Shown: piece by piece, positions 1 to 64,000 of the stretch | Layout of the letters: each line of letters starts with the position of its first letter | Position numbering within the stretch: the stretch's first letter is position 1 | Assembly: GCF_012034175.1 (NCBI RefSeq) | Contig: NZ_JAATEJ010000004.1 | Coordinates: 1-64,000 of the forward strand | Direction of reading: 5' to 3' | Length of the DNA stretch: 64,000 nucleotides | DNA from: Actinacidiphila epipremni | GTDB taxonomy: Bacteria > Actinomycetota > Actinomycetes > Streptomycetales > Streptomycetaceae | Made by a program: the position numbers and the translations under genes | Notes under the pieces: model-generated | The model's input: the letters and a program-made list of their open reading frames with translations, nothing else | What the model was told of the DNA's origin: nothing | Database searches by the model: none

Positions 1-55
1 GCCCGTCGCCCGTCGCCCGTCGCCCGTCGCCCGTCGCCCGTCGCCCGTCGCCCGT
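1..55. repeat. 7-bp tandem repeat at window edge
   Basis: Seven complete copies and one partial copy of GCCCGTC run from the first base. The array is cut by the window edge, so its true length is unknown. No gene lies between it and the CDS at 250. Its role is unknown. Confidence 0.9.
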
Positions 56-249
56 AACTGTCAATCCTAGTGCCGGCAGGCTCGGCCGCGCCGGCGAATC
101 CCCTGATCAGGGGCGCGTTTTCCGGCTGCGGGGAGGACATGCCCCGATGGTACGCGAGCCGTGCCGGACCCCGTTCTGCGTGCTGCCGGGCGTCGTGCGA
201 ACGGGTGATTCGGCCACGCGGCTCCGACGGCTCGGGGAGAATCGCCGCC

Positions 250-699
250 ATGAGCGAGGTGGGGATTGCCCTGATCGCGGCGGGCTCGGCCGTGGCGGGA
301 AGTGTCGTGACGGGCTGGTACGGCAGGATCGCGGCCGGTGAGCAGGCGCGGGCCGCGCTGCGCGCCGGCGACCGCCAGGCAGAGGCGATGCTGGAAACGG
401 TGCGCCTGACCCAGGCCGGTCAGGCGGCCGAGCACGCGGCGGAGACCCGCCGCCAGGCGTACGTACGCTTCCTCGACGCCGCCGAGACGGCAGCCGCCGT
501 CGAACGCGGCCAGGGCGGCTCCGACGCCCGGGCCGCCCTCCAACAGGCCCTGGCCGAGGTGGTCCTGGAGGGCCCGGACGACGTGTCCACCGCCGCGAGC
601 GCATGCGTCGACCTGCTCCGGCGGCACGCCCGGGCGGACGAGGTCGAGCGGGCGAAGCAGACCTTCATCATGGCGGCCCGCGCCGTACTCCACACCTGA
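250..699 (+). CDS. Small hypothetical protein with one N-terminal membrane helix
   Basis: Not recognised as a named family; 149 residues. The first ~20 residues (ALIAAGSAVAGSVVTGWYG) look like a single membrane helix or uncleaved anchor. The rest is an Ala/Arg/Glu-rich, mostly helical body (EQARAALR, HAAETRRQAYVRFL) that would sit in the cytoplasm and may form a coiled coil. Proteins of this build are common single-gene units in Streptomyces. The ATG at 250 is preceded by GGGGAGA at 234-240. The frame is open back to position 70, but no ribosome site lies there. The gene is convergent with the DUF5954-like gene downstream. Confidence 0.65.
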   Translation: MSEVGIALIAAGSAVAGSVVTGWYGRIAAGEQARAALRAGDRQAEAMLETVRLTQAGQAAEHAAETRRQAYVRFLDAAETAAAVERGQGGSDARAALQQALAEVVLEGPDDVSTAASACVDLLRRHARADEVERAKQTFIMAARAVLHT

Positions 700-724
700 A
701 ACGCCCGCTCGACCGGCCCCGGGG

Positions 725-1819
725 CTAATCCTCGTCGTCCGGGTCGGATTCATAGTGGATGACGCCGTCCTCGTCGAGGGTGGGGTGGATCTGCTCGGGT
801 GGGTGCATGTCGGTGTCGGAGGGGCGTGGGGGTTCGGGGCCGTCGGGGCCCCAGCGGACGAGGCGGCGCATGCGGCAGATGCGGCGGACCTCGCCGTTGA
901 CCTCGACCTCGTTGGCGCGTTCGTGGCGGAGGCGGTCGGCGGCGTGGACGAAGGCGGCCAGTTCCTGGGCGGCGGGGTGGGTGCCGGCGGCGACCAGGGT
1001 GCGGGCGTCGGTGTCCTTGTCGGCCTCGAAGTCGATGTAGCCCTGGTGCCGGGGCTCGAACCAGGTCAGGCCGAACTCCAGGGAGCGGCGGGCGTCGTGG
1101 GCGGTGCTGTGCAGGCTGCCGGTGATGGTCCAGCGGTCGCCGGTGTGCTTGAGGACCCGGAAGGTGGTCGGCAGCAGCAGGACCTCGGGGTGGCTGTCCA
1201 CCGCCTGGGCGGAGTCGCGCAGCACGTCGGGCGGGTAGCGGGTGCCGCTGTAGGCGAGGCTGCGCATGGCGAGGCGTTCGGCGGCCTGGGTGGGGGTGAT
1301 CGGCGCCTCGGCGTCCAGGACCAGCCCGGCGTCCACCTCGGGCTCCCGGGAGGACCGGTCCCAGTTGGCGACGGCGGGCTCGGGGTCGGTGGGGCGGGGC
1401 AGCTCTATGCCGTCCGGGCCGGCCCCGGCGTACTCGTCGGCCCGCACCATCCGGTAGCGGACGCCCAGCACCGTCAACTCGTCGACGCGCTCGCTCTCCA
1501 GCCGGGCGACCGCCGCCAGCAGCGCACGCCGCTCGTCCCGGCTCTGCGCTTCGTCCTTCGCCCGGAACCACAGCATCGAGTTCAGCCGGTCCCGGGCGTC
1601 CTGCGGCGTCGCGCACGTCACCGCCGCGACCACCCGCCAGCGCCGCGCCTCGCCCGGGTCCTGCGCGACGACCCCGAACAGCGGGCCCCGCACCATCAAC
1701 GTCTGCACCTGGCGGGCCGCGTCGAGCGCGTCGGCCTCCTCGACCGCCTCGACCGGCCCGTCCGGATACCGCACCACCACCGGCCACATCGCGTCCGGTC
1801 CTGCATTGCCGTCAGCCAT
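725..1819 (-). CDS. DUF5954-like protein
   Basis: A soluble 364-residue protein without a signal peptide. Segments such as GVRYRMVRADEYAGAGPDG followed by PRPTDPEP resemble the Streptomyces DUF5954 family, whose function is unknown. The assignment is from memory of the family's wording and was not searched. The start is the ATG at 1819 (MADGNAGPDAMW). The frame continues upstream to 2128, but that part reads as non-coding and overlaps the promoter region of the secreted lectin gene on the other strand. An acidic tail (YESDPDDED) ends the protein. Confidence 0.6.
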   Translation of the reverse strand: MADGNAGPDAMWPVVVRYPDGPVEAVEEADALDAARQVQTLMVRGPLFGVVAQDPGEARRWRVVAAVTCATPQDARDRLNSMLWFRAKDEAQSRDERRALLAAVARLESERVDELTVLGVRYRMVRADEYAGAGPDGIELPRPTDPEPAVANWDRSSREPEVDAGLVLDAEAPITPTQAAERLAMRSLAYSGTRYPPDVLRDSAQAVDSHPEVLLLPTTFRVLKHTGDRWTITGSLHSTAHDARRSLEFGLTWFEPRHQGYIDFEADKDTDARTLVAAGTHPAAQELAAFVHAADRLRHERANEVEVNGEVRRICRMRRLVRWGPDGPEPPRPSDTDMHPPEQIHPTLDEDGVIHYESDPDDED

Positions 1820-1919
1820 GCCGCCCATCCTGCCGCTCCCGGTCCGCCGCCGGTGGCGGTTCCCGCACGGAACACCTGATCGCGTGTACGCGCCGGGTCC
1901 TGCCGTGCCGGGGGAGCGG

Positions 1920-1941
1920 CCGGACTTGACCGGGAAACTGG
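1920..1941 (+). promoter_or_regulatory. Copy A of a 22-bp repeated putative operator
   Basis: The sequence begins CCGGACTTGACCGG and ends ACTGG. It is nearly identical to copies at 6187-6208 and 8397-8418, which lie on the minus strand. This copy points toward the secreted lectin gene, about 180 nt upstream of its start. A regulatory role is inferred from the matching orientation of all three copies. Confidence 0.5.
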
Positions 1942-2118
1942 CCACCGGTCGGGGCCGCGGACACAGTTGTGCGCACAAAGGAAGTCGTGGGACGACCGGT
2001 GACATTTCGTGAACGGCCGGTGGTGCGGTGGAAATGGGGTTCGCCGTTTCGGCAGTCGTGCGACGTGCCCGGTGGGTTACGCGGCTTCCGCCGTGAGCAA
2101 TTCGAGAGGAGTCGCATC

Positions 2119-2661
2119 GTGAGGGCATTTGCCACCTCCGCGCTCGTTGTCGCCGCCATGACCGTCACCGCGCTGACGGCGGTGACCGGAACGGCCAACG
2201 CCGCCATCATGGTGGAGAACCAGCAGTTGGCGAATGTGGAGTTCAGCGAAGACGGCGGTTATTGCGTCGTGGACGAGAACGGCAGCTTCATCGGGGCCTG
2301 CTCGCTCTACGGGAACCAGGAACTCTGGAACTTCGAGTCCGTCTACCCGGACGCGCCGAACCACGCCTACGCGAACGTCCGGATCCGCAGCACGGCCTGG
2401 AACCAGTGCCTCACGGTCCTGGACAAGACCGGCCCGGGCGGGTTCGGCAAGGAGGTGTCCCCGCGGGCCTGCAACGGATCGGCCGCCCAGGAATGGGCCA
2501 GCACGCGCAGCGCCGGCGGCTCGCTGAATTACTTCAACTTCCAGTACCGGGTGTGCCTGGACGGCGGGTACGGGGACACGTACGGCTATCCGGAGAACGG
2601 CTGCAACGCCAACGGGGAGAACCCGTACGAGGATTGGTACTACCTCCCGCTGAGGGAGTAG
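2119..2661 (+). CDS. Secreted ricin-B-like beta-trefoil protein
   Basis: A 180-residue exported protein. The signal peptide is clear (VRAFATSALVVAAMTVTALT), with probable cleavage after GTANA. The mature part has six cysteines, enough for three disulfides, and trefoil-like pieces such as NQCLTVLDKTGPGGF and AAQEWAS. The latter resembles the QxW repeats of ricin-type lectins, so a carbohydrate-binding role outside the cell is plausible but unproven. The GTG at 2119 is chosen because GAGAGGA lies 8 nt upstream and the signal peptide begins there. A copy of the 22-bp repeat shared with the CHAP enzyme and the NB-ARC regulator lies upstream. Confidence 0.7.
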   Translation: MRAFATSALVVAAMTVTALTAVTGTANAAIMVENQQLANVEFSEDGGYCVVDENGSFIGACSLYGNQELWNFESVYPDAPNHAYANVRIRSTAWNQCLTVLDKTGPGGFGKEVSPRACNGSAAQEWASTRSAGGSLNYFNFQYRVCLDGGYGDTYGYPENGCNANGENPYEDWYYLPLRE

Positions 2662-2668
2662 AAACCGC

Positions 2669-2702
2669 CGGCCGGGGGCGGCCGTCGGCCCGTCCCCGGC
2701 CG
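2669..2702. terminator. Bidirectional hairpin terminator
   Basis: CGGCCGGGG at 2669-2677 pairs perfectly with CCCCGGCCG at 2694-2702, giving a 9-bp GC stem between the convergent lectin and DUF1906 genes. There is no U-tract, which is usual in Streptomyces. Confidence 0.6.
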
Positions 2703-2708
2703 CCGCGC

Positions 2709-4400
2709 CTACGCGGTGAGCCAGGGGGCGCCGTTGCCGCCGAGGAGGGGCTGGAAGCCCTGCCAAGTGCCGTTGGCGGCCCGGACGTTCCGGTAGAGGA
2801 CGTCGTTCGTGCCCGACGCGAGGATCTGCGACGTGCCGGAGCTGTCGGCCGGGGCGCTGACGGAGTCGGTGTGGGCGACGAAGGGGGTGCCGTTGCCGCC
2901 GGGGATCGTGCTCCAGCCCGTCCAGGCGGTGGGGGTGCGGGTGTTGTGGTAGAGGGTGCCGTCCGTGGCGGTGACCAGGACTTGTGAGGAGCCGTTCGGC
3001 AGCCCGGTGATGGAGGGGGTGGTGCTGGTCTTCCATGCCGTGCCGTTGCCGCCGGTGAGGGGTTGGAAGCCCTGCCATGTGCCGTTGGCGTGGCGGATGT
3101 TGTGGTAGACGGTGCCGTCCGTGCCGACCGCCAGCACCTGTGAGGAGCCGGAGCCGTCCGGTATGCCGGCGACGGTCGCGCCCTTGGTGACGAACGGGGT
3201 GCCGTTGCCGCCGGGGATCGTGGTCCAGCCCGTCCACGCGGTGAGGGTGCGGGTGTTGTGGTAGAGCGTGCCGTCCGTCGCGGTGACGAGGATCTGCGAG
3301 GAGCCGTCCGGGAGGCCGGTGATCGACGGGGCTGTCGAGGTCTTCCATGGCGTGCCGTTGCCGCCGGTCAGCGGGCGGAAGCCCTGCCATGTGCCGTTGG
3401 CGTAGCGGATGTTGTGGTAGACGACGCTGTCCGTGCCGACCGCGAGGATCTGTGAGGAGCCGGACCCGTCCGGTACCGCGGCGACGGCGGCGTACTTCGC
3501 CACGAACGGCGTGCCGTTGCCGCCCGCGACGGTGGTCCAGCCGGACCATGTGCCGCTCGCGGAGAGGGTGTTGTGCCACAGGGTGTCGTCCTGGGACATC
3601 GCCAGCACCTGGGTGCTGCCGTCCTTCAGGGCGGCGATCGACGAGGTCACCCGGAAGGGGTCGGCCGGCGCGGGACGGACACCCCATTGGCCGTAGTCGG
3701 CGGTGATGGCGTAGTCCCAGTCGCAGCTCACGCCGCTCGGGGTCGTGTAGTAGCCGCGCTGCCAGATGTGGGTGTGCGCGTTCAGGGTGCCGTTCTGGCC
3801 GCCGGAGAAGCCCGACGACATCGACTGCCAGAACCAGGTGGCCTTGCCGTTCGCGGCCAGGTGGTCGATGCACCAGGTGCTGGAGTAGACGCCGATGCGG
3901 TTGCGCGGGAGGACCGAGGCGATGCCGTCCAGGTAGGCGTCCACGGCGGCGTACTGGGACGGCTGCACGTCGAAGTCGATGCTGAAGTAGATCGGCCGGT
4001 CGGCCGGGATGCCGCTCGACTGCGCGGTGGCCAAGGCCTGTTGGGCGTCGGTGGCGCCGCCGGCGTAGCCCCGGGGGGTGGGGTCGGCGTACCACTCCCA
4101 GTTGGCGATGACCGCGACGCCGTTGGCCACGCACGCGGCGACCTTGGCCGCCGTCATGATGCCGGGGCCCGCGAGGTAGTAGGAGATGAACGTGTAGCCG
4201 GCGCGGGCGACCTCCGCCGGGTTCGGGTTCGCGTTGGAGTCCAGCCCCTTGGCCCAGGCGTTGGTGTCCGCGCGGGCGGGGCCGGTGTCGGTCAGGCCCA
4301 GCGTCAGGGCGCCCGCGACGGCGACGGCGCTCGCGGTGAGGAAACGCCGGCGGTCGACGCCGGTGGGTGGGGGAGTGCTGCGGGAGGGCAGGGAAGACAT
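2709..4400 (-). CDS. Exported DUF1906 glycoside-hydrolase-like protein with beta-propeller tail
   Basis: 563 residues. The N-terminus has a twin-arginine signal (DRRRFLTASAVAVAG), so the protein is probably exported folded by Tat. Residues ~45-255 match the DUF1906 / Rv2525c-like fold related to GH25 lysozymes: GLDSNANPNP, FISYYLAGPG, IYFSIDFDV, GVYSSTWC, CDWDYAITADYGQWG. The C-terminal ~300 residues are six modules of about 48 residues with the recurring pattern DGTLYHN..GW..I.GGNGTPF, as in PLL/tachylectin-like propellers that bind sugars. The likely substrate is a cell-wall or extracellular glycan. The ATG at 4400 has GGAG 7 nt upstream. The same frame stays open far upstream only by chance. 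It is a paralog of the next gene's tail. Confidence 0.8.
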   Translation of the reverse strand: MSSLPSRSTPPPTGVDRRRFLTASAVAVAGALTLGLTDTGPARADTNAWAKGLDSNANPNPAEVARAGYTFISYYLAGPGIMTAAKVAACVANGVAVIANWEWYADPTPRGYAGGATDAQQALATAQSSGIPADRPIYFSIDFDVQPSQYAAVDAYLDGIASVLPRNRIGVYSSTWCIDHLAANGKATWFWQSMSSGFSGGQNGTLNAHTHIWQRGYYTTPSGVSCDWDYAITADYGQWGVRPAPADPFRVTSSIAALKDGSTQVLAMSQDDTLWHNTLSASGTWSGWTTVAGGNGTPFVAKYAAVAAVPDGSGSSQILAVGTDSVVYHNIRYANGTWQGFRPLTGGNGTPWKTSTAPSITGLPDGSSQILVTATDGTLYHNTRTLTAWTGWTTIPGGNGTPFVTKGATVAGIPDGSGSSQVLAVGTDGTVYHNIRHANGTWQGFQPLTGGNGTAWKTSTTPSITGLPNGSSQVLVTATDGTLYHNTRTPTAWTGWSTIPGGNGTPFVAHTDSVSAPADSSGTSQILASGTNDVLYRNVRAANGTWQGFQPLLGGNGAPWLTA

Positions 4401-4522
4401 GGATGAGCTCCGATGGGTGGGCAGGTGGGTGCCGCCAAGTCGGCCGGGGCGACATGGGGTTGGGCCGGGGTGGGCCGGGCCGCGCGACCGCGGGCACACC
4501 CCGGCTGTGCTGCGGGGAAGGG

Positions 4523-6118
4523 CTACGCGGTGAGCCAGGGCAGGCCGTTGCCGCCGGTCAGGGGCTGGAAGCCCTGCCATGCGCCGCTGCTCAGGCGGGT
4601 GTTGCGGTAGAGGACGTTGTTCGTGCCGACGGCGAGGATCTCGGACGTGCCCGAGCCGTCGGGGAGCGCCGTGAGGGAGTCGGTCTGGGCGACGAAGGGG
4701 GTGCCGTTGCCGCCGGCGATCGTCGTCCAGCCCGTCCAGCCGCTGCTCGTACGGGTGTTGTGGTAGAGCGTGCCGTCCGTCGCGGTGACCACGACCTGGG
4801 ACGAGCCGTTGGGAAGGCCCGCGATGGAGGGGGTGGTGCTGGTCTTCCATGCCGTGCCGTTGCCGCCGGTGAGGGGTTGGAAGCCCTGCCATGTGCCGTT
4901 GGCGTGGCGGATGTTGTGGTAGACGGTGCCGTCCGTCCCCACCGCCAGCACCTGTGAGGAGCCCGACCCGTCCGGTATGCCGGCGATCGTGGCGCCCTTG
5001 GTGACGAACGGGGTGCCGTTGCCGCCGGCGATGGTGGTCCAGCCTGTCCAGCCGCTGCTCGTACGGGTGTTGTGGTAGAGGGTGCCGTCCGTGGACGTGA
5101 CCAGGATCTGCGCGGAGCCGTCCGGGAGGCCGGTGATCGACGGGGCCGTGGACGTCTTCCACGCCGTGCCGTTGCCGCCGGTCAGCGGGCGGAAGCCCTG
5201 CCATGTGCCGTTGGCATAGCGGATGTTGTGGTAGACGGTGCCGTCCGTCCCCACCGCCAGGATCTGCGCGGAACCCGACCCGTCCGGGATGCCGGCGATG
5301 GCGGCGTACTCCGCCACGAACGGCGTGCCGTTGCCGCCCGCGACGGTGGTCCAGCCGGACCATGTGCCGCTCGGGGAGAGGGTGTTGTGCCACAGCGTCC
5401 CGTCGGTGGACATGGCCAGCACCTGGGAGCTGCCGTCCCGCATCGCGGCGATCGACGACGTCACGCGGAAGGAGTTGACCGGCGCGGGAGTGCCCTGGGC
5501 GGCGCCGGAACTCACGTAGCCGAGCACCCACATGGCGTGCGGGGTGCCGGCGAAGAGGGTGGTGTGCGGGTTGAAGGCCGCGCCGTTGCCCTCGTCCACC
5601 TTCACGCTGGGCGCGTCCCCGTCGTCGCCGCCCTCGTTGCCGCCGACGTCGGAGAGCAGGCCGTCGGCGTAGCCGGTGACGACGGCGATGTGGGCGCCGT
5701 TCGGGTACGTGTTGTCGCCGTAGACCACGGCGTCCCCGGGCAGCGGCGTGTAGCCGGAGCCGAGGGTGTGGTAGCCGGGGGCGTCCTCCCACGACGGGAC
5801 CCACGCGGGAGCGGTGGCGGGGACGGTCACTCCGGCCTGCTGCCACACCCAGGCGACGAAGTCGCCGCACCAGTTCTCCCCGGAGCAACTGCCGTCGAAG
5901 CCTTTGCCGTTCGCGCTGTTCCAGTCGCAGCTGTGCGCTCCGACGTTGGCCTCGGCGATGCTGACGATCTGCGCCGCGGTGCCGGTGCCGGCGGCGGCGG
6001 CTGCTGCGGAGCCGGGCAGGGTGCCCAGCAGGGCGGCGCCGCCGACGGTCGCGGCGGCGAGGCCGGCGACGGGACGGAACTTCTTGCGGCGTGCGGCCAC
6101 GGTATTCCTGAGGAACAT
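4523..6118 (-). CDS. Secreted CHAP-domain amidase/peptidase with beta-propeller tail
   Basis: 531 residues. A signal peptide (ARRKKFRPVAGLAAATVGG, then an Ala-rich stretch) is followed by a CHAP domain at ~50-210. The nucleophile cysteine is in GENWCGDFVAWVW and the histidine in NGAHIAVVTGY, preceded by PLPGDAVVYGD. CHAP enzymes cut peptidoglycan stem peptides or the muramoyl-alanine bond. The rest is the same six-module propeller as in the neighbouring DUF1906 protein, probably for wall binding. The ATG at 6118 has GGGAG upstream. A copy of the 22-bp repeat lies 69-90 nt upstream, pointing to this gene. Confidence 0.85.
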   Translation of the reverse strand: MFLRNTVAARRKKFRPVAGLAAATVGGAALLGTLPGSAAAAAAGTGTAAQIVSIAEANVGAHSCDWNSANGKGFDGSCSGENWCGDFVAWVWQQAGVTVPATAPAWVPSWEDAPGYHTLGSGYTPLPGDAVVYGDNTYPNGAHIAVVTGYADGLLSDVGGNEGGDDGDAPSVKVDEGNGAAFNPHTTLFAGTPHAMWVLGYVSSGAAQGTPAPVNSFRVTSSIAAMRDGSSQVLAMSTDGTLWHNTLSPSGTWSGWTTVAGGNGTPFVAEYAAIAGIPDGSGSAQILAVGTDGTVYHNIRYANGTWQGFRPLTGGNGTAWKTSTAPSITGLPDGSAQILVTSTDGTLYHNTRTSSGWTGWTTIAGGNGTPFVTKGATIAGIPDGSGSSQVLAVGTDGTVYHNIRHANGTWQGFQPLTGGNGTAWKTSTTPSIAGLPNGSSQVVVTATDGTLYHNTRTSSGWTGWTTIAGGNGTPFVAQTDSLTALPDGSGTSEILAVGTNNVLYRNTRLSSGAWQGFQPLTGGNGLPWLTA

Positions 6119-6186
6119 GGAAAGGCGCTCCCATCGGGGCAGGGACTGGTTCGGCGACAACCTTGTCCGCGCCCGGCGGGCAGCCT

Positions 6187-6208
6187 CCAATATTCCGGGC
6201 AAGTCCGG
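6187..6208 (-). promoter_or_regulatory. Copy B of the 22-bp repeated putative operator
   Basis: On the minus strand it reads CCGGACTTGCCCGG and ends TATTGG, matching copies A and C at 18 or more of 22 positions. It lies 69 nt upstream of the CHAP gene start and faces it. The surrounding intergenic DNA (6209-6343) also holds two copies of CCCCGGCCTCCGGGCAGCCG. Confidence 0.5.
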
Positions 6209-6343
6209 ACACCCGGCCCCGAGGGCGCAGGAACCCCGGCGTCGAGCGCGCAGGACCCCCGGCCTCCGGGCAGCCGGCAACCCCGGCCTCCGGGCAGCCG
6301 GGAACCCTTGCGCCAAGGGCACAGGCGCCCCCGGGAGCGCGGC

Positions 6344-8164
6344 TCACCCCGCCGCAGGACCGGCGGCCAGGGCGACCCGGTGGACCGCCGCCGAACCGGC
6401 GTGCGTGACGCCCAGCCGGTCGAGCACCGCGGTCTCGCCCGCGGCGTCGCCCGCCGCCCGCGCGCTGTCCAGGGCGGCGGTCAGGGCGTCGAGCCGCGCG
6501 TCGGCTCGGCCCTGGAGGAGCAGATGGTCGCTGATGACGACGAGCAGCTGCCAGGCGGCGGTGTGCCGGCCCCGGTCCGCCGCGAGCCGGGCCGCGGCGA
6601 GCAGCCCGGGGGTCTCCTGCTCCCACCACCGCAGGGCCTGGTCGCGGTCGGCGAACTCCATCGGGTGGCAGTCGCCGCCCGGCGGTTCGAGGTCGAGCGG
6701 GCGGGCGCACGGGTCGACGAGCGCGCGGGCGCGGTGCGCGCTGTGCAGGCAGAACGCGAGCAGCCGGCCGACGGCGGCCTCCGCCTCCCGCGGCTGCGCG
6801 TGGGCGAGTTCGCGCGCGTGGGCGCGCAGCAGGCCGTGCAGGCTGTAGCGGCCGAAGGACCGCTGCCGCACCAGGTGTTCGTCCTGGAGCCGTTCCAGCA
6901 GGTGGTGCGCGGTGGCCGGGTCGGTACCGGCGAGCGCGGCGGCGGTCTGCGGGGCGAAGTCGTCGCCGGTGTGCAGGCCCAGGGCGCGGAACATCGTACG
7001 GGCGGGCTCCGGCAGGCCGGCGTAGGACAGGTCGAGGACCGGGCGCAGGGCACGGCCGCCGGCCGAGACGGCGTCCAGGCCGCCGCTGCGCAGATGCTCG
7101 GCCAGGTCGGTGAGGCGCCACGCGGGCCGGGTGCGCAGCCGGGCGCCGGCCAGGGCGACCGCGAGCGGCAGCCCGCCGCACAGCGCGGCCACCCGGGCGG
7201 CTGCGGCCGGCTCGGCCGCGACCCTGGCCGGTCCGGCGACCGCGGCGAGCAGGTCGACCGCGTCGTCCACCGCGAAGGTGTCGAGTGCGAGCAGGGCGGC
7301 CCCGTCCAGGCCGGCGAGGCTGCGCCGGCTGGTGATCAGCACCAGGCACGAGGGCGAGGAGGGGATCAGGTCGCGCACCTGGTCCTCGTGCGCGGCGTTG
7401 TCGAGCAGGATCAGTGCGTCCTTGCCGTGCAGGCGGTCGCGGAACATCGCCGCGCGCTCGCCGAGCCCGTCCGGTATGTGCGGGACGGGTACGCCCAGGG
7501 TGCGCAGGAGCCCGTCGAGGACGTCGGCGGGCGCGGCCGGGGGGCGCTCCGGGTCGAAGCCGCGCAGGTCCACGTAGAGCTGGACGTCCGCGAACTTCCC
7601 GGCCCGTACCAGGCGGTGCGCGGCCTGGAGCGCCAGATACGTCTTGCCGGCGCCGCCCATGCCCTCGATCGCGCAGACGGCCACCGCGCCGCCCTCCGTA
7701 CACCCCGCGGCGAACGCCCCCAGATACGCCCGTGAGGCCGGGCCCGTGGTGGCGGCGGCCAGCGCCAGGATCTCGCCGAGTTCCCGCTCCCGGCCGGTGA
7801 ACAGCGGCGGGACTCGCGGGAGTTGCCGGAACACCCCGGTCGGGCCGCCGTTCTTCGCGCCCGCCTGCGCCGCGACGCAGGCTGTACGCCAGCGCGCCAC
7901 CGTCGCCTCGTCGGCGCCGAGCGCCCGGACGATCGCCACCACCAGGTCGAGGTTGAGCCGTTTGCGGCCCGGCTGGAAGACGTCCCCGATCGTCGACTGG
8001 GACACCGCCTGCCGGGACCTGAGCAGCGGCCCGACCTTCCTGGCCAGGCTCCGGTAGGACGGTGCGCCGGCCCACAGGCGCAACTCGTCGAGCGCCGCGA
8101 TGAATTCGGCCAGGTCCGCGGCACGGCGCGGATCCGGGCCGTGTTCCTGAACGTTCTGCGTCAT
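6344..8164 (-). CDS. HTH/NB-ARC (STAND) transcriptional regulator
   Basis: 606 residues. Residues ~25-100 form the XRE-like domain common in Streptomyces AfsR-type regulators (SYRSLARKVGPLLRSR, NLDLVVAIVRALGAD). An NB-ARC NTPase follows: P-loop EGMGGAGKT near residue 170, Walker B ALILLDNA, sensor CLVLITSRRSLAGL, GLPL box GLPLAVALAGARL and the MHD-like LHGLLRAHA. The C-terminal ~180 residues are helical, likely TPR-like. There is no C-terminal LuxR or visible effector domain. ATG 8164 is preceded by GGGGAG; a GTG just before it at 8167 is an alternative start. A copy of the 22-bp repeat lies 233 nt upstream, so autoregulation is possible. Confidence 0.8.
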   Translation of the reverse strand: MTQNVQEHGPDPRRAADLAEFIAALDELRLWAGAPSYRSLARKVGPLLRSRQAVSQSTIGDVFQPGRKRLNLDLVVAIVRALGADEATVARWRTACVAAQAGAKNGGPTGVFRQLPRVPPLFTGRERELGEILALAAATTGPASRAYLGAFAAGCTEGGAVAVCAIEGMGGAGKTYLALQAAHRLVRAGKFADVQLYVDLRGFDPERPPAAPADVLDGLLRTLGVPVPHIPDGLGERAAMFRDRLHGKDALILLDNAAHEDQVRDLIPSSPSCLVLITSRRSLAGLDGAALLALDTFAVDDAVDLLAAVAGPARVAAEPAAAARVAALCGGLPLAVALAGARLRTRPAWRLTDLAEHLRSGGLDAVSAGGRALRPVLDLSYAGLPEPARTMFRALGLHTGDDFAPQTAAALAGTDPATAHHLLERLQDEHLVRQRSFGRYSLHGLLRAHARELAHAQPREAEAAVGRLLAFCLHSAHRARALVDPCARPLDLEPPGGDCHPMEFADRDQALRWWEQETPGLLAAARLAADRGRHTAAWQLLVVISDHLLLQGRADARLDALTAALDSARAAGDAAGETAVLDRLGVTHAGSAAVHRVALAAGPAAG

Positions 8165-8396
8165 CACGCTCCCCACGACCGGGTGGCCCGCGCCGCGAGC
8201 AGGGGGGCTCGTCGGCGCGGGCCGGACCCGCGGCCCGGGACGGCATGCGGGGACGCGGGCCTGCCACGCGTCCACGAAGGGGGCTCGTGGACGCGGGCGG
8301 CCGGGGCGGTCCCGGACGCGGCCTCCCCTCCGGGATCACCTCCGGGACCAGGTCCGGCTCCGTGCAGGGACTCTGTCGGCGATCTCCGGCGGCGAT

Positions 8397-8418
8397 CCAG
8401 TTTTCCGGTCAAGTCCGG
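8397..8418 (-). promoter_or_regulatory. Copy C of the 22-bp repeated putative operator
   Basis: On the minus strand it reads CCGGACTTGACCGG and ends ACTGG. It differs from copy A by a single base. It lies between the deazaflavin oxidoreductase stop codon and the NB-ARC regulator, oriented toward the regulator. Confidence 0.5.
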
Positions 8419-8880
8419 TCACCGCCGCGGTTGGTGGGAGCGGTCGAGCCGGGTCAGCCAGAACACCGGGATCCGCCGTGCGGTGCCGGCCTGGAACCCC
8501 CCGACGGCCGGGTGCCGCGCGACCAGCTCCGGCCACAGCGCCTCACGCGTCGCGTCGTCCCACTCCTCGGCGAGTACGGGGAGGGTCCCGGTGCCCACCT
8601 CCAGCCAAGTCCGGGGGTGCGCGCGGAGGTTGTGGCACCAGCCCGGGTGCGCGGGCGCGCCGCCGTTCGACGCGACGACCACCCATCTGCCCTCGCCCCA
8701 CGGGGAGCAGACCAGCGGGGTGACGCGCGCGACGCCCGACCTGGCACCGACGTGGTGGACGAGCCCGAGGGGGCTGCCGGCCAGGGGGCCGCCGACGCGG
8801 CCCCCGTTGGCGCGGAACTCCTCGATCGTCGCGCGATCGACATCGGCGGCCGACCCGCGTGCCGAACGGGGCTCGCCCAT
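8419..8880 (-). CDS. Deazaflavin (F420)-dependent nitroreductase-family protein
   Basis: 153 residues, typical of the DUF385/Ddn family. Family features are GLVHHVGARSGVARVTPLVC (the cofactor-phosphate region), VVVASNGGAPAHPGWCHNL, and WPELVARHPAVGGFQ. These actinobacterial proteins use F420 for reductions or detoxification; the substrate is unknown. Its ATG at 8880 shares one base with the stop of the upstream reductase gene (TGATG), so the two are translationally coupled. Both probably use the ECF42-type promoter at 9541-9566. Confidence 0.85.
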   Translation of the reverse strand: MGEPRSARGSAADVDRATIEEFRANGGRVGGPLAGSPLGLVHHVGARSGVARVTPLVCSPWGEGRWVVVASNGGAPAHPGWCHNLRAHPRTWLEVGTGTLPVLAEEWDDATREALWPELVARHPAVGGFQAGTARRIPVFWLTRLDRSHQPRR

Positions 8881-9455
8881 CAGCGGATTCCGTAGACCAG
8901 GCTCAGCCGGCCGTCCGACATCCGCCGCACGTCGTGGAGTTCGAGCCCGTGCCGCAGTTGCGTCGTGGCGAAGAGAGCCGGGCCCTCGCCGGCGAGCAAC
9001 GGGTGCACGATCAGCCGGAGTTCGTCGACGAGGCCGGCTTCGAGGGCGCCGGCGGCCGTGGGGGCGCCGCCCATCAGGTAAATGTCCTTGCCCGGCCGCC
9101 GCTTGAGGTCCGCGATCTCGTCGAGGCCGCGGACGATACGGGTGTTGGGCCACGCCACGGACGTCAGGGTGCGCGACAGCACGTAGTGCGGGAGCCGCGC
9201 GGCGACCTCCGCCCACTCGATCTCGCCGGGGGTGGGCGGGGTGTCGTCGATCCAGTGCGGCGTGCCGGGCTCGTTCCTGATCGCGGTCCAGTACTGCTCG
9301 TAGGTGCGGTACATCCCCGCGCCGAGGACGCACGCGTCCACCTGCGGCGTCAGTCCGTAGTCGTCGGCCCACGACCTCACCCAGTCCGCGTAGCCTTCCG
9401 GTCCCTCGGTCCTGCCGTCGACCGAGATCTTGAACGCGGCGATCAATTTGCGCAT
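8880..9455 (-). CDS. Dihydrofolate reductase family (RibD C-terminal) protein
   Basis: 191 residues. It begins MRKLIAAFKISVDG, the usual start of the RibD_C/DHFR-like family. It contains VLSRTLTSVAWPNTRIV, the nucleotide-binding IYLMGGAPTAAGALEAGLVD, and LRLIVHPLLAGEGPALF. Members reduce unknown small substrates with NADPH and are often controlled by ECF sigma factors. A ribosome site, CAGGAG, precedes the ATG. It is coupled to the F420-family gene downstream and divergent from the DGPF/sigma pair. Confidence 0.88.
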   Translation of the reverse strand: MRKLIAAFKISVDGRTEGPEGYADWVRSWADDYGLTPQVDACVLGAGMYRTYEQYWTAIRNEPGTPHWIDDTPPTPGEIEWAEVAARLPHYVLSRTLTSVAWPNTRIVRGLDEIADLKRRPGKDIYLMGGAPTAAGALEAGLVDELRLIVHPLLAGEGPALFATTQLRHGLELHDVRRMSDGRLSLVYGIR

Positions 9456-9540
9456 GGTCGTCTCCTGGTGGTGTCGGTCCCTTTCCGGTGGTTCCGCGCC
9501 GCGCGCGGCGGCCGGTCCGGAAGGGGAGGTTCACCCCACC

Positions 9541-9566
9541 GACGAACGCGGGCCCGCGGATCGACC
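9541..9566 (-). promoter_or_regulatory. Putative ECF42 promoter for the DHFR-like/F420 pair
   Basis: On the minus strand GGTCGA (9566-9561), 16 nt, then CGTC (9544-9541). The same arrangement plus similar flanks (TCGAT.CGCG and TTCGTCGGT.GGG) recurs at 11482-11507. ECF42 sigma factors are reported, as I recall, to read TGTCGA at -35 and CGA/TC at -10. The leader to the ATG would be about 80 nt. Confidence 0.6.
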
Positions 9567-9744
9567 GCCGGGCGGAAAAAACTTTCCGCGGCCCTTCCCC
9601 GGTCCTTCCGCGGCCCTTCCCCGGCCCTTTCCCGGCCCGCCGCGCGGACGACGGCGGTACGTCCGGGATGTGCCCGTCCGTGGTATGAGATGCGGGAACG
9701 CGACCGGCGTACCCGCGGGTGCGTCCGGGCCAGGAGGAGCACCT

Positions 9745-10080
9745 GTGAAATACGCCCTGTTGATCTGCGACGACGAGTCGGGCCGGTCGGGCGCCGAGGA
9801 CATCGCGCGGGGCCACGCCACGTGGACCGCGTACATCGAGAGCCGCGGCGCGGTGTTCCTCGGCGGCGTGCGGCTGCGCCCCAGCGAGGACGCCACCAGC
9901 GTGCGGACGCGCGCCGGGGAGGTGATGATCAGCGACGGGCCGTTCGTGGAGACCAAGGAGCAGATCGGCGGCTTCGCGCTGATCGAGTGCGCGGACCTCG
10001 ACACGGCGGCCGACATCGCCTCCCGGCACCCGTACGCCGCGCACGGGGTGATCGAGATCAGGCCGGTCCTGGAACCGTGA
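9745..10080 (+). CDS. DGPF/YCII-domain protein partner of ECF42 sigma
   Basis: 111 residues. It has the YCII fold with the diagnostic motif ISDGPFVETKEQIGGF and ends VIEIRPVLEP. DGPF proteins accompany ECF42 sigma factors and are thought to be part of their regulation, although the mechanism is not settled. The GTG at 9745 has GGAGGA 5 nt upstream. Its TGA overlaps the sigma factor's GTG (GTGA), so the two are translationally coupled. I do not see a good TGTCGA-type promoter in front of this gene. Confidence 0.9.
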   Translation: MKYALLICDDESGRSGAEDIARGHATWTAYIESRGAVFLGGVRLRPSEDATSVRTRAGEVMISDGPFVETKEQIGGFALIECADLDTAADIASRHPYAAHGVIEIRPVLEP

Positions 10081-11441
10081 GCGACGAGGTCGGCGCGGCG
10101 GTCGGCCGGGCCTTCCGGCAGGAGTGGGGGCAGGTCGTCGCGACCCTCATCGGGCTGACCGGCGACTGGGACCTCGCCGAGGAGTGCGCGCAGGACGCCT
10201 TCGCGCTCGCGCTGGAGAAGTGGCGCCGCGACGGCGTCCCGCACCGGCCCGGGGCGTGGCTGACGACCGCGGCGCGGCACCGGGCCATCGACCGGCTGCG
10301 CCGGGAGGCGGTCGGCGCGGCCAAGCTCCGGGAGGCCGGCATCCTGGCGGGCCTGGAGCAGGCCGGGACCGCCGGGACCGCCGCCGGCGGCGTCGGCGGC
10401 GCCGGCAGCGCGGCCGAGGAGCCCGCCGAGGACGAGGCGGCCGTCAGCGGCGTCGCGGACGACCGGCTGCGGCTGATCTTCACCTGCTGTCACCCCGCGC
10501 TGCCGCTGGAGGCCCGCGTCGCCCTGACGCTGCGCACCCTGGCCGGGCTGACCACCCCGGAGATCGCCCGGGCCTTCCTCGTCCCGGAGGCGACGATGGC
10601 CCAGCGCCTGGTGCGGGCCAAGCGCAAGATCCGCAACGCCGGCATCCCGTACCGCGTACCGGACGCGGCGCTGCTGCCGGGGCGGACCAGCGGCGTCCTC
10701 GGCGTGCTCTACCTGCTGTTCAACGAGGGGTACGCGGCGAGCAGCGGCGCCGATCTGGTGCGCCGCGGGCTGACCGCCGAGGCGATCCGGCTGGCCCGGC
10801 TGCTGACCCGGCTCATGCCCGACGACTGCGAGGCCGCCGGCCTGCTGGCGCTCATGCTGCTGCACGAGGCGCGGCACGCCGCCCGGCTGGACGCCGCAGG
10901 CGACCTCGTGACGCTGACCGAGCAGGACCGCACCCGCTGGGACGCCGACCGGATCGCCGAGGGCGTCGGGCTGCTGCGGGCGGCGATGGAGCGCGGGCGC
11001 CCCGGCCCGTACCAGATCCAGGCGGCGATCGTCGCCTGCCACGCCACCGCCGCGTCGGCCGGCGAGACCGACTGGGAGCAGATCGTCGCGCTGTACGGCC
11101 ATCTCGTGGAGCTGGCGCCCTCGCCGGTGATCGAGCTGAACCGGGCGGTCGCCGTCGCCATGGCGGAGGGGCCCGCGGCGGGCCTGGAACTGCTCGACGC
11201 GCTGCGGGAGTCCGGGGCGCTGGCCCGCTACTATCTGCTGCCGGCCGCCCGCGCCGACCTGCTGCGCCGGCTGGACCGGCCCGCCGAGGCCGCGGACGCC
11301 TACCGCGAGGCGCTGGCCCTGGCGGCCACCGACAGCGAGCGCCGCTTCCTCGCCCGGCGGCTGGCGGAGGCGGAGGGCGCGGGGGAGGGGGAGGCGGAGG
11401 GCGCGGAGGAGGGGGAGGCGGAGCCCGGGGCCGGCGGCTGA
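10077..11441 (+). CDS. ECF42-type RNA polymerase sigma factor
   Basis: 454 residues, far longer than a classical ECF factor because of a ~200-residue C-terminal helical/TPR-like domain (NEGYAASSG, LLTRLMPDDCEAAGLLALML, ELNRAVAVAMAEGP), which defines this group. Sigma region 2 is at ~10-75 (WDLAEECAQDAFALALEKWR, TAARHRAIDRLRRE) and region 4 at ~130-190 (GLTTPEIARAFLVPEATMAQ). No anti-sigma gene is adjacent. A Gly/Ala-rich linker separates the two regions, and the tail is an acidic EGEAEG repeat. The GTG at 10077 overlaps the stop of the DGPF gene. Likely targets here are the two promoters at 9541-9566 and 11482-11507. Confidence 0.9.
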   Translation: MSDEVGAAVGRAFRQEWGQVVATLIGLTGDWDLAEECAQDAFALALEKWRRDGVPHRPGAWLTTAARHRAIDRLRREAVGAAKLREAGILAGLEQAGTAGTAAGGVGGAGSAAEEPAEDEAAVSGVADDRLRLIFTCCHPALPLEARVALTLRTLAGLTTPEIARAFLVPEATMAQRLVRAKRKIRNAGIPYRVPDAALLPGRTSGVLGVLYLLFNEGYAASSGADLVRRGLTAEAIRLARLLTRLMPDDCEAAGLLALMLLHEARHAARLDAAGDLVTLTEQDRTRWDADRIAEGVGLLRAAMERGRPGPYQIQAAIVACHATAASAGETDWEQIVALYGHLVELAPSPVIELNRAVAVAMAEGPAAGLELLDALRESGALARYYLLPAARADLLRRLDRPAEAADAYREALALAATDSERRFLARRLAEAEGAGEGEAEGAEEGEAEPGAGG

Positions 11442-11481
11442 CCGGGGCGGTCCGCGCAGGGCGTTCCGGGCCGCCCGAGGC

Positions 11482-11507
11482 TGTCGATTCGCGCCGGCCC
11501 GTTCGTC
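11482..11507 (+). promoter_or_regulatory. Putative ECF42 promoter for the small-protein/MFS pair
   Basis: TGTCGA at 11482-11487, a 16-nt spacer, then CGTC at 11504-11507. It shares core, spacing and flanks with the minus-strand site at 9541-9566. It lies 48 nt upstream of the small coupled ORF at 11555. Confidence 0.65.
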
Positions 11508-11554
11508 GGTAGGGCGAGCAACCTACCGACCTGCCCGATCCTGGGGAGTCCACC

Positions 11555-11746
11555 ATGTACGCCGCCGACCCGTCCACCGCCGCCCTGCGAATACTGCCCG
11601 GCCGCCGCCACCCCCGCCGCACCACCCGGCTCCACCTGCCGTACGGCACCGCCCGCCCCGACACCGCCGCCCGCCCCGCCGGCCGTATCGCCCTCCCGGC
11701 GACGGCGGCCGTCCTCGTACGGCTGCCCGGGCCGCGTGCCTCATGA
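11555..11746 (+). CDS. Small Arg/Pro-rich protein coupled to MFS transporter
   Basis: 63 residues, not recognised. It is basic and proline-rich (GRRHPRRTTRLHLPYG) with a short hydrophobic end (ALPATAAVLVRLPG). A strong GGGGAG site lies before the ATG, and its TGA overlaps the ATG of the transporter (ATGA), which argues that it is translated. It may be a leader that couples translation to the transporter, or a small accessory subunit. Confidence 0.55.
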   Translation: MYAADPSTAALRILPGRRHPRRTTRLHLPYGTARPDTAARPAGRIALPATAAVLVRLPGPRAS

Positions 11747-12915
11747 GCGCGGGTGCCTACGGCCGGGTGCTGAGGGTGCCCGGCGTCGTGCCGGTGCTGC
11801 TGGCCGGGATGGCCGTACGGGTGCCGTGGGGCGCGGCGGGCGTGGTGGTGGTCCTGCATGTCGTCGACGACCTGCACCGCGGCTACGGCCCCTCCGGCGT
11901 GGTGGCCGCCGTGCTCGGGATCGCGACCGCGCTGGGCAGCCCCTGGCGCGGCCGGCTGCTGCAGCGCGCCGGGGTGCGCCGGGGGATCGGGCCGTCCCTG
12001 CCGGTGCTGGCCCTGGCCGGCCTCGTCACCCCGTGGGTCGGCTACTGGCCGCTGCTCGGCCTCACCGCCGTGACCGGGGTGCTCGCGCTGCCGGCGCTCG
12101 CGGTGGTCCGTGCCGCGCTGGACGCGGCGGTGGACGGGGAGCTGCGGGGCACGGTGATGGCCCTCGACGCGATCGGCGCGGACCTGGCCTTCCTGCTCGG
12201 GCCGGCCTGCGGGATCGCGCTGGCCACCGCGGTCGGCGACCGTGCCGCGCTCGCGGTGTGCCTGGTCGGCCACCCGCTCGGGGGCCTGCTGCTGTGCCGG
12301 CTCGACCCCGCGCTCGGAGCGCCGCCGCGGTCCGGCGCCGCGCCGGCCCGCGGGCGGGGCGCGGCGGTCCTGCTCGTCCCGGCGCTCGCCATGGCCTTCG
12401 CCTGCGCCGTCGTCGACAGCGGCGGGGAGCTGTCGACCATCGCGGCGATGAAGGGCTGGCACCGCACCGAGCTGACCGGCCTGACCATCTCGCTGTGGGC
12501 GGTCGGCTCCGTCGTGGGCGGTGTCGTGTACGGGGCGGTGCGCGTACGTCCGTCGAGCGCGGTGCTGACGGCCGGACTCGCCGTGACGCTCGCCGCGACC
12601 GCGGCGGCCCGCGGCAGCGGGGCCTACGCGCTGCTGCTGGGCCTCAACGGGCTGTTCGTCGCGCCCGCGTACGCCGCGATCAGCGCGGACGTCACGGCGG
12701 CGGTGCCCGCGGGGCGGGCGGCCGAGGCGCTGAGCCGGCAATCCGGCGCGATGGTGCTCGGCGGCGCTTTCGGCACCCCGGCCGCGGGCCTGGTCATCGA
12801 CGCCTGGGGCTGGCCGGCCGGCCTGCTCCTGCCCGCGGCCGTCGCCGCCCTGGCGCTGCTGTCCCGCGCCGCGACCGGGCCCGGGCCCGGTCCGGCCGCC
12901 GAGCCGGAACCCTAG
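11743..12915 (+). CDS. MFS transporter
   Basis: 390 residues, almost entirely hydrophobic, with about 11-12 membrane segments. Examples are VVAAVLGIATALGSPW, SLPVLALAGLVTPWVGYW, VLALPALAVVRAAL and LLLPAAVAALALLS. The motif after the second helix (SPWRGRLLQRAGVRRGIGP) resembles the loop 2-3 motif of drug-type MFS exporters, and a helical internal duplication is likely. The substrate is unknown. Because it sits behind an ECF42-type promoter, it may export a toxic compound handled by the two divergent reductases. Confidence 0.8.
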   Translation: MSAGAYGRVLRVPGVVPVLLAGMAVRVPWGAAGVVVVLHVVDDLHRGYGPSGVVAAVLGIATALGSPWRGRLLQRAGVRRGIGPSLPVLALAGLVTPWVGYWPLLGLTAVTGVLALPALAVVRAALDAAVDGELRGTVMALDAIGADLAFLLGPACGIALATAVGDRAALAVCLVGHPLGGLLLCRLDPALGAPPRSGAAPARGRGAAVLLVPALAMAFACAVVDSGGELSTIAAMKGWHRTELTGLTISLWAVGSVVGGVVYGAVRVRPSSAVLTAGLAVTLAATAAARGSGAYALLLGLNGLFVAPAYAAISADVTAAVPAGRAAEALSRQSGAMVLGGAFGTPAAGLVIDAWGWPAGLLLPAAVAALALLSRAATGPGPGPAAEPEP

Positions 12916-12921
12916 CCGCCC

Positions 12922-13533
12922 TCAGTCCTCCTCCTGGTAGGAGTAGCGCTGCTCCTTCCAGGGGTCGGCGATGTTGTGGTGGCCGCGTTCCTCCCAGAAG
13001 CCGCGGCGGTCCGCCGTCATGTACTCGATGGCCCGCAGCCACTTGGGGCCCTTCCAGCTGTACAGGTGCGGGACCACCAGCCGTACAGGGAAGCCGTGTT
13101 CCGCGGTGAGGTGCTGGCCGCCGTGGTGGGTGGCGAGCAGGGTGCGGGGGGAGGCGAAGTCGGCGAGGCGGAGGTTGGCGTTGTAGCCGTATTCGGCCCA
13201 GGCCATGACGTGGGTGGCCTGCGGCGCCGGTGGCGCGAGCTCCAGCAGGGCGGTGGCGGGGAGGCCGAACCACTCGTGCCCGGTCGTGGACGTGCCCGAC
13301 GCGCAGTGCAGGTCGGCGACCACGGTCGTACGGGGGAGGGCGGCGAACTCCTCGAAAGACCATACGTGTTCGGTGCCGCTCGCGGTCGCGCCGAAGACCT
13401 TCAGGTTCCACCGCTCGGGGCGGAAGCGCGGGACGGGACCGTAGTGCGAGACGGGCCAGCCGTGGGCCTTGCGCTGGCCGGGCGGCAGCATGTCGCTTCC
13501 CACGAGGTGGTCGTCCTTCCCTGCGTACCGCAT
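12922..13533 (-). CDS. Sulfite-oxidase-like molybdopterin oxidoreductase
   Basis: 203 residues, a compact molybdenum-domain protein. It has the family's LPPGQRKAHGWPVSHYG, the probable Mo-ligating cysteine in VADLHCASGTSTTGHEWFG, and GFPVRLVVPHLYSWKGPKWL. It lacks a dimerisation domain and a signal peptide, so it is probably cytoplasmic with an unknown electron partner. The ATG at 13533 is used; an internal ATG at 13491, directly before LPPGQ, has a better GGGAAG site and is a real alternative. It is convergent with the MFS gene only 6 nt away. Confidence 0.82.
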   Translation of the reverse strand: MRYAGKDDHLVGSDMLPPGQRKAHGWPVSHYGPVPRFRPERWNLKVFGATASGTEHVWSFEEFAALPRTTVVADLHCASGTSTTGHEWFGLPATALLELAPPAPQATHVMAWAEYGYNANLRLADFASPRTLLATHHGGQHLTAEHGFPVRLVVPHLYSWKGPKWLRAIEYMTADRRGFWEERGHHNIADPWKEQRYSYQEED

Positions 13534-13755
13534 GTGCGAGGTCAACGCGTGTTGACGAGTATCACATGCGGCACGTTTCGGGCCGTACGCCACGCATCTG
13601 CGGCGCGGCGCGCACCGCGGCCGGGCCGCCGGCGCCGAAGGGCGAGCCGAGCGGGGAAAGGCGGGCGCGCGAGGCGGGCCGGTCGTGCCACGATCGGGGG
13701 AAGCACGCGCCGGGCGGGACGGCGCGCTCGTTCCTGGGGCACTTGGGGGAGACCT

Positions 13756-14448
13756 ATGCCGTACGACGACGAGGCCACGCGCGCCGCGCGCCTGCTGGAC
13801 GCGCAGGCCAAGGCGGCGGAGCTGTTCGCCGAGATCGGGGCCCGCGGCCTGGTCGCCGCGGGGGAGAGCGAGCGGGTGGTCAGCGACCGGGTGCGCGACC
13901 TCGCCAACGAGATGTTCGGGCCGACCCGGCACTGGCACAAGCGCATCGTGCGGTCCGGGGTGAACACGCTGCGGCCCTACCGGGAGAACCCGCCGGACCG
14001 GGTCATCGGCGAGGACGACATCGTCTTCGCCGACTTCGGGCCGATCTTCGAGGAGTGGGAGGCCGACTTCGGCCGCACCTTCGTCCTCGGCGACGATCCC
14101 GTGAAGCAGCGGCTGCGCGACGACCTGCCCGACGTCTTCGCGGCCGGCCGGGCCGCCTTCGAGGCCGACCCGGACATCACCGGCTCCGCCCTGCACGCCG
14201 AGGTCGCCCGGCTGGCCGCCGACCGCGGCTGGCAGCTCGGCGGCTGGCACGCCGGCCACCCCGTGGGCGCCTTCCCGCACGAGGAGATCGCCGGCGCCGA
14301 GATCGCCTCCCACATCACCCCCGGCAACGACACCCCGCTGCGCCGCACCGACAGCAAGGGCCTCCAGGTCCACTGGATCCTGGAGATCCACCTCGTCGAC
14401 CTCGACCGCGGCTTCGGCGGCTTCTTCGAGGAGCTCCTCGACCTCTGA
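13756..14448 (+). CDS. M24-family metallopeptidase (aminopeptidase P-like)
   Basis: 230 residues, a stand-alone pita-bread domain. The expected metal ligands are visible: two Asp in FADFGPIFEEWEADFGRTF, a His in GGWHAGHPVGAFPHE, a Glu in HWILEIHLVD and a Glu in GFGGFFEELLDL. Full-length relatives include Xaa-Pro aminopeptidases; this short form lacks their N-terminal domain, so the substrate is uncertain. The ATG at 13756 follows GGGGGA with a 5-nt gap. It is convergent with the VOC gene. Confidence 0.82.
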   Translation: MPYDDEATRAARLLDAQAKAAELFAEIGARGLVAAGESERVVSDRVRDLANEMFGPTRHWHKRIVRSGVNTLRPYRENPPDRVIGEDDIVFADFGPIFEEWEADFGRTFVLGDDPVKQRLRDDLPDVFAAGRAAFEADPDITGSALHAEVARLAADRGWQLGGWHAGHPVGAFPHEEIAGAEIASHITPGNDTPLRRTDSKGLQVHWILEIHLVDLDRGFGGFFEELLDL

Positions 14449-14474
14449 GCGATGGCCGCGCCCGGCGCCCGCTC

Positions 14475-14915
14475 TCAGCCCAGCTCCTCCGCCAGCGCCA
14501 CGATGACGCCCTCGGGCCCGCGCACGTAGCACAGCCGGTAGACGTCCCCGTACCGCTCGACGCGGCCGACCAGCTCGCCGCCGTGCGGGCGTACCCGGGC
14601 CAGGGCGTCGTCGAGGTCGTCGACGGCGAACATGACGCTGCGCAGGCCCAGCGTGTGGGGCGGGGCGCCGGCCCGGTCGGCGCCGACGGCCGCGGGGGAG
14701 TGGAACCTGGTCAGTTCGAGCTTGCCGTGGCCGTCCGGGGTGCGCACCATCACGATGTCCACCCGTACGCCGTCGAGGCCGCACACCCCGTCCACCCAGG
14801 GCCCCTCGACGGGCGTGCGGCCCTCCACCTCCATGCCGAGCGCGACGAAGAACGCGACGGCCGCGTCCAGGTCCTCGACGACGACGCTGACGTGGTCCAT
14901 CCGCTGGATCGCCAT
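14475..14915 (-). CDS. VOC (glyoxalase/dioxygenase superfamily) protein
   Basis: 146 residues with two beta-alpha-beta-beta-beta halves. The first starts MDHVSVVVEDLDAAVAFFVALGMEVEGR, given here only as the well-known VOC opening (HVSVVVEDLDAAVAFF). The second is LRSVMFAVDDLDDALARVR and ends CYVRGPEGVIVALAEELG, where the final Glu is a typical metal ligand. The reaction is not predictable. A perfect GGAGGAGG site precedes the ATG at 14915; the longer open frame has none. Confidence 0.85.
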   Translation of the reverse strand: MAIQRMDHVSVVVEDLDAAVAFFVALGMEVEGRTPVEGPWVDGVCGLDGVRVDIVMVRTPDGHGKLELTRFHSPAAVGADRAGAPPHTLGLRSVMFAVDDLDDALARVRPHGGELVGRVERYGDVYRLCYVRGPEGVIVALAEELG

Positions 14916-15018
14916 GGCTGTCCTCCTCCGTACGGGGTACGGCCCCGGCGGCCGTCTCCACCCCTGGGACGGAGCCGGCACGCCGTTCTCGACATCCCGG
15001 CCCCGCGGGGGGCCGGGA

Positions 15019-15639
15019 TCAGGCCGGTGCGGGCGCGGCGGTCGCCGCCGCGTGCCGGGCGCTGACGTCGGTCCAGTTCACCAGGTCCCAGAGCTTGGTG
15101 ACGTAGTCGGGGCGGACGTTCTTGTACTGGAGGTAGTACGCGTGCTCCCACGCGTCGAAGACCAGCAGCGGGGTCGTGCCCTGGCCGACGTTGCCGTGGT
15201 GGTCGTAGACCTGCTCGACGACCAGCCGGCGGCCCAGCGGCTCCCAGGCCAGCACGCCCCAGCCGGAGCCCTGGACGGAGGACGTGGCGACGGTGAGCTG
15301 CTTGCGGAACGCCTCGAAGCCGCCGAGGTGCTCGTCGATGGCGGTCGCGAGGGGGCCGTCGGGGCGGTCGCCGCCGTCGGGGGACAGGTTCTGCCAGAAG
15401 ATCGAGTGCAGGACGTGGCCGGAGAGGTTGAACGCGAAGGTCTTCTCCAGGCCGACCAGCCCGGTCGGCGTGATCGCGTCCTTCTCGCGCGCCTCCGCGA
15501 TCTGCTCCAGCGTGTCGTTGGCGCCCTTGACGTAGGCGGCGTGGTGCTTGGCGTGGTGGAGCTCCAGGATCTCGCCGGTGATGGCGGGGGCGAGCGCGGA
15601 GTAGTCGTACGGCAGGTCGGGAAGCGCGTAGGTGCCCAT
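15019..15639 (-). CDS. sodF: Superoxide dismutase (Fe/Mn type)
   Basis: 206 residues. It converts superoxide to oxygen and peroxide in the cytoplasm. The four metal ligands are in [36 protein letters not shown], and [15 protein letters not shown]. In Streptomyces this enzyme is the iron form, used when nickel is scarce and repressed by nickel through Nur. A sequence closely matching the Nur box lies 59-75 nt upstream, which supports the sodF name. The ATG at 15639 has AAAGGAG upstream. The tail is Ala-rich ([12 protein letters not shown]). Confidence 0.9.
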
Positions 15640-15697
15640 CAGGCACGGCTCCTTTCGGCGGCGGTCGGAACGGGTCCGGCACCACACTAGACCGCTA

Positions 15698-15714
15698 TTG
15701 CGAAGAAGTTGCAA
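15698..15714 (-). promoter_or_regulatory. Nur-like box upstream of sodF
   Basis: On the plus strand TTGCGA-AGAAG-TTGCAA, an inverted repeat that matches the Streptomyces Nur consensus (TTGCAA-N5-TTGCAA) at 11 of 12 positions. It overlaps the expected -35 region of sodF, a position suited to nickel-dependent repression. Confidence 0.7.
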
Positions 15715-15937
15715 CAGCGACCCTTGTGCATCAGCATGGTGGTGGCGGAGCCGGCCCGACAGCTTCGGAACCTCGCGAGAGCCTTCCTCGCTGATCGTCT
15801 TTCACCCGGCAACCGGCCGGCGGCCGGCTCCGTCCCTGCCGCCGGCCGAGGTGCCGAGGACGACCAGCCGCCCGCGCGGCGCCGGCGCCCGGAGCGCGGC
15901 GCGGGTGTCCGCCCCGGGCTCGGGCAGGCCGACGCCG

Positions 15938-16899
15938 TTACGCGGCTGCCGGATGCAGCAGCACCTTCGTCCAGCCGTCCAGGCGCTTGTCGAAGTGCTC
16001 GTACGCCTCGGGCGCGGCCTCCAGCGGCAGCTCGTGCGAGACGATCCGCCCGGGCCTGGCCCGGCCCCGGACGATCAGGTCGCGCAGCTGGTGGTTGTAG
16101 CGCTTGACCGGGCACTGGCCGTGCCCGAGGGAGATGTTCTTGTCGAAGACGGTGCCGTAGTCGAAGGCGATCCGGCCCTCCTTCGCCCGCTCCGTCGCCG
16201 CGCCCGGGTCCTGCGGGTTGTACACGCCGACGACGCCGATGCGGCCGGTGGACCGTACGACCTCCACGAGCTTGTCGAGGACCATCTCCGGGTGCTCCTG
16301 ACCCGCGGGGTCGTGCGCCTGGTAGCCGACCGCCTCGACGCCGCAGTCCACGCCGAAGCCGTCCGTCGCGTCCAGGATCGCCTCGGCCGGGTCGCCGGCG
16401 GCGAAGTTCACCGGCGTGGCGTCGTACTCCTCGGCGAGCGCGAGCCGGTCCGGCTCCTTGTCGACGACGGCAGGTTGAAGTCGGCCCACGGCACCCGCAG
16501 GTACTCCGCCTGGCCGCCCCAGTAAGGCCCCATCTGCGGGTAGCCGTAACCGGCGGTCGGCTTGCCGGAGGGGTTCGCGCGCAGGCACGCGTTCGTCCAG
16601 CCGGCGTTGCAGTTGCGGCACGTGCCGCACGCGATGTTGAACGGCACGGAGACCCGGTCGCCGACCGCGATACGGTCCACGCCGTCGCCGACGGCCGCGA
16701 CGACGCCCATGTTCTCGTGCCCGAGCACCATGCCCTCGTCGAGCGGCGCCCGGCCCTCGTACGGGTGCAGGTCGGAGCCGCAGATGTTCGCGGTCGTGAC
16801 GCGTATGACCGCGTCGGTCGGCTTCTCGATCCGCGGATCGTCGACGTCCAGCGTCGCCACGTCGAACGGACCTCGGTAGACAACCGCCTTCATCGTCAT
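15938..16899 (-). pseudogene. fdhA: Glutathione-independent formaldehyde dehydrogenase, internally deleted
   Basis: The 5' part (MKAVVYRGPFDVATLDV onward) encodes the zinc-binding half of a class III-like alcohol dehydrogenase. It carries the catalytic zinc region GSDLHPYEGRAPLDEGMVLG and structural zinc cysteines CGTCRNCNAGWTNAC. After VPWADFNLP (near 16474) the reading frame is lost. The remainder continues one frame over as VVDKEPDRLALAEEYDATP through GHGQCPVKRYNHQL to the family's normal end near 15938. Compared with the family, about 60 residues are missing at the junction, including the GAGPVG nucleotide-binding loop. A single deletion explains both the loss and the frameshift. The product would be inactive. 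The ATG at 16899 has AAAGG upstream. Confidence 0.8.
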
Positions 16900-17077
16900 C
16901 CCGGCCTTTCCTGGTTCGGGTACGGAGCCCGTTGTACGGAATCCGTCCCTGCGGGTGCCCGGCGGCGGGTGGGGCGAAACGGGGCTTACGGGCATTGCGT
17001 GGCGGGAGGGGCGTTTCGCGGCGGCGGGGCCGGTCAGGCGTCCGTACGACGGCCACGAGGAGAGGCGGCGGACGACC

Positions 17078-17917
17078 ATGAACCAACCCGCACAGGAGCA
17101 GCGGCCCCCCGGCACCGAGGCGGAGATGGAGCCGCGCCCCGACCACGGCGAGCACAGCTACCGCGGGTCCGGGCGGCTCGACGGCAAGGTGGCGATCGTC
17201 ACCGGCGGTGACAGCGGCATCGGCAAGGCCGTCGCGATCGCGTACGCGCGCGAGGGCGCCGATGTGCTGATCTCCTACCTCGACGAGCACGAGGACGCCC
17301 GCGACACCGCCCGCTGGGTGGAGGAGGCGGGCCGCAAGGCGGTGCTCATGCCCGGCGACCTGGCCGAGCCGGCGCAGTGCATGGCGGTGGTCGCGCAGGC
17401 CGTGGAGACCTTCGGCAGGATCGACGTGCTGGTCAGCAACGCCGCATACCAGATGACCCGGACCTCGGTCGAGGAGATCCCGGACGAGGAGTGGGACCAC
17501 ACGCTGGCGCTCAACCTCAGCGCGCTGTTCCACCTGGTGAAGGCGGCCGTCCCGCACATGGGCCCCGGCTCGTCGATCATCGGCACGTCCTCGGTCAACT
17601 CCGACCAGCCCTCGCCCGCGCTGATGCCGTACGCGGCGACGAAGGCGGCGATCGCCAATATGATCGCGAGCCTCGCGCAACTGCTGGCCGACCGCGGCAT
17701 CCGCGCCAACAGCGTGGCGCCCGGGCCGATCTGGACGCCGCTCATCCCGTCCACGATGCCGGGCGAGCATGTGGCGGAGTTCGGCGGCAACGTACCGCTC
17801 GGGCGGCCGGGGCAGCCGGCGGAGGTCGCGCCGGTGTACGTGATGCTCGCCTCGGACGAGGCGTCGTACGTCTCGGGGGCGCGGGTCGCGGTGACGGGGG
17901 GCAAGCCGATTCTTTAG
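17078..17917 (+). CDS. SDR family oxidoreductase (YghA/GSP39-like)
   Basis: 279 residues. A ~45-residue N-terminal extension (Pro/Glu-rich, EMEPRPDHGEHSYRGSGRLDG) is typical of the YghA/general-stress-39 branch. The NAD(P) motif is TGGDSGIGKAVA, then LVSNAAYQM, the catalytic Ser in GTSSVNSDQPSP, and Tyr-Lys in MPYAATKAA. It oxidises or reduces an unknown alcohol/aldehyde pair. The ATG at 17078 was chosen by similarity of the extension; the GGAGAGG upstream is somewhat distant. It is divergent from the formaldehyde dehydrogenase pseudogene. Confidence 0.88.
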   Translation: MNQPAQEQRPPGTEAEMEPRPDHGEHSYRGSGRLDGKVAIVTGGDSGIGKAVAIAYAREGADVLISYLDEHEDARDTARWVEEAGRKAVLMPGDLAEPAQCMAVVAQAVETFGRIDVLVSNAAYQMTRTSVEEIPDEEWDHTLALNLSALFHLVKAAVPHMGPGSSIIGTSSVNSDQPSPALMPYAATKAAIANMIASLAQLLADRGIRANSVAPGPIWTPLIPSTMPGEHVAEFGGNVPLGRPGQPAEVAPVYVMLASDEASYVSGARVAVTGGKPIL

Positions 17918-17945
17918 CTCTCGCGCGGGCGGGCGGGCCTCGGCC

Positions 17946-18023
17946 GGCGGTTGCCGGCGGGGGACGGCTCTTGGCGGTTGCCGGCGGGGCGGCGGCTCTT
18001 GGCGGTTGCCGGCGGGCGACGGC
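17946..18023. repeat. Three imperfect 27-28-bp direct repeats
   Basis: GGCGGTTGCCGGCGGG starts at 17946, 17973 and 18001, the first two units ending GGCTCTT. They lie just after the SDR stop codon and before the ABC operon promoter. The function is unknown. Confidence 0.75.
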
Positions 18024-18045
18024 GCGGCGCGCTTCCCAGGTTATT

Positions 18046-18055
18046 GTGATATCAC
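18046..18055. promoter_or_regulatory. Perfect palindrome GTGATATCAC before the ABC operon
   Basis: A 10-bp perfect palindrome in an AT-rich island (ttattGTGATATCACttaac), 53 nt upstream of the ABC ATPase start. This is a likely operator, but no regulator gene is adjacent to name. Confidence 0.5.
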
Positions 18056-18107
18056 TTAACCGGGTCGCACGTACCGTGCCGTCCGCACCTCTGGGGGAGG
18101 TCCGCCG

Positions 18108-18908
18108 ATGTCCCGCGTTCCCGGTGTCTCCGGTGTTCCCGCTCTGCCCGCCGTACCCGCGCTGGAGTTCAGCGGCCTGGTCAAGCGGTTCGGCGGGCAG
18201 ACCGCCGTCGACCACGTCGACCTGGTCGTCCCGCCCGGCTCCTTCTTCGGCCTCGTCGGCCCGAACGGCGCCGGCAAGACCACGTCGCTGTCGATGGCCA
18301 CCGGACTGCTGCGGCCCGACGCCGGCGCCGTCCGCATCTTCGGGCACGACGTGTGGGCCGACCCGGTCGCCGCGAAGGAACTCGTCGGCGTGCTGCCCGA
18401 CGGCATGGCGCTGCCCGACCGGCTCACCGGCCGCGAAGTGCTCACCTATCTCGGGCTGCTGCGCGGCATGGCGCGCGAGGTCGTCGAGCAGCGCGCCGCC
18501 GAACTGCTGGCGGTGCTGGAGCTGGACGCCGCCGAGAGCACCGCGATCGTCGACTACTCCACCGGCATGCGCAAGAAGATCACCCTCGCCACCGCGCTGC
18601 TGCACGGGCCCCGACTCCTCGTCCTGGACGAGCCGTTCGAGGCGATCGACCCGGTCTCGGCGGCCACCATCCGCACCATCCTGCAACGCTTCGTGCGCGG
18701 CGGGGGATCGGTGGTTTTCTCCAGCCATGTCATGGCGCTGGTCGAGCAGTTGTGCGACCACGTCGCCGTGATCGCCAGGGGGCGGGTCGAGGCGGCGGGC
18801 GCGCTGGACGACGTACGCGGTGAACACCCCACCCTCGACGAGGCGTTCGTGCACATCGTCGGAGCCCGCGCGGGCGGGGCGGAGGGGCTGTCGTGGTTGG
18901 CGTCCTGA
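18108..18908 (+). CDS. ABC transporter ATP-binding protein
   Basis: 266 residues. Walker A GPNGAGKTTSL near residue 50, signature YSTGMRKKITLATALLH, Walker B LLVLDEPFEAIDPVS and switch His in FSSHVMAL. A Pro/Val-rich N-terminal lead (SRVPGVSGVPALPAVPAL) precedes the domain. It powers the membrane protein encoded next. The ATG at 18108 follows GGGGGAGG. Its end overlaps the permease start by 16 nt. Confidence 0.9.
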   Translation: MSRVPGVSGVPALPAVPALEFSGLVKRFGGQTAVDHVDLVVPPGSFFGLVGPNGAGKTTSLSMATGLLRPDAGAVRIFGHDVWADPVAAKELVGVLPDGMALPDRLTGREVLTYLGLLRGMAREVVEQRAAELLAVLELDAAESTAIVDYSTGMRKKITLATALLHGPRLLVLDEPFEAIDPVSAATIRTILQRFVRGGGSVVFSSHVMALVEQLCDHVAVIARGRVEAAGALDDVRGEHPTLDEAFVHIVGARAGGAEGLSWLAS

Positions 18909-20452
18909 TCGGCATGCGCGCGCTGATCCTGCGCAAGAACGCGCAGGGCAAGCGCATATGGGGCACCCTCGCGCTGCTGGTCGTCGTCCTGGCGCTGGCC
19001 GGCAGCACCTTCGCCGCCGGGCTCGCGCACTACGCCCAACCGGGCGCCGGCGCCGACGTGTTGGCGACGCTGTCCTTCGGCTGGCTGCTGGGCTGGGTCG
19101 CGGGGCCCGTCATGACCGGCGACGACGCGACGCTGCGGCTGGACTACTTCAAGCTGCTGCCCATCCCGCCGCGCAAGCTCGCGCACGCGATGCTGGGCGC
19201 CAACTTCGCCAACGTCTCGCTCGTCTTCAGCTTCCTCGCCTTCGCCGGCATGATCGCGTACGGCGCCCGGTCCGGCGCGCAGGCCGCGCTCGTCGGGGTC
19301 GTCGCGGTGCTGCTGAACCTGGTGCTGGCGGTCGTGGCCTCGACGGTCGCGGTCGGCGTGCTCGGCCCGACGATCTCCTCCCGCCGGGGCCGGGACTTCA
19401 GCTCGGTACTGGTCGCGCTCGTCATCACGCTGCTGTCGCTGGCCTCCGCCGTAGTGCCGTTCCTGGCCCGGAAGTTGACGGACGGCTCGTCGCCGGTGCT
19501 GGCCGGCGTCGTCCGCGGGCTGCCGTCCGGCTGGGGCGCCGACGCCGTCCAGTCCGCGGCCGACGGGCACACCGCCACCGCGCTGCTGCCGCTCGCCGGC
19601 CTCGTCGCGCTGATCGCCGCGCTGGTGCTCGTCTGGCCCCCGCTGCTGGCCCGCCGGCTGACCCTGTCGGGCCGCGGCTCCTCGCGCCGGACCTCCCGGC
19701 AGAAGGCGTACGTGGCCGTGGGCGCCCGGCGGCTGCTGCCGAGCACACCGCTCGGCGCGGTCATCGGCAAGGAGCTGCGGATGTACTCCCGGTCCGTACT
19801 GCGCAGCGTCCAGCTGATGATCGCCCTCCTCGTCGGCGTACTGACCTCCGTCATCGTGGCGTTGAGCGGCAGCACCAGCGGACTGCCCTTCGGCGGGCTG
19901 CTGTTCACCGTCATCGCCGCCGCCTGCTTCACCAACCTCTACGGCGACGACGGCTCCGCCCTGTGGCTCACCCTCACCACCCCGCACGCCGAACGCGCCG
20001 ACGTGACCGGCCGCCAGTGGGCGTGGTTCCTGGTCGCCGGACCGCCCGGCCTGCTGCTCACGGTGCTGCTCACCGCGGCCGGCGGGCAGAACTGGGCCTG
20101 GCCGTGGGCCCTTTCGGGCGAGGCCGCGGTCGCCCTCGGCGGTACCGGCCTGACCGTCCTGGTCTCCGTGCTGAGCATGCAGCCGCTCTCCGCGGACGGC
20201 GGCCCCACGCCGGGCCGCCAGGTCAAGGCACACCTGATGCTCGTCGCCGTACCGGTGCTGTGCTGCCTGCCCCCGCTGGCCCTGCTCCTGCCGGGCGCCC
20301 TCACCGGCACGACCTGGCTGGAGTGGACGGCGGTCCCGGTCGCCCTGGCCTGGGGCGCCCTCCTGTGCCGGCTCGGCAACCGTACCGCCACACGGCGCCT
20401 GACCGCCCGCGGCCCGGAGCTCTTCGCACTGGTCCGCCGACCGGCGAGCTGA
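18893..20452 (+). CDS. ABC transporter permease
   Basis: 519 residues with about 12 hydrophobic segments (LLVVVLALAGSTFAAGL, LIAALVLVWPPLLARR, LMIALLVGVLTSVIVAL, VPVLCCLPPLALLLPGAL). It resembles the large ABC-2-like transmembrane subunits of Streptomyces exporters. The substrate is unknown. The GTG at 18893 has GGAGGGG just upstream, inside the ATPase gene, so translation is coupled. Confidence 0.82.
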   Translation: MVGVLIGMRALILRKNAQGKRIWGTLALLVVVLALAGSTFAAGLAHYAQPGAGADVLATLSFGWLLGWVAGPVMTGDDATLRLDYFKLLPIPPRKLAHAMLGANFANVSLVFSFLAFAGMIAYGARSGAQAALVGVVAVLLNLVLAVVASTVAVGVLGPTISSRRGRDFSSVLVALVITLLSLASAVVPFLARKLTDGSSPVLAGVVRGLPSGWGADAVQSAADGHTATALLPLAGLVALIAALVLVWPPLLARRLTLSGRGSSRRTSRQKAYVAVGARRLLPSTPLGAVIGKELRMYSRSVLRSVQLMIALLVGVLTSVIVALSGSTSGLPFGGLLFTVIAAACFTNLYGDDGSALWLTLTTPHAERADVTGRQWAWFLVAGPPGLLLTVLLTAAGGQNWAWPWALSGEAAVALGGTGLTVLVSVLSMQPLSADGGPTPGRQVKAHLMLVAVPVLCCLPPLALLLPGALTGTTWLEWTAVPVALAWGALLCRLGNRTATRRLTARGPELFALVRRPAS

Positions 20453-20567
20453 ACTCTGCGGCGGTGGCCGCCGTTTCGGCCGCCGGCCCGCCGGCCCGCC
20501 GACTCGCTGGGCGCCGCCGCGGGGTTCGCGCCACCCGCGGCGACGCCGGCTCGTACGTCCCGCGCGG

Positions 20568-21128
20568 TCAGAGCGGCAGGATCGTCAGGACGGTCGCGTA
20601 GTCCAGGCTCGTGACGCCGCCCGGGGTGGCGCAGTCGAGGAACGCCAGGTTGGCGGCGGTGAACGTCTCCACCACGTGCTGCCCGAGGAACTCGCCGGCC
20701 ACGACCGTACCCGTCTCCGTCAGCACGGTGTTCGAGCCGATGTGCGCGGCCGTGGCGGTGAAGGCGAACGACGTGGACCGCCCGTCGTTCCACTCGATCG
20801 TCTCGGTGCCGGTCTCCGTCAGCACGGCGTTGCAGCTGACGTCCAGCAGCGCGGTGACATCCCGCCGCCCGGCACTCGCCGACGACCCGAGCGCGAGGCA
20901 ACTCCCCGTCGGACTGTGCGCGTCCACGATGTTGTACCGCCCGGCCACGGTCACCTCCGTGGCCCGCACGGTGTTCGTCAGCCCCGGGCTGTACGTGGTG
21001 TAGCTCCACCCGGTGCAGCTGATCGCCCCCCCGAGCGCATGCGCCGGCCCGGCCACGAGGGCGAGATCACCCCACACGAGGCCCAACAACGCGGCGGCGA
21101 GGACGCTGAGCCGCTTCTTTCCGTTCAT
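20568..21128 (-). CDS. Secreted hypothetical protein
   Basis: 186 residues. The signal peptide is KKRLSVLAAALLGLVWGDLA, with probable cleavage after GPAHA. The mature protein is a predicted all-beta domain, with four cysteines (ISCTG, GSCLAL, VSCNAV, FLDCATP) and twice the phrase VLTETGT, suggesting an internal duplication. It resembles small secreted Streptomyces proteins of unknown function. The ATG at 21128 has AAAAGG upstream; the long upstream open frame runs into repeat DNA and is not used. Confidence 0.65.
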   Translation of the reverse strand: MNGKKRLSVLAAALLGLVWGDLALVAGPAHALGGAISCTGWSYTTYSPGLTNTVRATEVTVAGRYNIVDAHSPTGSCLALGSSASAGRRDVTALLDVSCNAVLTETGTETIEWNDGRSTSFAFTATAAHIGSNTVLTETGTVVAGEFLGQHVVETFTAANLAFLDCATPGGVTSLDYATVLTILPL

Positions 21129-21329
21129 GAGGACACCTTTTCCCTTGACGTGCACGCGGCGGCCGGACGGCCGCGCCAAACGTAGCGAGGGCTTCCGCTT
21201 GGGCGGGCGGGAACGGGTCGTATCGTCTTGAAGCGACCCATAGCTCTGGTCACGAATACGACGCGGGGTAACCCCCCGCACCTCACCCCCCACATGAGCC
21301 CCACGAACCTCATGGCCCCCGCCCCGAAC

Positions 21330-21590
21330 CGGCCACGCCTGAGGCTGCACCCCCGCGCCGTGCGGTGCGGGGTGATCCCACCCCCAGCCACCCGTGCGAG
21401 TGGTACGTCGGCTTTCTGCCTTCCCGTGGCCCTCCCCCGCCATCGGGGGCTCTCCGCCCGTGGGTGGTGCCCGCGCCTGCGGCGCGGGGTGTCCCCACCC
21501 CCAGCCACCCGTGCGAGTGAGTGGGCGGGTGCGGGTCTCCTTGTGGGGCTTGCGCGCCGCCGGGGGCTCTCTGTCCGTGCAGACGAGCCA
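21330..21590. repeat. Dispersed 116-118-bp intergenic repeat, left copy (two units)
   Basis: Two units about 116 bp apart, each containing CCCCAGCCACCCGTGCGAG (21385 and 21501 regions) and a GGGGGCTCTC block. The reverse complement is highly similar to the two units at 45142-45440. No gene is supported here although frames are open on both strands. Confidence 0.75.
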
Positions 21591-21639
21591 ACCCTCGGCA
21601 CCAGAAGGCCAGCGCGAACCCACCCCCAACCACCGGAGG

Positions 21640-22375
21640 CCACCGGCAGAGGCCGGAAGGGACGGCGTACCCACCCCCATGGCCGGAGACCCGCCAGCGC
21701 AGCCCAAAAGGGACCGCGTACCCCCACCGGCGGAAAGCCGCGAGCGGACGGTGAAAGGGGCCGCTCACCCACCCCCACTGGCGGAAGCCACCAGCGATCG
21801 GCGGCAGGGCCGCGTACCCCATCCACCCCCGCCCCCACGGGCGGAAAGCCGCCAACGGACGGCGAAAGGCGCCGCGAACCCACCCCCACCGGCCGAAGGC
21901 CGCCCGCGGCCGGCGGGAGGGACGGCGTACCTCACCCACCCCCGCCCCCACCGGCGGAAAGCCGCCAACGGACGGCGAAAGGGGCCGCAAACCCACCCCC
22001 ACCGGCCGAAAGCCACCGGTGGTCGGCGGAAGGGGCTGCGTACCTCACCTACCCCCGCCTCCACCGGCGGAAAGCCGTCAACGGACGGCGAAAGGGGCCG
22101 TGAACCCACCCCCACCGGCGAAAGCCACCGGTGGTCGGCGGGAGGGGCTGCGCAACCCACCCTCACCGGCCGAAGGCCGCCCGCGGTCGGCGGGAGGGGC
22201 GGCGTACTCCACCCACCCCCGCCCCCACCGGCGGAGAGTCGCCGGCGGTCGGCGGAAGGGGCCGCGTGCTCCACCCTCACCGGCCGAAGGCCGCCCGCGG
22301 CCGGCGGGAGGGACGGCGTACCTCACCCACCCCCGCCCCCACCGGCGGAGAGTCGCCGGTGGACGGGCGGGAGGG
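21640..22375. repeat. Proline-codon-like tandem repeat array
   Basis: About a dozen imperfect units of roughly 55-65 bp built on CACCCCCACCGGC, GAAAGCC and GGCGGAAGGGGC blocks, with some units alternating. All frames stay open on both strands because of the low complexity. I do not call a gene. The region 21129-22608 holds only these repeats and the palindromic element at 22384. Confidence 0.75.
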
Positions 22376-22383
22376 GGTGATCT

Positions 22384-22475
22384 GGGGGGTGCCCCCGCAG
22401 GACTGCGCACGACGGCCGGGTGCTGGATTCGCCCGGAGGGCAATGTGCGCAGTCCGAGGAGGTGCCCCCCGGAGC
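22384..22475. repeat. Palindromic dispersed element, copy 1
   Basis: Imperfect inverted repeat whose inner arms are GGACTGCGCAC and GTGCGCAGTCC, flanked by GGGGTGCCCCC and GGTGCCCCCC. An inverted near-copy lies at 44992-45084. It is about 130 nt upstream of the AhpD-like gene. The structure resembles a MITE or REP-like intergenic palindrome. Confidence 0.7.
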
Positions 22476-22608
22476 GCCCCCGCCCACCCCACCCACCGAA
22501 CCGAACGCGCCCCACCCGCACCCGCACCTCCCGGCGTTACGTCCCCCGCGCCCGGCTCGTCCAAGAGGTGAACGCAGCGCACGGACGACTCATCCCAAGG
22601 AGGGCCTC

Positions 22609-23082
22609 ATGGAGCCTCGGATCAACGCGCTCGGCACCGACGTCGGGCAGAAGTTCGTCAAGCACATCGTCGGAGCCGACCGCGTACTCGCCGGCTCCGC
22701 GCTCTCCAACCGCACCAGGGAACTGGTGAACATCCGGGCCAGCCAGATCAACGGCTGCGGCGCCTGCCTCGACATGCACGTCAAGGAGGCGCAGGCAGCC
22801 GGCGAGACGCCCCTCCGGCTCGCCCTCGTCGCCGCCTGGCGCGAGACGAGCGTCTTCACGGACGCCGAGCGCGCCGCGCTCGAACTCACCGAAGCGGGCA
22901 CCCGTTTCGCGGACGGCAGCGGAGTGAGCGACGAGGTGTGGCAGAACGCTGCCAAGCACTACGACGACGAAGAGCTCGCCGCCCTCGTCTTCCAGGTCGG
23001 CCTCATCAACATGTTCAACCGGATGAACGTCATCATCCGCCAGCAGGGCGGCGACTACGTCGCCGGGACGGTGCACCGCTGA
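22609..23082 (+). CDS. AhpD-like carboxymuconolactone decarboxylase family protein
   Basis: 157 residues. The redox-active CxxC is in INGCGACLDMHVKEA, with the family's histidine three residues on. ALSNRTRELVNIRAS and ALVFQVGLINMFNRMNVI complete the fold. Such proteins are thiol peroxidase-like and are usually involved in hydroperoxide detoxification. The ATG at 22609 has AAGGAGG upstream. It is convergent with the next gene. Confidence 0.85.
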   Translation: MEPRINALGTDVGQKFVKHIVGADRVLAGSALSNRTRELVNIRASQINGCGACLDMHVKEAQAAGETPLRLALVAAWRETSVFTDAERAALELTEAGTRFADGSGVSDEVWQNAAKHYDDEELAALVFQVGLINMFNRMNVIIRQQGGDYVAGTVHR

Positions 23083-23148
23083 GGGTTCCACCCAGGGAGC
23101 CCGCCGGGGCCGGGGCGCTGCGCCCCGACCCCCTGAACCGCCGCGGAC

Positions 23149-25176
23149 CTACCCGCCGCAGACCAACTGCGTCACGCCATTGCCCGAGCGCGCCGCCGGG
23201 TCCGTGGTGACGGTGACGCCGATGTAGGGGCGGTGATTGTCCTGCTTGTAGGGGGTGAGGCGGGCTACGTAGTCGTAGCTCCCGGCTCCCTTGGGGAAGG
23301 TCGCAATCTGGGGCGGGTTGATCGTGACCCTGTCCCCACCCCACCGCGAGGCGCTGCGCCACCAGGTGAGGTGGAGGGTCCCGGAGGCGGTGCCGTCGTA
23401 CGTCACCACGACCTCGGCGCTCGCCGTGCGGTTGTGCGGAACGCACGCGTGGTCGGTGATCGCGACGGACGTGACGTGCGGGCCGGCTGCCGCCGGGGGA
23501 GGAGTGGCGGGGGTCTTCGCCGGCTTCGTGGTCGGCGCCGACGCAGCCTTCGAGGGGTGCGTCTTGGGCGGCGCGGTGGTCGTAGGGTCAGCCTCGGGGG
23601 ACGAGGTCGGCGTGGAGGTCGCGCTCGGCGCCGGCGCGGTCGTGCCCGGTGCGGTGGTAGGAGCCGCGGCGACGGCCTTCGGCGAACTGCTGGCGCTGGG
23701 CGTCGACGCCGCGGCGGCCCCGTCGTCCCCACCGGTCGCCACCGCGGTGACGGCAAGCGCCCCAGCCACGACGACCACGGCCGCGACAATCGCCACAACC
23801 CGCGCCCGCCGCCCGAACCGCGGCGCCTTCTCCTTCCCGCTACCCTCACCATCGACGGCACCGAAGCCCTGCCGGGCGAGGTACCCGGGTACGGCCGCGG
23901 GCGCTGGCACCTGACCCGCGGTGGCCTGCGCCTCGGCGCCGGACGCCTGGCCGGCGACCTCCCCGGCGGGAGCGGACGCCTGCGCGGCAACGCCGGCGGC
24001 TTGCGACTGCTCGGCACCCTCGGCCGCCTGAGCCGCGGCCCCAGCTGCGGCAACCACCGCACCCTTCGCCGCAGTCTTCTTCGCCGCCGGCGCCTTCTTC
24101 ACGGGCGCGGCCTTCTTGGCGGCGGTCCTCTTCTTGCCGGCAGCACCAGCAGCGGCGGTCCTGGCGGCCTGCGCGTCACCCGCACCGGCAGCAGGGGCGG
24201 CGGCTGCGTTGCCAGCAGCGGCGGCAGGAGCACCGGCGGCAGCGGCAGCGGGAGCGCCGGCGGCTGGCGCGGAGGCAGCCTTCCGCGGCGGGTTCGCCGC
24301 AGCCTTCTTCTGCGCGGCGGTTGCCGTCTTGCGTGTGGTGGCCTTCTTGGCGGCGGCGCTCGTTGCCGCGGTCTGGGCGGAAGCCTCTTGCGGGGGCAGC
24401 GGCTGGGCGTCCCCCGCCGAAGTAGTGGGCGCTGCCTTCGGCCGGGCAGCCGCGGCCTTACGCGTGGCGGGCTGCTTCTTGGCAGCGGCGGCGGGCGCGG
24501 CCTGCGCAGCCTTCGCGGCACCTGCGGCGGGAGCCGCCTTGCGGGCCTTCGCGGCGGGGGTCGTGGCCTTCTTCGCCGGAGCCTTCCGCGTACCGCCCGC
24601 CGTCTTGGCCGCCGCCGGCAGCGGCTGCTTACCCTGCGCCACGTCGCCAGCGGTCGCCGTACCCGGCGCCGCAGCCGCACCGCCACCGGCGGTCGGTGCA
24701 TCCGGAGTCGCGCCCGACGAACCTGGCGCGGCAACCGCACCCTCGCCCGGCGCCGACGAACCCGGCGCGGCAGCGGCAGCCGTAGGCGCACTCGGCTTTG
24801 CGGACGTACCGTCGCCGGCAGACGAAGCACCCGGCGTGGCAGCGGCAGCCGGCGCCGCAGCCGTACCCCGACCGGCAGCCGACGCACCCGGCGCGGCAGC
24901 GCTACCGTCCCCCGCGGCGGGGGCACCCGGCGTGGCAGCGGCAGCTGCAGGCGCACCCGGCGTCGCACCCGTACCGTCACCGGCGGTCTGCGCACCCGGC
25001 GCGGCAGCCGTCGGCGCACCCGGCGTCGCGGACGCCGCAGCCGGCGCGGCAGCCGTACCCGGCGTCGCAGCCGTACCCCCACCCGCCGCCGGCGCGCCCG
25101 GGCGCTTCGCCGGGTCCGGCGGCAGGGTCGGGGAGTTGGGGGATGCCGCCGGAGGTATGCCGTGCTGGTGGTCCAC
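23149..25176 (-). CDS. Histone-H1-like, Ala/Pro/Lys-rich single-pass membrane protein
   Basis: 675 residues, not a recognised enzyme. Residues ~1-175 are Ala/Gly/Pro repeats (GDGTAATPGAP-like). Residues ~175-400 are Lys/Ala/Pro-rich, like the tails of histone H1 and Hup2 (KKATTRKTATAAQKKAA, KKRTAAKKAAPVKKAPAAKK). One transmembrane helix follows (VVAIVAAVVVVAGALAVTAV), then a Ser/Thr/Pro linker and a ~110-residue extracellular beta domain with three cysteines (DHACVPHNRTASAEVVVTYD to VTQLVCGG). By the positive-inside rule the basic region is cytoplasmic and could touch DNA or the acidic membrane surface. The start is GTG 25176. The repeats make length variation between strains likely. Confidence 0.65.
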   Translation of the reverse strand: MDHQHGIPPAASPNSPTLPPDPAKRPGAPAAGGGTAATPGTAAAPAAASATPGAPTAAAPGAQTAGDGTGATPGAPAAAAATPGAPAAGDGSAAAPGASAAGRGTAAAPAAAATPGASSAGDGTSAKPSAPTAAAAAPGSSAPGEGAVAAPGSSGATPDAPTAGGGAAAAPGTATAGDVAQGKQPLPAAAKTAGGTRKAPAKKATTPAAKARKAAPAAGAAKAAQAAPAAAAKKQPATRKAAAARPKAAPTTSAGDAQPLPPQEASAQTAATSAAAKKATTRKTATAAQKKAAANPPRKAASAPAAGAPAAAAAGAPAAAAGNAAAAPAAGAGDAQAARTAAAGAAGKKRTAAKKAAPVKKAPAAKKTAAKGAVVAAAGAAAQAAEGAEQSQAAGVAAQASAPAGEVAGQASGAEAQATAGQVPAPAAVPGYLARQGFGAVDGEGSGKEKAPRFGRRARVVAIVAAVVVVAGALAVTAVATGGDDGAAAASTPSASSSPKAVAAAPTTAPGTTAPAPSATSTPTSSPEADPTTTAPPKTHPSKAASAPTTKPAKTPATPPPAAAGPHVTSVAITDHACVPHNRTASAEVVVTYDGTASGTLHLTWWRSASRWGGDRVTINPPQIATFPKGAGSYDYVARLTPYKQDNHRPYIGVTVTTDPAARSGNGVTQLVCGG

Positions 25177-25419
25177 GTGATCCGCCCCTCGCGATGAGCC
25201 CTGTGCGGAGGGGACGGCCGTCGTACCCCTCGGTGCCCGGTTTCGTGCTCGGCCTCCTGCCGGCGGCCGGGCCGGGCCGCCGGGGGCTCACGCGCGCCGC
25301 GCTGTGAGGGTCACGAGCGTACTGCCCGCGCGCCCGTGCCACCGACCCGGGAGACCGTACCGGAAGGCCCGCCTCCCGGCTCCCGGCAAGGGAGCGGGGA
25401 GGCGGGCCCGGAGCTCAAC

Positions 25420-27933
25420 TCAGCGGAGCGCAAGCGCTCCTACCCCACCGGTCTCACGCTCATCCGCCGGCACCAGAAGGCACAGCAGCGAGCACGCCAC
25501 CGCCGACGACGGCTCCGTCGTCGAATACGCCGTGCCGTGCGGCGAGTTGGCGGGCAAGTAGCTCGCCGACGCCGTGTTCTTCAGCGGCAGCGCCAAGAGC
25601 AGCGAGTCGCAGTAGACCTGCCTGCTGCTGCCCGCCGTGAGCGTGAAGGTCCCGGCGGCCGACGAACACGCCCCGACCGCCGGGTCGTTGACGGTGACCT
25701 GCGTCGCGTCCACCGGCCCCGCGTCGGTGACGGTGATCCGCCAGTGCGCCGTACCGAGCAGCCCGAGCAGCCCGACCGGGCTGGACTTGACCCAGGGCCC
25801 GGGGCCGCCCGGCGTGCAGTCCCGGGGCGCGGCCGACCCGCAGATCTCCTTGACCGCCGTGACGTGCGGCAGGCACGCCGCCCCCGGCGCGACCGGCACG
25901 GTCACGGTGTTGGACGTCAGCGCGCCCGACGCGTCCGTGCCGCTCGCGGTGTCGGTCACCTGGCTGGTGGCGCAGTCCGTGCCGACGACCGTCCGCAGGC
26001 ATATCTGCGGTGCGTCGCCCTGGAAGGCGACGGTCAGGGCCGGCCGCCGCCCGCCCCCGAAGTCGCTCGCGTCGGTGAGGCTCAACCGCACGGTCACCGT
26101 GATCGACGGATGCGCCGTCACCGAGATCCCGGACAGGTCCACCGTGCCGTCCGTGCCGAGCACGGGAGTTGCGAGGACCGTGCCGGCGGGGTCGGTCACC
26201 ACCACGCTGGTCGCCGCCGGGTCGGCGTGCGCGAGGTCCAGGCCGGTCAGCCGCGCCTGCGTGTACGCGGCGGCGTGCCCGGTGCCGCCGCAGGAGAAGT
26301 CCGCGGGCGTGAGGGTGACCGAGGCGCCGGTGCGCAGGCAGGGGGAGTTGCCGGTCGCCGGGTCCATCGAGAAGAGGATGCCCGCGTCGCCGAGCCCGTA
26401 CAGGCAGCGGGTGGTGGCGTCGTACGCGTAGCCGTAGTCGCGGGTGACCCCGCCGTTGACGGCGGGGTGCTGGGCGATCGTCGGGAATCCGGCGCAGGGC
26501 GCGGCGTGCGTCCAGCTGTAGCAGACGGTGCCGCCGGCGAGCGTGCCGCCCCACGCGCCGAAGTAACTGCGGTTGTCACCGCCCGCATTGACGACCTCGG
26601 GGTTGAACACCAGCGCCCCGGCGGGCAGTGAACCGAGCCCGGTGGCCGGCGCGGCGAGCGGCTCACCGTCCAGCGTGTAGCAACTGGTCACCGGTGCGCC
26701 GCCGGTGGTGTTCGCGGTGCACACGCCCTGCGGCTGCCCGGCCGTGTCGTAGGCCACGAACGCGCTGTACGTGTACGCGCCCGGGCCCGGTGCCGCCGGG
26801 TGCGGGGTGTCCCAGCCGGCGCAGGTCCCGCCGGTCGCGGGGTCGTAGCAGCCGAGCGCGGTGACGGCGGCGCCGTTCTGCGGCGAGGACGAGGCGTAGA
26901 CCCGGCCGTCCGCGACGGCCAGCGCGCCCTGGTAGAGCGAGTATGTCGCGCCCGGGGCGTCGTGGTTGGGCGGGACGATCGCGGCGAAGGGCTGGCCGGT
27001 GCAGGGGCTGTGCGAGGCCATGTCCATGCACAGCACCTCACCCGTGCCGGCCACGCCGTAGACCTTGCCGCCTACCGTCACCACACCGGCCAGTCCGTTG
27101 GCGGCACTTGGCGACCCGGTGGACGACTCCAGCGCCACATAACCGCAGTTGGCGCGGGCGCCGAGGTCGAGGCAGCCGACGCCGACCGAACCGGCCGCGA
27201 CCGCCGGGTAGTAGACGACGCCGGGCCGGGACGGGTCGGTGACGTACTGCGGGGTGAGGGTGGTGAAGACGTCGCCGGTGCTGCCCGAACCGAGCGGCCC
27301 GGCCGTGGTGTTGAGCGGGCGCGGCCAAGGGCCGCCCGGGCAGGGCTGGTTGGTGGACAGGTCGTTGCAGACCAGCGTCGGATCGGCGGGGCCGGTGTGG
27401 TGGTAGATGTTCCACGCCTCGACGTCGCCGGAGGGCGCGCGGAAGAGGATCGGCGTGAAGCCGTCGCCGCCGGTGGCGCGGGCCGCTGCCTGTACGGGAG
27501 GCAGCAGGTCGCCGCTCAGGGACGTGCCGGTGGCGCTCGCGGTCTGCTGCACGGCCCGGACGACGGAGGTCGCGGCGCCCTGGTCGGTGCCGGCGAAGGT
27601 GCTGCCGCCGGTGGACCAGCCGGGCGTCCAGCCGGGCGGCACCCGGAGCGAGCCGGGGACGTAGGTCTGGCCGGCGCCGATGGGGTCGGTGACGGTCGCG
27701 GGCGCGGCCGGGTCGGCGCCGCCCGTGCTTCCGCCCGACGTGTGCGCGGGAGCAGTGCCCTGCGCGGCGGCCGGCACCGGCGAACCGGCCGCGGTCGTGG
27801 TCGCGCTCGTGCTCGCGACAAGAGCCGCGGAAATCACCGCCGCCGCGACGACCACCGAATGGCGCCGCCGGCTCCGGATCGCGGAACACGCCACCGGCGG
27901 CGACGCGGAAAGGGAACGTAAAAGCCGGAGCAT
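25420..27933 (-). CDS. Large secreted surface protein with early TTA codon
   Basis: 837 residues, not recognised. The signal peptide spans ~20-45 (RRHSVVVAAAVISAALVAS). The ectodomain is cysteine-rich (over 20 Cys, e.g. LVCNDLSTNQPCPGGPW, VLCMDMASHSPCTGQPF) with repeating beta strands suggestive of a propeller (residues ~130-500). Immunoglobulin-like domains follow (HWRITVTDAGPVDATQVTV). No sortase signal is evident. Codon 5 is TTA (27921-27919), so translation should depend on bldA tRNA, consistent with a role late in development. The ATG at 27933 follows GGAGGAGG; an earlier ATG at 27963 lacks such a site. Confidence 0.65.
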   Translation of the reverse strand: MLRLLRSLSASPPVACSAIRSRRRHSVVVAAAVISAALVASTSATTTAAGSPVPAAAQGTAPAHTSGGSTGGADPAAPATVTDPIGAGQTYVPGSLRVPPGWTPGWSTGGSTFAGTDQGAATSVVRAVQQTASATGTSLSGDLLPPVQAAARATGGDGFTPILFRAPSGDVEAWNIYHHTGPADPTLVCNDLSTNQPCPGGPWPRPLNTTAGPLGSGSTGDVFTTLTPQYVTDPSRPGVVYYPAVAAGSVGVGCLDLGARANCGYVALESSTGSPSAANGLAGVVTVGGKVYGVAGTGEVLCMDMASHSPCTGQPFAAIVPPNHDAPGATYSLYQGALAVADGRVYASSSPQNGAAVTALGCYDPATGGTCAGWDTPHPAAPGPGAYTYSAFVAYDTAGQPQGVCTANTTGGAPVTSCYTLDGEPLAAPATGLGSLPAGALVFNPEVVNAGGDNRSYFGAWGGTLAGGTVCYSWTHAAPCAGFPTIAQHPAVNGGVTRDYGYAYDATTRCLYGLGDAGILFSMDPATGNSPCLRTGASVTLTPADFSCGGTGHAAAYTQARLTGLDLAHADPAATSVVVTDPAGTVLATPVLGTDGTVDLSGISVTAHPSITVTVRLSLTDASDFGGGRRPALTVAFQGDAPQICLRTVVGTDCATSQVTDTASGTDASGALTSNTVTVPVAPGAACLPHVTAVKEICGSAAPRDCTPGGPGPWVKSSPVGLLGLLGTAHWRITVTDAGPVDATQVTVNDPAVGACSSAAGTFTLTAGSSRQVYCDSLLLALPLKNTASASYLPANSPHGTAYSTTEPSSAVACSLLCLLVPADERETGGVGALALR

Positions 27934-28488
27934 CGGTGTCCCTGCCTCCTCCTCGGTGCGCACGGGCGCCGTCCCGGCCCGCGCGCGAACACGGTAGGGC
28001 AGGTGAGAGGCCCTGGGTCACTCGAAAGAAGCAAAGGGAAGGGGCGGTGAAAGCTATTCTCCGGGTACTTTCGAAAGGCACCGGAAGGCACCGCTCCGGC
28101 GACCGCTTTCCGACCGCATCCGCCCGCGGGAAACGCGCGGGAGCCGGGGCGTACGACCCGCGTACGGGAAAGCCATTGCGTGCTTCGCCCGCGTGTGTGG
28201 CCGCCGAAATCACGCCCCCGCTTCCGGACCGCTTCCGGACCCCTTCCCGACCGCCTCCGGCCGCCGACCCAAGTCGCCCCCGCTCGCACCGAAACGGCGG
28301 CCGGGGGCGTACCGCATTACGCCGGCGCGGCCTCAGTCGTACCGCCGAACGGTTGAACCCGACCCGCCATTGGAGTGAAACGCGGAGAGTGCAGCACGAG
28401 TACCGGTCTGCGCGGGCACACGGTGGGCATAGGGCGGGTGACCTGCCGGAACAGTGCGGAGGACACCTGCCGAAGCGGGAGGTGAGCC
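27934..28488. other. Intergenic region between divergent genes
   Basis: 555 bases without a supported gene. It separates the large surface protein (minus) from the small membrane protein (plus) and must hold both promoters. I see no clear -35/-10 pair or repeat. Confidence 0.6.
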
Positions 28489-28620
28489 GTGATCACCAAT
28501 GGGTTGTGGCGGACCGTGCAACGGGCCATCGAGGCTCCCGAGTTGACGATCCGGTTGATTGCCATTCTGGTCACCATGGGGACATGCGCGGCGGTATTCG
28601 CCTGGCTCTGGAGAGCCTGA
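28489..28620 (+). CDS. 43-residue single-pass membrane protein
   Basis: A small ORF starting at GTG 28489 with GGGAGGTG directly upstream. It encodes an amphipathic start (NGLWRTVQRAIEAPEL) and one hydrophobic helix (TIRLIAILVTMGTCAAVFAW) with a short basic end. The combination of a good ribosome site and a complete membrane helix argues that it is real. The function is unknown. Confidence 0.55.
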   Translation: MITNGLWRTVQRAIEAPELTIRLIAILVTMGTCAAVFAWLWRA

Positions 28621-28676
28621 CCCCCGCGCCCGTGCCCACACCCGCCGCGGTCCGGCCCGTCCGGCCCGCGGCGGGT

Positions 28677-28695
28677 CGTCCACAGCCTGTGGACG
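28677..28695. other. 19-bp perfect palindrome CGTCCACAG-C-CTGTGGACG
   Basis: Two 9-bp arms around a single C. Each arm contains TCCACA, the core of the actinobacterial DnaA box. The 15-bp core TCCACAGCCTGTGGA recurs at 42569-42583. It lies 132 nt upstream of the DUF4240 gene. Confidence 0.6.
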
Positions 28696-28826
28696 GTCGT
28701 CCCGGGGCGCGCCACCCGGCGCGCCGCACGCCGGGACCGGGGCCGCGGACCTTCGGTCCACGAGCCCAACTGCCCTGCCCCACAACGAAATTGGAGCCGT
28801 CAGGCGCCCCTGGCATAGTCAGCCCC

Positions 28827-29558
28827 ATGCTCATGGACACCGACCCCTTCTGGATCCTCATCGAGGGCTCCGGGCGGCACGGGTTCGGGGGCGACACGCG
28901 CGACAGCCGGCTGCGCGACACCCTCGCCGGCCGGCCCGGCTGCGACATCGTCCGCTTCCAGGCGTGCCTGGACGCCCTCACCGACCAGGCGCTGACCTGG
29001 GACCTGTGGGCGGCGGCCGACCGGATCTTCGGCGGCTGGTGCCCCGACGACGCCTTCCGCTCCTTCCAGCACTGGATGATGGGCCTGGGGCGGGCCGTCT
29101 TCGAGGCCGCCGTCAACGACCCGGACGTCCTCGGCTACGCCCCCGAGGTGCTGCGGCTGGCCGGCTGCCCGAGGGCGCAGTGGACCGCCGAGGACGCGCC
29201 CGGCTGGCCGACCCTCGACACGATCGGCCTTCAGGCGTACGAGCTCGCCACCGGCCCCTCCGACGACTTCGGCGACGCCTTCTACGCCGCCGTACGCGCC
29301 GCCCGCCGCGCCATGGCCTGCACGCGGCAGCCCGCCCCCGCCGCGGGCGGCACCGGCCCCTCCGGCCGCCGCTGGTCGGCCGGCGACGAGGCCGAGGCCG
29401 CCCGCCGCCTCCCGCGGCTGAGCGTCCTGTTCCCCCTGGACGTCCCCTTGGGCGTCCCCCTCGACGCCCCTCCCGGCGTCGTCCCGCCCGGACCCCGCGC
29501 CGAGCCGTACCCGCACGGGCGGCCGGACGGCGGGACCGGCGCCGTCAGACCCCGTTGA
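28827..29558 (+). CDS. DUF4240 domain protein
   Basis: 243 residues. The first ~170 residues match the DUF4240 pattern: DPFWILIEGSG near the start, LTWDLWAAADRIFGGWCPDD, FRSFQHWMMGLGRAVFEAAV. The function is unknown. The C-terminal ~70 residues are Pro/Gly-rich and poorly conserved. ATG 28827 or ATG 28833 could start it; neither has a strong ribosome site. Its end overlaps the convergent amidase gene by 14 nt. Confidence 0.75.
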   Translation: MLMDTDPFWILIEGSGRHGFGGDTRDSRLRDTLAGRPGCDIVRFQACLDALTDQALTWDLWAAADRIFGGWCPDDAFRSFQHWMMGLGRAVFEAAVNDPDVLGYAPEVLRLAGCPRAQWTAEDAPGWPTLDTIGLQAYELATGPSDDFGDAFYAAVRAARRAMACTRQPAPAAGGTGPSGRRWSAGDEAEAARRLPRLSVLFPLDVPLGVPLDAPPGVVPPGPRAEPYPHGRPDGGTGAVRPR

Positions 29559-30267
29559 CCAGCCGGATGTAGCGCACCCAGTCCCAGTTCGGCCCCGGGT
29601 CGGTGTGGTCGGTGCCGGGCACCTGGTAGTGGCCGATGATGTGGGCGCGGTCCTTCGGGATCCCGTACTTGTCGCAGATCGACGCCGTCAGCGCCGCCGA
29701 GGCGTGGTACATCGCGGTGGTGAAGTACGACGGCTGGTCGACCCAGCCCTCGTGCTCGATGCCGATGCTGCGGGTGTTGTAGTCCCAGTTCCCCGCGTGC
29801 CAGGCGATGTCGTGCTCGCGCACGCACTGGTCGATCGCGCCGTCCGCGGACCGCACGACGTAGTGCGCGGCGGCGGCGTGCGCCGGGTCCTGGAAGAGCT
29901 TGATGGTGTCGCTGAAGGTCTCCTGGGTGACGTGGATGACGACCAGCTGGACGGGGTAGCTGGTGGGGCGGTTGGACGCGGTGTAGTTGCCGGTGCTGGC
30001 CGGCGCCCAGGTCGCCGACGGGTAGTCGACGGCGGAGGCCGCCGGGGCGGCGTGCGGCCCGGCGTGCGGGGACGTGTGCCCTCCGGCGTACGGGCCTGCG
30101 TGCGGTCCGGCGTGCGGGCCTGCGGGCCGTACCCGGCCGGCGGCGGCATGTGCGGCGCCGGCGGACCAGAGGTCGGCGGCCAGGCCCGCGGTGGCGGCGG
30201 CGCCGAGGCCGAGGCCGCCGCGCAGCAGCGAACGGCGGCTGGGCGCCGCGGAGTCGGGGCGATGCAT
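29545..30267 (-). CDS. Tat-exported N-acetylmuramoyl-L-alanine amidase (Amidase_2)
   Basis: 240 residues. It cleaves the muramoyl-alanine bond in peptidoglycan. The N-terminus has a twin-arginine signal (SRRSLLRGGLGLGAAATAG). A His/Gly/Pro linker with repeated AGPHAGPHAGPYAGGH follows, then the zinc amidase domain with YPVQLVVIHVTQETF, HAAAAHYVVRSADGAIDQ, SIGIEHEGW and IIGHYQVPGTDHTDPGPNWD. The ATG at 30267 has GGGAG 5 nt upstream; an ATG 20 nt earlier is less likely. Confidence 0.88.
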   Translation of the reverse strand: MHRPDSAAPSRRSLLRGGLGLGAAATAGLAADLWSAGAAHAAAGRVRPAGPHAGPHAGPYAGGHTSPHAGPHAAPAASAVDYPSATWAPASTGNYTASNRPTSYPVQLVVIHVTQETFSDTIKLFQDPAHAAAAHYVVRSADGAIDQCVREHDIAWHAGNWDYNTRSIGIEHEGWVDQPSYFTTAMYHASAALTASICDKYGIPKDRAHIIGHYQVPGTDHTDPGPNWDWVRYIRLVNGV

Positions 30268-30664
30268 CGGGGCTCCCTGAAGCGTCATGGTGTGGACGAG
30301 TGCATGACAAAGACATCGGGCCCGCCCATCGTGCGGCCCGTGCCCCCGGCGTGCCAAGCGGTTCGCGCATTGGCACAGGTTCAGACCACTGGCACCTCAC
30401 CGGCCGGGTGGCCGGCCGGGCGGTGCCGTGGCCGCGGATATCAGCCGCCCGTGCGCGCTCCCGGGGCCGCCCCGGCGTACTCCCGTCGCCATGCCCCGCG
30501 CCCCTCTGCTTCCGCTCGCCGTCGCCGGCTCACCACCCGTAGCCATGCCTCCCCTTTTCGGTAACAACTGACACACGCTCACGTCACCGCCCGGCCACGC
30601 CGCTTGTCCGGTTCGTCCCGTCAAGTCATACCCTGCCCGTTTGCTTCCCACCCCGAACTCTCCC
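30268..30664. other. Intergenic region, no gene seen
   Basis: About 400 bases between the divergent amidase and the riboswitch-controlled peptidase. No gene or repeat is supported. It must hold the amidase promoter, which I cannot pick out. Confidence 0.6.
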
Positions 30665-30671
30665 GTTCGGC

Positions 30672-30700
30672 TTGGAAAACCTCCCCGGCTCTATTAACGT
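30672..30700 (+). promoter_or_regulatory. Vegetative-type promoter for the riboswitch-peptidase unit
   Basis: TTGGAA at 30672-30677, 17 nt, then TAACGT at 30695-30700. The expected transcription start is near 30707, just before the riboswitch. Confidence 0.55.
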
Positions 30701-30719
30701 TCGATAACGCAGCGCGGTC

Positions 30720-30896
30720 GTCACTGCCGCCGACAGGCGGCACCGTGCGCTTGCCGAATCCCGTCCGCGGGAACCGGGGACCCGCCCTTCCGTCACCCAC
30801 GGAAGGGGTCCAATGGGGTGAATCGGGGGGCCGAAAGGCAACCCGTAGGAGACCTTCCTGCTCCGAACCCGTCAGCTAACCCGGTAGGCGAGAAGG
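30720..30896 (+). ncRNA. Cyclic-di-AMP riboswitch (ydaO-yuaA class)
   Basis: The leader contains the conserved ydaO elements in order: GCCGAATCCCGTC, GGGAACCGGGGACCC, GGGGTGAATCGG, a short variable hairpin, GGAGACCTTCC, then CCGAACCCGTCAGCTAACCC and GGTAGGCG. In Streptomyces this class sits before cell-wall hydrolases (Rpf, NlpC/P60, M23) and turns expression off when c-di-AMP is high. The boundaries are approximate. Confidence 0.9.
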
Positions 30897-30916
30897 AAGG
30901 AAAGGAGTGCGCCCCC

Positions 30917-32047
30917 GTGGCGTCCAACCAGCCTGCCTACGCCCCTACTCCGGTGGCCGAGCCGACCGGGCAGTGGTCCTTCGGGGAGCCGGACGCGGCC
31001 CTCGTCCTCGACGGCGACCCCGCGGGCGCCGCACCCCGCATCCAGCGCCTTCCCCGCCAGCGCACCGGCCTGCCCGGCCTCGGCGGCGCGGCCGTCGGCT
31101 CCACCGTGCTCGGCATCGCGGCGATGGCCGCGGTCGGCGCCGGCGGGGTCGCCGCGGCGGCCGAGGCGCCCGCCGCCACGCCGATAACCGTCGCGGACAC
31201 CCCGCTCGCCCCCGAGCCGCTGCCGGCCGCCGCGCCCCGGCCCGCGCAGGCCACGACGGCCGCGACGGGCACGCTCACCGCCCCGGCCGCCACCGCCGCC
31301 GCGACGCTCACCGCGCCGGCCCCCGCGCCCGCCGAGGCCGAACCCGGGCCCGCGCCCGCCGCCGAGCCGGCGCCCGCCGGCACCGAGCCCGCCGCGGCCC
31401 CGGCTGCCCCGGCCGCCCCCGCCGCCAGCCCCGGCGACGTGCTCTGCCACCGCATCATCGCCCAGGTCACCCGGCAGCGTGAGGCCGCCGAGCAGGCCAA
31501 GCGCGACGCCGCCGCCGCGCTCGCGGCGAAGGAGGCCGCGGCCCGCAAGGTCCGCGAGCAGGCCGCCGCCGCCAAGGCCGAAGCCGAGGCGAAGGCCAAG
31601 GCCGCCGCCGAAGCCGCCGCCCAGGCCGAGGCGGAGCGGCTGACCCACCTCGCCGCCTCCTACGTACGGCCGATGGCCTCGTACACCCTGACCACCGCCT
31701 TCGGCGAGTCCGGCAACATGTGGGCCACCCACACCGGCCAGGACTTCGCCGCGCCCACCGGCACCCCGGTCCACGCCGTCCACACCGGCACGGTCACCTC
31801 GGCCGGCTGGGCGGGCTCGTACGGCTACCGCGTCGTGCTCACCCTCGACGACGGCACCGAGCTCTGGTACTGCCACCTTTCCACGATGGTCGCCACGTCC
31901 GGTAAGGTCACCACTGGCGACACGATCGGCAGGGTCGGAGCCACCGGCAACGCGCCGGACCCGCACCTGCACCTCGAAGTACGCCCCGACGGCGGTGCCC
32001 CGGTCGACCCGGTGCCGTGGCTGTACGGCCACGACGTCGCCGTCTGA
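30917..32047 (+). CDS. M23 family peptidoglycan endopeptidase
   Basis: 376 residues. A hydrophobic segment (GLGGAAVGSTVLGIAAMAAV) near residue 60 anchors or exports the protein. A long Ala/Pro-rich stalk and a charged coiled coil (REAAEQAKRDAAAALAAKEA) follow. The LytM/M23 domain is at ~255-370, with zinc ligands in THTGQDFAAPTGTPVHAV and PHLHLEVRP. It cuts cross-link peptides in peptidoglycan. The start is GTG 30917 with AAAGGAG upstream, directly after the c-di-AMP riboswitch, linking wall remodelling to that nucleotide. Confidence 0.88.
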   Translation: MASNQPAYAPTPVAEPTGQWSFGEPDAALVLDGDPAGAAPRIQRLPRQRTGLPGLGGAAVGSTVLGIAAMAAVGAGGVAAAAEAPAATPITVADTPLAPEPLPAAAPRPAQATTAATGTLTAPAATAAATLTAPAPAPAEAEPGPAPAAEPAPAGTEPAAAPAAPAAPAASPGDVLCHRIIAQVTRQREAAEQAKRDAAAALAAKEAAARKVREQAAAAKAEAEAKAKAAAEAAAQAEAERLTHLAASYVRPMASYTLTTAFGESGNMWATHTGQDFAAPTGTPVHAVHTGTVTSAGWAGSYGYRVVLTLDDGTELWYCHLSTMVATSGKVTTGDTIGRVGATGNAPDPHLHLEVRPDGGAPVDPVPWLYGHDVAV

Positions 32048-32214
32048 ACGCACCGCCCGCACGCACGTAGCGGACACGTCCGCTGCGCCCTAGGCTCTGA
32101 CGCACGCAAGGCTTTTCCGCACACCGGAGCGGGTTCCGATCCCGCCCCACGCACCGCCCAGCACCACACGGGCCGACCCCCGGGCGCAAGCCCGGCGGCC
32201 TCCACGGACCGCCG

Positions 32215-32250
32215 CGGCCCCGGCGTTCACCCCCCCCGACGCCGGGGCCG
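32215..32250. terminator. Bidirectional hairpin terminator
   Basis: CGGCCCCGGCGT (32215-32226) pairs perfectly with ACGCCGGGGCCG (32239-32250), a 12-bp stem with a C-rich loop between the convergent M23 peptidase and metallo-hydrolase genes. Confidence 0.75.
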
Positions 32251-32258
32251 TCGGCATG

Positions 32259-33293
32259 TCAGCCGCCGGCCGTGACGCTCCCCGCGGGCTCCCCGCTCTC
32301 CGGCGTGCTCTCCTCCGCGCTCTCCCGCGCCGCGAAACCGGCCGCGAAGCCCACCAGCGCCACCAGGTCCGCCCGGTCCTGCGCCCCGTCCAGCGCGCGG
32401 TACTCGACGGCCGCGAGGATCGCCATCCGCTCCGTCAGCCCCCACCGCGGATGCGGGTCCGCGGCGATCAGCTCGGCCGCCAGCACCGGCAGCGGCCGGC
32501 CCGCCGCGTGCCCGCGGTGGATCGCCTCGCGCAGGTCCAGCAGGTAGTCGGCGTAGACCCGCACCTCCTGCGGCGTCATCACCAGCCCGTGGCCCGGCAC
32601 GACGATCCGCGGCCCGCACGCCAGGATGCGCTCGCACGCCCGGTGCACCGACTCCAACGGCCCCGCCCAGTGCACCGGGTGGTCCTCGTGGAAGACCACG
32701 TCCCCCGCGCACACCACACCCTCCTCGGGGAGGTGCACGATGAGGTCGCCGGCCGTGTGCGCGGGCCCCACCTCGATCAGCCGCACCGCCGATCCGCCGA
32801 CGTCCAGGTCGAGTTCACCGCTGAACGTACGGGTCGGGTGGGTGGGCGAGGTGACGCCGAAGTCGCCGTAGCGCGCGAAGTGCCGCTTCATGTACGCCCC
32901 GAGGACCGTCGCCGGGTCCGCGGCGGCCACCAGCCCGGCCAGCACGGCAGGTTCCGGCTCCGCGCACAGGTGCTCGCCGTTGGCCTCGGTGGCGATGATC
33001 TCGGCGCCGGGGAAGAGGCCGTTGCCGTACGAATGGTCGCCGTTGCCATGGGTGTTGACGACCGTACGGACGACCGGGGCGCCCGGGAGCCCGGCGACCA
33101 GGTCCTGGAGATGCCGCGTCATGCCGGCGGTGTACGGGGTGTCGACCAGCAGCGCGGTGGCCGGGCCGTCCGTGCCGCGCCGCCCGGTCACCAGCACGCA
33201 GTTGGCCAGGCCCCACGTGGCGTGGCCGTCCGGGAGCCAGGCGTGGATGTTCGGTGTCAGCGCCCGCAGCTCGTGCGGCAGAGGGAAGTTCAT
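32259..33293 (-). CDS. MBL-fold metallo-hydrolase
   Basis: 344 residues. The metal site is NTHGNGDHSYGN, where the usual HxHxDH reads HxNxDH as in one common actinobacterial subgroup. The second ligands are GPAHTAGDLIVHLPEEGVVC with AGDVVF, and the last His is in VVPGHGLVMTP. The substrate is unknown. Its ATG at 33293 overlaps the upstream regulator's stop (ATGA). It is therefore the last gene of a three-gene coupled operon and probably the regulators' output or effector. Confidence 0.85.
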   Translation of the reverse strand: MNFPLPHELRALTPNIHAWLPDGHATWGLANCVLVTGRRGTDGPATALLVDTPYTAGMTRHLQDLVAGLPGAPVVRTVVNTHGNGDHSYGNGLFPGAEIIATEANGEHLCAEPEPAVLAGLVAAADPATVLGAYMKRHFARYGDFGVTSPTHPTRTFSGELDLDVGGSAVRLIEVGPAHTAGDLIVHLPEEGVVCAGDVVFHEDHPVHWAGPLESVHRACERILACGPRIVVPGHGLVMTPQEVRVYADYLLDLREAIHRGHAAGRPLPVLAAELIAADPHPRWGLTERMAILAAVEYRALDGAQDRADLVALVGFAAGFAARESAEESTPESGEPAGSVTAGG

Positions 33294-34348
33294 AGGGTCA
33301 CATTGTGCTGCCCGGCGGCACGTACCGGCTCCTGCGGGCCGTACGCGGGCCCACCCGTCCCGTACGCCCCGGCGCCCGCTCCCGGCCCGTACGCCCCCGT
33401 CCCCGGCCCGTGCGGGGCCTCCTGCGGGTCCACCGGGCCGTGCGCGGGCGCGGATATCGCCGGGCCGTGCTGCGGTTTGTCGCCCTGGTCGAACAGCACG
33501 AACATCAGCCGCCCGCCCGGCACCCCGAACGGGCCCGCGGTGCACAACGTCGCCCACCCCGGCCCCAGTTCGGCGTGCACCACCGGCAGCGCGTTCTCCG
33601 CCCGCGGCCCGATGTACTCCGCGGTCGGCGTCTGGAGATACCGCGCCACCACCGGGTCGCGCCCGGCGTCCGCGTGCAGCTGCGCCAGCGTCCGGTTGTG
33701 CGGGTGCGCCACGACCGCGGCCCGCAACTGCGGGACCAGGCGCGGCAGCCAGCTGCGCTCCCAGTCGCCGAGCGTCTCGCGCGCCTCGGGGTGCAGCAGC
33801 ATCCAGCGCATCGTGTTGCCCGGCACCTCGCGCCGCTTGAACAGCCGCGCGAAGGCCGCGTTGTAGGCCACCACGTCCCACGCGGCGTCGTTGACGTACG
33901 CCATCTCGCGCGAGCCGCGCAGCACCCGCTCCCACGGCCGCGGCACCGCCCGCCCCAGCTGCGGGTCCAGCCGGTAGGCGGGCGGCAGCCCCGTGGCGTA
34001 GAGGACCAGCGCCTCCCACTCGTGGTCGGACAGGTGCAGGATGCGTGCGATGGGCTCCAGCAGCTGCGTCTCGATCGCGGCGAGCCGGCCGCGCTCGACG
34101 TAGCCGTACTTGTGCTCCGGCCAGCCCAGCAGCCGCGTCATGTGCTCGTGCGTGAGCCCGGCGACCTTGCGACCGCGCGGGTCGGCGCGCGGGGCCAGGC
34201 CGAACTCCGCCGGGTCGACGCGTGCCCGGGCCCGGGCGAGCAGCGTCTGCATCGCCTCGCGGTCGCGCACTGCCCTCACGGCTCCCTTCCGCCCCGCCCC
34301 GACCTGCCGTGTGCGGTCGGCCCTGCCATGTGCGGCCGGGCCCGTCAC
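33290..34348 (-). CDS. XRE regulator with MmyB-like ligand-binding domain
   Basis: 352 residues. An XRE helix-turn-helix (VAGLTHEHMTRLLGWPEHKYGYVERGRLA) is given here by its ends: GLTHEHMTRLLGW and YGYVERGR. It is followed by the MmyB/PAS-like domain (YVNDAAWDVVAYNAAFARLF, NTMRWMLLHPEARETLGDWE, FDQGDKPQHG), which in relatives binds fatty-acid-like ligands. A Gly/Pro/Tyr tail ends the protein. The GTG at 34348 overlaps the upstream LuxR gene's stop (GTGA). A GTG at 34279 behind AAGGGAG is an alternative start. Confidence 0.82.
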   Translation of the reverse strand: MTGPAAHGRADRTRQVGAGRKGAVRAVRDREAMQTLLARARARVDPAEFGLAPRADPRGRKVAGLTHEHMTRLLGWPEHKYGYVERGRLAAIETQLLEPIARILHLSDHEWEALVLYATGLPPAYRLDPQLGRAVPRPWERVLRGSREMAYVNDAAWDVVAYNAAFARLFKRREVPGNTMRWMLLHPEARETLGDWERSWLPRLVPQLRAAVVAHPHNRTLAQLHADAGRDPVVARYLQTPTAEYIGPRAENALPVVHAELGPGWATLCTAGPFGVPGGRLMFVLFDQGDKPQHGPAISAPAHGPVDPQEAPHGPGTGAYGPGAGAGAYGTGGPAYGPQEPVRAAGQHNVTL

Positions 34349-35148
34349 AGGTCCCGGGGGTCGACCTCCCGGGCGAGCTTGTACCCGGCCTCGAAACGGC
34401 TGCCGGCGTCGAGCCGTTCCATCAGCGCGGCCATCACCGACTGTACGTCCGGGGTGGTGATACCCAGCTTCCGGGCGATCCTGTCATCGCTGTAGCCGTT
34501 GGTCATCAGCCGGATGACGGCGCGCTCGCGCTCGCCGAGCTGCGCGTGGTGCGGGCCCGGCGAGGTGCGCGACAGCGGGGTCGCGCGCTGCCAGTACGAG
34601 TCGTATATCGCGCCGAACGACGCGGCCAGCAGCTGCCCGGTGACCCGCACCAGCGGCGGCTCCTCGCAGTCCCGCGCGGACGGCCTGGCCGCCAGGCACA
34701 CCGTCTGCCCGTCGAAGACCAGCAGGTCGTGCGGCACATGGTCCAGCACCCGCACGCTCACCCCGGTGTCCGACACCTGCCGCAACCGCGCCGCCTGCTC
34801 CGGCTCGGCCAGCAGCGCCCGCGGATACATCGCCCGCACCCGCACCCCGCGGGCCGCCATCGCCGCCGACGCCTCCACCTCCGGCTGCCCCGGCCCCTTG
34901 GTCAGCATCCCGTCCGCCGACTCCAGCACCGAGCCGGTCATCTCGTAGAGCATGCACTCGTACGACTCCTGCGGGCGCGGATACTGCTCCACGACCAACT
35001 GCTCGCGCCGCCCGCCCGCCGCCAACCGGAAGACCGAGGTCGGCGTATGCCCCACCCACCCGGCCCCTGCCCCGTACCTCGCCCCTGACGTCGCCTTCGG
35101 CTGCACTGGCCTGAACCTCCTGCTCGTGTCGGCTGCCCCGCGCGGCAC
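34345..35148 (-). CDS. LuxR-type HTH regulator (TrmB/PLD-like sensor half)
   Basis: 267 residues. The C-terminal LuxR HTH is clear: LGERERAVIRLMTNGYSDDR, then IARKLGITTPDVQSVM. The N-terminal ~170 residues (MLYEMTGSVLESADGMLTKG, VRVRAMYPRALLAEPEQAAR, VRVLDHVPHDLLVFDGQTVC) have the look of the non-receiver sensor half seen in Streptomyces orphan LuxR regulators. GTG 35148 has GGAGG 4 nt upstream. It is the first gene of the operon and is coupled to the XRE regulator. Confidence 0.8.
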   Translation of the reverse strand: MPRGAADTSRRFRPVQPKATSGARYGAGAGWVGHTPTSVFRLAAGGRREQLVVEQYPRPQESYECMLYEMTGSVLESADGMLTKGPGQPEVEASAAMAARGVRVRAMYPRALLAEPEQAARLRQVSDTGVSVRVLDHVPHDLLVFDGQTVCLAARPSARDCEEPPLVRVTGQLLAASFGAIYDSYWQRATPLSRTSPGPHHAQLGERERAVIRLMTNGYSDDRIARKLGITTPDVQSVMAALMERLDAGSRFEAGYKLAREVDPRDL

Positions 35149-35308
35149 ACCGCCTCCGCCCGGACGTGTACGAGCCCCCGTGATCCGTCTGTCGACCCGT
35201 CAGATACAGAGTGTTACAGGGGTGTCACGCGTTTTCCAGGTCTAATCCGTCGAGGAAATGAACCACCCGATATCGGCGTGAACGTACTCAACCCGTCCTT
35301 TTCCGAGG

Positions 35309-35881
35309 TCAGTTCGTCGTCGGATACGGCCGAAGCCCGGTCGTGGCCAACGTCCACGGCCCCACAGTGACGGGGGCCCCGAAGGCGTAGTCGTGCTGGG
35401 CGCGGTAACGCGGTCCTTCGGCGGTCGGGCCGGGATCACCGAAGACGGTGAGGGTGGACTTGCGCGGGTCGACCACGAGGTAGTGCTCGATGCCCATGGC
35501 CGCGTAGTCCTCGACCTTCTCGACGTAGTCGTTGGTGTGGTTGGACGGGGAGACGACCTCGACGACGAGGGGGACGTCGCGGGGGTCGAAGGGGTCCATC
35601 GTGTCCTCGTCGAAGGCGGCGTTTGCCACGACGATCACATCGGGGCGGCGAAGCTTGCCCAACGACGGGTCCTCGATGTCGCCGCCCGTGTGCGCCACGA
35701 GTTCGGGCGGGAGCTGCTGGTCCAACTGCTGCCGGATGCGCAGGGCGGCGTACTCGTGCGGCCTCGGTGGCGACATCAGCATGACGATCGTGCCATCGGT
35801 GATCTCGAAGCCGCGCACATCGTCCGGTGCGTGCTTGGCCAGCTCCTCGGCAACGGCCCGCGTGCGTGCGTAGTCCACCAT
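35309..35881 (-). CDS. Uma2 family (DUF820) restriction-fold nuclease
   Basis: 190 residues. The PD-(D/E)XK-like core is visible in PPELVAHTGGDIEDPSLGKL, RRPDVIVVANAAFDEDTMD, VPLVVEVVSPSNHTNDYVEK and GIEHYLVVDPRKSTLTVF. Uma2 proteins are abundant in Streptomyces, but no cellular role is established. The ATG at 35881 has no strong ribosome site. It stands alone. Confidence 0.85.
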   Translation of the reverse strand: MVDYARTRAVAEELAKHAPDDVRGFEITDGTIVMLMSPPRPHEYAALRIRQQLDQQLPPELVAHTGGDIEDPSLGKLRRPDVIVVANAAFDEDTMDPFDPRDVPLVVEVVSPSNHTNDYVEKVEDYAAMGIEHYLVVDPRKSTLTVFGDPGPTAEGPRYRAQHDYAFGAPVTVGPWTLATTGLRPYPTTN

Positions 35882-35909
35882 GCCGCCATTGTCCTGCAGA
35901 GGCGTCGTC

Positions 35910-37307
35910 TCACAGGTGCTTCGGCGGCGCCCATTGCCGAGCCGGGGCATAGGGCGAGTGGTGCGGGGGCCAGGCGGGGGCGGCAGGCTGGGTGGGGAAA
36001 GGGCTGGGGAAGGGCGGCGGGTAGGGCGGGGGCCAGGGGGTGGGGAGTGCGTGGAGGAGGGCGGGTTGGGCCAGGGGGCGGTGGTGCCAGAGGTGGTGGA
36101 GGAGTTCGGACTCGCGGGCGGCGAAGTCGGGGGGCTGGAGGCCGCGGGTGGCGGCGGAGCGCAGGAAGGCGAGGTGGGAGGCGTAGACGGCGTAGTCGCG
36201 GACCGCGCGGGCGCCGGTGTCGCCGTGGTAGCGGCGGGCGGTGTCGCGGGCGTCGGCGCGCAGCCGCATCGAGCCCAGGGCCACCGGTTCGCGCGGCGCG
36301 AGCCAGCCCGCGGCCACGTAGACGCCGAGCTGCTCGCGTACGGTGCGCAGTTCGCGTGAGCGGGCCCAGAAGGCGAGCCACACCAGCAGCCCGAAGACGG
36401 GGATCATGACGGACACGTACACCGTGAGGAAGCCCACCGGCGACAGCTGCGAGGAGCCGTTCCACGAGCCGTGCAGCACCATCGCGAGCAGCCAGCCGCC
36501 CACCGGGCCGAGCCAGCGCAGGGGGCTGCGGGGGCGGGCGACGGCGGCGACGGCGAAGCCGAGGCCGGTCATGGACGTGAAGAGCGGGTGCGCGAAGGGC
36601 GTCATCAGGACGCGTACGAAGAAGGTCGCCGCGGTGGTGGAGCCCAGCACGCCCGCCCCGACGGCCTTGTCCTCGCCGAAGGCGGTGCCGAGGTAGAGGA
36701 TGTTCTCGGTGAAGGCGAAGCCCGTCGCGACCAGCCCGCCGAGCACGATGCCGTCGAGCAGCGACTCGATGTGCCGCCGCCGGAAGAGGTAGAGCAGGAG
36801 GATCGCGGTGCCCTTGGCCGTCTCCTCCACCAGCGGCGCGACGAACGTCGCCCCCCAGCGGTCGGACTGGCTCGGTGTCGCCGACAGCGTGCTGGCCAGC
36901 AGCTTCGCCCCGTACTCGTTGGCGAACAGCGCGACCAGCGTGGCCGCGCACGCGCCCCACGCGAAGGCGAAGGCGACGTTCTGCCAGGGGCTGGGCGCGA
37001 CCCGGTCCAGCCACAGGAACGCCCACAGCAGCAGCGGCACGGGCAGCACCGCGAGCGCCATCCCGACCAGGAACGGCTCGGTACCTATGTGGTGCCGCAC
37101 CACCGCGAGGATGACCACGCCGCACACCGCGAGCACGGTGAACAGCGCACCGGTGCGGACGGCCCGGCTCTCCCAGAACGGCCGCCGCGGGGCGTAGTGC
37201 AGGGAGGCGGGCGGCTCCGCCGGTACGTACACGCGCTCGTCGGAGGAACTGCCGGGCGGCGGCCCGGGCTCGGGGGAGTTCGGGGACGAGTACGAGTACG
37301 TGGACAC
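35910..37307 (-). CDS. PrsW-family intramembrane metalloprotease
   Basis: 465 residues. About nine membrane segments lie between residues ~45 and 300. The PrsW motifs are present: EE in FVAPLVEETAKGTAILLL, ENxxY in ATGFAFTENILYLG, the His in MTPFAHPLFTSMTG, and MVLHGSWNGSSQL. Related proteases cut membrane-anchored anti-sigma factors or other single-pass proteins. The target here is unknown and no anti-sigma gene is near. A soluble ~150-residue tail follows, ending Pro-rich. GTG 37307 has only a weak upstream AAGG. Confidence 0.85.
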   Translation of the reverse strand: MSTYSYSSPNSPEPGPPPGSSSDERVYVPAEPPASLHYAPRRPFWESRAVRTGALFTVLAVCGVVILAVVRHHIGTEPFLVGMALAVLPVPLLLWAFLWLDRVAPSPWQNVAFAFAWGACAATLVALFANEYGAKLLASTLSATPSQSDRWGATFVAPLVEETAKGTAILLLYLFRRRHIESLLDGIVLGGLVATGFAFTENILYLGTAFGEDKAVGAGVLGSTTAATFFVRVLMTPFAHPLFTSMTGLGFAVAAVARPRSPLRWLGPVGGWLLAMVLHGSWNGSSQLSPVGFLTVYVSVMIPVFGLLVWLAFWARSRELRTVREQLGVYVAAGWLAPREPVALGSMRLRADARDTARRYHGDTGARAVRDYAVYASHLAFLRSAATRGLQPPDFAARESELLHHLWHHRPLAQPALLHALPTPWPPPYPPPFPSPFPTQPAAPAWPPHHSPYAPARQWAPPKHL

Positions 37308-37442
37308 CTTGTCGACAGTACGGGGCCGCGGCGGTGCTCCGCGAGGGTGCGGGGGCGCCCGACCTGGCGCGTCGGCGCGGGGAGCGGGCGCTCGGAGCCG
37401 CGTACGGACCCGGCGCTGAGACCAGGCGCTGAGACCTGGCGC

Positions 37443-38264
37443 TCAGACCCGCGTGAAGAGCAGGTCCCGCACGACGTGCCCCTTGTCCAGGCCCTGCCGC
37501 TCGAACTTCGTCAGGGGCCGGAAGTCCGGCCGCGGCGCGAAGCCCTCCGCCGGGTGCGCGTTCACCAGGCCCGGCGCGGCGCTCAGCACCTCCAGCATCT
37601 GCTCGGCGTACGGCTCCCAGTCCGTCGCGCAGTGCACGACCGCGCCGGGCCGCAGCAGCGGCGTGACGAGGGCGAGGAAGGACGGCTGGATCAGGCGGCG
37701 CTTGGCGTGCTTGGCCTTGGGCCACGGGTCGGGGAAGTAGACGCGCAGGCCGGCGAGCGAGCCGGGCGCGAGCATGTCGCGCAGCAGCACGATCGCGTCG
37801 CCGTTGGCGACCCGGACGTTCGTCAGGCCCGCGCGGTCGGCGAGTGCGAGCAGGTTGCCCTGGCCGGGCGTGTGGACGTCGACGGCGAGAATGCCGGTGC
37901 CGGGGTCGGCCGCGGCCATGTGCGCGGTCGCGTCGCCCATCCCGAAGCCGATCTCCAGCACGACGGGCATCTCGGCCGACCCGAACAGCGCCGCGAGGTC
38001 CAGCGGCCGGCCGTCCAGCTCCACGCCCCACGCACCCCAGTGCCGCTCGATCGCCGCGGCCTGGGCGTGCGTGATCCGCCCGCGGCGCGCATGGAACGAC
38101 CGGATCCGGTGCTCCTCCCGCGACCCGGCGGGATCAGCGGCGGGCCCGTCCGGAAACCGCCCCCCGCCCCGCCGGGTACTCGCGGGCGCGGTCGCATCGG
38201 GAGCGGCGGTCGCATCGGGCACATGGGCGGCGGCTTCGGCGGCGGCAAGGGATGAGCTGGACAC
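37443..38264 (-). CDS. trmB: tRNA (guanine-N7-)-methyltransferase
   Basis: 273 residues. It methylates G46 in the tRNA variable loop using S-adenosylmethionine. The SAM motif is VVLEIGFGMGDATAHMA, the substrate-binding signature is YFPDPWPKAKHAKRRLIQP, and the closing RPDFRPLTKFERQGL is diagnostic. A ~50-residue Ala/Pro-rich N-terminal extension is usual in actinobacteria. The start is GTG 38264. It is followed directly by the PrsW gene, 135 nt away. Confidence 0.92.
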   Translation of the reverse strand: MSSSSLAAAEAAAHVPDATAAPDATAPASTRRGGGRFPDGPAADPAGSREEHRIRSFHARRGRITHAQAAAIERHWGAWGVELDGRPLDLAALFGSAEMPVVLEIGFGMGDATAHMAAADPGTGILAVDVHTPGQGNLLALADRAGLTNVRVANGDAIVLLRDMLAPGSLAGLRVYFPDPWPKAKHAKRRLIQPSFLALVTPLLRPGAVVHCATDWEPYAEQMLEVLSAAPGLVNAHPAEGFAPRPDFRPLTKFERQGLDKGHVVRDLLFTRV

Positions 38265-38478
38265 AATGCATCCGATTCTACGGGACCACGCCGGTGGCAA
38301 CGGTGCAGGTGGTGGCCGGTGCAGATGGCCACCGGCGGTTCCCCCGCCGCCCCATCCCGGGGCCCGGCGCCCACCGGGGCGCGGCCGGGGAGAGGCCGGG
38401 GCGCGGCCCCGCAGCGGCCCGGCGGGAGCCCCCCGGCCCGCGGCCCCGGAGCGCGGCTCCTGAGCCCCGGGAGCGGCC

Positions 38479-39717
38479 TCAGAGCGCCGCCAGCACCCGC
38501 CGGGCGATTTCGCGGCCGATGGGCAGCGCGGCGGTCGCCGCGGGGGAGGGGGCGTTGAGGACGTGGACGAAGGGCGGTGATCCGGCGAAGCGGAAGTCGT
38601 CGACGAGGGTGCCGTCCGGGAGCACGGCCTGCGCGCGCACCCCGGCGGGCGCGGGGCGCAGGTCCGCCGGGCGGAGCGCGGGCAGCAGGCGGCGGGCCTG
38701 CGCGGCGAAGGCCCGGCGGGACAGGGAGCGGCGCAGTTCGCCGGCCTCCTGGCGCCAGTGCCGGCGGGCGATGCGCCAGGTGCCGGGGTAGGCGGCCGTA
38801 CCGGCGAGGTCGCGTGGCCGCAGGCTCCACCGGTGGTAGCCCTCGCGGGCCATCGCCGGGACCGCGTTCGGGCCGACGTGGACGCCGCCGTGCACGTCCC
38901 GCGTGAAGTGCACGCCGAGGAAGGGGAATTGGGGGTCCGGCACCGGATAGACCAGGCCGCGCACCAGCCCGCGCCGGGCGGGCGCCAGCTCGTAGAACTC
39001 GCCCCGGAAGGGCACGATGCGCAAGGCCGGCTCGTCTCCGGCGAGCCGGGCGAGCCGGTCGCTGTGCAGGCCCGCGCAGTTGACCAGCACCTTGGTGCGC
39101 AGCGCCGGCCCGCCGGCGGCGGTGCCGACGGCGACCGTGCCGTCCGGCTCGCGGTCGATCGCGGTGACCCGCAGCCCGTACCGGATGACGCACCCGGCGT
39201 CCGCCGCGAGCCGGGCGAGCGCGGCGGCGACGCCGCGGAAGTCGCAGATGCCGGTCGAGGCCACATGGATCGCCGCCAGCCCGGCGATCTCCGGCTCGTG
39301 CGCGGCGATCTGCGCCGGCCCCAACTCCCGTACCGTCAAGCCGTGTTCGCGCCCGCGCTGGACGAGCGCATGCAGCCGCGGCAGCTCCGCCTGCTCGGTG
39401 GCGACGATGAGCTTGCCGGTGATTTCGTACGAAATCCCGTGCTCGGCGCAGAACTTCGGCGTCTCCGCCGCGCCCGCGAGCGCGTACTCGGCCTTGAGCG
39501 AGCCCGGCGGGTAGTAGATGCCGCTGTGGATCACCCCGCTGTTGTGCCCGGTCTGGTGCCGCCCGGGCCCCGGCTCCTTCTCCACGACGGCGACCCGCAG
39601 CGCCGGCGCGGCCCGGCTCAGCGCGTACGCGGTGGCGAGCCCGACGATGCCGGCGCCCACGACGGTCACGTCGTACGTCTGCTGCGTCTCCTGCTGAGCC
39701 GCGCGCGTGGCGGACAT
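38479..39717 (-). CDS. lhgO: L-2-hydroxyglutarate oxidase
   Basis: 412 residues. An FAD enzyme that oxidises L-2-hydroxyglutarate to 2-oxoglutarate. The FAD motif is VTVVGAGIVGLATAYALS. The family's HQTGHNSGVIHSGIYYPPGS and KAEYALAGAAETPKFC are present, as are VLVNCAGLHSDRLARLAG and NAVPAMAREGY. AGGAGG lies 6 nt before the ATG at 39717. It stands between a TPR regulator and trmB and appears to be monocistronic. Confidence 0.9.
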   Translation of the reverse strand: MSATRAAQQETQQTYDVTVVGAGIVGLATAYALSRAAPALRVAVVEKEPGPGRHQTGHNSGVIHSGIYYPPGSLKAEYALAGAAETPKFCAEHGISYEITGKLIVATEQAELPRLHALVQRGREHGLTVRELGPAQIAAHEPEIAGLAAIHVASTGICDFRGVAAALARLAADAGCVIRYGLRVTAIDREPDGTVAVGTAAGGPALRTKVLVNCAGLHSDRLARLAGDEPALRIVPFRGEFYELAPARRGLVRGLVYPVPDPQFPFLGVHFTRDVHGGVHVGPNAVPAMAREGYHRWSLRPRDLAGTAAYPGTWRIARRHWRQEAGELRRSLSRRAFAAQARRLLPALRPADLRPAPAGVRAQAVLPDGTLVDDFRFAGSPPFVHVLNAPSPAATAALPIGREIARRVLAAL

Positions 39718-39841
39718 GGCGGGCCTCCTGTCCCGGGCAGGGTGTGCCGGTGATCAACTTACGCAACGAGACGCGGCGTTGTCCGGCAACCGGCGAGGGA
39801 CCACGGGACCCGGCCCCCGAAAGGGCCCGCCGGGGGCGGCG

Positions 39842-41257
39842 CTACGCCGGGGCGGCCAGCAACGGCCGGGCCCGCTCCCGCAGTTCCAGCACGCGCGGCT
39901 CGTCGTTGTACGGCTCCAGCCGGTGCAGCAGGTCGCGGACGTACTCGGTCGTGCGGGCCGAGGAGATGCGCCCGGCGACCTCGACGGCCTTCGCGCCCGC
40001 CGCGCACGCCGCGTCCAGGTTGCCCGACTCCAGCTCCGCGACCGCCGAGACCACCAGCCGCAGGCCGTGCGAGCGCACGAACTCCTCGGTGGGGCGCGCC
40101 AGCGCGTGCTCGGTGAAGCGCTGCACCTGGCGCGGCAGCCGCAGGTCGCGGTAGCACTCGGCGGCGTCCGCGGCGAGCCGGTCGTAGGAGTAGAAGCCGA
40201 GCCAACTGGGGTCGGTGTCGCCCTCCCTGGCCCGCTCCAGCAGCGCCTCCGCGGCGGCGAGCGAGGCCCCGCAGGCCGCCGCCTCGCCGGCCTTGGCGTG
40301 CGCGCGGGCCTCGACGAGGTGGAAGAAGCTCATCGTGCGGGCCGTCGCCAGGCCCCGGTTGCGCTCGATCGCGGCCTGCGCGAGGTCCACGCCCTCGTCG
40401 GCGAAGTTGCGGTACGTCGCCTGCAGCGACATCGACGCGAGCACGTACCCGCCGAGCGGCACGTCCGCGGCGGCGCGGGCCAGCCGCAGCGCCTGGATGT
40501 AGTAGCGCTGCGCGGCTTCCTGCTGGCCGGTGTCGAAGGCCATCCACCCGGCGAGCCTGGTCAGTTCGGATGTCGCGCCGAACAGCGCGCGGCCCACGTC
40601 GTCGCTGTACGAGCCGAGCAGCAGCGGCGCCGCCTCGACCCGCAGGCACTCCGGCACCATGCTCGAACGCCAGTCGCCGCCGCCGTACTTGGAGTCCCAG
40701 CGGCGCGCATCCTCCGCCGCCTCGCGGAGCTTGGCGACATCGGCGTGCCCCACATGCGCCATCCCGGGAGCGGGCGCGTCGCGCGCCACGGTCGCGTCGG
40801 CCGGGGTGATCAGCCAGCGTGAGGCGGGCGTCACGTAAGCGCTCACTGCGAAGGATCCGGCCAAGCTCTGCCAGATGCCGGCCCCGCCGGGCCCGCGGCG
40901 GCCCGCGAGGTCCAGCCGCCACAGGTCGGTGGCCGATTTCACCGCCTCGCCGACATCGCGCGGGAAGGCCAGACCGACCTCGGGCGCCGGGTCGGCGTCG
41001 GCCAGGCCTATCTCGTGCAGCGGCACCGGCCGGCCGAGCTTGCTGCCGATGGCGGCGGCGATCAGATGCGGCGCGGCGCCCTGCGGCACCATGCCCTTGG
41101 CGACCCAGCGGGCGACGGAGGTCTTGTCATAACGCAGCGTCAGGCCCCGTTGCGCGCCGAGGTCGTTGACCCGGCGCGCGAGTCCGGCGTTGCTTATTCC
41201 GGCGAGACCGAGAAGGGCGCCGAGTTTCTCGTTCGGCCCGCGGTGTTCTCTGTTCAC
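39842..41257 (-). CDS. Streptomyces HTH-TPR regulator (NsdA-like class)
   Basis: 471 residues. The N-terminal ~80 residues form an HTH-like domain highly typical of Streptomyces regulators ([40 protein letters not shown]). The rest is TPR-like helices ([38 protein letters not shown]). Related proteins such as NsdA repress antibiotic production and differentiation. This one is a paralog, not NsdA itself. The start is GTG 41257 with GAGGTG upstream. Confidence 0.78.
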
Positions 41258-42590
41258 TGCGGTTCACCTCGTGATGCCGCTGGGGGCAGGCCGGCGGGCC
41301 TGGTCGGTCGATGGGGTGCGGGGGTCGCCCTCCCCTGGAGCCGATTCAGCCACCGCGGGGGCCCGTTGGCGGCGAGCGCGGTGCCTGAGCCGGTTGTCCG
41401 AGCCGCACGTACGGGTGCGAACCGGGTACACCCAGCGTAGTTCGCCGCCTCCCGACCGTTAAGTGTCTCGTGTCGGATGGCGCGAATCCAGCCCCTTACG
41501 CCAACGCGGAGATGGCGCGGAAAGTGCCCCCGCGCGGAGCTCCGCGAGCCCGCCGGCGGGCCTTCAACCGATCTTCCGCGCCGCCGCGTCGAACCTGCCG
41601 CGGACCACTGGCGGGGGTTCCGCGGGGGGTTCGCGGGGGTTCGGTGAAGGCGCCCGTGGCGCCCCGCTCAGGGGGCGCGATCGTGCTCCCGGTATATGTG
41701 GCCGTGCGCCTGCCTGTGCGCTCTGTGCCGGGACGGCTGCGGGGGGTTGCATGTGGACCCGTGGGTCGGCCCGCGCCACCGCCAGGCGGCTTGGCGGTGT
41801 GCGGCGGGCCGGCGAGTTCCGCTGCCACAATCCCCGCGGGTGGCGGACCGGCCCGGGAGGCGTTGGGCCGCCTCCCGGGCCGTGTGTCGCGGGCCCCGGG
41901 CGGTCCGGCGCCCCGGCGCCGGCCGCCTCGCCCCGTCCCGGTCCGCCCTCCTCCGCTGCCGCCCCGTTCCCGTCGCCGAGTCCCCTTCCCGGGTGGGCCG
42001 TTGGCTGCCCGCCGGGGTGATCGCCGGGGCCCCGTACCGGAGTTGCGCGCCGGCGTGCGCCTGCCGTGCGGCCGGCCGCCCCCGCCGTCCCGTACGGGTG
42101 CGTCGGCCGGATGCGGCGGGCGGCCCGCGGCAAGATCGACGGCGGAAAACGATCGCGCCGAACCGGCCCCGCCGTCCGGCATATCGCGCGCGGCATGTGC
42201 CGCTCCCGCGCCAAAACTTTGGCGTGAATACGACGTTTTGGCCGTGGCGTTCGTCACGCCTTCCGTCGCCGTCCGCAACATCCCGATTACGTACGGGATA
42301 TGCTTGGTGATCGAGGTGCACGCGGGGTGCGGTGGAAGCCCGGCCGAGGAGTCGGCGGGGCTGGTGCGGGCGCCCGCGCGGACCGGGGGAGCCGGTGCAT
42401 ATGCCCCCGGGCTGGACCAGGGCGCACGAACCGGCGCACCCGGGAGCACTCATGCGCCTCCTTGCGCGCGTCCACGTGGCAGCATGGACTTTCGGACGTC
42501 AGACGTGGCGGCGGTGGCGGGGCGAGGCGCGCGGCGAGTCAGCGGTGGGTCGGATCCTGCACCGGCTGTCCACAGCCTGTGGAGGCGGCG
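41258..42590. other. Long intergenic region
   Basis: 1333 bases without a convincing gene; the open frames on both strands are Arg/Pro/Gly-rich and lack ribosome sites. It holds an inverted repeat, CCAAAAC (42211-42217) and GTTTTGG (42235-42241), in an AT-richer stretch (42205-42305). That stretch probably contains the promoter of the asparagine-synthetase-like gene. A TCCACAG palindrome lies just before that gene. Confidence 0.55.
42569..42583. other. Second TCCACAG-C-CTGTGGA palindrome
   Basis: A 15-bp perfect palindrome preceded by TG, giving TGTCCACAG, close to the Streptomyces DnaA box TTGTCCACA. It overlaps the ribosome site region of the asparagine-synthetase-like gene. The same core is at 28677-28695. 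Confidence 0.55.
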
Positions 42591-44924
42591 ATGCGGTGGT
42601 TGGTGGGGTGGAGCAGTGCCACCGCGAGTCCCGTACCCGGCGCCGGGACGCGCACCCTGCTCCCGGTCGGCGCGCAACTGCTCTGGGACGGCCCCGATCC
42701 GCTGTGGGCGGTGGGGGACTGGCGCCCCGACGAGATCCGCGTCGTCCACGCGGACGCCGCCGGCGCGGGCGCGCGGTACGGCAACGGCGCTGCGTACGGG
42801 GCGGGTTCGTACGGCGGGACGTCGTACGGCGAGAGCTCGTACGGTGAGAGCTCGTACGCGAACGGCTCCTCCGGCGGGGTCTCGTACGGCGGGACCTCCT
42901 ACGGCGAGGGCTCCTACGTCAACGGCGGCGCGTACGGCGGCACTTACGGCAGCGGCCCCCGCGTCAACGGGCGGGGCGGGCCGGGCGGCGGGGCCCAAGG
43001 CATCGCGCGGCTCGCGGTGTTCGGGCGGTGCGCGGCCAGCGACTCCGAGCTGCGGCTCGGCCTCGTCGCCGCACGCGGCGGCGCCCTGCGGCATGTCACC
43101 GCATGGCCGGGAAGCTACACCGCCGTCCTCCAACTCGGCCGCCGCGTCACCGTGCTGGGCGACCTCGCCGGCGCCCGCCCGGTCTTCCACACCCGCTTCT
43201 CCCTCGGCACCGCCTACGCCACCGCCGCCCTCCCGCTCGCCGACCTCGTCGAGGCCGGCCTGGACGTCACCCACCTCGCCGCGATGCTCGCCTGCCCCGA
43301 CGCCCCCGAAGCCCTCGGCGACGGCACCCCCTACCTCGGCGTGCGCCGCGTCCCGCCCGGCCACGCCCTCACCCTGCGCGAGGGCGGCACCGAGATCACC
43401 GGCTACGAGCCCACCGCCTCGCTCGCCGTCGGCCACCAGCCCGCCACCGCCGCCGACGCGGACGCCGCCGTCGCCGCCATACGCGACGCCCTCGTCGAAT
43501 CCGTCCGGGCCCGGCTCGCGCAGCCCCGCTTCGTCCCCGACGGCGCCGGCTTCGACGGCACCCTCGCGGACGGGCCCGCGCCCGGCATCGGCGCGGACCT
43601 CTCCGGCGGCTGCGCCTCCGGCACCCTCGCGCTGCTCGCCGCGGGCCTGCCCGGCATGCCCGGCATGCTGCCCGGCGCGCCCGGCACCGCGGCCGGCGAA
43701 CGCCTGCTCGCCGTCACCTTCAACGACCTCACCGCCGGCGGGCTGCCGCTGCGCGAGGGCGAGCTCACCCGTGCCGGCGAACTCGCCGCCGACCCCCGGC
43801 TGCGGCACGTCGTCGTCGCCGGCGGCGAGGAGGCCCTGCCGTACGCCGACCTCACCGGCGGCGCGCCCATCCCGCTCACGGACGAGCCCGGGCCCTCGCT
43901 CGTCGTCGCCGAACGCCACCGGCGGCGGCTCGCCGCGGGGGGCGCCGACCATCTCATCGGGCTCGGCGCCCGGCAGGTCCTCGACGCGCACCCCGCGCGG
44001 CTCGCCGACCTGCTCATGGACCGCCGCCGCCGGCACCTCGTACGCCCCGTCGCCGCGCTCACCCGCGCGGGCGGCTCCGCCGCGGGCGGGCCCGCGGTGC
44101 TCGTGCCGCTCACCGTGCCGATCACCGTCTACCGCGCCGCCCGGCGGCTCGCCCGCACCCCGTACCAGCAGGGCGTCGAGGACGCGGCGGCGCGGCTGCT
44201 CTCCTACGCCTCGGGCGGCGCCGTCGAGCGCCCCGCCGACGGGCCGCTCACCGCGTCCCTCGCCGCGATGGCCTGGGTCCGGCCGGGACCTGCCGCCCGC
44301 TGGCTCACCGGCGAGGCGCTCGCCGAGGTGTCCGTACGGCTCCAGGACGCCGCGCGCCGGCCCTGGCCCGTCGAACGCCCCGGCGAGCGCCGCGCCCATG
44401 CGGTGCTGGCCCGGCACGCGGCGGACTTCCGCGTCCTGGAGCAGGCCGCTGCCGTGCCGAGCCAGCGGCTGCACGCGCCGTACCTGGACAACGCGGTCGT
44501 GCGGGCGGCGCGGGCGCTGCCGGGCGCGCTGCGGGTACGCCCCGGGGCGCGGGCGGAGATCCTGGGGGACGTGCTGGGGAGCGCGGGCGTACGGTCGCTG
44601 CCGGCGGGGTGGGGGGCGGCCTCCCACTCCACGGCGTCCGCCGCGGCGGCCTCCCGGGTCGGCCTGCGGGCGGCCCTCGACCCGCTGGTCGAGCTCTTCG
44701 AGGCCCCGCTGCTGGCCGACGCCGGCCTCGTCGACGCCCGCGTCATCCGTAAGGCCCTGCACGCCGCCGCCACGACCCCCGCCCCTCTGGAGGGCCTCGC
44801 CGACCTCGTCGCCGTCGAACTCTGGCTCCGCCGCCTCCTCGCCCGCCGCGGCTCCTGCTGGACCGGCCCGGACTCCCCCGAACGCCGGGCTGTGGCGAGC
44901 GGCGTCCAACGCCTCTCCCTCTGA
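42591..44924 (+). CDS. Asparagine-synthetase-related protein with Ser-Tyr-Gly repeat insert
   Basis: 777 residues. The N-terminal ~200 residues resemble the glutaminase half of asparagine synthetases, but the residue after Met is Arg, not the catalytic Cys, so amidotransfer from glutamine is unlikely. The synthetase half begins at GIGADLSGGCASGTLALLAAG. The PP-loop keeps SGG but lacks the usual Asp of SGGxDS, so ATP chemistry is doubtful or altered. LHAPYLDNAVVRAARALPGAL matches the C-terminal family region. Residues ~60-120 are an insert with repeated SYG (SYGGTSYGESSYGESSYANG). The gene type is conserved in Streptomyces with unknown function. The ATG at 42591 has GGAGG 5 nt upstream. Confidence 0.75.
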   Translation: MRWLVGWSSATASPVPGAGTRTLLPVGAQLLWDGPDPLWAVGDWRPDEIRVVHADAAGAGARYGNGAAYGAGSYGGTSYGESSYGESSYANGSSGGVSYGGTSYGEGSYVNGGAYGGTYGSGPRVNGRGGPGGGAQGIARLAVFGRCAASDSELRLGLVAARGGALRHVTAWPGSYTAVLQLGRRVTVLGDLAGARPVFHTRFSLGTAYATAALPLADLVEAGLDVTHLAAMLACPDAPEALGDGTPYLGVRRVPPGHALTLREGGTEITGYEPTASLAVGHQPATAADADAAVAAIRDALVESVRARLAQPRFVPDGAGFDGTLADGPAPGIGADLSGGCASGTLALLAAGLPGMPGMLPGAPGTAAGERLLAVTFNDLTAGGLPLREGELTRAGELAADPRLRHVVVAGGEEALPYADLTGGAPIPLTDEPGPSLVVAERHRRRLAAGGADHLIGLGARQVLDAHPARLADLLMDRRRRHLVRPVAALTRAGGSAAGGPAVLVPLTVPITVYRAARRLARTPYQQGVEDAAARLLSYASGGAVERPADGPLTASLAAMAWVRPGPAARWLTGEALAEVSVRLQDAARRPWPVERPGERRAHAVLARHAADFRVLEQAAAVPSQRLHAPYLDNAVVRAARALPGALRVRPGARAEILGDVLGSAGVRSLPAGWGAASHSTASAAAASRVGLRAALDPLVELFEAPLLADAGLVDARVIRKALHAAATTPAPLEGLADLVAVELWLRRLLARRGSCWTGPDSPERRAVASGVQRLSL

Positions 44925-44991
44925 GCGGGGGGCTGGGTGCCGCCCGGCGGGGCGGCGGGGCCGGGCGGGGGGCCGGGCGGGGGGTCGGGTG

Positions 44992-45084
44992 CGCTCCGGG
45001 GGGCACCTCCTCGGCCTGCGCACCACACCTCCTCGCGAAGCCCGGTACCCCCTTGTCGTGCGCAGTCCTGCGGGGGCACCCCCC
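44992..45084. repeat. Palindromic dispersed element, copy 2 (inverted relative to copy 1)
   Basis: Its reverse complement matches 22384-22475: GGGGTGCCCCCGCAGGACTG at one end and GAGGAGGTGCCCCCCGGAGC at the other, with a diverged centre. It lies 68 nt after the asparagine-synthetase-like gene. Confidence 0.7.
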
Positions 45085-45141
45085 GAATCCCCCCCTCCTG
45101 CTCCTCACCCCTGCTCACGGACAGGGTGACCACCCCCATCC

Positions 45142-45440
45142 ATGCACGGAGAGCCCCCGACGGCGCGCGAGGGGCACGGGAAGACAGAAAGCCGACGTCT
45201 CACCCGCACGGGTGGCTGGGGGTGGGAACCACCCGCGCCGCAGGCGCGGGGAACCACCCACGTACGGAGAGCCCCCGACGGCGCGCAAGGGGCACGGGAA
45301 AACAGAAAGCCGACGTCCCACTTGCACGGGTGGCTGGGGGTGGGATCACCCCGCGCCGCAAGGCGCGGGCACCACCCACAGGCGGAAAGCCGGCGACGGC
45401 GGCAAGCCCCACAAGAAGACCCGCCCCGCCCGGACGGGCG
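45142..45440. repeat. Dispersed 118-bp intergenic repeat, right copy (two units and a partial)
   Basis: ACGGAGAGCCCCCGACGGCG begins at 45146 and again at 45264, giving a 118-bp period. Each unit contains CAGAAAGCCGACGT, CACGGGTGGCTGGGGGTGGG and a GCGCCGCAGGCGC-like hairpin. It is the inverse of the 21330-21590 block. With the palindrome it fills 44925-45529, where no gene is supported. Confidence 0.75.
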
Positions 45441-45529
45441 ATGTCACCCCCATGCCGCAGAATGGACGCCCGAGGGGCGAAGCCAAAACGAGCCGGCCCG
45501 CGTAAGCGGACAAGCGGAAGGGAGTACGC

Positions 45530-46723
45530 ATGACCGTCTGGGACGACGTAGTCGGCCAGCCCCACGTCGTCGCGGAGCTCTCCGCAGCCGCCACCGACGC
45601 CGACGCAGTCGTCACCTCCGGAGCCCCCGGCTCCCGCATGACCCACGCCTGGCTCTTCACGGGCCCCCCCGGCTCCGGCCGCGCCACCGCGGCCAAAGCC
45701 TTCGCCGCCGCCCTCCAATGCGTGAGCCCCGACAAAGCCCTGGGCGCAGCCCCCGGCTGCGGCTTCTGCGACGGCTGCCACACCACCCTCATCGGCACCC
45801 ACGCCGACGTCGAGTTCGTCCGTACCGACCTCCTCTCGATCGGCGTCAAGGACACCCGGGACCTGGTGCGGCGCGCGTCGATGTCCCCGGCGGGCGGTCG
45901 CTGGCAGGTCATCGTGCTGGAGGACGCCGACCGCCTGACCGAGGGCGCCGGCAACGTCCTGCTCAAGGCGGTGGAGGAGCCGGCGCCCCGTACGGTGTGG
46001 CTGCTGTGCGCGCCCTCCGTCGAGGACGCCCTGCCCACCATCCGCTCGCGCTGCCGCCTGCTCACCCTGCGGACGCCCTCCGCGGAGGCGGTCGCGGACG
46101 TGCTGACCCGGCGGGACGGCATCGACCCCGTCCTGGCCGGCGAGGTCGCCCGGGCCACCCAGGGGCACATCGGACGGGCCCGGCGCCTCGCGACGGACGA
46201 GGCCGCGCGTGAGCACCGTGCGGCGGTGCTGCGGGTGCCGCTGCGGGTCGACGACATCGGCGGGTGCCTGCGCGCGGCGCAGGAACTCGTCGACGCGGCG
46301 GCCGAGGACGCCAAGGCGGTCGCCGAGGAGGTCGACGCCAAGGAGACCGAGGAGCTGCGCGCGGCTCTCGGCGCCGCCGCCGGCACGGGCGGGCGGATGC
46401 CGCGGGGTACGGCCGGCGTGATGAAGGACCTCGCCGACCGCCAGAAGCGCCGCAGTACCCGTACCCAGCGCGACACCCTCGACCTAGCCCTCACCGACCT
46501 CGCCGACTTCTACCGCGACGTCCTGACCGTCCAGTTCGGCACCCCCGAACGCATCGCCAACACCGCGGCAGCCGACAGCATCCACAAGGTCGCCGCCGCC
46601 TCCCGCCCCGAGCAGAGCCTGCGCCGCATCGAGGCCGTCCTCGCCTGCCGCGAAGCCCTCGACCGCAACGTCGCCCCCCTCCTCGCCGTCGAAGCCCTCA
46701 CCCTCACCCTCCGCACCGGCTGA
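45530..46723 (+). CDS. holB: DNA polymerase III subunit delta'
   Basis: 397 residues. Clamp-loader subunit of the replisome. The P-loop is degenerate (TGPPGSGRATAAKAFAAAL, Lys replaced by Arg), as expected for the non-hydrolysing delta' subunit. Zinc cysteines are in CGFCDGCHTTLIGTHAD. IVLEDADRLTEGAGNVLLKA, VEEPAPRTVWLLCAPS and the SRC-type RSRCRLLTLRTP motif complete the AAA core, and the C-terminal collar domain follows. The ATG at 45530 is preceded by GGAAGGGAG. In S. coelicolor, as I recall, holB follows tmk; here it follows a repeat block instead. Confidence 0.93.
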   Translation: MTVWDDVVGQPHVVAELSAAATDADAVVTSGAPGSRMTHAWLFTGPPGSGRATAAKAFAAALQCVSPDKALGAAPGCGFCDGCHTTLIGTHADVEFVRTDLLSIGVKDTRDLVRRASMSPAGGRWQVIVLEDADRLTEGAGNVLLKAVEEPAPRTVWLLCAPSVEDALPTIRSRCRLLTLRTPSAEAVADVLTRRDGIDPVLAGEVARATQGHIGRARRLATDEAAREHRAAVLRVPLRVDDIGGCLRAAQELVDAAAEDAKAVAEEVDAKETEELRAALGAAAGTGGRMPRGTAGVMKDLADRQKRRSTRTQRDTLDLALTDLADFYRDVLTVQFGTPERIANTAAADSIHKVAAASRPEQSLRRIEAVLACREALDRNVAPLLAVEALTLTLRTG

Positions 46724-47259
46724 CCCCCCCGCGCCTGCCCCGAGGCGAAGCCACCGCCCAGCCCCCCGCCGGGCCCGTCCCCCCCCGCAGCCCCCGGCGC
46801 CCGACAGCCAAGACCGCAGCACCCGGCACCAGTAGCTGACCGCCTGCGCCCCGCAGCCCGGACCGTAACGCGCGGCCTTCGGCAGCCCGCGCCGGGACCG
46901 TCCCCCCTGCGTCCTTCGCCAGCGGGCAGCGCGTAGCCGGGCCGCCCGGACCGTACCCGGCAGCCCGGACGGCAACCCTCAGCCGCTCCCGGCAGCCGGC
47001 AGCGGACCGTCGGGCCGCCGGGACCGCGCCCTCCAGCGGTAGGCGGCCAGCGGCCCGCAACCGCACCCCGCGGCGTGCAGCGGCCCCCCAGCCCCCGGCA
47101 GGGCTCCTCCTGGGTCAACCCCGTGGCGCGTTCGGGTGATCGGGCGGCGGGGTGCGTGACGGCGGCGCGGGGTGGGGCGGTCGGCGTTGCAAGGTGCAGG
47201 CAGTGGTCCTGCCTCCCGCCCTGTCCCCGCGGGAGTGCCGTCGTCCCGAGGGGGTTGCC
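46724..47259. other. Intergenic GC-rich region
   Basis: 536 bases with no supported gene. Phrases such as CAGCCCGGACCGTA and GGGACCGT recur imperfectly between 46850 and 47030, suggesting decayed short repeats. The promoter of the membrane protein at 47260 is probably in its last part. Confidence 0.55.
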
Positions 47260-48552
47260 GTGGCTGACGTCGTACGGTTGGTGCTGCTCGTGCTCCTTGG
47301 CGCAGGGGCCGCGGGGTTGGGGCACTGGGCGGTGCGGCACTGGTGGCGGGAGCGGCTCGGGCGGGCCTACGAGCTGCCCGTCGACCGCACCGGCACGGTC
47401 GTACGGGCCGGGGCGGCAGGTGTCGCGGCGGTCATGGCCGGGGTGCTGGCCCTGATCATGACCGGCGGCCCGCGCAGCGGCGAGCAGCCCGCAGCCTCCG
47501 ACGTCACCCCGGCGGCCGTCGCGGCGGGCGCACCCCCGCCCCCTGCCGCACCCCCCGCCCGGACCCCCGAGCCGGCACCGCCCGCGCCCGCGGCCCGCGC
47601 CATCGGTCACCCGGCCGGCGGCGTGCTGGAGCAGCTGCCCGACGGCACCCGGGTCTGGCTGCCCCCGCGCTACACCTCCCCGCGGGCCGCCCGTATCGCC
47701 TTCCCCGTGGCCCTCGTCCACCTCCCGGCGGCCTCGGAAGCCGACCTCTTCGCCGGTTTCGCCCGCGCCGCCCAACGCGGACTCGCCGACCCCTTCGTCC
47801 TCGTCCTGCCCACCACCTGCTCCTTCCCGTCCACCGCGCACACGCCCCTGACCCCCAACCCTTCCGCCGCCGTCAGCCCCGGAGCACCGGCAACCCCGGG
47901 CCCCGGCGCCGCAGCCTCCACCCCCACGAGCCCGGCCCCCACCGCCACCGCAGCACCCCCCGCCGACGACCTCACCGCCCTCGCCGAAGCAGCCCGCCGC
48001 TACCGCCTCCTGACCTCCCGTACCGCAACCGCCCTCATCGGGGCCGGCGCCGACGCCCCCTGTGCCGTCAACGGAGCACTCGCCACCACCGGCCGCTTCG
48101 GTGTCGCCGCCGGGATCTCCGGCCTGTATCCACCACCTGCCCCCTTCCTCCCGGGCGCCGCCAAGCCCCCCACATCGAACTCCTCCGCATCGAACCCGTC
48201 CGCACGGCGCACCTCCGCACCGCGCCCCTCCCTGCTCCTGACCACCGCCCCCGGCGAGACCGCCGCCCAGACCGCCGCCCGCCGCCTGCGTGACGCCCTG
48301 CACCCCGGCTACGACCAGGTCCGCCTCCTCACCGGCCCAGCCGCCCACCGCGACCTCTACGCCCAGGTCGCCGCCTACTTCACCGAGAAGCTCGACGGCC
48401 CCGCCGCGACCGCCGCGACCCCCTCCGTACCGACACGATCCACCCAACCCCCCTCACTCACGAAGTCCCCCGCACCCGCCTCACCGCCCCACCCCCTTGC
48501 TACCCACCCCGCACCGCCCCCCAATCCCCCAAAACCGCACCAAAACCCATAA
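47260..48552 (+). CDS. Membrane-anchored Pro/Ala-rich hypothetical protein
   Basis: 430 residues. Two hydrophobic segments near the start (VVRLVLLVLLGAGAAGLGHW and AAGVAAVMAGVLALIMTGG) are followed by an extracellular part. That part contains an esterase-like beta/alpha pattern (VWLPPRYTSPRAARIAFPVA, LADPFVLVLPTTCSFPS, YDQVRLLTGPAAHRDLYAQV) interrupted by long Pro/Thr/Ser linkers. No GxSxG nucleophile is visible, so an inactive alpha/beta-hydrolase relative is possible. GTG 47260 has GAGGGGG upstream. It lies between holB and a peptidase. Confidence 0.6.
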   Translation: MADVVRLVLLVLLGAGAAGLGHWAVRHWWRERLGRAYELPVDRTGTVVRAGAAGVAAVMAGVLALIMTGGPRSGEQPAASDVTPAAVAAGAPPPPAAPPARTPEPAPPAPAARAIGHPAGGVLEQLPDGTRVWLPPRYTSPRAARIAFPVALVHLPAASEADLFAGFARAAQRGLADPFVLVLPTTCSFPSTAHTPLTPNPSAAVSPGAPATPGPGAAASTPTSPAPTATAAPPADDLTALAEAARRYRLLTSRTATALIGAGADAPCAVNGALATTGRFGVAAGISGLYPPPAPFLPGAAKPPTSNSSASNPSARRTSAPRPSLLLTTAPGETAAQTAARRLRDALHPGYDQVRLLTGPAAHRDLYAQVAAYFTEKLDGPAATAATPSVPTRSTQPPSLTKSPAPASPPHPLATHPAPPPNPPKPHQNP

Positions 48553-48637
48553 TCACCCGTTAGGGGACATCGCCCAGGCCGTCCCGGCCCACCCCAGCTA
48601 CGCTCGCAGTCATCCGACGGGAGGACCTGAGCAGCCG

Positions 48638-50290
48638 ATGCACCTGACGCGCCCGCTCCGCTCCCCGGCCATCGCCCTCGCGATGACCGGGCTGCTGCTG
48701 TCCGTATCCACGGGATGCTCGGACGGCGGCAGCCACCACGCCGCGGCCTCCTCCCCGCCCCCCGCCGCCCCGACCGCCCCCGCCGCCGGCGCGGCGGCGC
48801 AGCCCGCGCCGTCCGCAACCGCCTCCGCCGCCGCGGATTCCGCCACCCCGGGGACGCTCACCCCCCTCCCGGCGGCGATCCCCGCGAACCTCCAGCCGTA
48901 CTACAAGCAGAAGTTGTCCTGGCACACCTGCGGCGTCCCGGAGTTCCAGTGCACGACGATGCGCGTCCCGCTCGACTACGCGCACCCCGTCACCGCCGAC
49001 GACCTCACCCTCGCCGTGGCCCGTAAGAAGGCCGACGGCCCCGGCAAACGCCTCGGCTCGCTGCTCGTCAACCCCGGCGGCCCCGGCGGCTCGGCCATCG
49101 ACTACCTGCAGTACGCGGCCCTCGGCTACCCCGCCGAGGTCACCGCCCGCTACGACATGGCCGCCGTCGACCCGCGCGGCGTCGCCCGCAGCGAGCCGGT
49201 GAAATGCCTGACCGACAAGCAGATGGACGCCTACACCGCGGTCGACACGACCCCCGACGACTCCGCCGAACAGGGCAAGCTCGCCACCGCCGACCGCGGC
49301 TTCGCCGCCGGCTGCAAGAAGATGTCCGCCAAGCTCATCGGCCACGTCTCCACCATCGACTCCGCCCGCGACATGGACGTCCTGCGCCAGCTCCTCGGCG
49401 ACAGCAAGCTCAACTACGTCGGGAAGTCGTACGGCACCTTCCTCGGCGCGACCTACGCCGGCCTCTACCCGCAGCGCGTCGGCCGCCTCGTCCTCGACGG
49501 CGCCATGGACCCCTCCGTCAGCGCCGAGGAGAGCAGCCGCGCGCAGGCCGGCGGCTTCGAGACCGCCTTCACCGCCTTCGCCGGCGACTGCGTCAAGCGC
49601 TCCGACTGCCCCCTCGGCCACACCTCCACCGCCGACGCCGGCAAGCGCATCGACGCCCTCTTCGCCGCCCTCGACAAACACCCGCTCCCCACCGGCACGC
49701 CACGCCCCCTCACCGAGGCCCTCGGCACCACCGGTGTGATCGCCGCAATGTACGACCAGGAGGCCTGGCCGTCCCTGCGCGGCGCGCTGGCCAGCGCCAA
49801 CAAGGGCGACGGCGGCCCGCTGCTGAAGCTCTCCGACAGCTACTACGAGCGCGACGACGCCGGTAAGTACAGCAATCTGATGTACGCCAACGCCGCCGTG
49901 AACTGCCTCGACCTCCCCCCGGCCTTCCACTCCCCGGCCGACGTCACCAAGGCGCTCCCCGCCTTCCGCGCCGCCTCCCCGCACTTCGGCACCGCCCTGG
50001 CCTGGTCCTCCCTGGTCTGCGGCTACTGGCCGTTGCCCGCCACCGGCCACCCCGAGCGCATCCCCGCCAAGGGCGCCGCCCCGATCCTCGTCGTCGGCAC
50101 CATCCGCGACCCCGCGACCCCCTACGCCTGGGCGAAGTCCCTCGCCGCCCAACTCACCTCCGGCACCCTCCTCACCTACGACGGCGACGGCCACACGGCC
50201 TACGCCCGCGGCTCCTCCTGCATCGACTCCGCCGTCAACGCCTACCTCCTCTCCGGCACCGTCCCCCCACCCCACAAGACCTGCACCTGA
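48638..50290 (+). CDS. Lipoprotein tripeptidyl aminopeptidase-like alpha/beta hydrolase
   Basis: 550 residues. Signal peptide with a lipobox (LLLSVSTGC), so the enzyme is anchored on the outer face of the membrane. The oxyanion region is LLVNPGGPGGSAIDYL, the nucleophile Ser in NYVGKSYGTFLGATYAGLYP, and the His in GDGHTAYARGSSCIDSAV, as in Tap/SlpD peptidases. It releases peptides from protein N-termini. The ATG at 48638 is set by the signal sequence; the GGGAGG site is 13 nt away. The next gene downstream is tRNA-Thr. Confidence 0.9.
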   Translation: MHLTRPLRSPAIALAMTGLLLSVSTGCSDGGSHHAAASSPPPAAPTAPAAGAAAQPAPSATASAAADSATPGTLTPLPAAIPANLQPYYKQKLSWHTCGVPEFQCTTMRVPLDYAHPVTADDLTLAVARKKADGPGKRLGSLLVNPGGPGGSAIDYLQYAALGYPAEVTARYDMAAVDPRGVARSEPVKCLTDKQMDAYTAVDTTPDDSAEQGKLATADRGFAAGCKKMSAKLIGHVSTIDSARDMDVLRQLLGDSKLNYVGKSYGTFLGATYAGLYPQRVGRLVLDGAMDPSVSAEESSRAQAGGFETAFTAFAGDCVKRSDCPLGHTSTADAGKRIDALFAALDKHPLPTGTPRPLTEALGTTGVIAAMYDQEAWPSLRGALASANKGDGGPLLKLSDSYYERDDAGKYSNLMYANAAVNCLDLPPAFHSPADVTKALPAFRAASPHFGTALAWSSLVCGYWPLPATGHPERIPAKGAAPILVVGTIRDPATPYAWAKSLAAQLTSGTLLTYDGDGHTAYARGSSCIDSAVNAYLLSGTVPPPHKTCT

Positions 50291-50379
50291 CCAGCCCCCA
50301 GCCGGTCAGGACCACCCCCCAGAACCCTGTAGACTTTCCCCCGCTGCGCCTGCCACCCTTGGCCCCACGCGCGCAGCAC

Positions 50380-50453
50380 GCCGCCTTAGCTCAGTTGGCC
50401 AGAGCAACGCACTCGTAATGCGTAGGTCTCGGGTTCGAATCCCGAAGGCGGCT
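50380..50453 (+). tRNA. tRNA-Thr (anticodon CGT)
   Basis: 74 nt. The acceptor stem GCCGCCT pairs with AGGCGGC. The anticodon arm is ACGCA-CTCGTAA-TGCGT with CGT at 50414-50416. The T arm holds GGTTCGAATCC. CCA is not encoded. Its 3' half is the probable integration site of the mobile element whose integrase gene starts the next block. Confidence 0.96.
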
Positions 50454-50458
50454 CCGAG

Positions 50459-50495
50459 AAAAGGCCAGGTCACATAGCCCGTGACCTGGCCTTTT
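50459..50495. terminator. Strong hairpin terminator after tRNA-Thr
   Basis: AAAAGGCCAGGTCAC and GTGACCTGGCCTTTT form a 15-bp perfect stem with a 7-nt loop. The symmetrical A and T ends let it work for the tRNA and for the convergent integrase gene. Confidence 0.85.
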
Positions 50496-50581
50496 GTGCT
50501 TCTCGGGGCATAGCGCGTCCGGCCGCTCGGATAGCGGTGAACGGCTTGCGTGAGCGATGCGTGAGCGGAGCCGCTCGGGAC

Positions 50582-52174
50582 CTACTTCTTGGGCTTCTTG
50601 CGTTTGCCCTTCTTCTCGGTCCGGGCCTGCGCTTCCCTCGCCTTCTTCGCAGCCTTGCGGGCTTGCTCCGCCTCGGCTTTGCGTTGGAGGGGGACGAGCT
50701 TGGCAGTGGCCTCGGCGGCACGCTTGCCGACCTCGGGGAGGACGCTCTGGTAGATGTCCCGCGTGATCCGGGTGTCGCTGTGGCCGAGGGTGTCGGACAC
50801 GACCTTCACGTCGACGCCGGCGGCGAGCATGAGGGTGGCGGCGCCGTGGCGGAGGTCGTGCAGCCGGATGGGCGGAAGGCCAGAGGCGGCGACCAGTCGT
50901 TCGAAGAGGTCGGTGATCTTGCCGGGGTGCAGCCAGGAGCCGTCCTCCTGGGTGAAGACGAGCCCGGTCTCCACCCAGGCCGAGGCCCATTTCTCCCGGT
51001 CGGCCTCCTGCCGCTCACGGTGCCTCCTCAGTACCTCCACGGTGTCGTCGTCCAGGGCGATTACCCGGAAGCCGCTGTCCGTCTTGGGCTCGGACGTTTC
51101 CACCTGCCAGCCGTGCTGGACGAGTTGGGCGGAGACAGTGAGGGAGTGGGCGTCGAGGTTGGTCTCCGACCAGGGCTGACCGCACGCCTCGCCGCGTCGC
51201 AGGCCGCGGAAGGCGATCAGGTGCCACATCGCGTACAGCCGGTCCTCGGCGACGAAGTCGAGGAATGCGCCGGTCTGCTCTGGTGTCCAGACCATGACGG
51301 GGGAGGGCTTCTCACCGGTCCTGTGCCACTTCGCGACCCGTTCGTCCGTCCACACCAGCGCTTTCGGCTTGCGGACCGGATCGAGTTCGACGTGGGCCGC
51401 CGGGTTGAAGGTGATGATCTGCTGGCTGATGGCGTCGTTGAGAGACGCCCGCAGGGTGGCCTTGATGTGCAGCCGCGTCGCCGGACCGGTCACCCGTCGG
51501 ATCGCGGGCATGGCGTCGATCGCCGTCTTCATCGCCTTGCGGCGCGCACGGTGCGGGGCGCCTTTCCACGGCACTGTGGCCAGTTCGGCCACCGCTGCCT
51601 TCCGCTGGGCGTTCTGTTCCAGGACCTCGGCGTTGGAGTCGGCGATGGCGGTGAACATGTCGCTGAGGTGGCTGACTCGAAGCCGGTCGAGACGAAGGTG
51701 CCCTATACGCGGCTTGAGGTGGATGCGTATGTCGGTCTCGTAGCGGCTGATGCCCGACCTGCGTATGCGCTTCGCGGCGAGCCACTGGTCCAGCCATTCG
51801 CCGACGGTGATCCGCCCGATGAGATCCTGGCCGGACTTCAGCCGACGCCGCGTCTCCTCGACGTCAGGAAGTGGGGTCTTTTCTTCGCTGACTTCCGCCA
51901 GCATGGACGCGATCAGCGCGATGCCCTCGGGGTCGTCCGACTCGGCCAGACCGAGGAGGGCGCGTACGTGGTCGAGGTCGGCTTGAGCGGCCTTGAGCGT
52001 CTCGTAGCCGGCGCGGCTGAAGGAGCGGCGGGAGCCGTCTTCGCGGGGAGGGAGTTCCTGTCGTACGGAGTACGAGCCGTGCTTCCGAGTGGCGAGCTTG
52101 GGGCAGTTCTTGCCGAGGGGTCTGCCGGTTTCGGGGTCGCGGCAGTAGCAGCGGCGGTGAGTGGAGCCCTTCAA
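50582..52174 (-). CDS. int: Tyrosine-recombinase integrase of an integrative element
   Basis: 530 residues. It joins the element to the tRNA-Thr gene. An N-terminal zinc-like CYCRDPETGRPLGKNC is followed by the SAM-like core-binding domain (TVGEWLDQWLAAKRIRRSGI). The catalytic domain has Arg in AFRGLRRGEACG, HxxR in LHDLRHGAATLML, His in LGHSDTRITRDIY and the Tyr in that same motif. The Lys-rich tail (KKGKRKKPKK) is usual. The start is TTG 52174, with AAGGA upstream, overlapping the regulator's stop (TTGA). The gene ends 129 nt from the tRNA. Confidence 0.93.
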   Translation of the reverse strand: MKGSTHRRCYCRDPETGRPLGKNCPKLATRKHGSYSVRQELPPREDGSRRSFSRAGYETLKAAQADLDHVRALLGLAESDDPEGIALIASMLAEVSEEKTPLPDVEETRRRLKSGQDLIGRITVGEWLDQWLAAKRIRRSGISRYETDIRIHLKPRIGHLRLDRLRVSHLSDMFTAIADSNAEVLEQNAQRKAAVAELATVPWKGAPHRARRKAMKTAIDAMPAIRRVTGPATRLHIKATLRASLNDAISQQIITFNPAAHVELDPVRKPKALVWTDERVAKWHRTGEKPSPVMVWTPEQTGAFLDFVAEDRLYAMWHLIAFRGLRRGEACGQPWSETNLDAHSLTVSAQLVQHGWQVETSEPKTDSGFRVIALDDDTVEVLRRHRERQEADREKWASAWVETGLVFTQEDGSWLHPGKITDLFERLVAASGLPPIRLHDLRHGAATLMLAAGVDVKVVSDTLGHSDTRITRDIYQSVLPEVGKRAAEATAKLVPLQRKAEAEQARKAAKKAREAQARTEKKGKRKKPKK

Positions 52175-52866
52175 ATGCTGTCCTTTCCGTCGGGGATATC
52201 GGCAGTGAGCGTTTCGAGCCCTGGTGGCACACTCACCGTTGGGCCGAGGATGCGCTGGATCCGCGAGCGCGTGGTTCGCAGGCTGGCTGCCGCTGCTTTG
52301 AGGCGCTTGATGGCTTGGTCCGCGTCCCGCTCGGCTTCTTCACGTCTCGCAGGATCTGTGGCTCTCCTTGCGGCGTCGTGATGGGACCGCATGTCGTTCC
52401 AGGCGTTGAAGGCGGCGCTCTCCTGGCGGCCCTTCGCGCGGAACGCTCTGACGAGGGCCGCATCCAGGCCGAAGCCGGATTCCCCGGTAAACCAGCTCAT
52501 GGCGTCCCAGGTGGCCGTTGGGTGCTGGAGGGGCAGGCGCTGAACTTCGCTGACATGCCCCAGGGGGTAGATCAGGAGCGCGGGGTGCGTGCCGAGTGCC
52601 TCGGCGAGCACGATGACGTCGACGAGCGGGAGGACCGAGCGGCGCCCGGATTCCATGTTGGCGATGACGTTGCGCGGGATCGGGTGGCCGATCGCGGAGC
52701 AAGCATCTGCCAGTTCCTGTGCGCTCATGCCGCGCTCCTTTCGCCGACGGCGGACCTCGGCAGCGAGGGTCGCCATGACATGAGTCGTCCACTCCGGTAC
52801 GTCGTCGCTCTCCTCCTCGTCCTCGAAGCTGTCCATGTATTCATCGTCAGAACCGACTTGTGTCAC
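52171..52866 (-). CDS. XRE-family regulator of the element
   Basis: 231 residues. The HTH is at ~35-85 (LAAEVRRRRKERGMSAQELA, NVIANMESGRRSVLPLVDV), preceded by an acidic lead (DSFEDEEESDDVPEW). A helical C-terminal half (RREEAERDADQAIKRLKAAA) may oligomerise. It is coupled to the integrase and is likely the element's maintenance repressor. GTG 52866 lies exactly where transcription would begin from the promoter TTCAGA-18-TAATGT, so the mRNA may be leaderless. An inverted repeat covers the start codon. Confidence 0.8.
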   Translation of the reverse strand: MTQVGSDDEYMDSFEDEEESDDVPEWTTHVMATLAAEVRRRRKERGMSAQELADACSAIGHPIPRNVIANMESGRRSVLPLVDVIVLAEALGTHPALLIYPLGHVSEVQRLPLQHPTATWDAMSWFTGESGFGLDAALVRAFRAKGRQESAAFNAWNDMRSHHDAARRATDPARREEAERDADQAIKRLKAAAASLRTTRSRIQRILGPTVSVPPGLETLTADIPDGKDSI

Positions 52867-52875
52867 AGAGACACA
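52859..52875. promoter_or_regulatory. Inverted repeat TGTGTC-N5-GACACA at the regulator start
   Basis: It overlaps the start codon and -10 (TAATGT, minus strand 52878-52873) of the XRE gene. It sits in the divergent control region between that gene and the excisionase-like gene, a natural operator for autorepression. Confidence 0.55.
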
Positions 52876-52964
52876 TTAGCTTCGTCAGGATTGTTTTCTG
52901 AAGCCGGGAGATCGAGGACCACACGGTGTTCGCCGAAAGCTTCAGGAAACGAGCGGAGTTGTGC

Positions 52965-53198
52965 ATGGGTGTGGCCGAAACGGCCCGTCCGATGACGAGG
53001 GGAATGAGCCGGACCGAGGTGCTGGCACTGCCGGCAGCGGTGGACCTGGAGACGGCGAACAGGGCGCTGGGCCTGGGCCGGAGCAAGGGCTACGCGTTGG
53101 CCAAGCGCGGTGAGTACCCGTGCCGCGTGCTGCGGCTGGGCAACGCCTATCGGGTGGTGACCGCCGAACTACAGGCCCTGCTCGGCCTGGCGGCGTGA
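52965..53198 (+). CDS. Excisionase-like small HTH protein
   Basis: 77 residues with the MerR/AlpA/Xis-type fold: VDLETANRALGLGRSKGYAL, then AKRGEYPCRVLRLGNAYRV. Such proteins bind att DNA or act as activators for excision or replication. The ATG at 52965 has GGAG 6 nt upstream; the open frame further upstream has no site. It is divergent from the integrase operon and 92 nt before the ATPase gene. Confidence 0.78.
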   Translation: MGVAETARPMTRGMSRTEVLALPAAVDLETANRALGLGRSKGYALAKRGEYPCRVLRLGNAYRVVTAELQALLGLAA

Positions 53199-53290
53199 GC
53201 CCTTGCCGTCGTTTTCCCAGGACGCTCTCAACAGTCCACCCCGGTGGGACCGGCGTTCCAGCCTGCAGCCTGCCGTTCGAGGAGTGATGC

Positions 53291-55081
53291 ATGCCCCGTA
53301 CGAATCCAGGCGCCGACGGCGCACCCCCGAGTCCGGCATGGCCGCCGGTGGCGATATCGGGCGGACCAGGCCGGGTGGCCGGCGGACCGCTTGATGCCCG
53401 CGGACCGGTCCCTGAGTGGTCCGCGGATCAGGGGACCACAGCGGGAGCGATCCTGCGGACCAACGGTGGCTGGTCCGCCGCACGGCACGCCGGTCCCGCA
53501 GGGGAACGGACCGCGAGTTCGGAGGCTGAGGACCGGACCGAGGCTGAGCGGTTGGTCCCCGGACCAGCGGTCCGCACGGATCAGGGCACGGACCAAGCTT
53601 GGTCCGCGCAGGTCACGGCCCTGGACGCCGCGGACCATGCTGGTCCGCTAACCGGAACTTCCGGTCAGGGGACCAGCGATGACGACGGCAAGGGACCGGG
53701 CGGTCCGGACCGGGCGGCGGTGGACGACGCCAGCACTGCTGGGGGACCGGGCAGGGGACCAGTTGAAAGGACCGCGGTGGTCCAGGTGCCGTCTGGTCCG
53801 CGCGGACCAGACCAGCCGTCCGCGGACCACCCACAGAGTGAGGGGGCGGGATTGCTGGACGAGTTGCGTGCGGCGGTGGCCCGGTACGTGGTCCCGCCCA
53901 GCCCGGAGGCGCTGGATGCGATCACTTTGTGGATCGCAGCGACCCATCTGCAGCCGGCGTGGCAGCACGCGCCCCGGCTGGCGATCGTCGCGCCGACGAA
54001 GGCGTGTGGGAAGTCCCGGCTGCTGGACGTGCTGCACGAGACGGTCCACGACCCGTTCATCACGGTCAACTCGACCCCCGCGGCGATCTTCCGGTCGATC
54101 ACCGAACAACCGCCGACGCTGCTGGTGGACGAGGCCGACACGATCTTCGGCAGCGTGAAGGTGGCGGAGAAGAACGAGGAGATGCGGGGTCTGCTCAACG
54201 CGGGGCATCAGCGCAACCGCCCGACGACGCGGGTGGTGGGGCCGGAGCACAAGCCGGTGAAGTTCCCCACCTTCGCCATGGCCGCCATCGCCGGGATCGG
54301 TGACCTGCCGGACACGATCATGGACCGGGCGGTGGTGATCCGGATGCGCAAGCGTCTGGAGAGCGAGCACGTCGACGACTTCCGCACGCGTACCGACGTG
54401 CCGTTCCTTCAAGCGGTGCGGGCCAGGCTGGCCGACTGGCTGGGCCCGCAGTTGGAGGCGGCGTCGGACCTGGTGCCGACGATGCCGGTCCGGGACCGGG
54501 CCGCAGACACGTGGGAACCGCTGGTCGCCGTCGCCGATCTGGCGGGAGGTGCCTGGCCGCAGCGTGCCCGGACGGCGTGCCGGACGATGACAGACCGGGA
54601 GAAGGGCAACGAACACGATCGGGGCGCCAAAATCCGAATCCTGGTCGACATCCGGGCCGCGTTCGCCCGTAACGGAGATCCGAGGCTCATGGCCACCGAG
54701 ACGCTGCTGCACGCTCTGAACTCCGACCCGGAAGCGCCCTGGCACGAACACGGCCCGGTCGGACTGACCGCCCGCAAGCTGCAGATGCTGCTGGCGGACT
54801 ACGAGATCCACTCCGCCAACCGCCGTTTCTCCGAGAGCACGCAGCGCCGCGGCTACGCCCGGGCGGACTTCACCGACGCCTGGAACCGGTACTGCCCCGC
54901 GCCTGAGTCCGTCGCCTCGGCGGCTTCAGGCGTCCACTCAGCTGCACCGCCGGTAGGGGCCGAACGCAGCGAATCTGAGGCTCGGTCCCGGCCGTCTCCG
55001 CCACAGGCGACCCAGCGCAGGGGACCGGGTTCGGGTCTGCCGCTGGCGCCCCTGGTGCCTGGTACGGGTCCGCGCCGCTGA
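53291..55081 (+). CDS. DUF3631 ATPase/replication-type protein of the element
   Basis: 596 residues. The C-terminal ~380 residues form a P-loop domain of the DUF3631 family found on actinobacterial plasmids and integrative elements. The nucleotide motif is IVAPTKACGKSRLLDVLHE, Walker B is TLLVDEADTIFG, and AGHQRNRPTTRVVGPEHKPV and FAMAAIAGIGDLPDTIMDRA follow. A replication or DNA-processing role is inferred. The first ~180 residues are low complexity and encoded by DNA crowded with GGWCC sites, so this part may be shaped by the DNA signal. ATG 53291 has GAGGAG upstream. Confidence 0.75.
   Translation: MPRTNPGADGAPPSPAWPPVAISGGPGRVAGGPLDARGPVPEWSADQGTTAGAILRTNGGWSAARHAGPAGERTASSEAEDRTEAERLVPGPAVRTDQGTDQAWSAQVTALDAADHAGPLTGTSGQGTSDDDGKGPGGPDRAAVDDASTAGGPGRGPVERTAVVQVPSGPRGPDQPSADHPQSEGAGLLDELRAAVARYVVPPSPEALDAITLWIAATHLQPAWQHAPRLAIVAPTKACGKSRLLDVLHETVHDPFITVNSTPAAIFRSITEQPPTLLVDEADTIFGSVKVAEKNEEMRGLLNAGHQRNRPTTRVVGPEHKPVKFPTFAMAAIAGIGDLPDTIMDRAVVIRMRKRLESEHVDDFRTRTDVPFLQAVRARLADWLGPQLEAASDLVPTMPVRDRAADTWEPLVAVADLAGGAWPQRARTACRTMTDREKGNEHDRGAKIRILVDIRAAFARNGDPRLMATETLLHALNSDPEAPWHEHGPVGLTARKLQMLLADYEIHSANRRFSESTQRRGYARADFTDAWNRYCPAPESVASAASGVHSAAPPVGAERSESEARSRPSPPQATQRRGPGSGLPLAPLVPGTGPRR
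53363..53828. repeat. Cluster of thirty GGACC/GGTCC motifs
   Basis: Thirty GGWCC sites in 466 bp, inside the start of the DUF3631 gene. They fall in all three codon frames. Many form palindromes: GGACCGGTCC at 53402, GGACCAAGCTTGGTCC at 53590, GGTCCGGACC at 53702, GGTCCGCGCGGACC at 53795. A cis-acting origin or transfer/binding locus is the likeliest explanation. Confidence 0.7.
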
Positions 55082-55306
55082 TCGACGCGGACCCTCATCA
55101 ACCCGCATCACCCGTCCCGTCGCAGGTCAGCGCGGGACGGGTGGCGGTGCCGTGACGGGTCGACCCGTACCACGACGGCAACCCGTAACTGCTCTGACCA
55201 GCCACGCAACGAGTGGGACGGGTTGCTGATCCTTCACGGCAGCCGGATCGCCCAGCCTTAAGGAGGCATCACGAAAGAGAAGAAGCAGCCGCAGATCCCT
55301 GCCCGA

Positions 55307-55951
55307 GTGGGAGCAAGCTGGAGCGGTCGACACTCCTTTCGGGTTTCGTCCGCGCTTGCCTCCGCCCCGGCGGGGGCGGAGGGGGCCCGGCGCCAGGGGG
55401 CACCGGACGAGATGGGTGAGGCCGAGCGCGGCCTCAACCAGGACGCTGCGCGCCCGTCGGTCGGCGGGGTCTGCCCGTCCTGCGGCCAGCACCTGCCCCT
55501 CGCCCCGGCCGAGCCGTTGTCTGCGCGCGATCCCGCTGATCTGCCGCTGCTCGCACCGCTCTACCGCAAGCGCACCCGGGAGACCCGCGACCGGGTGCGC
55601 AGCGTCCGGTTCACTCCGACCGCGGAGGCGGTGATCGAGGCCGCAGCTCAAGTCCGGGGTCAGTTCTTCGCCGGTTACGTCGGCGATGTCGCCTACGCGC
55701 ACGCCCTTGGTCGGACCGGCACCGGTGCCGGGAGTCCTGAGGACGACCCGGCACGCGCGCTCGTGGAGGTGGTCGAGCGGCTGATTGCGCAGCTGCGGCG
55801 GACGGGCAACAACCTGAACCAGATCACCCACGCCCTCAACTCGGGCGTCGTCCCCGACCACGCCGAGCAGGTCCTGGCCCGGGTCGAGCAGACGGTGGAG
55901 AACGCGTTCACGCTTCTCGACGGGTTCGTCGGCAAGCAGCAGGCGAGCTGA
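55307..55951 (+). CDS. mobC: MobC-like relaxosome accessory protein
   Basis: 214 residues. The C-terminal half is typical MobC: VRSVRFTPTAEAVIEAAAQV, ALVEVVERLIAQLRRTGNNL and LNQITHALNSG. It helps the relaxase open and hold the nick site. A possible zinc ribbon (CPSCGQHLPL) lies in the N-terminal part. The annotated start is GTG 55307, which lacks a ribosome site. A perfect AAGGAGG at 55260-55266 instead points at in-frame ATC 55268 or ACG 55271. The gene overlaps the relaxase by one base (TGATG). Confidence 0.8.
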   Translation: MGASWSGRHSFRVSSALASAPAGAEGARRQGAPDEMGEAERGLNQDAARPSVGGVCPSCGQHLPLAPAEPLSARDPADLPLLAPLYRKRTRETRDRVRSVRFTPTAEAVIEAAAQVRGQFFAGYVGDVAYAHALGRTGTGAGSPEDDPARALVEVVERLIAQLRRTGNNLNQITHALNSGVVPDHAEQVLARVEQTVENAFTLLDGFVGKQQAS

Positions 55952-57642
55952 TGGTTCCTGACGTCTCCACCGGCTCGCACACCGCCGGCTTGCTCTACTA
56001 CCTGTTCGGCCCCGGTCGGCGTGACGAGCACGCCGATGCGCACATCGTCGCTGCCTGGGACATGGCCGGGGCCCCCGACCCCGGCCGCGACCCGACCGCC
56101 ACCATCGGCCGGCTCGCTGATCGTCTCGACCTGCACGCGCGGCTGCGGGCGAAGGAGACCGGGACGATGCCGGCCAAGCACGTCTGGCACTGCCCGGTGC
56201 GCACCGCGCCCGGCGACCGCTACCTCACCGACACCGAGTGGGCGGAGGTCGCCCGCCGAATCGTCGCCGCCACCGGCATCGCCCCCGACGGCGACGACCT
56301 GGCGTGCCGGTGGATCGCCGTCCGGCACGCCGACGACCACATCCACATCGCCGCCGTCTCGGTGCGCGCCGACGGCCGCCGCGCCCGCACCCACCGCGAC
56401 GGCTGGCGCGCCCAAGCCGCATGCCGCCGGATCGAGACCGAGTTCGGGCTGCGTCAGCTCAACCCCGGTGACATGACCGCGCCGAAGACCCCCACCAGCG
56501 CCGAACGCGCCAAGGCCGAACGCCTGGGCCGGCCGGTGACGAGCCGGGAGTGGCTGCGGGAGCAGGCGTACGCCGTGCTGGCCGCGGTCGGCAGCGAGCA
56601 GGAGTTCTTCGACGTCCTGGGCAGCCTGGGCATCACCGTCAACAAGCGCCTCGGACCCAAGAGCGGGGAGGTCACCGGCTACAGCCTCGCCGCCCCCGGC
56701 GACACCAACACCAGCGGTGAACCGGTCTTCTACGGCGGGTCGAAACTCGCCCCCGACCTGTCCATCATCCGCATCCGCGAAACCCTCACCCGCCCCGGAC
56801 AAGCCCGCGCCCGCCGGACCCGGCCCCACCCCCGTGAGAGCTGGCAGCACGCCGACACCGCTCTGCGCCACGCCGCCCAGACCCTCGACAGCGATGACGA
56901 CGCCGCAGCCCAGGCCCACCTGGCCGCCTACAGCACCATGCTCCACAACACCGCCCTCAACGCCCCGCCCGCCTACCGCGCCGAACTGCGCGCCGCCGCC
57001 ACCGCCTTCAACCGCGCCCGCCGCTCCGCGATCCGCGCCGACCACCAGAAAGCCACCGCCCTACGCCAAGCGGCGAAGGACCTCACCTACGCCTCGCACG
57101 ACGCCGGCGGCCTGCCCGTCGCGGTGATCGCCACCCTCGTCCACCTGGCCGTCGCCGCCACCCGCTGGTACGAGCAACGCGGCTACCAGCAGCAAGCAGC
57201 CGCCGCCCACCGCACGCTCACCCACCTCCACGCCGGCTACCGCCACGCCGCCGCCCCCGTCCTGGCCGACCTGGCCCGCCGCACCCCACACCCCCAGACC
57301 ACCCAGCGCCTGGAAGCCGCCGTCCGCCAGGCCGTCCCCCAGCACGCCGACCGCATCCTCACCGACCCCACCTGGCCCGCCCTGGCCACCACCCTCGCCC
57401 AAGCCGAAACCGCCGGCCACCACCTCCCCACCCTCCTCCACCAAACAGCCACCGAACGCGAACTCCACACCGCCCACTCACCCGCCGAAACCCTCACCTG
57501 GCGCATCACCACCACCCCCAACCACCGAGCCACCGCAGCCCGAGCCCGCACGACCACCGGAGCGGCACCCTCCGGCCCCAGCCCAGCGGCGGCATCCCCG
57601 GTGAACGCTTCGCCCGATATGGGGTCGCAGCGTCACCGGTAA
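55951..57642 (+). CDS. mobA: MobA/VirD2-type relaxase
   Basis: 563 residues. It nicks the transfer origin and pilots the strand. The relaxase domain spans ~1-200. The three-histidine metal motif is in RHADDHIHIAAVSV, with KHVWHCPVRTAPGDRYLTD before it. A candidate nicking Tyr is in the TAGLLYYLFGPGRRDE segment. The C-terminal 250 residues are helical (Ala/His/Arg-rich) and may bind coupling protein. It is coupled to MobC by a one-base overlap. Using a MOB relaxase is unlike most Streptomyces AICEs, which move double-stranded DNA with TraB. Confidence 0.88.
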   Translation: MVPDVSTGSHTAGLLYYLFGPGRRDEHADAHIVAAWDMAGAPDPGRDPTATIGRLADRLDLHARLRAKETGTMPAKHVWHCPVRTAPGDRYLTDTEWAEVARRIVAATGIAPDGDDLACRWIAVRHADDHIHIAAVSVRADGRRARTHRDGWRAQAACRRIETEFGLRQLNPGDMTAPKTPTSAERAKAERLGRPVTSREWLREQAYAVLAAVGSEQEFFDVLGSLGITVNKRLGPKSGEVTGYSLAAPGDTNTSGEPVFYGGSKLAPDLSIIRIRETLTRPGQARARRTRPHPRESWQHADTALRHAAQTLDSDDDAAAQAHLAAYSTMLHNTALNAPPAYRAELRAAATAFNRARRSAIRADHQKATALRQAAKDLTYASHDAGGLPVAVIATLVHLAVAATRWYEQRGYQQQAAAAHRTLTHLHAGYRHAAAPVLADLARRTPHPQTTQRLEAAVRQAVPQHADRILTDPTWPALATTLAQAETAGHHLPTLLHQTATERELHTAHSPAETLTWRITTTPNHRATAARARTTTGAAPSGPSPAAASPVNASPDMGSQRHR

Positions 57643-57697
57643 GAGAGGCGGCGATGGCCGCGGAGGCCGTGCACAGCTGCGGCTGGCCCCGCCGCCG

Positions 57698-58381
57698 TCA
57701 GGAGAGCGTCGATGCCTTCCGAGGAGGCGGAAGCTCGCGGAGCACTTCCCATATGGGCTGTGATCCCGACGCCCACATTCCCAGCAGGCGCCGGTCGACC
57801 AGGTGGAGTCTCTGGGACTTGGCCAGGGGCGGGCAGTTGGCGGAGAAACGGCCGTTGGTGACCAGGACGACGACATCCGCGCCGTGCAACTGGCGGGCGG
57901 TGCCGTTCAGGACGTGCAAGTCCGGCGTCCCGACAGCGGATCCGCGGTCGCCGTCACGGCGATGCTTGCACTGGATCACCCACCGCCGCCCGAAGGGGTC
58001 GGTGGCCTTCACGTCTGCCCCGTTGTCGCCCGCGCCACCTACCTGCACCGCATCGCGGCACCCGTCCCTGCGCATGAGATCGCGTACGGCGTGTTCGAAC
58101 TGCCGGTGATGCAGAACGTCGAGCTGGGAGAGGGCGTACCGCAGGCCCTGAGCGCGCACGGCCTCCCAACGGGTCTGCTGGATACGTTGGTACGCCCACG
58201 CTCTACCTGCGGCGCCCGCCAGGAGCAGCAGGAGTACGAGGATCCACACGTGGCTGAGCAGCCAACTGACCACCGTCACGACGATCGCGATCGCCACGAC
58301 GGCGACTAAGAGGGCGAGGATCAGTGCGTCGTTGTTCTTCTTGCGCGTGCGCCGGCGCCTGGCCGGCTGCCTGCGGCTCAT
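57698..58381 (-). CDS. Membrane-anchored Mrr-type restriction endonuclease-like protein
   Basis: 227 residues. A basic start (RRQPARRRRTRKK) and two membrane helices (ALILALLVAVVAIAIVVTVV, HVWILVLLLLLAGAAGRAW) precede an Mrr_cat domain. That domain has FEHAVRDLMRRDGCRDAVQV, GGAGDNGADVKATD and the catalytic QxK in RRWVIQCKHRRDGD. It could degrade modified or foreign DNA at the membrane. Codon 25 is TTA (58309-58307), so bldA control is expected. Its ATG overlaps the upstream gene's stop (ATGA), with GGGGAG before it. Confidence 0.82.
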   Translation of the reverse strand: MSRRQPARRRRTRKKNNDALILALLVAVVAIAIVVTVVSWLLSHVWILVLLLLLAGAAGRAWAYQRIQQTRWEAVRAQGLRYALSQLDVLHHRQFEHAVRDLMRRDGCRDAVQVGGAGDNGADVKATDPFGRRWVIQCKHRRDGDRGSAVGTPDLHVLNGTARQLHGADVVVLVTNGRFSANCPPLAKSQRLHLVDRRLLGMWASGSQPIWEVLRELPPPRKASTLS

Positions 58382-58668
58382 CGCTCGCTCCCCTTGGAGG
58401 GGAACCTGATCGGATAGGAGACAGTCGACCGCGGCACAGCATGCTGCGGGTGTCCCGCCACGGGCGCAAAGGTGATCGGATAGTGCACCCTGCGCGCTGG
58501 GGTAGGCCCGGTCTGTCCCGCGTCCGCGGGAGTGTGGCCGTGGTAACCCGCCGCCGCTAATAAGATCAGGCCGAAAACCAGCACCCCGGTCCCGGAACCT
58601 GCCGCAGAACGCCAGTGCGCCCGCACCTGCGTCCCATCTGCTTTCACGTACTCCTGTACCCAGGGCAT
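58378..58668 (-). CDS. Small membrane protein coupled to the Mrr-like gene, tandem TTA codons
   Basis: 96 residues, not recognised. One helix (GVLVFGLILLAAAGYHG) is followed by a Pro/His-rich tail with a repeated phrase (VHYPITFAPVAGHP, VSYPIRFPSKGSER). Codons 36 and 37 are both TTA (58563-58558), so translation needs bldA tRNA twice in a row. It overlaps the nuclease gene by 4 nt. AAGGGGGG precedes the ATG at 58668. It may be a partner or control protein of the nuclease. Confidence 0.7.
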   Translation of the reverse strand: MPWVQEYVKADGTQVRAHWRSAAGSGTGVLVFGLILLAAAGYHGHTPADAGQTGPTPARRVHYPITFAPVAGHPQHAVPRSTVSYPIRFPSKGSER

Positions 58669-58821
58669 GCGCCCCCCTTGTCTTGTCGCCCGCCCCCGCG
58701 CGCACTTCATGCTCGCACCCACCACTGACAATCAGTCCCGGCAAGGTCACGGGAAGTGATCAACAGGGGTGCGGGGTGCCTCCGACCTGGCATACCAGCG
58801 GACCGGGGCTTGGCGCCGACG

Positions 58822-59850
58822 TCACTCTCCGGTCGCCAGGGCGATCGCTCGCCGACTACCTCTTGAGACCCGGGTTCCGGCCCCGAGGAAGTCCTCCAAC
58901 TGCGCTGCGATCTCTGGCCAGTTGACGGCGACGCCGCTGGTGTGTCGCCAGTACTGATGGAAATGGCGGACGGCTCGGCTCACCCCAAGGGCGGCCGCTT
59001 CCGAGGGAATGTGCTGCATGATCCGGCGCGTGATGTTGCCCGGGCCACGCGCCGAAGGGGCGATGCCACTGCCAAGCAGGAGCGTGGCCGTGCGAAGCGC
59101 GTCGAGAACGCCGAGAGGTGCTGCGTCGGCCAGGGCGCCGAAGACCAGATGGGTCCAGGAGGTTCGGCTACGGGTCCAGGCGAGGCGTTCGAGGGACGTG
59201 CCCAGGTCGAGGACGAGGCGGTCGGGGTGGGCGGCGTTCCAGAGGAGGACCACGTCGCCGAGGGGGAGGCCGGCGTGGTCGAAGCGCAGGGTGATGCCTT
59301 CGACTTGGCGGCGGCGCCAGATGGCGAGGTTGCCGCGGAAGGTGATGTGGCGAACGTGGAGGCTCAGGCGGGACAGGACCGTGAGGAGCTGATCGAAGGC
59401 GGTGGTGTAGGCGGGCAGGTCAGGGAGCAACTCGACGCGGGAAGTGTTGACGAAGGACGTCAGGAAGCCGTCCTGGAGGGTGCCGTCAGCATCACGTTTG
59501 GCAGTGAGACGTACGACGGGTTGGGGAAGGAAGCCATGGCGGTAGGGGACGGTGCCGCCGTCTTTGAGGACGGGGTCGAAGGCTTGGATGGCGGAGATCG
59601 TCAGTTCGGTCTCGCGGCCCCAGCGCAGGGGCAGGCAGGGGGCTCGGGGGATGCCCTGCTCGGCGAAGGCTGACTCCAGGCGCGCGAGCAGGTCTGGCCA
59701 GGGCAGGGTGCGGCGGGGTGGGCGGTAGGGCGTTCCGTGGTCCTGGTGGCGGATGTCGAGGTGCGGGCCGTCAAACGTGAAGTTCCAGCGGGGGCCAAGG
59801 GCCTTGCGGAGCAGGCCCGGTATGTCGGCCGCGTCGGCGGTGGTCAGCAT
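58822..59850 (-). CDS. Unrecognised protein with class II tRNA-synthetase-like segment
   Basis: 342 residues, soluble. I do not recognise the family. The segment LVLDLGTSLERLAWTRSRTS resembles motif 3 of alanyl-tRNA-synthetase-type class II enzymes (GMGLERL). ITLRFDHAGLPLGDVVLLWN and FLTSFVNTSRVELLPDLPAY are compatible with the antiparallel core, so it may be a truncated synthetase relative that transfers an amino acid. This is inference from a short match. The gene is the last of the overlapping operon; its ATG lies inside the end of the glycosyltransferase gene (7-nt overlap). Confidence 0.6.
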   Translation of the reverse strand: MLTTADAADIPGLLRKALGPRWNFTFDGPHLDIRHQDHGTPYRPPRRTLPWPDLLARLESAFAEQGIPRAPCLPLRWGRETELTISAIQAFDPVLKDGGTVPYRHGFLPQPVVRLTAKRDADGTLQDGFLTSFVNTSRVELLPDLPAYTTAFDQLLTVLSRLSLHVRHITFRGNLAIWRRRQVEGITLRFDHAGLPLGDVVLLWNAAHPDRLVLDLGTSLERLAWTRSRTSWTHLVFGALADAAPLGVLDALRTATLLLGSGIAPSARGPGNITRRIMQHIPSEAAALGVSRAVRHFHQYWRHTSGVAVNWPEIAAQLEDFLGAGTRVSRGSRRAIALATGE

Positions 59851-60866
59851 GAGCGGCTGGCCAGGGCGTTGAAGTGGCGCTGCGGGTCGAAGCGGTCCTT
59901 GCCGATGGCCTGGATCGTGGCCGGGTCGAGGTCTTCTGTGCGGCGGATCGCTTCGGCGAGTGCCTGTGCTGCCCTCTCGTCGTCAGCCTCGGCCCCGAGG
60001 ACGGTGACGGCACCGGTGTCTGGGCAGAGTGCCGCTTCGGCGCAGGTGCCTACACGCCAGGTCAGGGCAGCCACGGGTGTGCCGGCGCGTAGGGCTTCGC
60101 CGAAGACGGCCGCGCCGGCCTCTACGTAGTCGCGGGCGTAGGTGTAGACGAACGTGCCGGCGCTGTGAACGGCCGCGGTTTTGGCGGGGCCGCCGAGTTC
60201 GCCGACCCACTCGACGTGGTCGGCGGTGAGCAGCCGCTCGTGCCGCTGGACGTACTCGCGGTCGAAGACCGGGCCGACCAGCCGTACGCGGCGGCCGAGG
60301 AGCTGGGCGGCGCGGACGGCCAGGTGCGGGGCCTTCTCGCCGTCGATACGGCCCAGCCACACCAGATCGTCGCCCTTGATGGCGGGTGGTTCGGCTTCGT
60401 CCAGGCCGAGCTGGACGGCCAACTCCTGGCGGGGCCGCCAAGCCGCGTACCGCTCGATCATCTCCGGCGAGTAGCAGTACAGGCGGTGGCGTTTGCCGTC
60501 GAAGGCATCCGGGGCGTGGCGGAAGTCGGGGTTGTGCTGGAAGGTGGCGACGTCGCAGTCCAGCGTGTCCCGTATGCGACGCCAGGCGGGCAGCGTCGGG
60601 TACTCGTGACCGACGACCAGCAGGTCGTACCCACAAGCGGCGAGGTCGCGGGCCGCGGCCGACCCCCGCCCGACGTCCTCCAGCCTGACCGGCTTGCGGG
60701 TCCACCGCGTGCCGAGGTCGTCGCGCCAGGCGGGACCGAGGAGGTGTACGTCGGCGCCTGCGGCTTTCGCCCCTACTGCTACGGCCCACAGCCAGCGTTC
60801 GATCCCGCCATAGCCGGTCGGGGGGAACGCGTAGCTGCCGGGGAAGTCGCAGACGCCGACTAACAC
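59844..60866 (-). CDS. GT4-type glycosyltransferase with TTA at codon 2
   Basis: 340 residues, GT-B fold. The N-terminal acceptor half begins VGVCDFPGSYAFPPTGYGGI, and GHEYPTLPAWRRI and FQHNPDFRHAP follow. The donor half has LVWLGRIDGEKAPHLAVRAA and the Glu-containing VEAGAAVFGEALRAGTPVAA. Donor and acceptor are unknown. GTG 60866 follows the serS stop without a gap, and GGAGG in the serS end serves as its ribosome site. Codon 2 is TTA, making this gene a direct bldA target. Confidence 0.85.
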   Translation of the reverse strand: MLVGVCDFPGSYAFPPTGYGGIERWLWAVAVGAKAAGADVHLLGPAWRDDLGTRWTRKPVRLEDVGRGSAAARDLAACGYDLLVVGHEYPTLPAWRRIRDTLDCDVATFQHNPDFRHAPDAFDGKRHRLYCYSPEMIERYAAWRPRQELAVQLGLDEAEPPAIKGDDLVWLGRIDGEKAPHLAVRAAQLLGRRVRLVGPVFDREYVQRHERLLTADHVEWVGELGGPAKTAAVHSAGTFVYTYARDYVEAGAAVFGEALRAGTPVAALTWRVGTCAEAALCPDTGAVTVLGAEADDERAAQALAEAIRRTEDLDPATIQAIGKDRFDPQRHFNALASRSC

Positions 60867-62162
60867 CTATGCCTCCGAGGGTTTGCCGTCCGCCGTGATG
60901 CGGCGGAAGCCGAGGTACGGGACAAGGGATTGCGGGAGCAGGACGGAGCCGTCGGGCTGCTGGTGCTGTTCCAGGACGGCGGCCAGGGTGCGGCCGACGG
61001 GCAGGCCGGAGCCGTTGACGGTGGCGGCCGGGGTGGACTTGCCGTGTTCGTCGCGGGTGCGGATGCCGGCGCGGCGGCCCTGGAAGGTGCCGAAGTCGGA
61101 GACCGAGGAGATCTCGCGGTAGGTGTTCTGGCTGGGCAGCCAGACCTCGATGTCGTAGGTGAGCCGGGCGGAGAACCCGGTGTCGCCGGCGGCGAGGGTG
61201 ACGACGCGGTAGGCGAGGTCGAGTTCCTTCAGGCACGCCTCGGCGTGGCCGGTCATCTTCTCCATCTCGGCACGGGAGTCGCCCGGCGCGCAGATGCGGA
61301 CCATCTCGACCTTGGAGAACTGGTGCTGGCGGATCAGCCCGCGGGTGTCGCGGCCGTACGAGCCGGCCTCGGAGCGGAAGCAGGGCGTCTGCGCGGTCAG
61401 GGCGATCGGCAGCTCGGCGGGCGGGATGATCTCGTCGGCGTACAGGTTCGTGAGTGGAACCTCGGCCGTCGGGATGAGGAACAGCTCGCGGTCCGCGACC
61501 CCTGTGGCGAACAGGTCTTCCTCGAACTTGGGAAGCTGGCCGGTGCCGGTCATGGTCTTGCGTGTGACCAGGAACGGCACGGAGTGCTCGGTGTAGCCGT
61601 GTCGGCGGGTGTGCAGGTCGAGGAAGAGCGTGGCCAGGGCGCGTTCCAGGGCCGCGCCGACACCGCGAAGGACGCTGAAGCGGGGGCCGGACAGCTTGGT
61701 AGCGCGGCCGAAGTCGAGGATGCCCATGGCCTCGCCGAGGTCGACGTGGTCCTTCGGCTCGAAGGAGAAGGACGGCGGGGTGCGGACGCGGCGCTGTTCG
61801 ACGGCGAAGTCCTCCGAGTCGCCGTCAGGGGCTTCGTCGGCAGGCAGGTTCGGGACGGTGAGCAGGAGCTGGGTCAACTCCTCCTGAGCCCGCTCCTGCT
61901 CGGCCTCCGCCTCGCGGATCTGCTCCTTCAGCTTGCGTGCCTGGTCTTTCAGCGCGGACGTGTCCCCGCCGGACTTGGCGGCCTTCTGCACCTCGGCCGC
62001 GACCGTCTTGGACTCGGCGCGCAGCTCGTCGGCGATGCGGATGCTCTGGTTGCGGCGGGACTGGAGGGACTCCAGGGAGGAGAGGTCCAGGTCGTAGCCG
62101 CGACGGGCGAGGCGGCGTACCGCCTCGTCTCCCATGTCGATCAGAGCGCGTGCATCATGCAT
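60867..62162 (-). CDS. serS: Seryl-tRNA synthetase (accessory copy in an operon)
   Basis: 431 residues, full length. The N-terminal coiled-coil arm that binds the tRNA-Ser long arm is present (LESLQSRRNQSIRIADELRA to EAEQERAQEELTQLLLTVPN). The serine and ATP site follows: TAEVPLTNLYADEI, motif 2 CFRSEAGSYGRDTRGLIRQH with QFSKVEMV, and motif 3 NGSGLPVGRTLAAVLEQHQ. All key motifs look intact, so it should charge serine. Its setting among a kinase, phosphatase and glycosyltransferase suggests a dedicated role: seryl-tRNA-dependent biosynthesis or resistance to a SerRS inhibitor. It overlaps the phosphatase gene by 8 nt. Confidence 0.9.
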   Translation of the reverse strand: MHDARALIDMGDEAVRRLARRGYDLDLSSLESLQSRRNQSIRIADELRAESKTVAAEVQKAAKSGGDTSALKDQARKLKEQIREAEAEQERAQEELTQLLLTVPNLPADEAPDGDSEDFAVEQRRVRTPPSFSFEPKDHVDLGEAMGILDFGRATKLSGPRFSVLRGVGAALERALATLFLDLHTRRHGYTEHSVPFLVTRKTMTGTGQLPKFEEDLFATGVADRELFLIPTAEVPLTNLYADEIIPPAELPIALTAQTPCFRSEAGSYGRDTRGLIRQHQFSKVEMVRICAPGDSRAEMEKMTGHAEACLKELDLAYRVVTLAAGDTGFSARLTYDIEVWLPSQNTYREISSVSDFGTFQGRRAGIRTRDEHGKSTPAATVNGSGLPVGRTLAAVLEQHQQPDGSVLLPQSLVPYLGFRRITADGKPSEA

Positions 62163-62862
62163 GAGGGGATCTCTCCTCGGGCGGGGTCCGTAGAGGATCG
62201 AAGTTAGCAAGGATGGGGACACCTGCTTGCGGCGATTCCGCCCGGCCACCCCCGGTCGGCGGTGCGTGAACCCCCTCGCTGGTGAGTCTGTCGATCAACC
62301 GGCTGGTGAGACCGTGCAGTCGAGTGTCGGTGACGACCAAAGGGTCCAAGCATCGGGCTTCCGGGAAGAAGAGCGGGAGCGGCTCGTCGGACGGCTCGGC
62401 CATCGTCCAGGTGAGCAGGGACAGCAACAAACCATGGGCCACGACGACCCGAGGGCCGGGATGCCGCAAGGCGTCCCTGACGGCGGCGAGCATGCGGATG
62501 ACGGCTTCGTGCTGGGACTCGGCGGCCCCGGGCGGGCGGATGTACGGACCGTGCCGGCCGAGCCAGTCGGCGTAGTCGAGGAACGGCCCGCCCTCGAAGT
62601 CGCCGTAGTCGAGTTCGTTGAGGCGAGCGTCGATGCGCGGTTCCAGCTGGGCCGGACCGGCGAGGAGGATCGTGGTCTGCTGCGCCCGCGGGAAGGCGCT
62701 GGTGACCCAGGTGCGGGGGTGCCGCAGGGAGCCGGAGGCACGCAGGACGTGGCACGCGGCGACGCCCTCGGCGTCGAGCGGCAGCCGAACGCCCGGGTCC
62801 CCGTTGACCAGGTAGTGAGTGCTGTAGGAGGTGCTCGCGTGCCGGAGCAGGATCGTCGTCAC
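62155..62862 (-). CDS. Histidine phosphatase family protein
   Basis: 235 residues. The catalytic RHA is in VTTILLRHASTSYSTHYLVN; the second arm is in SAFPRAQQTTILLAG with LNELDYGDFEGGPF, and the second His is in VVVAHGLLLSLLTWTM. Such enzymes remove phosphate from sugars, nucleotides or metabolites. GTG 62862 overlaps the kinase gene's stop (GTGA). The pairing with a kinase directly upstream suggests a phosphorylation-dephosphorylation step on a shared intermediate. Confidence 0.87.
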   Translation of the reverse strand: MTTILLRHASTSYSTHYLVNGDPGVRLPLDAEGVAACHVLRASGSLRHPRTWVTSAFPRAQQTTILLAGPAQLEPRIDARLNELDYGDFEGGPFLDYADWLGRHGPYIRPPGAAESQHEAVIRMLAAVRDALRHPGPRVVVAHGLLLSLLTWTMAEPSDEPLPLFFPEARCLDPLVVTDTRLHGLTSRLIDRLTSEGVHAPPTGGGRAESPQAGVPILANFDPLRTPPEERSPHA

Positions 62863-63782
62863 GGTGTCGTCTCCTTCTCGGCGTACGAGAGCAGGACGGT
62901 CAGGACGTCGGCCATCTGCTGATGGCGAGGGTCTCGGGTGTCTTCGTAGTAGAGGAGGCCGTGCAGCCCGATGAGCAGGCACCAGGGCAGGATGCTGCTT
63001 CGTGCGACGCCCGAGCGGCGAGCGGCTTCGCGGAGCCGGTCGTCCGTGCCGTTGCCGAGCCGGTAGTAGAGCGTCCAGAACGCCCAGTCGAAGAGGGCGT
63101 CGCCCTGCATGGGCAGCGGGTCGAGCAGCATCGGGCGGCCTTGGCGGGTGAAGGCGACGTTCTCCCGGTAGAGGTCGGCGTGCAGCACCGTACGGCGGGC
63201 CGCATCGGCGGAAAGCCCGGCCAGATACGGGGTGATCTGCGCGATGTGCCGGCCGTAGCGGCTGGTGCGTCCGCGCTCCCGGATACGGGGCTCGATCTCG
63301 TTGCGGATGTGGTCGGCAAGCGGGGGAAACCTGCCGGGGCGGACGTTCCGGCCGATACCGTGGGCCTGCTGCACTGCTTCCGCGACACGGGCTGTCTCGT
63401 CGGACGGTGGCTTGTCACCGCCCGGTCGTCCGGCGATCATGCGCAGGACCGCCACGCGGTGTTCGTCATCCGCCGCCAGGAGCACGCGGTCCTGTCCCGG
63501 GCGCCAAAGGCGCAGGGCTGCGGTCTCGCGGGCGTAGCGGTCGGCGTCGAACCACATCTTCACCAGGACGGGGCTGCCCTCGCGGTCGTGAGCCGTGGCG
63601 AGAACGCTGGCGTGGCCGGCGTCGTGGTAGCCGGTGAGATTCAGGTTCCACCGGCGACCGGCGTTCGTGAGTAAGCCCGGAACTCCGTTGAGCCACGTCG
63701 TCGCCGCTGAACCGTAGTGGGCGAGCAGGCGGCTGCGGCACGTCTCCGGGAGGGGTGGCAGAGCACGGCAGGTCGTCGTCAA
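62859..63782 (-). CDS. Aminoglycoside phosphotransferase (APH/choline kinase) family protein
   Basis: 307 residues. The kinase core has the nucleotide region VLVKMWFDADRYARETAALR, the catalytic loop TVLHADLYRENVAF (HxDxxxxN) and the metal Asp in MLLDPLPMQGDALFDWAFW. It phosphorylates an unknown small molecule; antibiotic resistance is possible but not shown. The start is TTG 63782, overlapping the upstream stop (TTGA). Codon 37 is TTA (63674-63672), so bldA control also reaches this gene. Confidence 0.83.
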   Translation of the reverse strand: MTTTCRALPPLPETCRSRLLAHYGSAATTWLNGVPGLLTNAGRRWNLNLTGYHDAGHASVLATAHDREGSPVLVKMWFDADRYARETAALRLWRPGQDRVLLAADDEHRVAVLRMIAGRPGGDKPPSDETARVAEAVQQAHGIGRNVRPGRFPPLADHIRNEIEPRIRERGRTSRYGRHIAQITPYLAGLSADAARRTVLHADLYRENVAFTRQGRPMLLDPLPMQGDALFDWAFWTLYYRLGNGTDDRLREAARRSGVARSSILPWCLLIGLHGLLYYEDTRDPRHQQMADVLTVLLSYAEKETTP

Positions 63783-64000
63783 CTGAGCAGCACCCCGTCC
63801 TGCACCAGCTCCTGGGTGAGGGCCGGGAATCCTGCGAGGGTCTCCAGGACGAGGGAGTGCACCGTCTCGACGTGGGCGTCCGGTCGCGAGAGGCGTACGA
63901 GGACGCGCCACGGCTGGTCCAGCGGTTCGCCCGTCGCGCTGACCATGTGCACCTCGGCGTGCCCGCCGGTCTCCTCGTGCAGGCGGTGGGCCAGGCGGGC
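63779..64000 (-). CDS. C-terminal part of an unidentified protein, first visible gene of the operon
   Basis: Only the last 73 residues are in the window: an alpha/beta pattern starting ARLAHRLHEETGGHAEVHMV and ending LTQELVQDGVLLS. I do not recognise it. Its TGA overlaps the kinase start (TTGA), so it belongs to the same operon. The gene continues beyond 64000. Confidence 0.7.
   Translation of the reverse strand, partial: ARLAHRLHEETGGHAEVHMVSATGEPLDQPWRVLVRLSRPDAHVETVHSLVLETLAGFPALTQELVQDGVLLS

Follow-up and report, generated by a model that had tools for sequence, protein, structure and literature searches.

Why should one short DNA motif be packed into the beginning of a protein-coding gene? 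The gene, repAM, encodes a predicted replication initiator, and the motif, GGWCC, crowds the part that codes for its N-terminal linker. In the initial annotation of the window (the whole 64-kb stretch of DNA analysed here), an origin, an oriT-like locus or a protein-binding locus embedded in coding DNA had been suggested for this place.

An Array of Sites in Coding DNA

A scripted count gave exactly 30 GGWCC sites within the 466 bp at positions 53363-53828 (array 1), the number previously counted by eye, and the earlier expectation of about two sites agrees with the ~2.2 calculated from base composition. All three codon frames are used (12/9/9), as had been noticed. A scan with a 50-bp step found this to be the GGWCC-densest interval of its size across the 64 kb. 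Since the full window contains 271 GGWCC sites, below the shuffle mean of 318, the excess in array 1 is local. An extra site lies beyond the array, at 53890.

For the codon controls, with 5000 trials each, we used the 546 bp between the start codon and the ATPase domain. Against the 30 sites observed, the mean was 4.5 for dinucleotide shuffles, 5.1 for codon shuffles, 10.1 for synonymous recoding with the codon usage of the element, and 13.9 (maximum 23) for shuffling of the gene's own synonymous codons. None of the four controls reached 30 in any of the 5000 trials, including the codon shuffle, which had been put forward as a possible refutation. Since the synonymous controls gave 10-14 sites, the encoded peptide accounts for part of the excess, but not for 30. 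The previous argument that the protein cannot be the cause is therefore right for the full count and too strong for the 10-14 sites that the peptide explains.

The preferred site is the asymmetric GCGGACCR, found on both strands, rather than the GGWCC palindrome, and the base after GGACC is A or G in 95% of 175 sites from six elements. Site spacing in array 1 is irregular. Perfect palindromes had also been reported; these are real, up to 18 bp long (CGGACCAAGCTTGGTCCG near 53589 and CTGGTCCGCGCGGACCAG near 53793, found by eye), but the unit itself is asymmetric and its orientation mixed. Two inverted site pairs, 53590/53601 and 53632/53642, occupy 53590-53646 with a start spacing of 11-31-10. 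The GC content of array 1 is 0.70-0.75, and the lowest value near the arrays, 0.61, is at 55200-55349, after a second array described below. No AT-rich stretch of the kind usual in iteron origins was found in array 1, which may count against reading it as an array for the initiator.

The Island and Its Initiator Gene

The surroundings of repAM suggest an integrated mobilizable island. A tRNA-Thr(CGT) gene found by ARAGORN (50380-50455, + strand) is the probable left attachment site. Its 24-bp 3' end is repeated identically at contig positions 82407-82430, outside the window, according to a pattern search, which suggests an island of ~32 kb; a one-mismatch copy lies at 88793-88816. The tRNA gene is followed by a tyrosine integrase (50582-52174, - strand; Pfam Phage_integrase, E 2e-18), an XRE-type HTH regulator (52171-52866, - strand; Pfam HTH_31, E 1.7e-9) and a small 90-aa protein (52926-53198, + strand), which is excisionase-like by position only, has no Pfam family and matches phrog_32619 (E 8e-8), a group of unknown function; several relatives that bear the array have no match to it. 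Downstream of repAM, on the + strand, are mobC (55307-55951; Pfam MobC, E 2.9e-8) and the mobA relaxase (55951-57642; Pfam Relaxase, E 5e-10). The integrase and the tRNA attachment site are as in an AICE. The AICE transfer protein is not represented on the island's contig, where none of the genome's nine FtsK_SpoIIIE matches falls.

Some other features of this genome were recorded. Beyond the window, at ~70000-80200 of the same contig, the island carries two HsdM-type genes, HsdS and HsdR, a GmrSD-type gene and an AAA ATPase (L170), a type I restriction-modification set that is probably a defence cluster. A second RepAM with 45% identity and no GGWCC cluster (contig C90, 43616-47670; L143) lies near an FtsK-type match and may belong to a helper element. 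Within the window, long imperfect tandem arrays with units of ~113 and ~118 bp occupy 21720-22376 and 45146-45406.

The repAM gene itself (53291-55081, + strand) encodes an N-terminal linker, a P-loop ATPase part and a C-terminal DUF3631 domain, the last matching the full length of the Pfam profile (1-182 of 182) over residues 351-534 with E 7.2e-67. The sites of array 1 sit in the linker-coding DNA. By family, the predicted product is a replication initiator of the RepAM/DUF3631 type, a name taken from PMC3218068; according to that paper, RepAM has been shown to be responsible for autonomous replication of the AICE pMEA300 and is predicted to work as a rolling-circle initiator.

In an AlphaFold2 model of RepAM built from 51 sequences, the ATPase part is of low confidence, while a C-terminal winged-helix arrangement is mostly of high confidence. 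The winged-helix part (model residues 284-352, encoded at 54686-54892, + strand) has pLDDT values of 79-96 in 10-residue blocks, dropping at the very end, and is a candidate DNA-binding domain. This modelled layout of ATPase plus winged helix would favour an initiator array. Foldseek with the model returned no match up to E 0.001; candidates that were re-examined included MCM, ORC, SCCmec Cch, SaPIBov1 Rep and PriRep1 with Z values of ~7-9, near background for such searches according to the tool. Among solved structures searched by sequence, a single match to bacterioferritin (E 0.2) was taken as chance.

Conservation of the Sites and of the Linker

Within the genus, 24 of 35 genomes have RepAM homologs (E 1e-30; the genome of the window is counted), and so do 114 of 394 genomes drawn from the family (E 1e-100; own genome and genus counted). 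Named relatives are mostly Streptomyces, Actinacidiphila, Kitasatospora and Streptacidiphilus. Counting GGWCC in homologous DUF3631 genes had been proposed as a check, and the close homologs, 85-98% identical in the ATPase domain, carry 22-32 sites at the same place.

Conservation of the DNA motif far exceeds that of the linker peptide. Linker protein identity among six GGWCC-type elements is only 38-69%, and aligned GGWCC sites were kept in 502 of 766 ordered comparisons (66%), against 122 of 885 (14%) for other 5-mers of SSWSS form in the same elements; both numbers pool every ordered pair of the six and are non-independent. For one element, L141, whose repAM frame is interrupted in the assembly, the alignment was limited to the portion that reads in frame with the ATPase domain. 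Depending on the pair, about one quarter to one half of the conserved sites have an altered residue in the overlapping codons. All four sites of the inverted pairs at 53590-53646 are kept in five of the six elements. Site turnover is also visible: of 60 aligned positions, 5 are occupied in all six elements and 20 in one only. The second proposed check, that the motif stays while the protein diverges, thus came out positive, and the outcome named as contrary, amino acids kept and motif lost, is the opposite of what the six elements show. In L141, the GGWCC sites carry on across the interrupted start of the reading frame.

The palindromes could also point to structure in RNA or single-stranded DNA, in which hairpins formed by inverted copies would control the translation of repAM or work on displaced single strands. 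The array region does fold more stably than its dinucleotide shuffles (z -5.6), the 18-bp palindromes fit such a role, and z values remain at -1.6 to -3.4 for six arrays when the core sites are kept and the remainder is shuffled; in L138, the result was almost the same whether or not the sites were kept. We nevertheless consider this explanation quite improbable, since what is kept is one fixed asymmetric sequence, which favours protein binding, since palindrome centres vary among relatives, and since the sites of the GGWCC clade are biased to one strand (119/48). Two weak Rfam matches, neither in the array and both below the gathering score, gave array 1 no RNA family identity.

Linker Motifs in Other RepAM Lineages

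Other RepAM lineages bear their own array at the same place in the linker, with TGACCGG or GGGGACCG as the motif. In a sister group, TGACCG occurs 7-12 times (21 in one outlier), and in a more distant group GGGGACC occurs 7-18 times. The consensus sites of the lineages are GCGGACCR, RCTGACCGG and CGGGGACCG; they share a GACC core and occur on both strands in mixed orientation (119/48 in the GGWCC clade, as above, and 70/82 and 99/72 elsewhere).

Linkers were tested with an unsupervised best-6-mer count against shuffles at a threshold of 0.01, with 300-bp stretches inside the ATPase domain as controls (n = 118). Significant arrays were found in 35 of 115 linkers and in 0 of 118 control stretches, the loci being a non-random sample: 80 were the top matches from a single scan, 20 (L147-L166) were selected among the family-genome matches because their open frames are long, and L013/L059, L016/L091 and L121/L166 are duplicates. 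The 35 loci comprise 6 of GGWCC, 15 of TGACCG, 13 of GGGGACC and 1 of CCGGACCG type. Since the other 80 linkers have no significant array at 0.01, and L063 and L065 lack one although they lie inside the array-bearing part of the RepAM tree, array 1 is not required for RepAM generally.

Outside the window's family, only 1 of 12 testable linkers at class level was significant at 0.01, and weakly (L188, where CCGCCG is repeated five times within 141 bp). Among the 30 class-level loci as a whole, significance was reached by 4 of the 21 linkers that could be tested: L188, the window and two GGGGACCG-type genes from the main set.

The distribution of the three motif types over the RepAM tree takes 3 changes, whereas shuffled types take 15.6 on average, and part of the 3 comes from the labelling of L158, which was counted as GGWCC type by rule and has the motif CCGGACCG, being placed among GGGGACCG rows. 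The trees are of the quick kind, with long branches that include L165, L164 and L146. Agreement with the tree is what linkage alone would produce for an array located within repAM.

These lineages also bear on another explanation, a by-product of a low-complexity linker or of a repeat expansion that happens to use codon pairs resembling GGACC. Codon content does explain part of the count, as the synonymous controls above indicate, and frame use is uneven elsewhere (TGACCG 3/81/66, GGGGACC 82/23/66). For TGACCG, one codon frame is almost empty on both strands (3 of 81 reverse copies). A forward copy in that frame would create an in-frame TGA stop; since reverse copies shun it too, the TGACCG-type peptide keeps some constraint. 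On the other hand, array 1 uses all three frames with irregular spacing, sites are kept where residues change, and at 33 of 34 array loci none of 1000 shuffles of the locus's own synonymous codons reached the observed count (6 of 1000 did at the remaining one, L037). A mere by-product is therefore very improbable.

A few related arrays and genes lie in other settings. In L154 and L155, CGGACCG occurs 13 and 11 times, with every frame used, at +1387 to +2295, inside the gene after repAM (DUF2637-type by match), so that an array can occupy another gene. On the plasmid NZ_CP108973.1 (L144), seven GGTGTCA/TGACACC copies lie in ~90 bp, ~2 kb upstream of the DUF3631 domain; the same heptamer is given for the clt repeat of pWTY27 in PMC3583192. 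In the phage collection searched, the sole match was a DUF3631-like protein with 39% identity in a record named Pseudomonas phage Phipami28 (PV029746.1, 31485-32510).

Genes That Accompany the Array

The genes that accompany the array were compared among the GGWCC-type elements. The window and L134 match the window's integrase, XRE, HTH90, mobC and mobA, and L142 has matches to integrase, XRE and HTH90, with mobC and mobA unmatched. L139-L141 have a very different integrase (~25% identity), and XRE, HTH90, mobC and mobA are unmatched. Since these modules are swapped or unmatched without loss of the array, the array is independent of them. HTH90 and XRE were rejected as partners: neither is matched in L139-L141, with their divergent integrase, and both occur in relatives that have no array. 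MobA was disfavoured by its own tree, in which 13 GGGGACCG-type elements with one motif have MobA proteins from several separate branches. The genomes G005, G016 and G032 each hold both a GGWCC-type and a TGACCGG-type element, so a narrow-specificity host factor is unlikely and a binder encoded by the element is favoured. Within the partial annotation, every array bearer shares RepAM and no other candidate.

The same comparison bears on transfer, the mobilization half of the earlier proposal. Here array 1 would be a clt- or oriT-like locus, bound by MobC or by a helper FtsK/TraB translocase and mobilizing the island. The mobC-mobA genes lie downstream of the array, the second RepAM element on C90 has an FtsK-type match in the same genome, and elements with a DUF2637 gene bear a small TGACCGG cluster directly before mobC. 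Streptomyces clt loci are, according to PMC3583192, repeat clusters that may extend into a gene. In addition, the winged helix of RepAM alone matches the pCW3 relaxosome accessory protein (5vfy, 5vfx; Z 7.4 and 7.1), which has also been solved with oriT DNA, but this match involves a common fold. Against a transfer locus, the array is not tied to the element's transfer gene, as would be seen for clt or oriT: mobC/mobA matches are absent in four of the six GGWCC-type elements in the DNA examined (one with 505 bp downstream), and arrays persist across different MobA types. The absence of mob matches weighs little where the downstream stretch is short, as in L139 and in loci with only 0.2-1.5 kb. 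The lack of an FtsK_SpoIIIE match on the island's contig also speaks against transfer, as do mixed-orientation sites over ~450 bp, given that clt loci have been described as short clusters of direct repeats. The oriT reading of array 1 is disfavoured on these gene and motif comparisons, and a transfer locus appears unlikely to us, though a site served by a helper in trans would still agree with them.

Of the previous description of the gene as one for replication or mobilization of an element, the RepAM initiator stands and the mobilization link is unsupported. An origin remains plausible inside an initiator gene, without its oriT variant, and a locus of protein-binding type inside a coding region is well supported by a motif that outlasts the linker protein, lies in the repAM gene and is lineage-specific.

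In L083 and L110, at ~+2465 to +2515 as counted from where the RepAM domain begins, the cluster before mobC consists of four TGACCGG copies with identical spacing (20, 14, 16), a possible mobC operator or oriT element.

A Second Array Downstream of repAM

Seven ACGGGT/ACCCGT sites (array 2) occupy 55064-55223, at the end of repAM and just 3' of it. Other RepAM loci have clusters of ACGGCA, ACGAGT, CGGGTC or CGCTAC, among others, at this place; downstream clusters are significant in 73 of 118 loci at 0.05 and in 46 of 118 at 0.01. These clusters resemble classical iterons and make array 2 a better candidate for them than array 1.

A downstream array is significant in 14 of the 35 loci with a linker array compared with 59 of 83 others (p 0.002, loci treated as independent; the others include 3 of the 118 linkers that were too short for the array test), and in 8 of 29 when the GGWCC clade is left out (p 6e-5, on the same treatment). 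Since the downstream array is rarer where a linker array exists, array 1 might partly stand in for array 2. This simple replacement fails in the GGWCC clade, where both arrays are strong.

In an informal comparison, the recognition helix of the winged helix does not track array 1. It resembles the array 2 motif, loosely, which counts against RepAM as the binder of array 1. Helices like ARGLQLLLKDY are common to TGACCGG-type RepAMs and to RepAMs without array 1. The link to array 2 is loose too, since PRGLQLLLKDY is shared by L066 and L068, yet the downstream motif there is ACGAGT.

The many short sites in mixed orientation are reminiscent of the arrays of partition or handcuffing systems. By this likeness, array 1 might be an accessory locus of plasmid type, a centromere, incompatibility or copy-control array whose binder is another protein of the element or the host, and the helix that does not follow array 1 would agree with it. 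However, within the partial annotation no other element gene was found in all array bearers, and the genomes with two array types speak against a single host factor, so that we hold an accessory locus with a binder other than RepAM to be rather unlikely.

Proposed Role of the Array

Taken together, we read array 1, with middling confidence, as ~30 candidate GCGGACCR sites, placed in linker codons, for a sequence-specific protein that the element encodes, probably RepAM itself. As in iteron-type origins, a short motif is repeated beyond chance in and beside an initiator gene. RepAM multimers would load on array 1, alone or with the downstream ACGGGT array, and the loading would start or limit replication of the excised element, the array serving as an origin, copy-number or incompatibility locus. 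RepAM bound there could form or regulate a replication complex, like the O protein inside lambda gene O, and the amino-acid sequence of the weakly constrained N-terminal linker would be largely a by-product.

More tentatively, and with some doubt on our side, the initiator linker as a whole may be a by-product of its recognition array, so that gene and origin form one unit and changes of motif give rise to new, mutually compatible replicon types. If true, the changes between GCGGACCR, TGACCGG and GGGGACCG would let several such islands share one host. The locus is a clear case of selection on DNA sites shaping a long protein linker. Array 1 is also a candidate cis-acting site for the poorly studied RepAM replicons of actinobacterial islands, and if RepAM binds it, the differences in motif between lineages offer a direct test of initiator specificity and compatibility.

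Comparison with Known Systems

Within the literature searched, mostly without subscription papers, DUF3631 was found only in PMC3218068, so earlier reports may exist; among the matches listed, no title dealt with the origin of RepAM or pMEA300, and the word iteron does not occur in the available text of PMC3218068. As in the replication modules of pMEA300-type AICEs, the gene belongs to the RepAM (DUF3631) initiator family (PMC3218068), whereas the island carries mobC-mobA and its contig lacks an FtsK-type match.

In Streptomyces theta plasmids of the pWTY27 type, repeats in both orientations are bound by Rep in a non-coding 300-bp stretch by the rep gene (PMC3583192). Array 1 shares the short repeats, their two orientations and the location at a rep gene, but it lies in coding DNA, and array 2 resembles these iterons more.

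In-gene origins and in-gene binding sites are already known, from lambda O and SpdA2/sps. SpdA2 of the Streptomyces plasmid pIJ101 has its binding site, sps, inside its own spdA2 coding region, as a palindrome with a role in stability (PMC4170104). The site in the coding region of a candidate DNA-binding protein is common to both cases, while array 1 consists of 30 sites in an initiator gene instead of one palindrome. The phage lambda ori lies inside the initiator gene O, as four 19-bp iterons beside an AT-rich segment (PMC4488673). Here too, the repeats are within the coding sequence of the initiator gene, with binding predicted; unlike lambda ori, array 1 has ~30 short sites, GC-rich and in mixed orientation, with motifs specific to each lineage.
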